This document shows, in pieces, positions 1 to 34,795 of a stretch of DNA of 34,795 nt; within the stretch, counting starts at the first letter, position 1, and each line of letters starts with the position of its first letter. The translations under genes and the position numbers were made by a program. The DNA is from Elusimicrobia bacterium GWC2_64_44 (lineage in GTDB: Bacteria; Elusimicrobiota; Elusimicrobia; Elusimicrobiales; UBA9959): positions 1 to 34,795 of the forward strand of contig MGUG01000001.1 in NCBI GenBank assembly GCA_001799845.1, read 5' to 3'. A model generated the notes under the pieces. It was not told the origin of the DNA. It ran no database searches and worked only from the letters and a program-made list of their open reading frames with translations.

Positions 1-112
1 TCGATCCCAGGACGGGCGCCGAAGCGGTACTTATAAAGTTACCTCGGGATGTTGCGCAAAGTAGTCTCGAACGATGTCTAAATGACGGCGCCACAATTTT
101 CTTAGCTATGAA

Positions 113-134
113 CCGCCGGTCCTCCGGCGGTTTT
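113..134 (+). terminator. Probable intrinsic terminator of an upstream transcript
   Basis: A perfect 7-bp GC-rich stem (113-119 with 124-130, loop TCCT) is followed by TTTT and a second T-rich stretch shortly after. It lies just upstream of the promoter at 140-168, so it most likely ends a transcript entering from the left. The T-tract is short, hence moderate confidence. Bases 1-112 contain no coding region I can support. Confidence 0.5.
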
Positions 135-139
135 CGCAT

Positions 140-168
140 TTTCCACATCCGCGGCATTCTGATATAAT
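140..168 (+). promoter_or_regulatory. Sigma-70-type promoter of the c-di-AMP riboswitch/permease transcript
   Basis: The -10 hexamer is a perfect TATAAT at 163-168. The -35 is TTTCCA at 140-145 (4 of 6 matches) with a 17-nt spacer. The predicted start near 175 lies five bases before the 5' strand of riboswitch helix P1, the expected arrangement. Confidence 0.7.
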
Positions 169-179
169 ATCCATACACA

Positions 180-310
180 GCCTAAGCTGGCGCGACAAGC
201 GCCGGCGCGGGGGACCCAACTCCCTGTAGTTCAAGGGACGGGGCGCAGATAACGGCAAACCCGTTGTCAGGTCACTTCTAAGACCCAGCCCGTCAGCTAA
301 CCTCGTAGGC
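180..310 (+). promoter_or_regulatory. Cyclic di-AMP riboswitch (ydaO/yuaA class)
   Basis: The leader carries the conserved blocks of this class in order: a GCGGGGGACCCAA-like block at about 207-219, a GGGG-containing block near 240, and the diagnostic block CCGTCAGCTAACCTCGTAGGC at about 290-310, written here only to identify it. P1 is formed by GCCTA (180-184) and TAGGC (306-310). The corresponding Bacillus helix uses different but complementary bases, so the pairing is supported by covariation. A small hairpin (189-203, loop GACAA) sits inside. The class binds c-di-AMP and usually turns genes off when it is high; typical targets are K+ and osmolyte transport or cell-wall remodelling. The next gene is an APC permease resembling KimA, the founding ydaO target. 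Confidence 0.93.
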
Positions 311-353
311 ATTTGGAAGGGTGATCCAGCCGAAGCATAATACGCTATCGTCG

Positions 354-432
354 GGTCTCCCTGGAGAGACATAAGGACACAAAGAGCAGATCGCTCTTTG
401 GGTTCCCGCGTCCCTTCACACCTAAAAGGAGA
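354..432 (+). other. Possible expression platform of the c-di-AMP riboswitch
   Basis: Two hairpins lie between the aptamer and the gene: GTCTC/GAGAC (355-359 with 366-370) and AAAGAGC/GCTCTTT (381-387 with 393-399). Neither has a U-tract, so a standard terminator is not visible. TCTCC at 356-360 could instead pair with GGAGA at 428-432, which covers the ribosome binding site. Translational control is therefore possible but is inference. Confidence 0.35.
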
Positions 433-445
433 AGCTGCGATACGT

Positions 446-2449
446 ATGAACTCTCAGTTAAAAGGCAAAGAAGTGCTGGTCTTGAGCACCGCCATGCTCA
501 GTTTTATTTCTTTCTGGCGGGCGGCGGCGGTAGTGCTGTGCGACATGGGCTCGAGCGCCTATTACGCGGGCTCCATAGCCATGAACGCCTTCGGCCCGGC
601 GGCGCCGTGGTACGTGCTGGCGGTCATGGTGTTCGGCGGGCTGATGCTGGCGGTGTATGTGGAATCCTGCGCCATGTTCGTGCGCGGCGGCGTGTACAAG
701 GTGGTCAACGAGGCCCTGGGGCACTCCATGGCCAAGATCTCCGTCTCGGCGCTGATCTTCGACTACATGATAACCGGCCCCATCAGTTCCATCAGCGCCG
801 GGTTATACGTATCGGGCCTGCTGACCAACCTGCTGCCGCTCGTCCATATAAACTGGCATGTTCCGCCCAAGGTCTTCGCCGTGGTTTTCGCCGTCCTCGT
901 CACGCTCTACTTCTGGAAAGAGAACATCAAGGGCGTGGAGGAATCGAGCGACAAGAACTTCAAGATCATGGGCTTCGTGACCGTGGTCGGGGCTATACTG
1001 CTGGCATGGTCGCTCGTCACCGTCGGTCTCAGGGGCTTCACGCTCCCCCCTTTCGAGCTGAAGTTCACCCACGAGGCGCTGGGCTGGATGGCTCATTTCC
1101 CGGTCTGGCAAACGGTGGGGCTGATAGGCATAGTGATGGCCTTCGGACATTCCATACTGGCCATGAGCGGCCTGGAGACCCTGGCGCAGGTTTACAGGGA
1201 GATCGAGGACCCGAAGATAAAGAACCTCAAGCGCGCCGCGCTGGCGGTGTTCCTGTTCAGCTTCGTGTTCACCGGCGGGCTGACCTTCCTGTCCTCGCTC
1301 ATAATCCCCGGCGACCTGATAGCCGGCAAGTACGCCGACAACCTCCTGAGCGGCCTGGCGCTGGAACTCTCCGGGCCTTACTGGGCCCGGCTGGTGCTGC
1401 AGGTTCTGGTGGTGGTGTCCGGCAGCCTGATGCTGGTGGGCGCGCTGAACACTTCGCTCGTGGGGGCCAACGGCGTGCTCAACCGTGTGGCCGAGGACGG
1501 CATCCTGCACGACTGGTTCCGGCAGCTGCACAAGAAATACGGCACTACCTACCGGATGATAAACCTCATCGCGCTGTCGCAGATAGGGGTGATAATACTC
1601 TCGCGCGGGGACATCTACCTGATCGGCGAGGCCTACGCCTTCGGCGTGCTGTGGAGCCTGGTGTTCAAGACCCTGTCGCTGATCATCCTGCGCTTCAAGG
1701 ACCACACGCCGAGAGAATGGATGTTCCCGTTGAACTTCCGTCTGGGCCGCGCCTGGTTCCCGGCGGGGATGGTGCTGGTATTCGCGGTGCTGCTGGCGGC
1801 CAGCGTGGCCAACCTGCTGACAAAACGCGTAGCCACCATAGCCGGGCTGGTCTCCACGGCGGCGCTCTACGCGGTGTTCCAGGTCTCTGAGAACCTGACC
1901 CGGAAGAAACCGCGGCTTTACGCCTCTTCGCGGGATTCCGACGAGAAAATGAACCTGCGCCGGGAAAGCGATATCGGCGCCCTGCTGCCGGAGCTGGTTA
2001 AGCCTTTCAGGATACTGGTGCCGGTGCGCAACCCCAACAACCTCGCCCACCTCGCGCGGGTGCTGGAGACCGTAGACGACTCGAGCACAGAGATAATAGT
2101 GCTTTCCGCAAAGATCGCAAAGGGACTACAGTCAGCCGGGAGCGCCGCGGCCATAACGGAGGAGGACAGGGAACTGTTCACGCCGATAATCCTGCTGGCG
2201 GAAAAATACGGCAAGACCATAAAACCGCTGATGGTGGTTTCCAACGACCCGTTCTACTCCATAGTGCATACGGCGCAGGCCGTAGGGGCGGCGGAAATAG
2301 TTATGGGAGTCTCCGGCTCTACAGGGGCCGAAGTTCAACTGGAGAGATTAGCCATGACCTGGGGGATGGTCAAACAGGGAAACCCGGCAACGCCGATAAC
2401 GGCAAGAGTTATCTGGGCCGGGCGGGAGCTTACCTATAAGCTGACCTGA
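446..2449 (+). CDS. APC-superfamily permease with C-terminal USP-like domain; KimA-like K+ or amino-acid transporter
   Basis: A 667-aa inner-membrane transporter. The first ~490 residues hold about 12 hydrophobic segments in APC style, including a GGVYKVVNEALG loop, like the gly-rich GGAY loop of amino-acid permeases, followed by a segment ending DYMITGPISSISAGLY. The last ~140 residues (from KPFRILVPVRNPNN) form a soluble alpha/beta domain with a universal-stress-protein look, ending in a GVSGS-type nucleotide loop. KimA of Bacillus has the same permease-plus-soluble-tail layout and the same riboswitch class upstream, so K+ import under c-di-AMP control is the best inference; amino-acid transport is the alternative. 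I chose ATG 446. An in-frame TTG at 398 lies in the leader hairpin. AAGGAG at 426-431 is 14 nt from ATG 446, longer than usual. Confidence 0.85.
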   Translation: MNSQLKGKEVLVLSTAMLSFISFWRAAAVVLCDMGSSAYYAGSIAMNAFGPAAPWYVLAVMVFGGLMLAVYVESCAMFVRGGVYKVVNEALGHSMAKISVSALIFDYMITGPISSISAGLYVSGLLTNLLPLVHINWHVPPKVFAVVFAVLVTLYFWKENIKGVEESSDKNFKIMGFVTVVGAILLAWSLVTVGLRGFTLPPFELKFTHEALGWMAHFPVWQTVGLIGIVMAFGHSILAMSGLETLAQVYREIEDPKIKNLKRAALAVFLFSFVFTGGLTFLSSLIIPGDLIAGKYADNLLSGLALELSGPYWARLVLQVLVVVSGSLMLVGALNTSLVGANGVLNRVAEDGILHDWFRQLHKKYGTTYRMINLIALSQIGVIILSRGDIYLIGEAYAFGVLWSLVFKTLSLIILRFKDHTPREWMFPLNFRLGRAWFPAGMVLVFAVLLAASVANLLTKRVATIAGLVSTAALYAVFQVSENLTRKKPRLYASSRDSDEKMNLRRESDIGALLPELVKPFRILVPVRNPNNLAHLARVLETVDDSSTEIIVLSAKIAKGLQSAGSAAAITEEDRELFTPIILLAEKYGKTIKPLMVVSNDPFYSIVHTAQAVGAAEIVMGVSGSTGAEVQLERLAMTWGMVKQGNPATPITARVIWAGRELTYKLT

Positions 2450-2487
2450 GGACATTGAGCCTCATGTACGATCGGCCCGGTGCAGCT

Positions 2488-2883
2488 CTACCAGAGCGCG
2501 CCCTGCGCCACCAGCCAGTAGCGCAGGAAGCGCCCGGCGGCGGAGAACAGCGCCACCGCGAGCCAGTTAAGCCGGGCCCAGCCGGCGGCGAGGCAGAAGG
2601 CGTCGCCCACGACGGGCAGCCAGGCGAAGAAGAGCAGCGGCGCGCCGTAGCGGCTGACGCGCTCCAGTTGGACCAGCGGCTTTTTAGAGCCCGCGTAGCG
2701 GCCGATGAGATAAGTGGTAAGGCCGCCGGCGGTATTGCCGAGGGTGGCCACGCCGAGGGCCGGCCAGAACAGGTCCGTGTTCAGCTTCAGCACGGCGAAC
2801 AGCGCCGCTTCGGAACTTACCGGCACCACCGTCGAGGCGAGAAAGCTTGCGCCCAGCAGCGAGAGAAGACTGAGCTCGCTCAT
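2488..2883 (-). CDS. Small DedA/VTT-family (YqaA-like) membrane protein
   Basis: A 131-aa integral membrane protein with three to four hydrophobic segments. It matches the short YqaA branch of the DedA/SNARE-associated family: an early STVVPVSSEAALF segment, a GNTAGGLTTYLIGR segment, a short cytoplasmic loop with an SRYG motif, and a FFAWLPVVGDAFCLAAGWARL segment. DedA proteins are implicated in lipid scrambling and envelope homeostasis; the role of the YqaA branch is unclear. It converges on the permease (38 nt between stops) and is divergent from the response regulator. No good Shine-Dalgarno is visible before ATG 2883. Bases 2884-3149 hold no further gene. Confidence 0.75.
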   Translation of the reverse strand: MSELSLLSLLGASFLASTVVPVSSEAALFAVLKLNTDLFWPALGVATLGNTAGGLTTYLIGRYAGSKKPLVQLERVSRYGAPLLFFAWLPVVGDAFCLAAGWARLNWLAVALFSAAGRFLRYWLVAQGALW

Positions 2884-3031
2884 GGCTTATCGAACCACAG
2901 CGCCAGGATATGCGGGGTATTTGACTTCATCAGTTCAATTTTAACATTTGAGCGCGTCATGCGCGGCAGCCCGCTAAAACCGCGCCGCGGGAGTGTCAAG
3001 AAAAGTTCATAGAATCGCACTATCCGTCCTG

Positions 3032-3059
3032 TTGACGTCTCCCTGACATGTTATACGAT
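3032..3059 (+). promoter_or_regulatory. Candidate promoter of the receiver/kinase cluster
   Basis: TTGACG (3032-3037) and TACGAT (3054-3059) are separated by 16 nt. About 90 nt of leader follow before ATG 3150, containing a perfect 6-bp hairpin (CCGCCG/CGGCGG with loop TCTTTG) ending just before the ribosome binding site. The -10 is only 4 of 6, so this is tentative. Confidence 0.4.
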
Positions 3060-3149
3060 GCGCTTGGGGGATGATCGTATCCCGCATCTATTATAGAGAA
3101 GGCCTTATAAAAGGGCCTCCCGCCGTCTTTGCGGCGGCCTGGAGCTATC

Positions 3150-3578
3150 ATGAAAAAAGATGTCTACGGCGGGGAACGGAAAATACTTGTGGTGGACGAC
3201 GAGGAGAGCATCCGTTTCACGCTTAAAGCCGCCTTGGAGAAAAGGTATACGGTCTTTACCGCTGCCGACGGGAACTCCGCCCTGGAAGTGATCACGAAAG
3301 AAAAACCGGCGCTGGTCTTTATGGACATCAACATGCCCGGGGTCACCGGCCTGGCTGCGCTGGACCTGATCAGGCAGGCGGGCATAAGCACCGTTGTCTG
3401 GATGCTTACCGGCGTTGAGGACCTCGATACCGTGTTCAAAGCTCTTAACAACGGGGCCAAGGGTTACCTCACCAAGCCGCTGGAGCTGGAAAGGATCAGG
3501 AACATAGTCATGGACGTGTTCGGGGAAACCGGCGCCACGGATAAGACCTGGGAAGTTAAGAGGAGCGAACCGAAGTAG
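3150..3578 (+). CDS. Single-domain response regulator (receiver only)
   Basis: A 142-aa CheY-like receiver with no output domain. Acidic pair D16/D17, phospho-acceptor D59 (in FMDINMPG), switch T87 and K109 (in LTKP) are all present. The short tail after residue 120 is hydrophilic and has no DNA-binding helix. ATG 3150 follows GGAG by 5 nt; an in-frame TTG upstream at 3129 has no such site. It lies 32 nt before a hybrid kinase and is probably its co-transcribed partner, acting as a diffusible phosphate carrier or by protein-protein contact. The target cannot be told from sequence. Confidence 0.88.
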   Translation: MKKDVYGGERKILVVDDEESIRFTLKAALEKRYTVFTAADGNSALEVITKEKPALVFMDINMPGVTGLAALDLIRQAGISTVVWMLTGVEDLDTVFKALNNGAKGYLTKPLELERIRNIVMDVFGETGATDKTWEVKRSEPK

Positions 3579-3610
3579 CCCGCCCGGGAGCCCGGCGTGA
3601 GGGAACAAAA

Positions 3611-5422
3611 ATGCCTTTAACCAGAACCGCTGCGGAGTCACAGGAATATTCAGAAAGCATCATAAATACCGTGCGCGAGCCGCTGATCATCCTGGACCAG
3701 GACCTGCGCGTGGTCACGGCCAGCCGCTCGTTCTACGAGGTCTTCAAGGTGAACCCAAAGGAGACGGTCGGGCAGCTTATCTACGACCTGGGCAACAAGC
3801 AGTGGGACATCCCGCAGCTCCGGGAGCTCCTGGAAACCATCCTGCCCCAGAAGGCCACCTTCGACAACTACGAAGTGGAGCACGATTTCGCCGGCGTCGG
3901 CCGCCGCATCATGCTGCTGAACGCCCGGCAGATCCAGCGGGTGCTGGGCAAGGAGCGCATCATCCTGCTGGCCATAGAGGACATCACCGAGCGCAAGCGA
4001 GTCGAGGTGGAATTAAGTCGCGCCAAGGAAGCGGCGGAGGCGGCGAACCTGGCCAAAAGCACTTTCCTGGCCAATATGTCGCACGAGATACGCACCCCGA
4101 TGAACGCCATCCTGGGCTTTTCCCAGCTGATGCGCCGCGACCCGGACGCCACACCCAAACAGAAACAGCAGATAGAGACCATCAACCGCAGCGGCGAGCA
4201 CCTGCTGGCGCTGATCAACGATGTCCTGGAGATGGCGAAGGCGGAAGCGGGCAGGACCTCCCTTACCCAGGCGGCCTTTGACCTGCACGCGCTTATCTCC
4301 GACGTGGAGAGTATGCTGCGGCCCCGGGCCGAGGCCAAACGCCTGAGGCTCGAGGTGGCGCGGGGCGACGGGCTGCCCCGCTTCGTGACCGCCGACGAGA
4401 GCAAGCTCCGGCAGATCCTGATCAACCTGCTCAGCAACGCTTTGAAGTTCACGGCCGAGGGGGTGGTTACCCTGCGCCTGAGGTCCCGGCCCTGCGCGGA
4501 GCGGGAAGCGCATCTTACGGTTGAAGTAGAAGACACCGGGCCCGGCATAGAGCCAGGGGAGATAGCCAGGCTGTTCCACCCCTTCGAGCAGGCCCAGGCG
4601 GGCCGGGCCGGCGGGACCGGAACGGGCCTGGGGCTGGCCATAAGCCGCGGGTACGCGCGCCTGATGGGCGGCGACATAACGGTAGAAAGCCGGCCGGGGC
4701 GCGGGAGCGTTTTCACTTTACTGACCACGGTAAAGGAAGCTGCGGCGTCCGACGTGGCCGTGAAGGCGCGGCCGCGGCAGGTGAAAGGGCTGAAACCCGG
4801 CCAGCCGCGCTACAAGGTCCTGGTAGTCGACGACAAAGAGGACAACCGTGAATTCCTGGACCAACTGCTGGGCCCCGCCGGCTTCGAATTGCGCCAGGCG
4901 GTCGACGGCAAAGAAGCCATTAAAACGTTCGACGAGTGGAAGCCGCAGCTTGTCCTGATGGACCTGAGAATGCCGGTGATGAACGGCTACGAGGCCATGA
5001 GGCGCATCCGGGAGCGACCCGGCGGCGGGGAAGTTAAGATCCTGGCCGTTACAGCCAGCATCTTCGGCGAGATAAACCGCGACGCCCTGGCGGCGGGGGC
5101 CGACGACGTGATCCTCAAGCCCTTCAGGGAATCGGACCTGTTCGAGTGCATCCGCGCTCTGCTCGGCGCGGAGTTCATTTACGACGAGCCCATACCCGCC
5201 TCCGGCGCGGCGGCACCGGACCCGTCGGGCCTGGCCGGGCTGCCGCGGGAACTCGTCGCAGGTCTCCGCGAAGCCGCCGTCCTCGGCGACTACCAGGCCC
5301 TGCTCAAGCTGACCGGCCGCGTCGAGGCCATGGACGCGCGCCTGGGCGGGGAGCTGCGCGCGCTCGCAGCCGAGTACGACACGCAGCGCATCCTGGACCT
5401 GCTGGGAAGGGCCGAGCCATGA
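3611..5422 (+). CDS. Hybrid histidine kinase: PAS - HisKA - HATPase - receiver
   Basis: A 603-aa soluble kinase without membrane segments. A PAS domain (~15-126) ends in the usual EDITERKR junction. HisKA follows, with phospho-accepting H158 in MSHEIRTPMNAILGF. The HATPase has N-box N276, G1 box DTGPGIEP and the GTGTGLGLAIS G2 box near 335-346. The receiver (~402-517) has D407/D408, D451, T481 and K503. Residues 545-603 form a helical tail of unknown role, seen in similar hybrid kinases. GAGGG lies 7 nt before ATG 3611. The stop overlaps the next start by 4 nt (ATGA), indicating translational coupling. PAS implies cytoplasmic sensing; the ligand is unknown. Confidence 0.92.
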   Translation: MPLTRTAAESQEYSESIINTVREPLIILDQDLRVVTASRSFYEVFKVNPKETVGQLIYDLGNKQWDIPQLRELLETILPQKATFDNYEVEHDFAGVGRRIMLLNARQIQRVLGKERIILLAIEDITERKRVEVELSRAKEAAEAANLAKSTFLANMSHEIRTPMNAILGFSQLMRRDPDATPKQKQQIETINRSGEHLLALINDVLEMAKAEAGRTSLTQAAFDLHALISDVESMLRPRAEAKRLRLEVARGDGLPRFVTADESKLRQILINLLSNALKFTAEGVVTLRLRSRPCAEREAHLTVEVEDTGPGIEPGEIARLFHPFEQAQAGRAGGTGTGLGLAISRGYARLMGGDITVESRPGRGSVFTLLTTVKEAAASDVAVKARPRQVKGLKPGQPRYKVLVVDDKEDNREFLDQLLGPAGFELRQAVDGKEAIKTFDEWKPQLVLMDLRMPVMNGYEAMRRIRERPGGGEVKILAVTASIFGEINRDALAAGADDVILKPFRESDLFECIRALLGAEFIYDEPIPASGAAAPDPSGLAGLPRELVAGLREAAVLGDYQALLKLTGRVEAMDARLGGELRALAAEYDTQRILDLLGRAEP

Positions 5423-6597
5423 CCACAGAGGCCGGCGCGAGACCTGAAGCGGCGGATATCCTGATGGTGGACGATACGCCCGCCAACCTGGAGCTGCTCT
5501 CCGGGATGCTGAGGGCGCGGGGCTACAGCGTGCGCGCCGCCGTCAGCGGAAAACTGGCGCTGCAGGCCGCCCGCAAATCCCCCCCGTCGCTGATCCTGCT
5601 GGACATCAATATGCCAGGCATGACCGGGTATGAAGTCTGCGCGGAGCTGAAGTCCGACGAGAAGCTTAAAGATATCCCCGTTATCTTCCTCAGCGCGCTG
5701 GTCGAGACCATAGACAAAGTGAAAGCCTTCGGCATAGGCGGCGTGGACTACATTACCAAGCCCTTCCAGCTGGAGGAGGTGGAGGCGCGCGTCGGGACCC
5801 ACCTGGAATTGCGCCGGCAGAAGCGCAAGGTCCAGGAGAGCTACGACAAACTGCGCGAGCTCGAGAGAACGCGCGACACCCTGGTGCACATGATCGTACA
5901 CGACCTCCGCTCGCCGCTGACGGCCGTCTACGGCCTGCTGGAGCTGCTCAAGGAAAATGGGGTGCAAACCCTTCCCGCGGAGCAGCGTCTCTACGTGGAC
6001 CAGGCCGCGAAGTCGGCAAAGGAGATGATCGGCATCGTCAGCGACATCCTGGACGCGAGCAAGCTGGAAGGAGGCCAGATGAAACTCAGGCTGGCCGACT
6101 GCGACCTGGCCGCCGCGGTGAAAGACACCATCTCCGGGCTGGCGCCGCTTTTCGGCCGCCGCGAGATACGGTTCTCCCCGCCCGACCGACCCGCGCTGGT
6201 GCGCGCGGACTGCGAGCTGGTTTCAAGGGTCCTCCAGAACCTGCTCGCCAACGCGTTGAAGTTCACTCCGGACGTCGCGCACATAGAGCTGGCGCTGGAG
6301 CCGGCCGACGGCAGCCTGCGCGTGAGCGTGCGGGACGACGGCCCTGGCATAGCGCCGGAGCACAGGAGCAAGATCTTCGAGAAGTTCGCCCAGGTGGGAC
6401 TGCCCACCGGGAGCCCGAAACATTCCACCGGCATCGGGCTTGCCTTCTGCAAGCTGGCGGTGGAGGCCCACGGCGGCCGCATCGGGGTGGACGGCGAAGC
6501 GGCAGGAAGCCGTTTCTGGTTCGAGCTGCCGCTGAACGGCCCGGCGGCCCCCGCTCCGGCGGCGGAACCGGAGAGATCCGCGTCCGCGCCCGCCTGA
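5419..6597 (+). CDS. Receiver - histidine kinase fusion (reverse-order hybrid)
   Basis: A 392-aa protein with an N-terminal receiver (D18/D19, phospho-acceptor D62 in LLDINMPGMTG, S92, K114) joined by a short coiled linker (~125-155) to HisKA with H161 in HMIVHDLRSPLTAVYG, then a HATPase with LLANALKF, a DDGPGIAP box and a TGIGLAFCK box. There is no sensor or transmembrane region, so its likely input is phosphorylation of the receiver, for example by the preceding kinase or via the single-domain regulator. The HDLRSP H-box differs from the HEIRTP of its neighbour. The start is set by the ATGA overlap with the previous gene. It converges with treT, with 15 nt between stops. Confidence 0.9.
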   Translation: MTTEAGARPEAADILMVDDTPANLELLSGMLRARGYSVRAAVSGKLALQAARKSPPSLILLDINMPGMTGYEVCAELKSDEKLKDIPVIFLSALVETIDKVKAFGIGGVDYITKPFQLEEVEARVGTHLELRRQKRKVQESYDKLRELERTRDTLVHMIVHDLRSPLTAVYGLLELLKENGVQTLPAEQRLYVDQAAKSAKEMIGIVSDILDASKLEGGQMKLRLADCDLAAAVKDTISGLAPLFGRREIRFSPPDRPALVRADCELVSRVLQNLLANALKFTPDVAHIELALEPADGSLRVSVRDDGPGIAPEHRSKIFEKFAQVGLPTGSPKHSTGIGLAFCKLAVEAHGGRIGVDGEAAGSRFWFELPLNGPAAPAPAAEPERSASAPA

Positions 6598-6612
6598 CCC
6601 GTTGCTCCGGTT

Positions 6613-7833
6613 TCAGAGATGGATAAAATCTTGCTTGCCGCTTTCCAGGTAAAGCGCCAGCAGCAGGTAATCCCGCAGGTGGCGCGTTAGCAGGAAGTTC
6701 TCCCGCACGTGCTCGCGGCCGTTCTCGCCCAGCTTTTTGGCGAAGGCCGGCTCGTGCAGCAGGCGCTTCATCCAGTACGCGGTCCCGTCGATGGTCCGGG
6801 TCAGGATGCCGGAGTATTTGTGGGTGATCTGCAGCGGTATGCCCCCCACCGCGCCGGCTATCACCGGTTTGCCCTTCCAAAGCGCCTCGGACACCGTCAG
6901 GCCGAAGCCTTCCTTCAGCGACTTCTGCAGAATGATAGTCGAGGCGCGCTGTATGGCGTTTATCTCAAGGTTCGCCGTCGGAGGCAAACAGAGCACTATG
7001 ATGTCCGGGACGCCCTCGGCCGCGGCGCGGGCTTCGGCCAGCACCTGGGAGCCTTCGGGGTCGTCGTCGGCGCTGCCGCCCACCAGCAGCAGCCGCGCCG
7101 TTACGTAGGGCTGTATCTTCTTGAAGGCCTCTATCACGCCCAGGGGGTCTTTCAGGCGGTCGAACCGGGAAACCTGCGTGATCAGCGGCTTGTCCAGCGG
7201 TATCTCCAGCCGCCGCAAGACCGCGGAGATCTCTTCTTCGGACAGTTCCCTGTTCTTGTCCGCCAAGGGGTCTATGGAAGGCGGGACCTGGAACTGCTGT
7301 ATGGGCAGGGCCTGGGAGAACGCCGGGGCGGAGATGACGGCGGCGTCGTAGCGTGAAACATAGCCGCGCAGGAATTCCCACACGTCGTCCTGGCGGTTGG
7401 ACAGGTCGATGTGGCAGCGCCAGATCCATTTGGCGCCCGCCGGTTTTTTATCTATCAGCCCCGCCGGCTGGGGGTCGTGGATAAGGGCGATATCGGCGTC
7501 CAGGTTAAGGGTCTCCAGGTTGGCCTTCTGCGTGTCGCGGTAAAGCTGGAAGTCCGCCGGGGTCAGTTCCTGACGCGTGCCGTGCAGGGCGTTGTGGAAT
7601 TTCTTGGTGACGGCGTAGAAGTCCTCGCCGCCCTTTACCAGCTCCCAGCGCGGCTTGATGCCCAGCTCGGTCATCAGCGGCAGCATGCGGTTGAGGATCT
7701 CGGCGACGCCGCCCCCTACCGCCGTGGAATTGACGTTGAGGATGGTCTTGCCCTTCAGCCTTTCCGCTATTATCTTGAGCTCTTCTATGGCGCTGCGGCC
7801 TGCCGCGGGCGCGTATTCTTCGATCTTAGGCAT
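6613..7833 (-). CDS. treT: Trehalose glycosyltransferring synthase TreT (GT4)
   Basis: A 406-aa GT4 glycosyltransferase resembling archaeal and thermophile TreT throughout: NVNSTAVGGGVAEIL near the N-terminus, a KFHNALHG segment, a LIHDPQPAGLI block, the WRCHIDLS block, VPPSIDPL and QVSRFDRLKDP in the middle, and the donor-site EGFGLTVSEALWKGKPVIAG motif. TreT makes trehalose from a nucleotide-diphosphate glucose and glucose in one reversible step. It is the last gene of the operon and overlaps the DUF5752 gene by 8 nt; GGAGG lies 6 nt before ATG 7833. The same operon also carries OtsA and OtsB, so two trehalose routes are co-expressed. No terminator is evident after the stop. Confidence 0.88.
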   Translation of the reverse strand: MPKIEEYAPAAGRSAIEELKIIAERLKGKTILNVNSTAVGGGVAEILNRMLPLMTELGIKPRWELVKGGEDFYAVTKKFHNALHGTRQELTPADFQLYRDTQKANLETLNLDADIALIHDPQPAGLIDKKPAGAKWIWRCHIDLSNRQDDVWEFLRGYVSRYDAAVISAPAFSQALPIQQFQVPPSIDPLADKNRELSEEEISAVLRRLEIPLDKPLITQVSRFDRLKDPLGVIEAFKKIQPYVTARLLLVGGSADDDPEGSQVLAEARAAAEGVPDIIVLCLPPTANLEINAIQRASTIILQKSLKEGFGLTVSEALWKGKPVIAGAVGGIPLQITHKYSGILTRTIDGTAYWMKRLLHEPAFAKKLGENGREHVRENFLLTRHLRDYLLLALYLESGKQDFIHL

Positions 7834-8500
7834 TTTTAACCTCCGGCAGGCGGCGCTCTATGATGCGGATTATCCGCCGCCTGAGGCTTTCGAGCGTGTA
7901 GGAATAAGGGTCCAGGCGGGAGATCTCCCTGCCTACGGTCTCGTCGTTAAAGTTAGTCCTGAACCAGTGGGAGAAGTCGTCCACGCCGTAGGGCGGGCGC
8001 AGCCGGGCCTCGAAGACGTGCAGGTAAAGGCTCGACGCGCTGACATTGCGAAGGCAGTCGATGAAGCTCTCATAATCGACGGCGGAGCACTCGGTGGGCA
8101 GGGAGAACCGTATGGCGCGCATGAAGTGGAATTCCCGCCCCGTCGCCACGGTGCGTCCCGGGCCCGGGTTCTCCGCCAGGTGCCGCTCCAGCACTTCGAC
8201 GAAGGCGCCGCGGATGTCCGCCAGCGAGTTATAGCGCACGATGTCTATGGAGGTCAGCTCCTCGCCCAGCTTGTCGGCCTGCACCGTGTTGGCGACCCAG
8301 TAGGCGAAATCGTTGGCGCCCTCCGGCACCAGGTGATGCGACTGCTTTATGAAGCGGTGGGTATGGTGGTAGATCACCGCATCGTCGGCAGCCTTTATCC
8401 CCTCCAGCAGTTCCGTTATGTTAAAGGCCTTGCGCCCGGTCACTTCCGTGAGCGTCAGGCGTGTGCAGAATTTGAATGGCGCCGCAGCAGTCGTTTTCAT
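7826..8500 (-). CDS. DUF5752-family protein of the trehalose operon
   Basis: A 224-aa soluble protein without signal or membrane segments. Its layout (FNITELLEGIK, the YHHTHRF segment, NDFAYWVANTV, then a second half with SSLYLHVFEARLRPP and DDFSHWFRTN) looks like DUF5752, a family I recall being found beside trehalose and glycosyltransferase genes. The two halves each contain a D-F-x-x-W motif (NDFAYW and DDFSHW) that suggests an internal duplication. The function is unknown; a regulatory or scaffolding role in trehalose synthesis is inference. It overlaps otsB by 4 nt (ATGA) and treT by 8 nt. Confidence 0.65.
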   Translation of the reverse strand: MKTTAAAPFKFCTRLTLTEVTGRKAFNITELLEGIKAADDAVIYHHTHRFIKQSHHLVPEGANDFAYWVANTVQADKLGEELTSIDIVRYNSLADIRGAFVEVLERHLAENPGPGRTVATGREFHFMRAIRFSLPTECSAVDYESFIDCLRNVSASSLYLHVFEARLRPPYGVDDFSHWFRTNFNDETVGREISRLDPYSYTLESLRRRIIRIIERRLPEVKNA

Positions 8501-9282
8501 TCCCCCCCCTTCTTCCTCGCCGCCGCGATGAACCGCAGCAGGCGCAGCACTTCGGCCTGTCCCGACAGGAAATAAACTGCTTTCGAGAGGGCCTTACGCC
8601 CCACCCTCACCGTTATCCCGCCGCCGGCCAGCGCGCCGAACATATCCTCGTCGGTAAGGTCGTCCCCCACGGCTACGGCCAGCGGCGCGCGCAGGCGGCG
8701 CGCCAGCAGGGCCACGGCGTCGCCCTTGTGCGAGGCGCCGCGCGGCAGCAGCTCGAAGACCTTATGCCCCCTGCGCCAATGCAGGCCGGCGCCGGGGACG
8801 GACAAAAGCGCTTTCATCCTGCTGAAAAAGCCGCGCTTGAAAGCCGGCCTGAGATTACGGTAATGCACGCTGGCCGAGAACGCTTTATTCTCCACCAGCA
8901 CGCCGGTGCCCGGCGGGAACCGCTCCTGCAGGTCGGCCGCGATCCCGGCCACCAGGCCGCGCGCTTTGACCGCGCCGGCGTCGCGCCAGGAGAGGCCGGG
9001 GCCCTCTATCTCTATGCCGTGGTTGCCGCCGTAGTAAAGGGCGCGCAGGCCGACCAGGCCGCGCACGCTGCGCAGCGCGCGCCCGCTGAGGATGAAAACG
9101 AAAACCCCCGGTGAAGCCGCCAGGGCCTTCAAGGCCGCCCGGAACGCGGGCTCGAGCCGCGCCTGCGCCGGGGTCTCGGCCAGCGCCGCCAGCGTGCCGT
9201 CAAAGTCCAGCGTCACCAGCAGCGCCGGCGCGGCGGCGAGGCGGGCGGCGAGCGCTTCGGAATTTTTCCAGAAAGACTTCAT
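8497..9282 (-). CDS. otsB: Trehalose-6-phosphate phosphatase
   Basis: A 261-aa HAD-superfamily phosphatase, normal length for OtsB. Motif I is LDFDGTLA (D26 nucleophile, D28 acid/base). Other family marks are LSGRALRSV, the NHGIEIEGPG segment near 100 typical of OtsB, the KVFELLPRG-SHKGDAV block with the motif III Lys, and motif IV GDDLTDEDMFGAL. It removes phosphate from trehalose-6-phosphate made by the upstream synthase, whose stop codon directly abuts its start (TAAATG), so the two steps are translationally linked. Confidence 0.93.
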   Translation of the reverse strand: MKSFWKNSEALAARLAAAPALLVTLDFDGTLAALAETPAQARLEPAFRAALKALAASPGVFVFILSGRALRSVRGLVGLRALYYGGNHGIEIEGPGLSWRDAGAVKARGLVAGIAADLQERFPPGTGVLVENKAFSASVHYRNLRPAFKRGFFSRMKALLSVPGAGLHWRRGHKVFELLPRGASHKGDAVALLARRLRAPLAVAVGDDLTDEDMFGALAGGGITVRVGRKALSKAVYFLSGQAEVLRLLRFIAAARKKGGE

Positions 9283-11532
9283 TTACACCCCGTTAAGTTT
9301 GAAGTCGTCCAGCCTCAGTTTCATCAGTTCTTCCGTGAGGTTGGCCGCCCATTTGTAGATGTTGTTCTCGTGCAGGTCCTGCCGCATGCGGGTCATCCGC
9401 TCCTCCACTTCCGCCTTGGGCATGACCAGCGAATAGTAGATAGCGTCGGCCATCTGCTCTATGTCGTAGGGGTTCACTATCAGCGCGTCCTTGAGCTCGC
9501 GGGACGCCCCGGCGAAACGGCTGAGTATCAGCACCCCGCGGTGGTCGTCGCTGGCCGCCACGAACTCCTTGGCCACCAGGTTCATCCCGTCGTGCAGGGA
9601 AGTGACCAGGCAGGCGTCGGCGATCTTGTAGAACTTGGTGATCTCCTGGTGGGCGTGGTGCTTCTCCAGGAAGACTATGGCCTTCCAGTCCTTGGCCTTG
9701 AAGCGCCAGTTGATGCGGTCCACCTCGGCGTGCAGCTCGGCGAGGAAGCGGTGGTACTGCGGGATATGAGTACGGCTGGGCGCGCCCAGCTGGATCAGCG
9801 TGAACTTGCCCTTGTAAGCCGGGTATTTCTCGAGGAAGCGCTCTACGGCTTTAACCCTCTCCAGCATGCCCTTGGTATAGTCTATACGGTCGACGCTTAC
9901 CGCTATCTTCTCCGCCTTTATGCCCAGTTCCTTCAGCACCGAGGCCGCCTCGGGCTTCTCGGGCAGGGTTTTGGCGTCCCGGTCCGGCTGCTGGAAGTCC
10001 ACGCTGATCGGGAACGGCTTGACCATGGTGGTATGGCCTTCTTTCTGCACCGAGAAATGCTCCCAGTCTATGCGCGACTCTATGGTGCGGTCCACGGTGT
10101 CCAGGAAGTTATTGCAGTAGAACTGCGTCTGGAAGCCTATCAGGTCCGCGCCGAGCAGGCCCATCACCAGCTCCTTCCCCCAGGGACAGATGCCGAAGGT
10201 CTCGGGGTTGGGCCAGGGGATATGCCAGAAGACCGCCACCCTGGCGTCGGGCCGCGCGGCTTTTATCATGCCCGGCAGCAGCGTGAAATGGTAGTCCTGT
10301 ATCAGCACGCAGGGTTCCTTCACGTCGGCGATCTCCTCCAGCACGGCCTTGGAGAACTTTTCGTTCACTTCGTAGTAGTACTTCCAGTCCTCTTTGCGGA
10401 AGATCGGCCGGATGTGGGCGATGTGGCAGAGCGGCCAGATGCCTTCGTTGGAGAAGCCGTAATAGTAGCCGTCCTCCTCTTCCTTGCTCAGCGCGACGCG
10501 GCGCAGGTTGTACGCGGGTTCTTCCGGCGGTACCTTTATGCGGTTATCCGCGTCGGTGACCTCAAAGTCGGCCTCGCCGCTGCCGTGCGCCACCCAGGTG
10601 CCGCCGGAAGCTTTCATGATAGGGTCCAGCGCGGTCACCAGGCCACCGGCGGGAACTATGGCCCGTATGTCCTTGCCCTCTTTAATGTGCATGTAGGGCT
10701 CACGGTTGGAGACCACGAAGAGCGGCCGCCCGCCCATTTTGGTTTTTATGTGCTCCTTGAGGCGTTCCGGGGTCCAGAGGGATTCGCCTTTTTGCCGCAG
10801 GCGCGCTTCGTTCTCGGCGGCGCGGCGGGCGGCCTGCAGGTTGGTCGCCAGCGTGGTCGCTTCCCTGGCTATCGGCGCGAAGATATCCCCTTTGATCGGG
10901 GGCACATGCCCGTTCTCTTCGCCTATGCGCAGGTTCTTCATCCACTCGGCCATCTGCGTAATGGGGTCCACCAGGTTCCACCTGATGATGAGCAGCGTCA
11001 CCAGCGAGATCAGGATCATCTGCGCGAGCAGCCTGATGAGGGTGCGCTTCCAGATCTGGAAAAGCTCCAGCTCTACGTAGGAGACGTTGCTGAAAATGGC
11101 GATCCAGGCGTTGCCGGCTTCGCCGAAGGTCAGCTTCAGCGGGTGCACCAGGACCCTGCGCTCTCCGAAAAGGAACTCAGCATCCTCCCCGGAGGCCAGC
11201 AGTTCTCCGATCTGTTTGCCGCGGCCCCTGATCTCGGGGGCTATCTCCGACGAGGCGGCAAGCAGTTCCCCGTCGCCGGAATAGACGGCCACGCCCTCCA
11301 GGTGCTTCTGGTCCTGGAACTTGTCGGCCAGCTTCTGCAGGCGCGCAGTGTTGCCGGTCTCGAGGTTAGGGCGTGCGCTCTCCTTGAAACTCTCGGCGAG
11401 CAGCGCCGCCTGGTCGCGAACCTCGCCGTAGCGCTTGAGCTTCTCCTGGCGGACGTTGAACCAGGCCGAGATCACGGCCACGGTGACGACCACCACTATC
11501 AGCGAAAGAATAAGCCTTAATGTTATACGCAT
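9283..11532 (-). CDS. otsA: Membrane-anchored sensor/HAMP - trehalose-6-phosphate synthase fusion
   Basis: A 749-aa protein. Residues 5-24 are a transmembrane helix, ~25-163 an extracytoplasmic sensor-like region, ~164-184 a second helix, and ~185-240 a HAMP-like linker (starting after [15 protein letters not shown]). From about 262 to the end lies a full GT20 domain: VVSNREPY, the [12 protein letters not shown] loop, [31 protein letters not shown], and the donor motif [11 protein letters not shown]. OtsA enzymes are normally soluble and ~450-500 aa, so the extra 260 residues are unusual and look like the input half of a chemoreceptor or kinase. ATG 11532 follows AAGGAA; an upstream in-frame alternative at 11571 lacks support. 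The catalytic domain would face the cytoplasm. Signal-controlled trehalose synthesis is inference. Confidence 0.92.
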
Positions 11533-11548
11533 AGGGATTCCTTTGTTA

Positions 11549-12595
11549 TTAATAAATTGCCCCGAGGGCAAGGAAGTAGAGCAGCAGCAGCGCTCCGCCG
11601 ACGGGAAGGGCTGCCCCGGCCCACTCGCGGCTCTTGATGCCGAGTTTCGCGGCGCTGATTATGTTCGGTATATTGCCCGGAATAAGCACGCCGCCGGAAA
11701 CCAGCAGGCTCAGCGTGAACGAAAGTATCTGTTCCCTGCTCATCGACGGAACTATCCCCGCGGCGGCCAGCGTGGCGTTGTCCAGGGCAGCGGAGGTCAG
11801 GCCCAGCCAGTAGAGCTGCCAGCCCTTCAGCGCCGGGATCAGTTTCTCGGCGACGGGGCTTAATCCCTCGCCCAGGTAAACCAGCGCCGCCACGAACACA
11901 TACACTCTGGCGGCGCGCAGCAGCAGGGCCTTGTGCGTCTCGCGCGCCTGGTCCGCGCCCTGCCCGGCCGCGGCCTCCCGGCCCAGGGGCCGCGCATACG
12001 CCGCTACCGCTGCGACCGCGAGTATGGCCGGTGTGACCCAAAGCCACAGCAGCCCGGCCAGCCAGAAGAACCCGGCATTGTGCGGCGGCCCCTGCAGCCT
12101 GGCGGTCACTATGGTAGAGAGCGGCTCCCCCAGGGGCGTCAGCGCAGCGCCCAGGCCTATGGCGTAGCAGGCGTACACGGCGGCGCGCACCCGCGACGGC
12201 CTGTCGAGCTTCAGGTGATGCAGTATCTCGCAGAGCACGAGGGCCGCGATTATAGCCGTAAGCAGGCTGGACAGGAAAGCCAGGGCGACTATCAGGACGA
12301 ACAAGGAATGCCGTATCCCTATCCGGCGCCCGAGCCGCTCGATAAGATCCTCCATGCGGCCCCGCCCCGACCGGAACAAATAGCCGGCGACCAAAACCGC
12401 AAGGGAGATCTTGAGAGGCTCTACCAGAGACTCTTTAACTATGTGCCAGTTCCACAGCCCGGAAACGGTCAAGGCGGCGCAGCCCATGATGAGCAGGAAG
12501 ACTTCCAGCTCTTCCTCCACCCGTTTTACCGAGAATGGCAACAGAAGTACCAGCGCCGTTATCAGCGCCAGGCTTCCTACGACCCAATAGGACAT
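11549..12595 (-). CDS. DUF1646-family ion transporter (putative Na+ transporter/antiporter)
   Basis: A 348-aa polytopic membrane protein with about 10 hydrophobic segments, standard length for DUF1646. Recognisable pieces are PFSVKRVEEELEVFLLIMG near the start, SSLLTAIIAALVLCEILHHL, the GLGAALTPLGEPLS loop, LDNATLAAAGIVPSMS, and GNIPNIISAAKLGI near the end. The acidic and NxP-type residues in membrane loops are typical of the ion-transporter superfamily. DUF1646 genes are characteristically preceded by the DUF1646-motif RNA, shown to be a Na+ riboswitch class, so Na+ export is the likely role. It starts 10 nt after the microprotein stop and ends 16 nt before otsA. Confidence 0.8.
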   Translation of the reverse strand: MSYWVVGSLALITALVLLLPFSVKRVEEELEVFLLIMGCAALTVSGLWNWHIVKESLVEPLKISLAVLVAGYLFRSGRGRMEDLIERLGRRIGIRHSLFVLIVALAFLSSLLTAIIAALVLCEILHHLKLDRPSRVRAAVYACYAIGLGAALTPLGEPLSTIVTARLQGPPHNAGFFWLAGLLWLWVTPAILAVAAVAAYARPLGREAAAGQGADQARETHKALLLRAARVYVFVAALVYLGEGLSPVAEKLIPALKGWQLYWLGLTSAALDNATLAAAGIVPSMSREQILSFTLSLLVSGGVLIPGNIPNIISAAKLGIKSREWAGAALPVGGALLLLYFLALGAIY

Positions 12596-12605
12596 TACCC
12601 CCCCT

Positions 12606-12764
12606 TCAGATAGCGATCGGGACCTTGAAAATGTATTTAAGGATAAGTATCACCGCCGCTGTAATAGCGACGGTTTTTGCCAATAGAAGCAGAAAAGTCC
12701 CCCACCCGGATTCGATCGCCTCCGGCTTTGCCGCGCCGGTATTCTTGTCGTTGTTCTTAGTCAT
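12606..12764 (-). CDS. 52-aa single-pass membrane microprotein, first gene of the Na+/trehalose operon
   Basis: ATG 12764 is preceded by GGAGG with a 4-nt gap. The reading frame gives 52 residues: a polar N-terminus rich in Lys, Asn, Asp and Gly (MTKNNDKNTGAAKPEAIESG), one hydrophobic helix (about 22-42), and a short tail with KYIFKVPIAI. It lies between the leader terminator and the DUF1646 gene (10-nt gap), so it is first in the transcript. I do not recognise a family. Position suggests a small accessory subunit or stabiliser of the DUF1646 transporter. The evidence for expression is the ribosome binding site, spacing and hydrophobic profile. Confidence 0.7.
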   Translation of the reverse strand: MTKNNDKNTGAAKPEAIESGWGTFLLLLAKTVAITAAVILILKYIFKVPIAI

Positions 12765-12826
12765 GCCGCCTCCGTTTTACGGGCGTTAGCCCGATCCCCG
12801 GCAAGCGGCCGCGCCAATACGCGAAC

Positions 12827-12868
12827 AAAAAGAATAGCCGCCGTCCGGTTTTAAACCGGAATGGCGGC
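12827..12868 (-). terminator. Leader (attenuator) terminator of the Na+/trehalose operon
   Basis: A two-part stem GCCGCC/GGCGGC (12868-12863 with 12842-12837) enclosing CCGGTT/AACCGG (12859-12854 with 12850-12845) is followed by TATTCTTTTT. It sits about 60 nt before the first start codon of the operon, so it must be bypassed for expression. GCCGCC overlaps the alternative GGAATGG/CCATTCC stem. Confidence 0.75.
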
Positions 12869-12909
12869 CCGACCATTCCAAACCTCCGGAGCTGTCTCCG
12901 GACCCTTGT
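12827..12909 (-). promoter_or_regulatory. Structured leader: candidate Na+-I (DUF1646-motif) riboswitch with overlapping terminator
   Basis: Read on the minus strand from a predicted start near 12909: AAGGG, then a perfect hairpin CCGGAG-ACAG-CTCCGG (12901-12886), then GGAATGG (12879-12873), which can pair with CCATTCC (12864-12858). The second arm overlaps an intrinsic terminator (12868-12827). These stems are mutually exclusive, the hallmark of a transcription-control riboswitch. No peptide-leader signature is seen. Assignment to Na+-I rests on the DUF1646 gene in the operon and the compact size; I cannot verify the consensus from memory. Confidence 0.6.
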
Positions 12910-12915
12910 GAAATA

Positions 12916-12944
12916 ATTCTACCTGAATAGCGGGGATGTGTCCA
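12916..12944 (-). promoter_or_regulatory. Strong sigma-70-type promoter of the Na+/trehalose operon
   Basis: On the minus strand TGGACA (12944-12939, 5 of 6) and TAGAAT (12921-12916, 5 of 6) are separated by exactly 17 nt. The predicted start near 12909 leaves a ~145-nt leader before the microprotein. The spacer contains one arm of an inverted repeat whose partner overlaps the end of the upstream gene (12960-12972). Confidence 0.75.
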
Positions 12945-12967
12945 CCCAAAAAACGCTCACCCCGCGG

Positions 12968-13585
12968 CTATTTTCTCAGATATTCCAGCTGCGTGATAAG
13001 TTTCCGGACGTTCGGATTCCCCTTCACCGGATACGCTCTCAGATACGCCAGCAGCTTGTCATTCTCGGGCTGAACATCTTCGGGCGCTCCCTGCGCCCAG
13101 CCCAGGTCCAGATACTTCGGCAAGCAGTCGAAAGAGGCCGGCGAAAGCCCTGCCGCGGCCCTGGCGAACTTCGCCGGGTCCTTGTAGGCGAATGTATTGA
13201 AGTCCTCGCTTATCCATTCAGACATTTCAGCGTTGTTGTCGAAAACCCGGCAGAGCTCCTCGAAAACCATCAGCCCGGCCTTAGGAGAGCGCTTGTAGCG
13301 CTCTTCCGCCAGCAGCATTACTTTGGAGTCGGGGCCATTCCACTTTCCCTCGTTATAGTACACTCCGAGTTCGGACTTTAAAGCGCCGGCATTGTTAATT
13401 AAGCCCTTAGCCTGGAATTCTCCCATCCTGCGCCCGAATTCAGCGACGCGTATTGCGTCTTGCCTGTCGGACTCCAGCAGCACCGCCTGCCACTCCCTTT
13501 CCCGCTTCTGATGCCAGAGCTTCAGCGCCGATCCCAACAGGGCCAGGACAATAGCGATTACCCACAACAGACGATAGTTTTTCAT
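12968..13585 (-). CDS. Membrane-anchored protein of unknown function (envelope operon gene 5)
   Basis: A 205-aa protein with one N-terminal hydrophobic helix (about residues 6-22, an uncleaved anchor or signal) followed by a soluble, charged, mostly helical domain rich in Lys, Glu and Arg. I recognise no family. The ATGA overlap (13582-13585) with the preceding 97-aa gene shows translational coupling. It is the last gene of a five-gene operon; after its stop there is a T6 run but no convincing terminator. The soluble part is probably extracytoplasmic if the N-terminus is a signal anchor. Confidence 0.75.
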   Translation of the reverse strand: MKNYRLLWVIAIVLALLGSALKLWHQKREREWQAVLLESDRQDAIRVAEFGRRMGEFQAKGLINNAGALKSELGVYYNEGKWNGPDSKVMLLAEERYKRSPKAGLMVFEELCRVFDNNAEMSEWISEDFNTFAYKDPAKFARAAAGLSPASFDCLPKYLDLGWAQGAPEDVQPENDKLLAYLRAYPVKGNPNVRKLITQLEYLRK

Positions 13586-13875
13586 GGCTTGCCTCTTTCA
13601 GCGAGATAGAGTTTCCCGGCGAGATAAAGAAGTCCGATAGCGTTCAGCGCCTTCCAGGCAAGCAGCCACCAGGGCTTCCACCAAGCGCCGCTATAAACCT
13701 CCACCACGTCCGACAGGCCGAACGCTAAGAAGAGCGCGCTAAGCAATAAGTAATCCTTCCCCTGACCGGTTGCCGAGGCCTTTGACCGGAAGAAAAGGTA
13801 GAACCCGATAAGGATCCAGACCGCCGCTTCAACGAAGTTAAGCCCGCCGGCGGAGTACAGTTCGAAGTTTCCCAT
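13582..13875 (-). CDS. Small membrane protein with about three helices (envelope operon gene 4)
   Basis: A 97-aa protein with hydrophobic segments near residues 13-28, 42-57 and 68-90, and aromatic residues at the interfaces (SGAWWKPWWLLAWKALN). No family is recognised. It is coupled to the downstream gene by an ATGA overlap and lies 9 nt after the upstream one. No strong Shine-Dalgarno is visible, so it may be translated by re-initiation. A membrane subunit of a complex with its operon partners is possible but unproven. Confidence 0.7.
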   Translation of the reverse strand: MGNFELYSAGGLNFVEAAVWILIGFYLFFRSKASATGQGKDYLLLSALFLAFGLSDVVEVYSGAWWKPWWLLAWKALNAIGLLYLAGKLYLAERGKP

Positions 13876-13884
13876 ATATCTGCG

Positions 13885-14868
13885 CTATTCCCCCCGCTGT
13901 TCAGGTGGGAGGGCGGCCCGGCCGCGTTTTAGCCCGAGCAGCAGGGACAGCAGGTTGGCGTGGCCGGGGATATCGGTACTGTAATGAAAGTTGATAAAAC
14001 GCCAGTCTCCGCCGCGGCGCTTAAGTTCCGCTCGCACATCCCAGGTGTCCGCGCCGGGCCGCCCGATAGCTGCCAGGCATTTACCGTCCTCCACCATAGT
14101 TTTCCCCACAGAGTACTTCTCCGCCGGGTCCTGGCTGGACAGGAAAGGGTCAAAGTCTATGCCAGTTATTCCGTCCGTAGATAATTCCTGGACGCGGCGG
14201 TCTTCCAGCAGGGCCTCGCGGAGTTTCTCGCCAAAGAGGCCGGGCCTTTGCCTGAGCGCTATTATGGCCCCTGGCTCGTCGTGATCGGCAAGCGCCAGCG
14301 GCACATACCAGCCCAGGAAAGCTTCCGTGAACTCGCGGCAGTAGCGGACTTCACCGGCCCGGCCCAGCGCCGCCGCAAGAACGGGAGCGGCCGAGCGCTC
14401 ACCTTCGTCGTAGCGCACGTCATATACCTTCACGGCCAGCTTCGACAGCAAGGCGTTCAGGACGCAGAGCCCGGCCCTGGTCCCGGCCAGGGCGCGGCAG
14501 GGCTTATGGACGGTCCTGGAGGTGATAGCTTTCGCTGTTAAACCGCTTTCCGGCTTATTCTGCCAGGCTACGGTCGCGGCATAATCCGAAGAGTAGTAGA
14601 GGTAGAGATAAATGAACCCCGCATACTCTTCGTCTGAGATACCGGGTGCACGCTCGAAAGCGTAGCAGGTATTATCCGGGCAGAACTCCGCCGGCGCGCG
14701 CGTACCCTTTGAAACAGAGAGTTGCCCCGGGAAAGCCGCCTCGAGTTCCTTGAACGGCCCGGCGGCCCCTGCTTCTCCGGCACATGCCAACCGCAAGGCC
14801 CCTACGACCAGAAGCGCCAGGCCTAGCGCCAGCGTGATCAATTTCCAGGGCCTCAGGTATTCTCTCAT
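13885..14868 (-). CDS. Extracytoplasmic protein of unknown function (envelope operon gene 3)
   Basis: A 327-aa protein with an N-terminal hydrophobic helix (about 12-30) ending at an ALRLACAGEAGAA cleavage-like site, then a soluble domain. Several Cys residues occur (CPDNTCYAF near 65-75, CRALAG, LCVLN, YCREFTEAF) and could form disulfides outside the cytoplasm. The C-terminal region holds a repeated basic and hydrophobic pattern ending LLGLKRGRAALPPEQRGE. I recognise no catalytic motif. It overlaps the lipoprotein gene by an ATGA, so the two products are probably made in equal amounts. Confidence 0.75.
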   Translation of the reverse strand: MREYLRPWKLITLALGLALLVVGALRLACAGEAGAAGPFKELEAAFPGQLSVSKGTRAPAEFCPDNTCYAFERAPGISDEEYAGFIYLYLYYSSDYAATVAWQNKPESGLTAKAITSRTVHKPCRALAGTRAGLCVLNALLSKLAVKVYDVRYDEGERSAAPVLAAALGRAGEVRYCREFTEAFLGWYVPLALADHDEPGAIIALRQRPGLFGEKLREALLEDRRVQELSTDGITGIDFDPFLSSQDPAEKYSVGKTMVEDGKCLAAIGRPGADTWDVRAELKRRGGDWRFINFHYSTDIPGHANLLSLLLGLKRGRAALPPEQRGE

Positions 14869-15677
14869 TTCAACTTTTTCAATTGCAGCAGGGGCTTGTC
14901 GCCCTGGCGCCAGGAAGATTCGTGTTCATGTGTCTTCACTATGCGCCTGAAGGCCAGAGAGCCGGCGTCAGACCAGTGGCGGCTGACCTCCAGCGCTACT
15001 TCCCCGCCCACTCCGGGAAAGCCGCCGAGCTTCAGCACGCCGAAGCGCGGCCCCAGCACATAATCCAGCCAAACCTCATACTGAAACGGTTTGCCGCCAT
15101 GCGAGCCTTTTCCGCCCGGAGAGAAAACCACTTCCGCCCCGCCCGGCGCTGAGTAGCGCCCGCACAATAAAAGACAGCCTATCTCGCGCTCTGCGCTCTT
15201 GTCGCCGCTTTCGGCGAAGTCTTTGCCGCCTACCCTGCGGTAGAGTTTAAAGAAGTTCCCGTCTGCGCTCTGGGTGCGCCGGGCCAGGAGCAGCGGTCCG
15301 GCGGAATCGCGTTCCAGCACGCGGAAGAATTCCCTGCGGCCGTGGGCAGCGGCCGCCTCCTGATCCAGCATAGCCTCCGTTTCCCCGCCGTGCCGCTCGA
15401 ACCCGGCCAGCTTGAAGTTATTGCCTTCGTGGAAATTATAATAATAGGTCAGCCCGGGGCCCTCGGTTCCGGCGGTGAACATCAGGAAGACATCGTCTAC
15501 AATGCCGGTCGGGAGCTCTTTGCCGCTGACCACGGAGGTATAGTAGTCCTCGGCCAGCCAGCCATAGCCGCGCACGGCCCCGTAAAAGTCCTTATCGGAG
15601 CGGTCGGCGCACCCCGCCGCAAGAGCGGCCGCGGCCAGGGCCGTCAGCGCGGTTGCACGCTTAAAAGCCTTCTTCAT
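14865..15677 (-). CDS. Lipoprotein of unknown function (envelope operon gene 2)
   Basis: A 270-aa protein. The start at 15677 gives a typical lipoprotein signal: positive MKKAFKR, a hydrophobic Ala/Leu stretch, and lipobox ALAAGC with Cys23. An upstream in-frame extension is rejected because it is Arg-rich and out of character. The mature part has aromatic-rich strands (LTYYYNFHEGNN, FQYEVWLDYVLG) that suggest a beta-rich fold. No family is recognised. It overlaps both neighbours by ATGA junctions (15674-15677 and 14865-14868). Confidence 0.78.
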   Translation of the reverse strand: MKKAFKRATALTALAAAALAAGCADRSDKDFYGAVRGYGWLAEDYYTSVVSGKELPTGIVDDVFLMFTAGTEGPGLTYYYNFHEGNNFKLAGFERHGGETEAMLDQEAAAAHGRREFFRVLERDSAGPLLLARRTQSADGNFFKLYRRVGGKDFAESGDKSAEREIGCLLLCGRYSAPGGAEVVFSPGGKGSHGGKPFQYEVWLDYVLGPRFGVLKLGGFPGVGGEVALEVSRHWSDAGSLAFRRIVKTHEHESSWRQGDKPLLQLKKLK

Positions 15678-16306
15678 TTGCGTCCCCTGCCCTCGGCCTT
15701 GCCCGGAACTATGTACAGCGGCACGGCCGGAACGGAGTCCTCCAGCGCGTCGCCGATGCCGGCCTCTACCGGCATTAAATGGCCGGTCAGCCAAAGCCTG
15801 CCGTATTGCGCGTAGGCCGGCTTCGCCACGGTAAAGCGGCTGTTCAGGTCGGGGAATTCGATAATGTACGAATCCTTGTTTTCCGTAAGCTTGCCCTTTA
15901 TGGTCAGCGCCGCCGCCGGGTTTGCATTGTCGACCGGCACGGAGCTGACGCCGCCGGGCGGCCTCGAGGGCAGCTCGGCTTTGGCGATGCCTGCATAAGT
16001 GCCGTTCGAAGCGGCCCCGAAATACAGGATCGGGCTGAAAGTATGCTCCAGGTTCTCGAAGTAGCGCACCTCGACCCGCTCGCCGTCCTTGATCTCAAAT
16101 TTAAGAGACAGGAGTATTTCGTCCCCCGGGGCGTAAGCCGCCTTATCCAGCGAAACGCTGTTTACTGTTGTTTGGAAAGTGTCTTTCTTGGAAAAGAGCC
16201 GGTGAGCTACATACCGCGCCGTGTCATTGCGCGAGATGGCGAGGACGAAAACGGCGAGAACCGCGAGCGAACCGATGAACAGCAGGTATTCTTTTTTCTT
16301 GAGCAC
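15674..16306 (-). CDS. Membrane-anchored, probably Ig-like protein of unknown function (envelope operon gene 1)
   Basis: A 210-aa protein starting with GTG 16306 preceded by AGGGA. A Lys-rich start (LKKKEY) is followed by one hydrophobic helix (about 7-24) and a soluble domain of alternating beta-strands with SLDKAAYAPGDEILLSLKFEI, a pattern common in bacterial Ig-like and macroglobulin-type domains; this is a resemblance, not an identification. It is the first gene of the five-gene operon and ends in an ATGA overlap with the lipoprotein gene. It is divergent from the histidine kinase at 16487. Confidence 0.75.
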   Translation of the reverse strand: MLKKKEYLLFIGSLAVLAVFVLAISRNDTARYVAHRLFSKKDTFQTTVNSVSLDKAAYAPGDEILLSLKFEIKDGERVEVRYFENLEHTFSPILYFGAASNGTYAGIAKAELPSRPPGGVSSVPVDNANPAAALTIKGKLTENKDSYIIEFPDLNSRFTVAKPAYAQYGRLWLTGHLMPVEAGIGDALEDSVPAVPLYIVPGKAEGRGRK

Positions 16307-16353
16307 AAGATTCCCTGGCTAGCGCGCAGGATTGAGCGGCAGCATCCCGGGTT

Positions 16354-16365
16354 ATTCTATCAAAC
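16354..16365 (-). promoter_or_regulatory. Candidate extended -10 promoter of the five-gene envelope operon
   Basis: On the minus strand GTTTGATAGAAT contains a TGn extension in front of the -10 TAGAAT. No good -35 is present, as is usual for extended -10 promoters. It lies 47 nt before the GTG start. The same T-rich TTTGnTAnAAT pattern recurs before other minus-strand genes here (24165, 29882, 33830). Confidence 0.5.
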
Positions 16366-16486
16366 AAGCCCTGTACCCAAGCCAGCCTTTCTCCCTCTAT
16401 CCTGGATCCTGCTAACACAAGCCCCCGCTTTTTTGGCAAAATGTAGGCGTAGCGACAATGCGGCAGGCTGCGGATAAGGCGCTCAT

Positions 16487-17176
16487 ATGGAAAATACCGA
16501 ACCGAAGCAGGACAAGCCCGACACCCTGAAGAGAATGGCCAGCGTGGTCAGTCACGAACTGCGCAACCCCCTCGCCATCATCTCCAACTCCACCTATTTC
16601 ATCAAGACCAAGCTGTCGGCCGGCGGCGCCGCGCCCGACCCGAAGGTAACCAAGCACATAGGCATCATCGAGGGCGAAGTGAAGCGCAGCAATGACGTCA
16701 TCGAGGAGATGCTCTCTTTTACCCGCGAGCGGGAGATAACCAAGGCGCGCATCTCGCTTAACGCCCTGGTCGGTGACCTGGCGGCGCAGTACCAATGCCC
16801 CCCCTCGGTCACGCTGAAGGTCAACACCGACCCCGCGGACCTGGCGGTGGACGCGGACGCGGCGGCCATAACCTCCGCCCTGCGCTACGTTCTCGATAAC
16901 GCGGTGCAGGCCATGCCCGAAGGCGGCGCGCTGACCGCCGAGGTTTCCCAGGCCGGCAAACTGGCGCTGCTGACCGTGACCGACGGCGGCCCCGGCCTGC
17001 CCGACGGCGACGGCGAAAAGATCTTCGAAGCGTTCTTTACCACCAAGCCGCGCGGCGTAGGGCTGGGCCTTACCCTCGCGCGCAAGTACCTGCGCCAGCA
17101 TGGCGGCGACGCCACGGCGGCTAACGCCCCCGGCGGCGGCGCCAAGGTAACCCTCTCGCTACCCCTTCCCGGCTGA
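16487..17176 (+). CDS. Minimal soluble histidine kinase (HisKA - HATPase only)
   Basis: A 229-aa kinase with no sensor, PAS or membrane region. HisKA starts almost at once, with H23 in VVSHELRNPLAIISN. The HATPase has N-box LDNAVQAM, G1 box TDGGPGLPDG, the FFTTKPRGVGLGLTLA region and a final GGGAKVTLSLPL strand. These boxes resemble NtrB/AtoS-type kinases. With no sensor of its own it probably takes input through a protein partner. It is divergent from the five-gene envelope operon, which might be its target or signal source; no response regulator is adjacent. AAGG lies 8 nt before ATG 16487. It ends before a strong bidirectional terminator. Confidence 0.9.
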   Translation: MENTEPKQDKPDTLKRMASVVSHELRNPLAIISNSTYFIKTKLSAGGAAPDPKVTKHIGIIEGEVKRSNDVIEEMLSFTREREITKARISLNALVGDLAAQYQCPPSVTLKVNTDPADLAVDADAAAITSALRYVLDNAVQAMPEGGALTAEVSQAGKLALLTVTDGGPGLPDGDGEKIFEAFFTTKPRGVGLGLTLARKYLRQHGGDATAANAPGGGAKVTLSLPLPG

Positions 17177-17202
17177 AGCCGACGTAGCGCTTAACCGCGC
17201 AA

Positions 17203-17234
17203 AAAAACACCGGCCCACTCGGGCCGGTGTTTTT
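17203..17234. terminator. Bidirectional intrinsic terminator
   Basis: A perfect 14-bp stem (17203-17216 with 17221-17234, loop ACTC) has a GC-rich core ACACCGGCCC and A5/T5 ends, so it works on either strand. It lies between the converging histidine kinase (stop 17176) and the metallo-beta-lactamase-fold gene (stop 17253) and probably serves both. Confidence 0.9.
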
Positions 17235-17252
17235 CTTTTCAGGCTGAGGCTG

Positions 17253-18236
17253 TTACCGGGCGGCTGACTCGGTCTTCAGCTGGTCCAGCGCGGGGGCGCT
17301 GACGCTGCCCAGTTCGGCGGGGTCCCAGGTCAGGTCCACGGCCACGGAGCGCGCTTCCGCGGTACCAACTACCGTGGTAACGGAGGAGTCAGTGATTATA
17401 GGCTTGGGCGGCCAGACGCCGGTCTTGTCGGGGGCGGGGATGGTGAGAGACTGCGTGCCAGCGGTGGTCAGGTAGACCTTGGAGCCGGCGTTGATCAGGC
17501 GGTCCAGGGCCTCTTTATGCGGGTGGCCGTACTTGTTGTTGGCCCCGACGGAGATAAAGGAGTAGTCGGGCCGCACGCGCGCCAGGAAGGCGTCGCTGGT
17601 GGAAGTGCGCGAGCCGTGATGCCCCACCTTGAGGATATTGGACTGCAGGCCGGATTTGAAGTGGCTCAGCATTTCCGCTTCTACCACGGAATTGGCGTCG
17701 CCGGTCAGCAAGATGCCGTTGCCGTTGTAGTAAAGCCGCACAACCAGGGAGCAGTTATTGGTCTCGTCGTTGTCGTGCATCTGCACCGGCCGCCAGCAGG
17801 CGTTAAAGACCTTGACGGTCACTTTAGGGTCCCAGTCCAGGATGTCTCCGGGTTTGGGGTAGTGGGTGCGGCAGCCCGGCTCCAGCGCGGCCAGGTCGCG
17901 CAGGTTGTTGTCGCCGGCCGCGTCCACGTTCTCGGCCTTGGTGTCGTAGTAATTGTCGACCTGGTAGTTGGTGAAAACTTTCTTCAGGCCCCGGTAATGA
18001 TCGCTGTGCGGATGGGTGAGCGCGACGAAGTCTATTTTGGTCACGCGCTTGGATCTCAGGAAAGCGTCTATCAGCACGCCGGAATTGCCGCCGTCGATCA
18101 GCGCGTTCTTGCCGTTGGGGAATTCTACGTAAATGGCGTCGCCCTGGCCCACGTCCACGAAGGTGACGTTAAGCTGCGCCCAGAGGCCTGCGGGAGAGAG
18201 CAGGAGCAGCGAGAGTGCGGTGAAGAGTTTATACAT
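17253..18236 (-). CDS. Secreted ComEC-type metallo-beta-lactamase-fold hydrolase
   Basis: A 327-aa protein. ATG 18236 gives a clean signal peptide (MYKLFTALSLLLLSPAGLWA). The mature part opens with NVTFVDVGQGDAIYVEFPNG, the start of the ComEC C-terminal MBL domain, then has ID-GGN, the metal-binding motif LTHPHSDHYRGL, the GDANSVVEAEML segment, a KVGHHGSRTSTSDAFL motif and GHPHKEAL. Free-standing secreted proteins of this kind are probable nucleases or phosphodiesterases. It lacks the membrane channel of real ComEC, so it is not a DNA importer by itself. An alternative GTG at 18254 would spoil the signal. No Shine-Dalgarno is visible. Confidence 0.88.
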   Translation of the reverse strand: MYKLFTALSLLLLSPAGLWAQLNVTFVDVGQGDAIYVEFPNGKNALIDGGNSGVLIDAFLRSKRVTKIDFVALTHPHSDHYRGLKKVFTNYQVDNYYDTKAENVDAAGDNNLRDLAALEPGCRTHYPKPGDILDWDPKVTVKVFNACWRPVQMHDNDETNNCSLVVRLYYNGNGILLTGDANSVVEAEMLSHFKSGLQSNILKVGHHGSRTSTSDAFLARVRPDYSFISVGANNKYGHPHKEALDRLINAGSKVYLTTAGTQSLTIPAPDKTGVWPPKPIITDSSVTTVVGTAEARSVAVDLTWDPAELGSVSAPALDQLKTESAAR

Positions 18237-18278
18237 TTCTGTTTTTATGACCACACAGTTACCCGGTTACTTATAGAT

Positions 18279-18284
18279 ATTATA
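18279..18284 (-). promoter_or_regulatory. -10 element for the MBL-fold gene
   Basis: A perfect TATAAT on the minus strand lies 42 nt before ATG 18236. No convincing -35 stands at 16-18 nt. A small hairpin GGCG/CGCC (18285-18296) lies directly upstream. The rest of 18285-18374 contains repeated GGCC words but no gene. Confidence 0.45.
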
Positions 18285-18374
18285 GGCGCAAGCGCCTTGG
18301 CGCGGAAGTGCCAAAAGGCCTAGCTGTAAAGGGCCAAATGGGCCAACCGCGCAAGTAACGCCGGTCGAACGGGG

Positions 18375-19391
18375 TCAGACTTCACAGACGGCCACTTTCA
18401 GCGGCGGTTTGCCGTCGAAGGAAGGAAAATCGGGGTCCACCGGGACCGGTTCTATGTTCTTGATGGGCCGCCCGGCTTTGGCCGCGCAGCGCTTCAGCGT
18501 TTCGGTCCAGGCGGCATAGTCTACCGACGCCACGTGGTTGGTGGCTATCACCCGACCGCCGGGCTTTACGGCGAGTACCGCGGGCTTGAACATGCTCTGG
18601 TAGTCCCCCACCACGTCCACCGCGCTAAGCGGGCCTTTGGCCCAGGCCGGGGGATCGAGAAAAACCAGGTCGAAGGCCCTGGGCTGGAAGCGCTCGTAGC
18701 GGCGCTTCTGGCCGTAGCGTCCGGCCACCGGCAGCCCCGCCAGCTGGCGGACCACCGTCAGGCAGTCTTCTTTCACCAGCCGGAAGCGGTCCTCGGGAAT
18801 GCCGTTTAGCGCGGCGTTGCGCCGGCCCACCTCCAGGCTGGACTCGGCAAAATCCACGTTCCAGACTTCCTTCGCCCCCCCGGCCGCGGCGCTGACGCCT
18901 ACGCCGCAGGTGTAGGAGAATAAATTCAGGACGCTGAGGCCCTTGGCGGCGGCGCGCACGGCCCGGCGGCCGGCGCGCAGGTCGAGGAAAAGCCAGGGGT
19001 CCAGGCCGCGGTGCCGGGCGCGGACCAGGTACTTCAGCCCGCCCTCGCGGCACTCGAACTCGGCCAGCGCGGCCGGCGCCGGGCTGTGCCAAATGTCGAA
19101 GGATTCCACGGCTTTCTTGCCGCGGTGGTTATAGGCGAAAGCTAAAGGCCCGGGCAGCGCGCTCCGGAGGAAATCCTCAACGCTCCGCAGCTGGTCCGGG
19201 GTCAGGGGGTCCCTGAAAGTCTGCACCAGCAACAGCGGCCCGTAGAGGTCCACCGTCAGCCCCGGCAGGCCTTCGGCCACGCCGTTAAAAAGCCGCCAGC
19301 AGTCGGTGCCCTCGGCGAGCAGCGCCTCCAGGAAGGGGCGGCGCCGCTCCAGGGCAGGTTCCAGCAGCGCGGCAAGAGGTGTTGTCGTCAT
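18375..19391 (-). CDS. RlmI/RlmK-like class I SAM methyltransferase (23S rRNA C5-cytosine type)
   Basis: A 338-aa methyltransferase. The N-terminal part has WRLFNGVAEGLPGLTVDLYG, the EEHGD-like linker region of RlmI-type enzymes. The Rossmann part follows: DLRAGRRAVRAAA, the SAM loop VLNLFSYTCGVGVSAAAGG, acidic NVDFAES, and catalytic FDLVFLDPPAW. Full-length RlmI begins with a PUA RNA-binding domain, which is absent here, as in several shorter relatives, so the exact rRNA position is unsure. It is the last gene of a probable three-gene operon with the phosphoesterase (7-nt gap) and the symporter. Confidence 0.82.
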   Translation of the reverse strand: MTTTPLAALLEPALERRRPFLEALLAEGTDCWRLFNGVAEGLPGLTVDLYGPLLLVQTFRDPLTPDQLRSVEDFLRSALPGPLAFAYNHRGKKAVESFDIWHSPAPAALAEFECREGGLKYLVRARHRGLDPWLFLDLRAGRRAVRAAAKGLSVLNLFSYTCGVGVSAAAGGAKEVWNVDFAESSLEVGRRNAALNGIPEDRFRLVKEDCLTVVRQLAGLPVAGRYGQKRRYERFQPRAFDLVFLDPPAWAKGPLSAVDVVGDYQSMFKPAVLAVKPGGRVIATNHVASVDYAAWTETLKRCAAKAGRPIKNIEPVPVDPDFPSFDGKPPLKVAVCEV

Positions 19392-19398
19392 AAGCTGT

Positions 19399-20103
19399 TT
19401 AACCGAGGCGGGCCCGGCGCACTACCGCCGCGATGCCGGCGGCCCACGGCGCCCCGCGCGCCTCCAGGGCGGCGCAGCAGGCCTCCACGTCGTAGGGCAC
19501 CCGGATCATCTCGGCGCTGACGACGCCCTGCACGGTGACCACGGCATAGGCGGCCGCCGGGTTGCCGTCGAGGGAACTGCCGACGCTGCCGGGATTTACG
19601 GCCAGCGCGCCCCCGGGCAGGGCCGCGGCGTAGGGCGAGTGCACGTGGCCGCACAGCACATTCACTGTCTCCCCGGCGGGCTTGAAAGGTTCCTCGTCGT
19701 TCTCCGGCGAGGCGTGGAAGCAGAGGAAGCGCGCGCCGCCGAGCTCGAACGAGGCCTGCAGCGGCGCGCCTCCGAGCCACTCTTTCTCAGCCGAACCCAG
19801 CGCCGCCGCCGTCCAGGCGGAATGGTCGGCCCCTGCAGCGCAGCGGAAATAGCGCTCCAGGACGTCGCGGCCGGGCGGGGCCGAGACATAGCGGTCGTGG
19901 TTGCCCCGCACCCGGAAAGCCGGCTTCATGGAAGCGAGCAGCCTTACGGCCTCGGCCGGGAACGGCCCCATATTCACGGCGTCGCCCAGGAAACATAACG
20001 GCGCGGAGCCCAGGCCCCGGCGCGCAATGTCCGCGGTCACGGCCTCCAGGGCGTGCAGGTTGGCGTGCACGTCGGACAGGACCACCAGTTTTTCTGCGCT
20101 CAT
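19399..20103 (-). CDS. Calcineurin-like metallophosphoesterase
   Basis: A 234-aa soluble phosphoesterase of the YfcE/MJ0936 type. Motifs appear in order: LSDVHANLHAL (D9, H11), FLGDAVNMGP, RVRGNHDRY, and the C-terminal GHVHSPYAA and NPGSVG. The two-metal site is complete. Substrates vary widely across this family (phosphodiesters, nucleotides), and nothing here fixes one. It lies 17 nt after the symporter and 7 nt before the methyltransferase. Position next to an rRNA methyltransferase does not establish a shared pathway. Confidence 0.85.
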   Translation of the reverse strand: MSAEKLVVLSDVHANLHALEAVTADIARRGLGSAPLCFLGDAVNMGPFPAEAVRLLASMKPAFRVRGNHDRYVSAPPGRDVLERYFRCAAGADHSAWTAAALGSAEKEWLGGAPLQASFELGGARFLCFHASPENDEEPFKPAGETVNVLCGHVHSPYAAALPGGALAVNPGSVGSSLDGNPAAAYAVVTVQGVVSAEMIRVPYDVEACCAALEARGAPWAAGIAAVVRRARLG

Positions 20104-20120
20104 AGTTAAGACCAGAATCT

Positions 20121-21518
20121 TCAGGCCACCGCGTCCATCACCACGGCGGGCGGCTTTTCAGCGCCGAACTCCCCCTCCCACCTGGCTATGATCACCGTCG
20201 CGAGGCAGTTGCCGAGGACGTTGACCGAGGTGCGCGCCATATCCATCAGCTCGTCGATGCCTAAGATGATGAAGATGGGCTCCACCGGCAGATTGAACGA
20301 GGCCGCCGTGCCGAGGAGGATCACCAGCGTGGCGCGCGGCACTCCGGCCACGCCCTTGCTGGTGAGCATCAGCGTGAACACCATGGCCAGCTGCTGGCCC
20401 CAGCTCATGTCTATGCCCGCCGCCTGCGCCACGAAGACAGACGCCAGCGACAGGTACAGTGTGCTGCCGTCGAGGTTAAAGCTGTAGCCGGTGGGCATCA
20501 CGAAGGCGACCACCTTGCGCGGCACGCCTATGGCTTCCATGGCCTCCATGGCCCGCGGCAGCGCTGCCTCCGAGCTGGTGGTGGCGAAAGCTATGGAGAC
20601 CGGCTCGATGACGGCCTTGAGGAAGCGCTTGATCGGGACTTTGGCTATCAGCGCCGCCGGCAGCAGCACCGCCAGCAGGAAGAAGACCAGCGCGGCGTAG
20701 AGCGTGGCCAGCAGTTTGAATAGATTTACCAGTATGCCCAGCCCCATGTGCCCGACGGTATACGCTATGGCCGCGCCCACGCCCACCGGCGCGAACAGCA
20801 TGATGATATTGGTGAACTTGAACATCACCTCCGACAAACTGCCGCAGAAAGCGAGCATGGGCCGGCGCTTCTCCTCGGCGAGCATAGCCAGCGCCACGCC
20901 GAAGAGGATGCTGAACACCACCACCTGCAGCACCTGCCCGTCGGCCACGGACTTGGCGACGTTCTCGGGGAACACGTGAAGGATGACCTCGGCCACTGTC
21001 TGTTTCTCCACCTTCACTATCTGCGTGGTGTCCGTGACCGGCGGCAGGGTTATGCCCACGCCCGCCTTGGTGAAGTTGATGGCCGCGAGCCCTATGAACA
21101 GCGCCAGCGTAGTGACTATCTCGAAATAGATCAGCGCCTTCAGGCCCATCCGGCCCACCTGCTTGAGGCTGGAATGCCCGGCGATGCCGGTGACCAGCGT
21201 GGCGAAGACGAGCGGCGCTATAATGGTCTTTATCAGCCGCAGGAAGATCATGCTGAGGACCTTCATGTGGGACGAGACGCCGGGGAAGTCGTAGCCCAGT
21301 TCGGCGCCTGCCACCATGGACACGAAGATCCAGGTGGTCAGGGACCTCTTCCACAGGGCGTACCAGGCTAGCGCGGCCACCACGGCCCAGCGCGAGACCA
21401 GCAGCGCCTCAGCCGGCACGCCGACGGCGCCGTATTTATTCAGGGCGTAAAGGACGGAGGCGGCGGCCCCCAGGATAACGGCCGGCAGTATGTTCTTTTT
21501 AGTCGTGGGCATGTTCAT
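20121..21518 (-). CDS. Dicarboxylate/glutamate:cation symporter (DAACS family)
   Basis: A 465-aa transporter with two extra N-terminal helices before the family core. Core marks are KVLSMIFLRLIKTIIAPLVFATLVTG, the Ser-rich AFATTSSEAALPRAM hairpin, GYSFNLDGSTLYL in TM7 and SKGVAGVPRATLVI in hairpin HP2, plus GIDELMDMARTSVNVLGN in TM8 carrying the substrate-binding Asp. It imports C4-dicarboxylates or Glu/Asp with Na+ or H+. The ATG at 21518 follows AAAGGAG by about 10 nt; a second ATG at 21512 is possible. The -10-like TAGAAT (21571-21566, minus) preceded by TTTTG probably drives the operon. Confidence 0.92.
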   Translation of the reverse strand: MNMPTTKKNILPAVILGAAASVLYALNKYGAVGVPAEALLVSRWAVVAALAWYALWKRSLTTWIFVSMVAGAELGYDFPGVSSHMKVLSMIFLRLIKTIIAPLVFATLVTGIAGHSSLKQVGRMGLKALIYFEIVTTLALFIGLAAINFTKAGVGITLPPVTDTTQIVKVEKQTVAEVILHVFPENVAKSVADGQVLQVVVFSILFGVALAMLAEEKRRPMLAFCGSLSEVMFKFTNIIMLFAPVGVGAAIAYTVGHMGLGILVNLFKLLATLYAALVFFLLAVLLPAALIAKVPIKRFLKAVIEPVSIAFATTSSEAALPRAMEAMEAIGVPRKVVAFVMPTGYSFNLDGSTLYLSLASVFVAQAAGIDMSWGQQLAMVFTLMLTSKGVAGVPRATLVILLGTAASFNLPVEPIFIILGIDELMDMARTSVNVLGNCLATVIIARWEGEFGAEKPPAVVMDAVA

Positions 21519-21629
21519 GGTCCGGCGGCTCCTTTGGGTTGCGCAGCGGGTCGCGGGGCCTGCCTATTCTACAAAACAAAACCCGGGCGTTTGAATGGCG
21601 CGGCTTTCAGCCTCAGGCCGCATTTCCGC

Positions 21630-21658
21630 TTGCCTGGCCGGAGGCAGGGCGCTATAAT
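21630..21658 (+). promoter_or_regulatory. Promoter placing the start at the ATG (leaderless M28 peptidase mRNA)
   Basis: TTGCCT (21630-21635) and a perfect TATAAT (21653-21658) are separated by 17 nt. The usual start seven bases after the -10 falls exactly on the A of ATG 21665. GGGAG at 21659-21663 would be too close to the ATG for a normal ribosome binding site. Confidence 0.65.
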
Positions 21659-21664
21659 GGGAGC

Positions 21665-23209
21665 ATGCCCCCCATCTCCGGTTACGCCCCGTCCGCCGCG
21701 GCTGTTTTCCTGACCCTGCTGGCCGCCGTTAATTTCACCGGCGCGGCCCTGCACGCCCGGCTGCTCTACTCGCCGGCCGCGGCCTGGGCCGGGATCGCCG
21801 GCCTCGCCTCAGGGCTGGTCTTCGTGACCGCCGCGCGGCTGCGCACTCCGGGTTTCTGGACCGCGCCGCGCGCCGTGTTGGCCGCGCTCGCCTGCGGGCT
21901 GTGGGGACTTTACCTGCTGCTGTTCTCGCTGGGCCCGGCCTACTGGCTGCTGGATATAGTTTTCGCCATCATCGCGCTGCTGCTCCTGCTCGGGCGGGAA
22001 AAGCCGGCGTTCCTCGCCGCGGGTCTCGGTATCTTCGCCGTTATCGGGATCAGGCACGTGCAGAACGACTTCTTCATCGCCCTGTTCAACCTGATATTCT
22101 GCTGCTGGGCCCTATGGCGCGGCACCGACCTGGCCGAAAGAATTACCGCGGGCCGGATCGCGCAGTGGAGTGGAGCCAGGAGACCTGTGCGCGCGGCCGT
22201 CGCGGCGGCGGTGTTCGCCCTGCTGGCCGTCTACGTGGCCCGCCCGGTACTGCTGATGGTCTACCCGCCGGCGCGTCACGGGCTGCTGCTGCGCCTGCAG
22301 CCCTCCTTCCCCGTAACGCCGCCGGAGAAACTCTCCCCCCAGGCCGCGCTGCTGCGGGCGCATGTAGTGGCGCTGGCCGGCAAGATAGGCGAGCGCTCCG
22401 CCTACCAGCCCGACCAGCAGGACCAGGCGCGCGACTACATAGCCGCCGAGTTCAAGAAGGCCGGCTACGCCCCCGAATTCCTGGAATACTCCGCGCAGTT
22501 AAAGAGCGCTTCCGGCCGCACGCGCCCCTATTACAATATCGAGGCGCGCCTCGTGCCGCCGAACCCCGCCCCCGGCGGGGCGTGGATACTGGCCGCGCAT
22601 TACGATACGGCCCCGGGCACGCCGGGCGCCGACGACAACGCCAGCGCCGTGGCCATCCTGCTGGAAGCCGCCCGCCTGCTGCGCAAAGAGAACCCGGCCC
22701 GCGAGATCCGCCTGGTGGCGTTCAGCACCGAGGAGCCGCCGTCGTTCACCACGCGCGACATGGGCAGCTTCCGCTACATGCGCTACCTCAAGGAAGGCGG
22801 CGTAGAAATACACGGCCTCCTGAACCTGGAGATGCTTGGCTATTTCAACCCGAAGCCCGGCGCGCAGCTGTTCCCGCCGTTCATGAACCTGCTGCACCCT
22901 GACACCGGCGACTTCGTCTCGCTGGCGTCGAACCTCTCGAGCTACGGCCTGATGAAATCCGTGGAGAAGGCCTGGAAACAGGCCACGGCCCTGCCCATAG
23001 AAACGGTCTTCCTCCCCTCCGTGCCGTCGGCGCTGTTCATTTCGGACCATCTGAACTTCTGGTTCTCCGGCGAGCGCGCGGTAATGCTGTCAGACACCGC
23101 CTACTTCCGCAACCCCAACTACCACCAGTACAGCGACACCCCGGACACCCTGGACTACGAACGCATGGCCGAGATAACCCGCGCCGTGACGGCCGTGACG
23201 CGGCAATAG
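21665..23209 (+). CDS. Membrane-anchored M28-family zinc aminopeptidase
   Basis: A 514-aa protein. The first ~200 residues contain six to seven transmembrane helices of no recognised family; the rest is an M28 peptidase. Metal and catalytic residues are H312 and D314 in AAHYDTAPG, D323 in GADDN, E356/E357 in FSTEEPPSF, E389 in LNLEMLGYF, and H487 in NYHQYSDTPDTLDYE. M28 enzymes are usually secreted or soluble aminopeptidases, so tethering to a multi-helix domain is less common. The peptidase would face the periplasm if the last helix orients that way. It is divergent from the symporter and ends before a strong terminator. Confidence 0.87.
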   Translation: MPPISGYAPSAAAVFLTLLAAVNFTGAALHARLLYSPAAAWAGIAGLASGLVFVTAARLRTPGFWTAPRAVLAALACGLWGLYLLLFSLGPAYWLLDIVFAIIALLLLLGREKPAFLAAGLGIFAVIGIRHVQNDFFIALFNLIFCCWALWRGTDLAERITAGRIAQWSGARRPVRAAVAAAVFALLAVYVARPVLLMVYPPARHGLLLRLQPSFPVTPPEKLSPQAALLRAHVVALAGKIGERSAYQPDQQDQARDYIAAEFKKAGYAPEFLEYSAQLKSASGRTRPYYNIEARLVPPNPAPGGAWILAAHYDTAPGTPGADDNASAVAILLEAARLLRKENPAREIRLVAFSTEEPPSFTTRDMGSFRYMRYLKEGGVEIHGLLNLEMLGYFNPKPGAQLFPPFMNLLHPDTGDFVSLASNLSSYGLMKSVEKAWKQATALPIETVFLPSVPSALFISDHLNFWFSGERAVMLSDTAYFRNPNYHQYSDTPDTLDYERMAEITRAVTAVTRQ

Positions 23210-23227
23210 CCCGGGGCCCAAAAAAAC

Positions 23228-23253
23228 AAAAGCCCCGCCGTAGCGGGGCTTTT
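23228..23253. terminator. Bidirectional intrinsic terminator
   Basis: An 11-bp stem AAAAGCCCCGC/GCGGGGCTTTT (23228-23238 with 23243-23253, loop CGTA) is flanked by A- and T-rich ends. It lies between converging genes (M28 stop 23209, M15 stop 23273) and can end both transcripts. Confidence 0.9.
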
Positions 23254-23272
23254 TTACGTCCTGGTGGTCAGG

Positions 23273-24151
23273 TCAGAAAGGCGAAGCCCTCATGAAGGCG
23301 GTTTTTTTGCGCGCAGGCTTGGCCGCAGTCACGCTTTTAGCGGGCCTCCTGGCCGCCGTGCTTTTCGAGGCGGGCCTGGCAGCGGCCCTGTGAGACGGCT
23401 GGCGCGGCGCCTTGCGGCGGGCGCGGCGGCGCACCGGCCGGCGCATCACCCAGTAGCGGCTTTTGCCCACGTCGAGATGGGTGAAGCCCTTGTAGGGGTA
23501 ATAGCCTATGCCGCCGGCGGACAGCTTGCGGGCGTAAGTCTTGACCTTGGTGGAACTGTAGCCGGGAATGCGGATGTCCGCGGCCCAGCCCAGCATATGC
23601 AGGCTTTCGCGCGCGGCGCCGCGGATGCGGTGATTGTTGCGCGGCGTGCGGTAGCCGCTTAAAAGCGTGAGGCCCTTCTTGCCGAACTTGTCCTCCACGG
23701 CGTCGAGCAGCTCTATCAGCTTCACCGACATCTGCACTTCGTGGCCGGTGAGCGCGCAGCGCATGGCGCGGTCGAGCATCTTCAGTTCCTGGCCGTCGTA
23801 GGTGCCGTCGCTCCGGCGGTAGTGGGCGGTGATCTTCTCCCCGGTATCGGAGCGGGTCAGCGTCAGGCTGCCGTTGCCGCCCAGGTTCACCGGCTGCGGC
23901 GCATGCGCGAGGCCGCTGCTGATATACATGTATTCTTCCGAGTCCTCGCCCTCTTCCAGGTCCACAACTTCCTCTTCGGTGACGGGCGCGGTGTCGGACT
24001 CTACGGCATAATCGGGGATGTAGGCGAGCTGCTGCAGCAGCGCCGGAGAATGCAGCTCCAGCGGGTCCGCCGAAACGGGCCCGAGCCCCTGCGCCGCGGC
24101 GAAGGGGGCCGATAAATTCAATAAGATAGCAACGATCAGCGCGTGTCTCAT
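23273..24151 (-). CDS. Secreted M15/DUF882-type peptidoglycan peptidase with basic tail
   Basis: A 292-aa protein with a signal peptide (MRHALIVAILLNLSAPFAAAQG), an acidic low-complexity stretch (~53-75, Glu/Asp rich), a peptidase domain (~95-235) and a strongly basic tail (237-292, almost only Arg, Lys, Ala, Pro, Ser). The peptidase domain has LLSGYRTPRNNHRIRGA, then SLHMLGWAADIR with zinc ligands H185 and D192, and FTHLDVG with H225. This matches the YcbK-like DUF882/M15 branch, which cuts peptide cross-links in peptidoglycan. The basic tail is not a normal part of the family. A short-leader extended -10 (24165-24176) precedes it and no Shine-Dalgarno is seen. Confidence 0.86.
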   Translation of the reverse strand: MRHALIVAILLNLSAPFAAAQGLGPVSADPLELHSPALLQQLAYIPDYAVESDTAPVTEEEVVDLEEGEDSEEYMYISSGLAHAPQPVNLGGNGSLTLTRSDTGEKITAHYRRSDGTYDGQELKMLDRAMRCALTGHEVQMSVKLIELLDAVEDKFGKKGLTLLSGYRTPRNNHRIRGAARESLHMLGWAADIRIPGYSSTKVKTYARKLSAGGIGYYPYKGFTHLDVGKSRYWVMRRPVRRRARRKAPRQPSHRAAARPASKSTAARRPAKSVTAAKPARKKTAFMRASPF

Positions 24152-24164
24152 GCGGCGAGGTGAT

Positions 24165-24176
24165 ATTTTACCAAAA
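24165..24176 (-). promoter_or_regulatory. Extended -10 promoter of the M15 peptidase gene
   Basis: TTTTGGTAAAAT on the minus strand has the TGn extension and -10 TAAAAT. Its 3' end is 13 nt from ATG 24151, predicting a leader of about seven nt without a ribosome binding site. The preceding TATTTTGGTAA block is shared with the promoter at 29882. Confidence 0.5.
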
Positions 24177-24227
24177 TACCGCCGCGTGCGCGCCGTTTTT
24201 CTTGATATCCGTCAAAGCCCTCCGCGG

Positions 24228-27200
24228 TCAGGCTGGGCGTTCCCCTTTTGAAAAATAGCCGTACAGGGCCGGCAGCACCAGCAGCGTCAGCACCGTGGAG
24301 GTAAGCAGCCCTCCTATCACCACCACGGCCAGCGGCCGCTGCACCTCCGAGCCGGGGCCCGAGGCGAACAGCACCGGCACCAGGCTGGCCACGGTTATCA
24401 GCGCCGTCATCAGTACCGGGCGCATGCGGCGCAGGCAGCCCTCCGGTATGGCCTCGTCGAGGGGCATGCCTTTGGCGCGCAGCTGGTTGATATGCGTGAC
24501 CAGCACTACCCCGTTTAGCACCGCCACACCGAAGAGGGCTATGAACCCGACGGCGGCCGGCACGGACAGGTACTGCCCGGACACGTACAGCGCCCCTATC
24601 CCCCCCGCCAGCGCCAGCGGCAGGTTCAACAGCACCAGCGTCGCCTGGCGCAGCGAGTTGAAGGTCATGGCAAGCAGCAGGAAGATCAGCAGGATGGCGG
24701 CAGGCACAATGACGGCGAGCTTCTTCATGGCCCGCTGCTGGTTCTCGAACTGCCCGCCCCAGGTGAGGTAGTAGCCTTCCGGCAGCGGGACGTTCTTTTT
24801 TATCCGCTCCTGCGCTTCGGCCACGAAGCCGCCCAGGTCGCGGCCGCTGACATTGGCCTCGACCAGAATGCGGCGCTTGCCGGACTCGCGGCCAATCTGC
24901 ACCGGACCCTCTACGCGCCGGATGGCGGCCAGCTGGGACAGCGGCACGCGCGCGCCCAGCGGCGAGGCTATGGCTATTTTCCCGAGCGCGGCCAGCGAGT
25001 TGCGCTCGGTCTCGGGCAGGCGCACGGTGATGTCGAAGGCGCGGTCGCCCTCGTACACCACGCCGGCCGGCTTGCCGCCCAGCGCGGTCTCGATGACGTC
25101 GTTGATGTCTGAGACATTGAGCGCGTAGCGCGAGATCATGCCGCGGTCCAGCTCTATGTTGACGTAGGACTGCCCGCCCTGGCGCTCCAGCGCCACGTCG
25201 GCGGCGCCGGGCACGCGGCCCAGCTCGGCCGCTATCAGCGCGGCTTTCTGCGTGAGCACCTCCAGGTCGTCTCCGAAGAGCCGTATGGCCAGCTGCGAGC
25301 GGGAGCCCGCCACCAGCTCGTCGATGCGGCACTGTATGGGCTGGCTGAAGCCCACCACCACGCCGGGGATAACGGCCAGGGCCTCGCGCATTTTTTCGAA
25401 GAGCTCCTCCCTGTCGCGCGTCGTCTTCCACTCCCGGCGGGGCTTCAGCACGCCGAGGAAGCCGGTCTTCTCCACGCCGCGCGCCTCTATGGCGCGGCCG
25501 GTCCAGCCGGTCTTGGAAACCACGGTCACCAGCTCCGGGAATTCCATCAGTATGGCCTCTATCTTTTTGGCCGTGCCGGCCGAGGTTTCCAGCGAAGCGC
25601 CGGGCAGGATGCTGGTATCCATGTCGAAGGACCCCTCGTCCATCACCGGCACGAACTCGGTGCCCAGCCGCGGGACCAGGGCCAGGCTGGCGGCCAGGAG
25701 CAGCGCCCCGCCGGACAGCACTGTCTTCCTGTGGCCCATGCTCCAGGCGAGCGCCGGGGCGTACAGCCGCCCGGCGAGCGCCAGCAGCGGGCTCACCTTG
25801 TCCGGCGCCGGCCGCAGCGCGGCCGCGCACAGCGCGGGTATCACCGTGAGCGACAGCAGCAGCGACGAGAACAGCGCCAGCATCACCGTCAGCGCCAGCG
25901 GCCCGAACATCTTGCCCTCTATGCCTTCCAGCGCCAGGATGGGCACGAAGGTCAGGGCGATGATGAGCTCTCCGAAGATGCTCGGCTTGCGCACCTCTAT
26001 GATGGCGTCGGCCACGGCCTTCTCTCGGTGCTCCGCCTCGCGGCTTTGGCCCAGGTGGTGCAGCGCGTTCTCCACCTGGATGATGGTGGAGTCTATGATC
26101 ATACCGATGGAGATGGCGAGCCCCCCGAGCGACATCAAATTGCCGGTCATGCCGAAATGCTTCATGGCCAGGAAGGTCAGGAGCGACGCCAGCGGCAGCG
26201 CCAGGATAGTGACGAAGGAACCGCGGAAGCTCAGCAAGAAAAGGTAAAGCACCACTACGACGATAGCCGAGCCTTCGGCCAGCGCTTTTACTATGGTCTT
26301 CACGCTGCTGTCGATGACGGTGTCGCGCGTGTAGAAGGCGTCGAGCTTCAGGCCGGCCGGCAGCAGGCCGGAGGCGTTGATCTCGCGCACCTTCGCCTGC
26401 ACGCGGCCCACCACCTCGCGGCTGTTCTCGCCCTTGAGCATCATTACCACGCCGCCCACCGCTTCTTTCTTCCCGTCGATATAGGAGGCGCCCTGGCGGA
26501 CGGCGTGGCCTTCCTGCACCTTCGCCAGGTCCCGCACCAGCACCGGCGCGCCACCGCGGTCCGCCACCACTATCCCGCCCAGTTCCTCGGAGTTGCGGAT
26601 GAGGCCCAGGCCGCGTATCAGCAGCTGCTCGCCCGCCGTCTCCAGCAGGCCGCCGCCGACGTTGGAATTATTGCGCGCTATGGCGTCGTAGAGCTCCTTG
26701 AGGCTGACGCCGTACTGCGTCATCCGCTCCGGCAGGGCCACCACCTGGTACTCCTTGATATAGCCGCCGAAGGAACTCACGTCCCCCACCCCGGCGACGC
26801 TCTTCAGGAGCGGGGCTACCACCCAGTCCTGCAGCGTGCGCAGCTCGGCCAGCTGGGCCGGTGTCTCTGTCCCGCGCCCGGTAGCGAGCGTATACTGGTA
26901 GATCTCGCCCATCGCGGTGGCGGGCGGGCCCATGGCTATCTCTATGCCCCCGCCCAGTTTCTCGCGCGCCTCCGTGAGCCGCTCGGACACCTGCTGCCTG
27001 GCGAAGTACAGGTCCGTGCCGTCCCTGAACACGACGGTGACTACGGAGATGCCGTACTTGGAGGCCGAGCGCAGCTGTTCCAGGCCGGGCAGGCCGCGCA
27101 GGGAATTTTCCACCTGGTAGGTGACCAGTTTCTCCACCTCCAGCGGCGACTTGCCGGGGGCGGTGGACACTATCTCCACCTGCACGCTGGTCACGTCGGG

Positions 27201-27317
27201 AAAAGCGTCTATAGGCATGGTGCGCAGCGCGGCCGCGCCCACGCCGGCCGCGATGGCGGCGGCGCCGAGCACCAGCCACTTGTGCCGGATGGAGAAGTGG
27301 ATGGCCTTAATGAGCAT
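24228..27317 (-). CDS. CzcA-type heavy-metal RND efflux pump
   Basis: A 1029-aa HME-RND inner-membrane pump of normal length with the two large periplasmic loops and 12 helices. Typical marks are MPIDAFPDVTSVQVEI at residues 34-49, FRDGTDLYFARQQV, GPPATAMGEIYQYTL and GGYIKEYQV. The helix IV charge-relay motif reads SIGMIIDSTIIQVEN with D409 and E416, which differs from the DFG-DGA motif of Co/Zn/Cd pumps and from the AIG-DAA motif of Cu/Ag pumps. The context of nikR and His-rich partners points to Ni, Co or Zn, not Cu. It overlaps the adaptor gene by 11 nt and is the last gene of the run. Confidence 0.92.
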   Translation of the reverse strand: MLIKAIHFSIRHKWLVLGAAAIAAGVGAAALRTMPIDAFPDVTSVQVEIVSTAPGKSPLEVEKLVTYQVENSLRGLPGLEQLRSASKYGISVVTVVFRDGTDLYFARQQVSERLTEAREKLGGGIEIAMGPPATAMGEIYQYTLATGRGTETPAQLAELRTLQDWVVAPLLKSVAGVGDVSSFGGYIKEYQVVALPERMTQYGVSLKELYDAIARNNSNVGGGLLETAGEQLLIRGLGLIRNSEELGGIVVADRGGAPVLVRDLAKVQEGHAVRQGASYIDGKKEAVGGVVMMLKGENSREVVGRVQAKVREINASGLLPAGLKLDAFYTRDTVIDSSVKTIVKALAEGSAIVVVVLYLFLLSFRGSFVTILALPLASLLTFLAMKHFGMTGNLMSLGGLAISIGMIIDSTIIQVENALHHLGQSREAEHREKAVADAIIEVRKPSIFGELIIALTFVPILALEGIEGKMFGPLALTVMLALFSSLLLSLTVIPALCAAALRPAPDKVSPLLALAGRLYAPALAWSMGHRKTVLSGGALLLAASLALVPRLGTEFVPVMDEGSFDMDTSILPGASLETSAGTAKKIEAILMEFPELVTVVSKTGWTGRAIEARGVEKTGFLGVLKPRREWKTTRDREELFEKMREALAVIPGVVVGFSQPIQCRIDELVAGSRSQLAIRLFGDDLEVLTQKAALIAAELGRVPGAADVALERQGGQSYVNIELDRGMISRYALNVSDINDVIETALGGKPAGVVYEGDRAFDITVRLPETERNSLAALGKIAIASPLGARVPLSQLAAIRRVEGPVQIGRESGKRRILVEANVSGRDLGGFVAEAQERIKKNVPLPEGYYLTWGGQFENQQRAMKKLAVIVPAAILLIFLLLAMTFNSLRQATLVLLNLPLALAGGIGALYVSGQYLSVPAAVGFIALFGVAVLNGVVLVTHINQLRAKGMPLDEAIPEGCLRRMRPVLMTALITVASLVPVLFASGPGSEVQRPLAVVVIGGLLTSTVLTLLVLPALYGYFSKGERPA

Positions 27318-28311
27318 GTTCGCCCTCTCCCATCTGCGCCTTCATCATCTCCGACTTCAGCAGGAAAGCGCCTTCCACCACCACCTTGTCGCCGGGGGCG
27401 AGGCCTTTCTTTATCTCGACGAGGCCGTCCTTCTCCCGGCCGGTCTCGACCGGCGCCGGCAGGAAGCCGTCCTCACCTTTCTTTACGAAGACGAAGGGGC
27501 CGGCGGGGCCGTTCTGCACGGCGTCAGCGCGCACCGCCACGCCCTGGAAATAGGCGCCCGTACGTACGGCCGCGTCTATGAACATGCCGAACTTGAGGCG
27601 CCCGCCCGGGTTGGCTATGGAAACCCTGGCCTTCACGGTGCGGCTGAGCGCGTCTATCTCCGGCGAGACGGAGACTATGGAGGCCGCGAAGACGGACTTC
27701 GGGTAGGCGGCCGTGCGGATCTCTACCTGCTGGCCGGCCCTGACCGACTCCAGGCTGCGCTCGGGGATGTCCAGCACGCCCCAGAGCGGGTCCACGTCGG
27801 TGATGGTGGCCAGGAAGCTCATCTCGCTCACCTGGTCGCCCTCGCCTGCGTGCAGGGCGGTGACAATGCCCTTGTGCGGCGCCCGCGCCGTCAGGGTTTC
27901 CCCGGCGCGGGTCCTGATGACGGCCACCGGGTCGCCCTGGTTCACGGCCTGGCCCAGCGCCGCGGCCACGGCCGCCACTTCGCCGGCGGCGGCGGCGGTG
28001 AGCTGGTGCGCCTTCTGGGCGTCCTGCAGCACGCGGCCCATGGCCTGGAAAGTTTCCGGCACGGAGGCCCGCCGCAGGGTCGCGGTCTTTATGCCTCCGG
28101 CGCGCTGCGCTTCCGGCGAAACTTCCACCAGGCCCGCCTCGTGCTGCTCCTCACTCTCGTCGTGGCTCTTTGCTTCGTGCGCCGCTTCTTCATGCGCGGC
28201 CTCGTCGTGCCCTGCGCCGCCGTGCGCCGCTTCCGGGGCCGCAGGTCTTTCCCCGCAGGCGGCTGCCCCGATCAAAACCAGCGCCGCGCAGACATGTATA
28301 AAGTTCTTCAT
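27307..28311 (-). CDS. CzcB-type RND membrane-fusion lipoprotein with His-rich N-terminus
   Basis: A 334-aa adaptor. The signal ends in a lipobox-like GAAAC with Cys19. A mature His/Glu/Ala-rich stretch (~29-58, about eight His spaced H-x4-H) is a likely metal-binding tether. The HlyD-like lipoyl/barrel part follows, with TVKARVSIANPGGRLKFGMF and a final VVEGAFLLKSEMMKAQMGEGEHAH that again ends in His. It links the RND pump and the outer-membrane factor in the periplasm. GGAGG lies 4 nt before ATG 28311. Both ends overlap their neighbours (ATGA with the outer-membrane factor gene). Confidence 0.9.
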   Translation of the reverse strand: MKNFIHVCAALVLIGAAACGERPAAPEAAHGGAGHDEAAHEEAAHEAKSHDESEEQHEAGLVEVSPEAQRAGGIKTATLRRASVPETFQAMGRVLQDAQKAHQLTAAAAGEVAAVAAALGQAVNQGDPVAVIRTRAGETLTARAPHKGIVTALHAGEGDQVSEMSFLATITDVDPLWGVLDIPERSLESVRAGQQVEIRTAAYPKSVFAASIVSVSPEIDALSRTVKARVSIANPGGRLKFGMFIDAAVRTGAYFQGVAVRADAVQNGPAGPFVFVKKGEDGFLPAPVETGREKDGLVEIKKGLAPGDKVVVEGAFLLKSEMMKAQMGEGEHAH

Positions 28312-29534
28312 TTTTCCTCCACGCTGTTCACGGCCGCGTCCAGGCGCGCGGCTTTGCCGTAATAGTCCTTCAAGGCGTCCAGGTAACTGATGTTCTCTTC
28401 CAGGAAGACGCGGTTGGTCTCGTAAAAGTCCGCCAGGCCCGTCTTGCCGGCCAGGTAAGCCTGCGAGGCGGCGCGGCGCAGGTCGTTAAGCAGGAAGACG
28501 GTCTCGCGCGCCGCCGACAGCCGCTTCTGGGCCAGCCCGAGCTCCAGCCAGGCGGAATACACTTCCCGCCGTATCTCCAGCTCCAGGCGCGTGGCCTCGT
28601 CGTCGAGCGTTGCGCGCCGCGCCAGCGCCGCCCTGATCTCGCCTTTGTTGTTGTACCAGAGGGGCAGCTCCAGGCCGAGGAAAAGCCGCGAGTACCCGGT
28701 CCCGCCGTCGCTGCCGCGGATCAGGCCCACCTCTGGCACGGGGATGCGGCGGTCTTTTTCCAGCTTTGCTTCCAGGCCGGCGGCCCTGGCCCGCAGCGCC
28801 AGCGCGCCCGGCTCCGCGCGCCCGGCCAGGGCGCGCCGCGTATAGTGCTCCAGCGGCTCAAGCCCCGACGGAGAAGGGGCCAGGCTGAACGCCCCGTCCA
28901 GGGCTATCTCCAGCGGGGCGTCGGGGGCGCGGCCCATGAGGAAGTTGGCTTCCCCGGCCGCCGCGCCGCAGGCGGCCTCGGCCTCCTGCAGGTGCAGCCG
29001 TCCGCGGGCCACCTCTACTTTGGCGCGGGCCAGGTCGGCGTTACCGGCCTCGCCGGTCTGCAGCCGCAGCTCTATCTTGCCGAGTATCTCCATGGAGGAC
29101 TTCAGGTGGCTCTGCTCGAAAACGCGGCGCTCCATGGCTATGCGCAGTTCGTACCAGGCGGAGCGGGCGGCGCTCAGCACGCGCGTTTCCAGGGCTTCCA
29201 GTTCTTTTTGCGCCGCGCCGGCCCCGGCGCGCGCCGCCGCGCCGGCCGTACCCGCGCGCCGGGTGAGCGGCAGGGGCTGCGCCAGCTTGAACTCATTGCC
29301 GCCGCTCCCCAGCTCGGCTTCCAGGCGCGGGTTAAGGGGCGCCGCCGCGGCCACGGCCGCGGCCTCCGCCTCGTCCAGGCGGCGCCTGGCGCTCCTTAGC
29401 TCCGGGTTAGCCGCCCGCACCTGTACTAGCAGGTCCGGGACAGTGAGCGCTGCCGCGGTTTCCGGCGGCAGGGCGTGTAGGAAAGATTGTGAGATCAAGG
29501 CGCACAAAGAAAGCGCGCTTGCGAGTTTTTTCAT
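28308..29534 (-). CDS. CzcC/TolC-type outer-membrane efflux factor
   Basis: A 408-aa protein with a signal peptide (MKKLASALSLCALISQSFLHA) and the two repeated long-helix OEP halves: NPELRSARRRLDEAEAAA and RTAKVEVAR-type heptads in the first, AYLAGKTGLADFYETNRVFLEENISYLDAL in the second. It forms the outer-membrane channel of the tripartite pump. It is a Gram-negative marker for the organism. It comes first in the efflux block, 79 nt after the 85-aa gene, and GGAG precedes ATG 29534. Confidence 0.88.
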   Translation of the reverse strand: MKKLASALSLCALISQSFLHALPPETAAALTVPDLLVQVRAANPELRSARRRLDEAEAAAVAAAAPLNPRLEAELGSGGNEFKLAQPLPLTRRAGTAGAAARAGAGAAQKELEALETRVLSAARSAWYELRIAMERRVFEQSHLKSSMEILGKIELRLQTGEAGNADLARAKVEVARGRLHLQEAEAACGAAAGEANFLMGRAPDAPLEIALDGAFSLAPSPSGLEPLEHYTRRALAGRAEPGALALRARAAGLEAKLEKDRRIPVPEVGLIRGSDGGTGYSRLFLGLELPLWYNNKGEIRAALARRATLDDEATRLELEIRREVYSAWLELGLAQKRLSAARETVFLLNDLRRAASQAYLAGKTGLADFYETNRVFLEENISYLDALKDYYGKAARLDAAVNSVEEK

Positions 29535-29613
29535 CTGGCTTCTCCGCTTGTCATTACGGCATGACCCGACGGGCGCGGGCCTGACGGGCGGTTATGGAAC
29601 TGCGTGGGCGGAG

Positions 29614-29871
29614 TTACGGCAGGGGCGGATGGAAGATGTCTTTCTCTACGGTCTGCGGCACGAAGAACGGCAGGACCCGGGCGAAGCCCGACACGGTCAG
29701 CTGCGGCTCGGCGAAGCTTTCTACGATGTCGGCGGCGCGCAGCGTAGCGGCGGCGCCGGGGCAGAGCGACTCGCAGCAGTCCTCTTCCTGGAATTGATGG
29801 GAATGAAAACTCTCCGCCAGTCCTATGACCGGGAAGAGCAGCGCGAACACGGGGAGAATAAGGCGCTTCAT
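29614..29871 (-). CDS. Small secreted Cys/His peptide next to the efflux genes
   Basis: An 85-aa protein with a signal peptide (MKRLILPVFALLFPVIGLAES). The mature 65 residues begin with SFHSHQFQEEDCCESLCPG, which clusters two His and three Cys, a plausible metal-binding site. The rest is hydrophobic and Pro-rich. I recognise no family. It lies between the NiCoT-like transporter and the efflux genes, so a periplasmic metal-binding or sensor role is a reasonable guess. An extended -10 lies only 10 nt before ATG 29871, implying an almost leaderless mRNA. Confidence 0.65.
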   Translation of the reverse strand: MKRLILPVFALLFPVIGLAESFHSHQFQEEDCCESLCPGAAATLRAADIVESFAEPQLTVSGFARVLPFFVPQTVEKDIFHPPLP

Positions 29872-29881
29872 TTACACTACA

Positions 29882-29893
29882 ATCTTACCAAAA
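29882..29893 (-). promoter_or_regulatory. Extended -10 promoter before the 85-aa gene and czc genes
   Basis: TTTTGGTAAGAT on the minus strand has the TGn extension and -10 TAAGAT. It ends 10 nt before ATG 29871. The block TATTTTGGTAAnAT is identical, apart from one base, to the promoter at 24165. It would allow efflux genes to be expressed apart from nikR. Confidence 0.45.
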
Positions 29894-29916
29894 TAGCCCC
29901 GGAGAAAAAACCTTTC

Positions 29917-30612
29917 TTAGAGCCCGGCCTTCACCGCCACGCCGCAGGCGAATACGGCGAAGCCGGCCAGCGCGTGGGCATAGCGCTCCAGCTTCCCGGC
30001 CGGGACGAGGTTAACGCCCCAGAGCAGCAGGAAGACCACGGAGAGCATGGTGGCGATGGTAACCGCGGAAAAGACTATTGCCGCGGCGGCCGCCAGGCCC
30101 AGGCCGGAATTAAGGGCCGGGTACATCAGCACCGGGATCAGCGGCTCGCAGGGGCCGAAGACGAAGATTATGAACAGGGCCCAGGGCGTGGCGGAAGTTT
30201 TTTGGTCGTGCGGATGGGCGTGCGCGGGCTCATGTGCGTGGCCGTGGGCGTGGGGCTCCCCGCCGTGGGAATGCAGGTGTGAATGTTTTTCACCCCTCCG
30301 GGCTTTCTTTATGCCCCAGGCCATGTAGGCCAGGCCGAAGGAGAGCAGCAGCCAGCCGGCGGCGTCGCCGCGCAGCCCTTCGAACCATTCGAGTTTGCCG
30401 ACGGCCGCGCCTAGCGCGATGCCGGCGAACCCTATCAGCACGGAACTTAGCACGTGCCCCAGGCCGCACAGGAACGTGATCAGCGCGGTCTTGGCGCCCG
30501 ACCAGTTCCTGGCCTTGGCGAGCGCGACAAAAGGTATATAGTGGTCAGGGCCCAGGACCGTATGAATGAACCCCAGCGAGGCTGCCGTAAGAAGAATTGC
30601 TCCGTTTTCCAT
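29917..30612 (-). CDS. NiCoT/UreH-like metal transporter with His-rich loop
   Basis: A 231-aa membrane protein with six hydrophobic segments. The first helix carries GFIHTVLGPDHYIPFV, like the HxxxxDH nickel-binding signature of the NiCoT/UreH/RcnA group; later segments have LCGLGHVLSSVLIG and FGPCEPLIPVLMYPA, typical of the UreH/TauE-like branch. A cytoplasmic loop (~108-142) is very His-rich, with repeated HxH (HSHLHSHGG, HAHGHAHEPAHAHPHD). The family includes importers and exporters (RcnA), so the direction is open. GGAGG precedes ATG 30612. It lies between the barrel-like protein (14-nt gap) and the small secreted peptide. Confidence 0.82.
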   Translation of the reverse strand: MENGAILLTAASLGFIHTVLGPDHYIPFVALAKARNWSGAKTALITFLCGLGHVLSSVLIGFAGIALGAAVGKLEWFEGLRGDAAGWLLLSFGLAYMAWGIKKARRGEKHSHLHSHGGEPHAHGHAHEPAHAHPHDQKTSATPWALFIIFVFGPCEPLIPVLMYPALNSGLGLAAAAAIVFSAVTIATMLSVVFLLLWGVNLVPAGKLERYAHALAGFAVFACGVAVKAGL

Positions 30613-30626
30613 TGCCCCTCCGTTGC

Positions 30627-31364
30627 CTACATCCGCAGCGTCAGGCCCAGCAGCAGTCCGACGTCATCGGCCGAGTCGGTCAGGCCGGCCTTAAAGCCGG
30701 CGTCCAGGTCCAGCGTCGGGTAAGGCGACCAGATCAGGCCCAGCACCCCTGAGACCGGGTGGGAGGCGGAACTCTTGTCCTTATTGGTCCCGGCACCCAG
30801 CTCGGCCGAGACCATCACCTTGGGCAGCACCTCCCGCACCGCCGCGGCCGAGCCCCTGAAGATATTCTCCTCCTCGTTCACCGAGTTGCGGTTGAGCAGG
30901 TAGACGGCGTTCAAATAGAATTGCCACGGGCCGGCCTGCCGCCCGGCTATGCCGTAGAGCCACACGCCGCCCTCGCCGGCGCCGAGGCTCCGGGACTCGT
31001 CTCCTGCCGGCAGAGAAAAGCCCGGCTTCAGCGCCAGGGTCCAGCCGGCTTTTTCCGCCACCGGGAACTTGACCTCCAGCGAGACGTCGCTGAGGCCGCT
31101 TTCGGAAAGACCGAGCGAGGTCCAGCCGTGCCAGCCGGCGCTGAGCAGCACGTCCACGCGTTCGAAAAGGCCGTATGAGAACTCCGCGCTCCCGGAATTG
31201 GAGTAGGTGTCGGCTCCGGCGCGGGAAACCGCGTGTTCGAAGCCAAGTTCGGCCTGCTTGACGTCCTTGCCCAGAAAGGCGGTATCCTCGCCGATCAGCG
31301 GGTGGAAGGCGCGGGCCTCGGTACAGGAGAGGGCGAATACGGCCGCGAAGAATATTCTTTTCAT
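30627..31364 (-). CDS. Probable outer-membrane beta-barrel protein of the nickel cluster
   Basis: A 245-aa protein with a signal peptide (MKRIFFAAVFALSCTEARA). The mature part shows alternating amphipathic strands (AELGFEHAVS, SAEFSYGLFERVDVLLSAGWHGWTS, GWTLALKPGFSLPAG, WQFYLNAVYLLNRNS, VSGVLGLIWSPYPTLDLDAGFKAGL) ending LLLGLTLRM, a typical barrel C-terminus. It resembles the transporter/MetA-pathway outer-membrane family. Substrate is unknown; co-transcription with nikR (11-nt gap) suggests nickel or another metal. GGAGG lies before ATG 31364. Confidence 0.7.
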   Translation of the reverse strand: MKRIFFAAVFALSCTEARAFHPLIGEDTAFLGKDVKQAELGFEHAVSRAGADTYSNSGSAEFSYGLFERVDVLLSAGWHGWTSLGLSESGLSDVSLEVKFPVAEKAGWTLALKPGFSLPAGDESRSLGAGEGGVWLYGIAGRQAGPWQFYLNAVYLLNRNSVNEEENIFRGSAAAVREVLPKVMVSAELGAGTNKDKSSASHPVSGVLGLIWSPYPTLDLDAGFKAGLTDSADDVGLLLGLTLRM

Positions 31365-31375
31365 TTTTTCCTCCG

Positions 31376-31786
31376 TTATTTGCCGGCGCTGGTCACGCTG
31401 AGCGTAGAGTGCTTGACGCCTTTCACGGCCTTGAGAGAGTCGGCTAATTCCTTGACCTTCGCCCCGGCGCCTTTGACGGCGATGATCTCCAGGCAGTTGT
31501 CGTGGTCCAGGTGCACGTGCTGGGCGGAAATGATGATGCCGCCGTGATCGTGCTGGATGTCCAGCAGTTTATTCACAACCTCTCGCCGGTGATGGTCGTA
31601 GACTATGGTGACCGCGCCGGCCACCACGCCCCCCCGGTCGAAGAGGTCCGTGACGAATTCCTTGCGGATGAGGTCGGCGATGGCCTTGGAACGGCTGTCG
31701 TAACCGCCGGCCTTTATGAACGCGTCGAAACGCCTGGAGAGTTCTCCCTCCAGCGAAACCCCGAACCTGACGAGCTTGTCTTTCAT
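31376..31786 (-). CDS. nikR: Nickel-responsive transcriptional regulator NikR
   Basis: A 136-aa protein of normal NikR length. The N-terminal ribbon-helix-helix (VRFGVSLEGELSRRFDAFI ... SRSKAIADLIRKEF) binds DNA. The ACT-like C-terminal domain has the nickel ligands: H79 in QHDH, H90 and H92 in QHVHLDHDNC, and C98. Start ATG 31786 follows AAAGG; a longer upstream frame is a shadow of btuB. A perfect inverted repeat overlaps its -10 (see the operator entry), so it probably autoregulates. Downstream genes encode a barrel-like protein, a NiCoT-like transporter and, further on, an efflux pump. Confidence 0.95.
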   Translation of the reverse strand: MKDKLVRFGVSLEGELSRRFDAFIKAGGYDSRSKAIADLIRKEFVTDLFDRGGVVAGAVTIVYDHHRREVVNKLLDIQHDHGGIIISAQHVHLDHDNCLEIIAVKGAGAKVKELADSLKAVKGVKHSTLSVTSAGK

Positions 31787-31815
31787 AGTGTTACCTTTGC
31801 ATGAATAGTAACACT
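31787..31815. promoter_or_regulatory. NikR operator (8-bp perfect inverted repeat, 13-bp spacer)
   Basis: AGTGTTAC (31787-31794) and GTAACACT (31808-31815) are perfect reverse complements with 13 bp between. The GTGTTAC-N13-GTAACAC pattern is the NikR operator form I recall from delta-proteobacterial comparative work. It runs from the -10 to about +12 of the nikR promoter, which fits repression. It lies directly before nikR. Confidence 0.85.
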
Positions 31816-31833
31816 TTACGGCAAGCCCGTCAA
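31805..31833 (-). promoter_or_regulatory. Promoter of the nikR operon
   Basis: On the minus strand TTGACG (31833-31828) and TACTAT (31810-31805) are separated by exactly 17 nt. The predicted start near 31798 is inside the NikR inverted repeat. It makes nikR expression independent of the B12 riboswitch upstream of btuB. Confidence 0.75.
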
Positions 31834-31842
31834 GCGGCGGCC

Positions 31843-33669
31843 TTACAGCAGGCGCCAGTTCAGGCCGGCCGAGAACACGCGGCCGGGCTGAGGGTACCAG
31901 CCGTTGAAGGCGTCGGCCGTCTCGGCGTAATGCCGGTCGAAGAGGTTGCTCACGCCGCCCCATAATTCCAGGCCGCCGAAGTCGCGGGCCGCGCCCAGGC
32001 CGAACAGCCAGAACTCCGGCAGGCGGTTGCCGGTCTCCCCCCGGCCCGCGTACTGTTCGGAGACGCCGCGCCCGTCCAGCCAGGCCCGCCAGCCCCCGCC
32101 CTTGTACGCGGCTTTCCACGAAACCCTGTGCGCCGGGGAAAAGCTCAGCGGTTCATAGGCCCCGCCGCCGCTGCGCGCCTTGCTGACATTGCGCGCGTAC
32201 AGCGCCTCCAGGCTGAAGCCGCCAAGGCCCCAGCCGGCGCCGGCCTCCAGGCCGTAGTTGAAACCGGCGTCCAGGTTGGCGGCCGCCCAGGTAAGCGGGT
32301 CCAGCGCGATGCGGTCCTTGATATCGGAGTAATAGCCGGCCAGCGACAGGCGCCAGCCGCCCGGCGAGCCGTAGCTGGCCGCCGCCTGCGTATTCAGGCT
32401 GGTCTCCGGTTTAAGCCCGGGGGCCGGGGCGGCCCAGGGGTTATAGAGGTCGGCGAAGGTGGGCGCCTGGTAGCCGCGCCCGACGGAAGCGGAGAACTTC
32501 CAGCTCGCGTCCGGCGCGTACACGGCGGCCAGCCGCGGGCTGACCCGGCTGTCGTAGGCCGAGTGCCGGTCCAGGCGGGCCGACGCCGAAAGTTCCAGGC
32601 CCTCCGCCAGCGTCAGGGTGTGCTGGGCGAAGAAGCCGGCCGAGTAGAGCCGGCGGTCGCCGTAGAGCCCCGAATACAGCGAGGAGCGCGAACTTTCCGC
32701 CCCGAGCACCAGCCTGCGCCGCACGGTCAGCCTGCCGGAAAAGGCCAGGTCCTCTATCCTGGAACGGCTGACCGAGCCGTACTGCAGGGCCTCTATGTCG
32801 TTGGAGGAAAGGGAGGATTCCGCCCTGAAGGCGGCCCCGTCCCCGCCGCCGCTCCACGACAGGGCGCCCAGGCCGCGGCGCGAGCGCTGCCAGTCGGTCA
32901 GGGAGTTAGCCTCGCGCTCAGCCGAGCCGTCCCAGGCCGAAACCGGCACCGGCGTGCCGGAAGGCAGGCCGGTCTTGAGCCTGGAGTAAAGCCCGGTAAC
33001 GCCCAGGCGGCCGGCGGCCCCGAGCGAGACCGTGCCGCGGCCGAGGGCGGATTCCCTCTCGGTCGCCGAATTGCGCTGGAAGCCGCTGGCGGAGAGGGCC
33101 GAACCAGCGGCGAAGAAATCACCCGCCTTGCCCGCCGCGCCGGTTTTCAGGGTATAGGCGCGCGCGTCGTGGGAAGAGGCCGACATCCCGGCGCTGGCCA
33201 GGCGCGCGCCCGGAGAGAGTTTCCGCGTGAACAGGTGCAGCACCCCGCCCTCCGCGCCCTGCCCGTAGAGCGAGGAGGCCGCGCCAGGCAGCACCTCCAC
33301 CCTGCCCAGGCCCTCCGCCGGCAGCACGCTCAGGTCCACCGTGCCGGTTATGTCGGCCGGCACGCGGATGTCGTCGAGGTAGACAGCGGTCTGTTTAGCC
33401 TGATAGCCGCGCAGTCCGGCCGTGGCCAGGCCGAGGGCGCCGTTCTGCCGGCGTATGCCGAGCGCCGGCAGCGGCTCCAGCAGGTCCGCCAGCGCGGCGG
33501 CGCCGGGCTCGTCCAGGTCTGGCGAGCGCAGCACGGCGGCGTCGGCCGGGGCCTGCGGGCGCGCCGCGTGGGCGCGCGAGACGGAAAAGAACACCTCGGG
33601 GTCGCTCTTCTCCGCGCAATACAGGTTGGGAACGTACAGGGACAACAGCAAGGACAGCAGCAGTTTCAT
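31843..33669 (-). CDS. btuB: BtuB-like TonB-dependent cobalamin receptor
   Basis: A 608-aa outer-membrane receptor. ATG 33669 follows GGGAGG; a signal peptide (MKLLLSLLLSLYVPNLYCA) is followed by PEVFFSVSRA, a TonB-box-like strand, then a plug with YLDDIRVPADITGTVDLSVLPAEGLGRVEVLPGAASSLYG (shown in pieces: VYLDDIRVP, GRVEVLPGAASSLYG) and EGGVLHLFTRK. The rest is a 22-strand barrel ending VSNLFDRHYAETADAFNGWYPQPGRVFSAGLNW-type, the usual TonB-receptor C-terminus. Cobalamin is indicated by the B12 riboswitch directly upstream; nickel chelate uptake is a weaker alternative given nikR next door. Confidence 0.88.
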   Translation of the reverse strand: MKLLLSLLLSLYVPNLYCAEKSDPEVFFSVSRAHAARPQAPADAAVLRSPDLDEPGAAALADLLEPLPALGIRRQNGALGLATAGLRGYQAKQTAVYLDDIRVPADITGTVDLSVLPAEGLGRVEVLPGAASSLYGQGAEGGVLHLFTRKLSPGARLASAGMSASSHDARAYTLKTGAAGKAGDFFAAGSALSASGFQRNSATERESALGRGTVSLGAAGRLGVTGLYSRLKTGLPSGTPVPVSAWDGSAEREANSLTDWQRSRRGLGALSWSGGGDGAAFRAESSLSSNDIEALQYGSVSRSRIEDLAFSGRLTVRRRLVLGAESSRSSLYSGLYGDRRLYSAGFFAQHTLTLAEGLELSASARLDRHSAYDSRVSPRLAAVYAPDASWKFSASVGRGYQAPTFADLYNPWAAPAPGLKPETSLNTQAAASYGSPGGWRLSLAGYYSDIKDRIALDPLTWAAANLDAGFNYGLEAGAGWGLGGFSLEALYARNVSKARSGGGAYEPLSFSPAHRVSWKAAYKGGGWRAWLDGRGVSEQYAGRGETGNRLPEFWLFGLGAARDFGGLELWGGVSNLFDRHYAETADAFNGWYPQPGRVFSAGLNWRLL

Positions 33670-33735
33670 GTTTCCTCCCGCGAAGATCGCCGCTGCGCGG
33701 CGCTCCCGTGGAAGGAAGTGCGTCCCGCGCTGCTG

Positions 33736-33825
33736 GCGTTTCCGGGGTAGACCGGGCTTAGTCCTTGCGGACATTACCGTTGCGGGGCAGCCCCGGATTC
33801 TCACCGGGTTCCTCCGCCGGAACGC
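33736..33825 (-). promoter_or_regulatory. Cobalamin (B12) riboswitch, compact form
   Basis: On the minus strand the B12-box core is unmistakable: GGAACCCGGTGAGAATCC, GGGGCTGCCCCGCAACGG, TAATG and, after a small hairpin, AAGCCCGGTCTACC. A P1-like stem pairs GCGTTCCGG (33825 side) with CCGGAAACGC (33745-33736) with one bulged T, giving an aptamer of about 90 nt. Downstream, a 6-bp hairpin CGCCGC-GCA-GCGGCG (33702-33688) ends shortly before the GGGAGG ribosome binding site, suggesting translational control. B12 would repress the receptor gene. Confidence 0.93.
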
Positions 33826-33829
33826 TTTA

Positions 33830-33841
33830 ATTATAACAAAA
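33830..33841 (-). promoter_or_regulatory. Extended -10 promoter of the B12 riboswitch/btuB transcript
   Basis: TTTTGTTATAAT on the minus strand is a perfect -10 TATAAT with the TGn extension. No good -35 is seen. The predicted start near 33823 is at the 5' end of the aptamer. Confidence 0.65.
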
Positions 33842-33998
33842 CAGCGCAGTGCCGGGTTTGACTTTCATCATGGGTCCAAAGTCCCCCGCCGGGATAGGCC
33901 GAATAACCGCCCGATTCTGGGCCATTGAGCCCATAGAACAGGGATGAGAAATAAATATCATTGAGGATAGTTAATACTGTTCAAGGAGAACCGCTAGA
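33842..33998 (+). other. Intergenic region with unexplained short stems
   Basis: This divergent region between btuB and the C11 peptidase contains GGGTCCAAAGTCCC-like and TGGGC-CATTGA-GCCCA (33919-33934) stems and an AT-rich stretch (33948-33980). AAGGAG (33983-33988) is the ribosome binding site of the next gene. No clear sigma-70 promoter could be fixed for the plus strand and no gene is seen. Confidence 0.4.
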
Positions 33999-34795
33999 AT
34001 GATAAAAGTTGACCTCAAATTGCTGCTGGCCTCGGCCTTCCTGGCCGCCCCCGCCGCGGCGCTCGACTTCGACAGCCTGCCTTCCGTGAAAGAGCTCGCT
34101 AACCAGGCCAAGGCCGCCGAAGTCTCCGTCCCCGCCCCGTCCGCCCCGCAGGACGCCAGGGCCATCAAAGAATGGACCATCATGGTCTTCATGAACGGCA
34201 AGAACAACCTCTCCTCCTACGTGATCTCCGACATGAACGAGATGGAAGTGTTCGGCCCGACGGAAAACATCAATGTCATCACCCAGGCCGCGCGCCAGAA
34301 ATACACGCCGCCCTCCAACGGCGGCGGCTACCCCGGCGGCGGTTACGACGACTACCCCTGGGGCGGCTACGGCTCCCCCGTGCCGCATCCCGGCTGGCCC
34401 AATCCCTACTGGGGCGGCCTCCCGCCCATGCTGCGCGTGAAGACCACCCGCGACGCCTCCACCGACTGGACCGGCGTGCGCCGCTACCTGGTCACCAAGG
34501 ACGGCGAGAACGGCTCCCTCTCCTCCACGCTGCTCTCCGACATGGGCACCGTGGACATGGGCGACTGGAAGCAGTTGGCCGAGTTCGGCAAATGGGTGAA
34601 GGCCAATTACCCCGCCAAGAAATACATGCTCGTCGGCTGGAACCACGGTTCCGGCTGGGAAAAGAGCGCCGGCCTCTTCCCCGTCATCAAGGGCATCTCC
34701 TATGACGACGAGACCAACAACCACATCTCCACCCCGCAGCTGGCGCAGGCCATCCGCGAGATGGGCGGCGTGGACATCTACGCCTCCGACGCCTG
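33999..34795 (+). CDS. Secreted clostripain-like C11 cysteine peptidase, cut by the window end
   Basis: 265 codons are present, open at the right edge. ATG 33999 lies 10 nt after AAGGAG. A signal peptide (MIKVDLKLLLASAFLAAPAAA) is followed by a short linker and the C11 domain: EWTIMVFMNGKNNLSSY, DMNEMEVFG, then VGWNHGSGW with catalytic H216 and GISYDDETNNHISTPQLAQAI. The sequence ends at YASDA plus TG, exactly where the family has its DAC catalytic Cys (position 266). Between strands there is a Gly/Pro/Tyr/Trp-rich insertion (~103-143) not seen in classical clostripain. These secreted proteases activate by self-cleavage. A domain beyond the window cannot be judged. Confidence 0.9.
   Translation, partial: MIKVDLKLLLASAFLAAPAAALDFDSLPSVKELANQAKAAEVSVPAPSAPQDARAIKEWTIMVFMNGKNNLSSYVISDMNEMEVFGPTENINVITQAARQKYTPPSNGGGYPGGGYDDYPWGGYGSPVPHPGWPNPYWGGLPPMLRVKTTRDASTDWTGVRRYLVTKDGENGSLSSTLLSDMGTVDMGDWKQLAEFGKWVKANYPAKKYMLVGWNHGSGWEKSAGLFPVIKGISYDDETNNHISTPQLAQAIREMGGVDIYASDA

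What the first reader, a model, noticed from the sequence alone, without database searches (positions are those of the whole stretch)
6613..12944. One transcript couples a candidate Na+ riboswitch, a DUF1646 transporter and two trehalose pathways
Six minus-strand genes (52-aa microprotein, DUF1646, HAMP-OtsA, OtsB, DUF5752, TreT) have gaps of 16 nt or less, mostly overlaps, and share one strong promoter and an attenuator-type leader. If the leader senses Na+, a single RNA switch would turn on both Na+ removal and compatible-solute synthesis. Putting both trehalose routes behind a cation-sensing RNA is, as far as I know, not described as a system.
Basis: partly seen in the sequence, partly recalled or inferred. 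Interest (0 to 1): 0.85.

Follow-up and report, generated by a model that had tools for sequence, protein, structure and literature searches.

The report
Cation riboswitch runs a trehalose operon
In an uncultured Elusimicrobiota bacterium, an RNA element of a class known to sense lithium or sodium sits in front of one gene run that probably moves a cation and makes the protective sugar trehalose, and the same pairing recurs across the phylum and in the Omnitrophota, which suggests a salt-response switch made of RNA.

Summary
The six-gene minus-strand run is real. It matches Rfam RF03057, nhaA-I (49.0 bits, cut-off 37), the published Li+-I class, whose terminator-bearing relatives include the Na+-sensing Na+-II variants. 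RF03071 (Na+-I) does not match. Aptamer helix P2 and a strong terminator exclude each other, so ligand should turn the operon ON. The association is conserved: in the genus the same 21 of 32 genomes carry nhaA-I and this trehalose-phosphate synthase; in the phylum 58 of 81 nhaA-I sites have that gene within 2.5 kb on the same strand. The gene between switch and synthase is interchangeable (DUF1646, Na+/Ca2+ exchanger, PF00999 exchanger, or none). [quoted passage not shown] Most likely this is a Na+ (salt) sensor for osmolyte production, but the ligand is unproven: no ion was tested, and the one published specificity nucleotide, by my mapping, reads Li+-like (U). Co-transcription is inferred; a simple scan lists more terminator-like sites than chance. 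New variant of a known kind.

The parts
12916..12944 (-). sigma-70-type promoter TGGACA-17-TAGAAT, 10 nt before the aptamer
   Evidence: 10 of 12 matches; best site at least 9/12 in 29 of 34 family nhaA-I leaders against 10.7% of shuffles
12859..12905 (-). nhaA-I riboswitch aptamer (P1 and P2)
   Evidence: RF03057 49.0 bits, gathering 37, E 6.2e-07 in the window; 3.2e-09 in 181 nt; P1/P2 pairing kept with changes on both sides across 135 distinct sites
12824..12869 (-). intrinsic terminator: hairpin 12869-12836, whose 5' arm is the P2 loop and 3' arm, then a U-rich tract to 12824
   Evidence: the 91-nt leader folds with the terminator at -37.9 kcal/mol, forcing P2 gives -29.3; in growing transcripts, sampled every 3 nt, P2 is in the best fold at 49-61 nt and the terminator from 70 nt
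12606..12764 (-). 52-aa microprotein with one hydrophobic stretch, function unknown
   Evidence: ORF; homologues of 49-52 aa, 33-73% identical, in 5 further of 34 family sites at the same place; no Pfam or NCBIfam family
11549..12595 (-). DUF1646 membrane transporter, probably cation
   Evidence: PF07854 328 bits; weak local similarity to NhaD, 23.4 bits against a cut-off of 577
9283..11532 (-). trehalose-6-phosphate synthase (OtsA, GT20) with a ~280-aa membrane/sensor-like N-terminal part
   Evidence: PF00982 393 bits over residues 285-749 of the 762-aa reading from the TTG start; model matches OtsA/TPS structures, TM-score by target 0.83-0.89 for the 50 rows shown; N-terminal layout
8497..9282 (-). 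trehalose-6-phosphate phosphatase (OtsB)
   Evidence: PF02358 114 bits; TIGR00685 123.3 bits over its cut-off 68.05
7826..8500 (-). DUF5752 protein, unknown function, partner of TreT by position
   Evidence: PF19027 194.6 bits; precedes TreT at every nhaA-I site where one search found TreT
6613..7833 (-). trehalose glycosyltransferring synthase (TreT-like)
   Evidence: PF21269 TreT_GT1 179 bits and PF00534; NF041139 358.6 bits, under that model's cut-off of 775

Best explanation
The leader is a transcriptional ON riboswitch of the nhaA-I class that most likely reports cytoplasmic Na+ and controls a salt-response operon. Shown by sequence and computation: class, terminator overlap, gene order, promoter, conservation across a phylum. 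Inferred: without ion the nascent RNA folds into the terminator and stops about 75-80 nt after the start of the aptamer. [quoted passage not shown] The operon then removes the cation (DUF1646) and makes trehalose by OtsA/OtsB and by TreT, the swap of ionic for organic osmolyte that salt-stressed cells make. The gene after the switch is exchangeable between unrelated cation transporters while switch and synthase stay, so the common purpose is cation stress coupled to osmolyte supply.
For: Class: RF03057 above cut-off, RF03071 absent. Platform: P2 and terminator exclusive. A terminator-like structure using the P2 arm occurs in 28 of 34 family sites, 24 of 47 other Elusimicrobiota sites, 27 of 29 Desulfobacterota and 26 of 26 Omnitrophota sites read, against 12-16% after shuffling the downstream part. 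Target: the same 21 of 32 genus genomes have nhaA-I and the synthase. In 340 phylum genomes 62 have both, 5 only the RNA, 49 only the synthase, 224 neither. 58 of 81 RNA sites have the synthase within 2.5 kb on the same strand, 19 within 100 nt. By my reading these lie in 16 of the 19 families that have the RNA. Transporter slot: of the 26 family sites with the synthase, 9 have DUF1646 first, 5 a Na+/Ca2+-exchanger-like gene, 12 nothing recognised; four sites in other families have PF00999 exchangers. Other targets that fit salt stress: SBP_bac_1 binding proteins (5 sites), MscS, Na_Ca_ex, CitMHS. Against a pure Li+/NhaA role: no NhaA in the own genome, 90% complete, and none by tblastn in 81 regions. 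Na+-I is missing from the phylum sample (0 of 334 over cut-off, strict filters), so this RNA could fill that role. The pair at the foot of P1 (model 5:26) is C-G, U-G or U-A in 133 of 135 sites, not the G-C of the Rfam consensus.
Against: No ion was tested. The published specificity nucleotide (position 54 of the D. propionicus RNA: C in the Na+ sensor, U in most nhaA-I RNAs) maps, by my inference, to model position 42, where the window has U; most relatives have U too (34/34, 44/47, 24/29, 26/26), which on its own points to Li+ or relaxed binding. 27 of 75 long synthase matches have no nhaA-I match within 2.5 kb upstream (one of the 27 has a degenerate copy), so the coupling is common, not obligatory. 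Some sites precede genes with no plain salt role: DegT aminotransferase, UPF0164, VTT, TPM, FtsH-like, Band_7. The 2x2 test ignores shared ancestry. Co-transcription is inferred from spacing, and terminator-like sites are more frequent in the region than in shuffles (16 against 5.7), one lying just before otsA. Transport by this DUF1646 is unproven.
Confidence: 0.56

Rival explanations
1. A true Li+-I riboswitch: it senses Li+, DUF1646 exports Li+, and trehalose genes are raised because Li+ disturbs trehalose or glycogen metabolism.
For: Class membership; U at the inferred specificity position; the Li+ paper offers this reading for T6P synthase.
Against: No NhaA in the own genome or, by tblastn, in 81 phylum regions; many targets are osmotic genes; P1 foot differs from the Rfam consensus; terminator-bearing relatives of the class are where Na+ sensing was found.
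Confidence: 0.17
2. A relaxed monovalent-cation sensor (Na+, Li+, NH4+) that in nature reports whichever is high, mostly Na+.
For: The published C54U mutant of the Na+-II RNA responds to Li+, Na+ and NH4+, and the window carries U at the position I take to be 54, with a terminator platform.
Against: The position mapping is inferred from numbering, not read from the figure; the other sequence differences between these RNAs are not tested.
Confidence: 0.2
3. The riboswitch serves only the first one or two genes; the trehalose genes have their own promoter and the neighbourhood is incidental.
For: No transcript data; a weak terminator-like site lies at the 3' end of DUF1646 just before otsA, and the region has 16 such sites against 5.7 expected. 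This raised my odds from 0.05 to 0.07, taken from the best explanation.
Against: The synthase follows the RNA directly in many sites: 19 of 81 within 100 nt, eight of these at 8-17 nt; no further minus-strand promoter-like site; gaps of 16 nt or less.
Confidence: 0.07

Closest known systems
nhaA-I motif / Li+-I riboswitch (RF03057; PMC9646797, parts 1-3 of 6 and passages read)
   Same: Covariance-model match over cut-off; P2 loop core; ON logic expected; the paper mentions T6P synthase and DUF1646 as occasional neighbours.
   Different: Different base pair at the foot of P1, terminator platform, no NhaA found nearby or in the genome, main target is trehalose synthesis.
Na+-II riboswitch (rare nhaA-I variants, D. 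propionicus; same paper)
   Same: nhaA-I fold with a terminator overlapping the aptamer; genes other than nhaA.
   Different: U instead of C at the (inferred) specificity position; outside the Deltaproteobacteria, where the paper found its terminator-bearing variants (it also mentions environmental tandem and triple examples).
Na+-I riboswitch (RF03071, DUF1646 motif; PMC9337991, passages read)
   Same: Two-hairpin plan, terminator control, DUF1646 and osmolyte genes as targets.
   Different: No covariance-model match; different consensus at the foot of P1 and in the P2 loop.
OtsA-OtsB and TreT trehalose routes
   Same: Family-level domain matches for all three enzymes.
   Different: OtsA carries an extra ~280-aa membrane/sensor-like N-terminal part and stays under the NCBIfam OtsA cut-off (438.6 against 564.85); both routes in one operon with DUF5752.

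Membership tests
nhaA-I RNA (RF03057, Li+-I) | Covariance-model score over Rfam gathering cut-off | tested here: met
   49.0 bits against 37
nhaA-I RNA (RF03057, Li+-I) | G-C pair at the foot of P1 (model 5:26) as in the Rfam consensus | tested here: not met
   C-G in the window; C-G, U-G or U-A in 133 of 135 sites of three phyla
nhaA-I RNA (RF03057, Li+-I) | Genomic link to nhaA (common in the class, not strict) | tested here: not met
   No PF06965 in the own genome, 90% complete; no tblastn match in 81 phylum regions
nhaA-I RNA (RF03057, Li+-I) | Selective Li+ binding | not testable with these tools
   needs in-line probing
Na+-II riboswitch | Intrinsic terminator as expression platform | tested here: met
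Na+-II riboswitch | C at the position equivalent to D. propionicus 54 | tested here: inconclusive
   U at model position 42; that 54 equals 42 is my inference from numbering and from C/U variation at this place
Na+-II riboswitch | Na+ binding in the low mM range | not testable with these tools
   needs in-line probing
Na+-I riboswitch (RF03071) | Covariance-model match | tested here: not met
   no hit at E<=5 in the window or E<=10 in 181 nt of leader; 0 of 334 phylum genomes over cut-off, one weak match
DUF1646 (PF07854) | Pfam score over cut-off | tested here: met
   328.1 bits against 21.4
HAMP domain in OtsA | Pfam HAMP match | tested here: not met
   none at E<=0.001 or E<=5 on residues 1-285; helical layout and invariant P190, E224 are only suggestive
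TreT | TreT N-terminal domain PF21269 plus GT4 domain | tested here: met
   179.4 and 68.9 bits; NCBIfam equivalog cut-off not reached

The most novel reading that the evidence does not exclude
Elusimicrobiota, Omnitrophota and some Desulfobacterota use a distinct group of nhaA-I RNAs, marked by a changed pair at the foot of P1 and often a terminator platform, as their general Na+ sensor. In the first two phyla it drives a salt regulon of trehalose synthesis, MscS channels, solute import and swappable Na+ exchangers. In the window organism control may be two-layered: the RNA reads the ion inside the cell, and the membrane-anchored OtsA reads a signal outside it.
Probability: 0.35. Interest if true: 0.75.

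Novelty: new variant of a known kind. Interest (0 to 1): 0.6.

Why it matters
The paper that described Li+ riboswitches left open whether those near trehalose genes sense Li+ or are Na+ variants of an osmotic response. This window and its relatives give a large conserved set in which that can be tested directly, and they show that in Elusimicrobiota the class mostly precedes osmolyte synthesis and not nhaA. The swapping of unrelated transporters behind a constant switch is natural evidence for what DUF1646 does.

Tried and rejected
Na+-I/DUF1646 motif for the leader: rejected. NhaA as the hidden target: not found in the own genome or by tblastn in 81 regions; among the other regions searched it matched only Desulfosudis oleivorans, one near-full-length match and one partial (the partial one at a place held twice). 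The second DUF1646 gene of the genome (G000:C44) as a riboswitch target: no Rfam match within 1.5 kb on either side at E<=1; it lies before a tryptophanase-like gene by my reading of the translation. Degenerate riboswitches before synthases without a match: an exact-core search upstream found one (G042:C53, C variant, 83 nt upstream) and none in G011, G012, G022:C75, G010, G017, G019, G020. One search used an OtsA query shifted by one base; its OtsA rows are void and were redone. The 81 sites are 80 plus G027:C32; one of them (G239) is below the Rfam cut-off. Of the Omnitrophota loci given to one (L366) was dropped because the script found no core. Of the rows only those fetched as new loci were read (29 of 65; 27, 26 usable), the best match per genome, so these counts are not a random sample. 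That the phyla are Desulfobacterota and Omnitrophota rests on the titles of L211 and L213 and, for the first, on recall of GTDB. The fold search of the full model gave only synthases among the 50 rows shown, so I have no structural relative of the N-terminal part.
Full report
What is there. Six minus-strand ORFs lie between 12764 and 6613 with gaps of 10, 16 and 0 nt and overlaps of 4 and 8 nt. Pfam and NCBIfam name DUF1646, a GT20 trehalose-6-phosphate synthase, a trehalose phosphatase, DUF5752 and a TreT-like glycosyltransferase; the first ORF of 52 aa has no family but has homologues at the same place in 5 further of 34 family sites. A promoter TGGACA-17-TAGAAT ends 10 nt before the aptamer and such sites recur in relatives. 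The same scan lists 16 terminator-like sites in 6300-13100 against 5.7 expected, 7 on the minus strand, one at the 3' end of DUF1646; the leader terminator is not among them. One transcript is therefore likely but not shown.

The leader. Rfam RF03057 (nhaA-I) matches 12905-12859 at 49.0 bits, cut-off 37. A terminator (12869-12836, then a U-rich tract) starts inside P2: the 91-nt leader folds with P1 and the terminator at -37.9 kcal/mol, and forcing P2 costs 8.6 kcal/mol. In growing transcripts, sampled every 3 nt, P2 is in the best fold at 49-61 nt and the terminator from 70 nt. A ligand that holds P2 would allow read-through. This is the logic described for the terminator-bearing variant of the class.

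Where it lies. The phylum is Elusimicrobiota: contigs of relatives found have the same lengths as named Elusimicrobia records (G025:C8 and MGTV01000008.1, both 280712 bases; G026:C28 and MGTZ01000028.1, both 84420; G027:C23 and MGUA01000023.1, both 46858; contig lengths of the relatives).

The association. In the genus 21 of 32 genomes have nhaA-I, and exactly these 21 have the synthase at E<=1e-40. In the family 26 of 34 nhaA-I sites lead to the synthase; 21 of the 26 show OtsA, OtsB, DUF5752 and TreT in the stretch fetched; of the other five one (G036) is cut by its contig end. In the phylum (340 genomes) 58 of 81 sites have the synthase within 2.5 kb on the same strand; a random stranded position in a 3-Mb genome would do so in about 0.04% of cases (my arithmetic). 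Genome counts: both 62, RNA only 5, synthase only 49, neither 224; Fisher p 4.5e-31, without correction for ancestry. Of 75 long synthase matches 48 have the RNA upstream and 27 do not.

The slot between. Of the 26 family sites with the synthase, 9 have DUF1646 first (one of them, G049, followed by an exchanger), 5 a Na+/Ca2+-exchanger-like gene and 12 nothing recognised. Of the five, three are 71-81% identical to the query exchanger and two only 25%; Pfam confirmed three of the five, one of the 25% pair among them, and the other two were not scanned. Four sites in other families have PF00999 exchangers; the one scanned with NCBIfam is nearest to the CPA2 model, under its cut-off. In G056 two cassettes follow one another, the second with its TreT cut by the end of the stretch. 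In eight sites of families f14 and f15 the aptamer ends 8-17 nt before the synthase start, without a terminator that the script recognised, so control there may be translational.

Other targets in the phylum, from first ORFs scanned with Pfam: SBP_bac_1 binding proteins (5 sites; the one scanned with NCBIfam is nearest to MalE, under its cut-off), Na_Ca_ex, MscS, Band_7/SPFH, CitMHS, VTT, TPM, an FtsH-like protease, DegT, UPF0164 and a permease-like protein. Not all fit salt stress. No NhaA was found by tblastn in 81 regions. Of 26 Omnitrophota loci read, within about 1.5 kb 11 show the synthase, 6 an MscS-like and 7 an SPFH gene, some in combination. In named records the synthase or the cassette follows the RNA in several Omnitrophota and in single Verrucomicrobia and Riflebacteria and Nitrospirae records and two Deltaproteobacteria records, some at low identity. 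Of 29 Desulfobacterota loci 27 gave none of the query genes; four first ORFs were scanned, giving an exchanger, a CitMHS transporter, a binding protein and a pentapeptide-repeat protein.

Ligand. The paper on Li+ riboswitches shows Li+ for typical members, Na+ for a terminator-bearing Deltaproteobacterial variant with C at position 54, and loss of selectivity (Li+, Na+, NH4+) on changing C54 to U. I place position 54 at model position 42 by its numbering and by the C/U variation seen there; the figure was not available. The window has U. Against Li+ stand the main targets, the missing NhaA, the changed pair at the foot of P1 (133 of 135 sites are C-G, U-G or U-A), a place named as part of the ion pocket in the related Na+-I RNA, and the absence of Na+-I from the phylum sample (0 of 334 over cut-off). 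My weights: Na+ 0.56, relaxed 0.2, Li+ 0.17, incidental neighbourhood 0.07.

The synthase. Its first ~280 residues show a long helix, an alpha/beta part, a second long helix and a third helix before the GT20 fold in the AlphaFold model (mean pLDDT 80.7, pTM 0.62). The C-terminal part matches known synthases. This resembles a membrane receptor plan, but Pfam gives no HAMP match, and a separate N-terminal model could not be made.

Known and new. Li+-I, Na+-II and the occasional T6P synthase neighbour are published. I found no paper that joins riboswitch, trehalose and Elusimicrobiota (none) and none that names DUF5752 (none); the library holds only open papers, and the paper that first described nhaA-I was not held. 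New here, as far as these searches go, are the dominance of the trehalose target in Elusimicrobiota, the exchangeable transporter slot, and terminator platforms in Elusimicrobiota and Omnitrophota.

Noticed in passing
window 169-326 (+), gene 398-2449 (+): A c-di-AMP riboswitch (60.1 bits, cut-off 38) directly before an AA_permease_2 transporter; a second osmotic-type riboswitch about 12.5 kb from the first. K+ import is a guess.
   Followed up: partly
window 33860-33715 (-): Cobalamin riboswitch, 40.3 bits, cut-off 31.5.
   Followed up: no
window 23194-23256 (+): A strong G+C hairpin with U-tract, read on both strands as leader and sRNA families below cut-off; probably a bidirectional terminator.
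   Followed up: no
G056:C27, L045: Two riboswitch-DUF1646-OtsA-OtsB-DUF5752-TreT cassettes in a row, the second cut by the end of the stretch in TreT.
   Followed up: partly
L063, L057, L040, L154, L163: nhaA-I before SBP_bac_1 substrate-binding proteins, which suggests that uptake of a sugar osmolyte is also under this RNA (one scanned with NCBIfam, nearest MalE).
   Followed up: partly
L145 (G192:C4): Two nhaA-I aptamers about 1.1 kb apart, one before DUF1646 and one before OtsA, in one gene run.
   Followed up: partly
OtsA matches of G235, G331, G332, G335, G336, G337 and a few others: One or two in-frame stop codons inside the match; unexplained, perhaps matches that run past a stop.
   Followed up: no
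window 8500-6613 (-): DUF5752 precedes TreT at every nhaA-I site where one search found TreT; it may be a TreT partner.
   Followed up: partly
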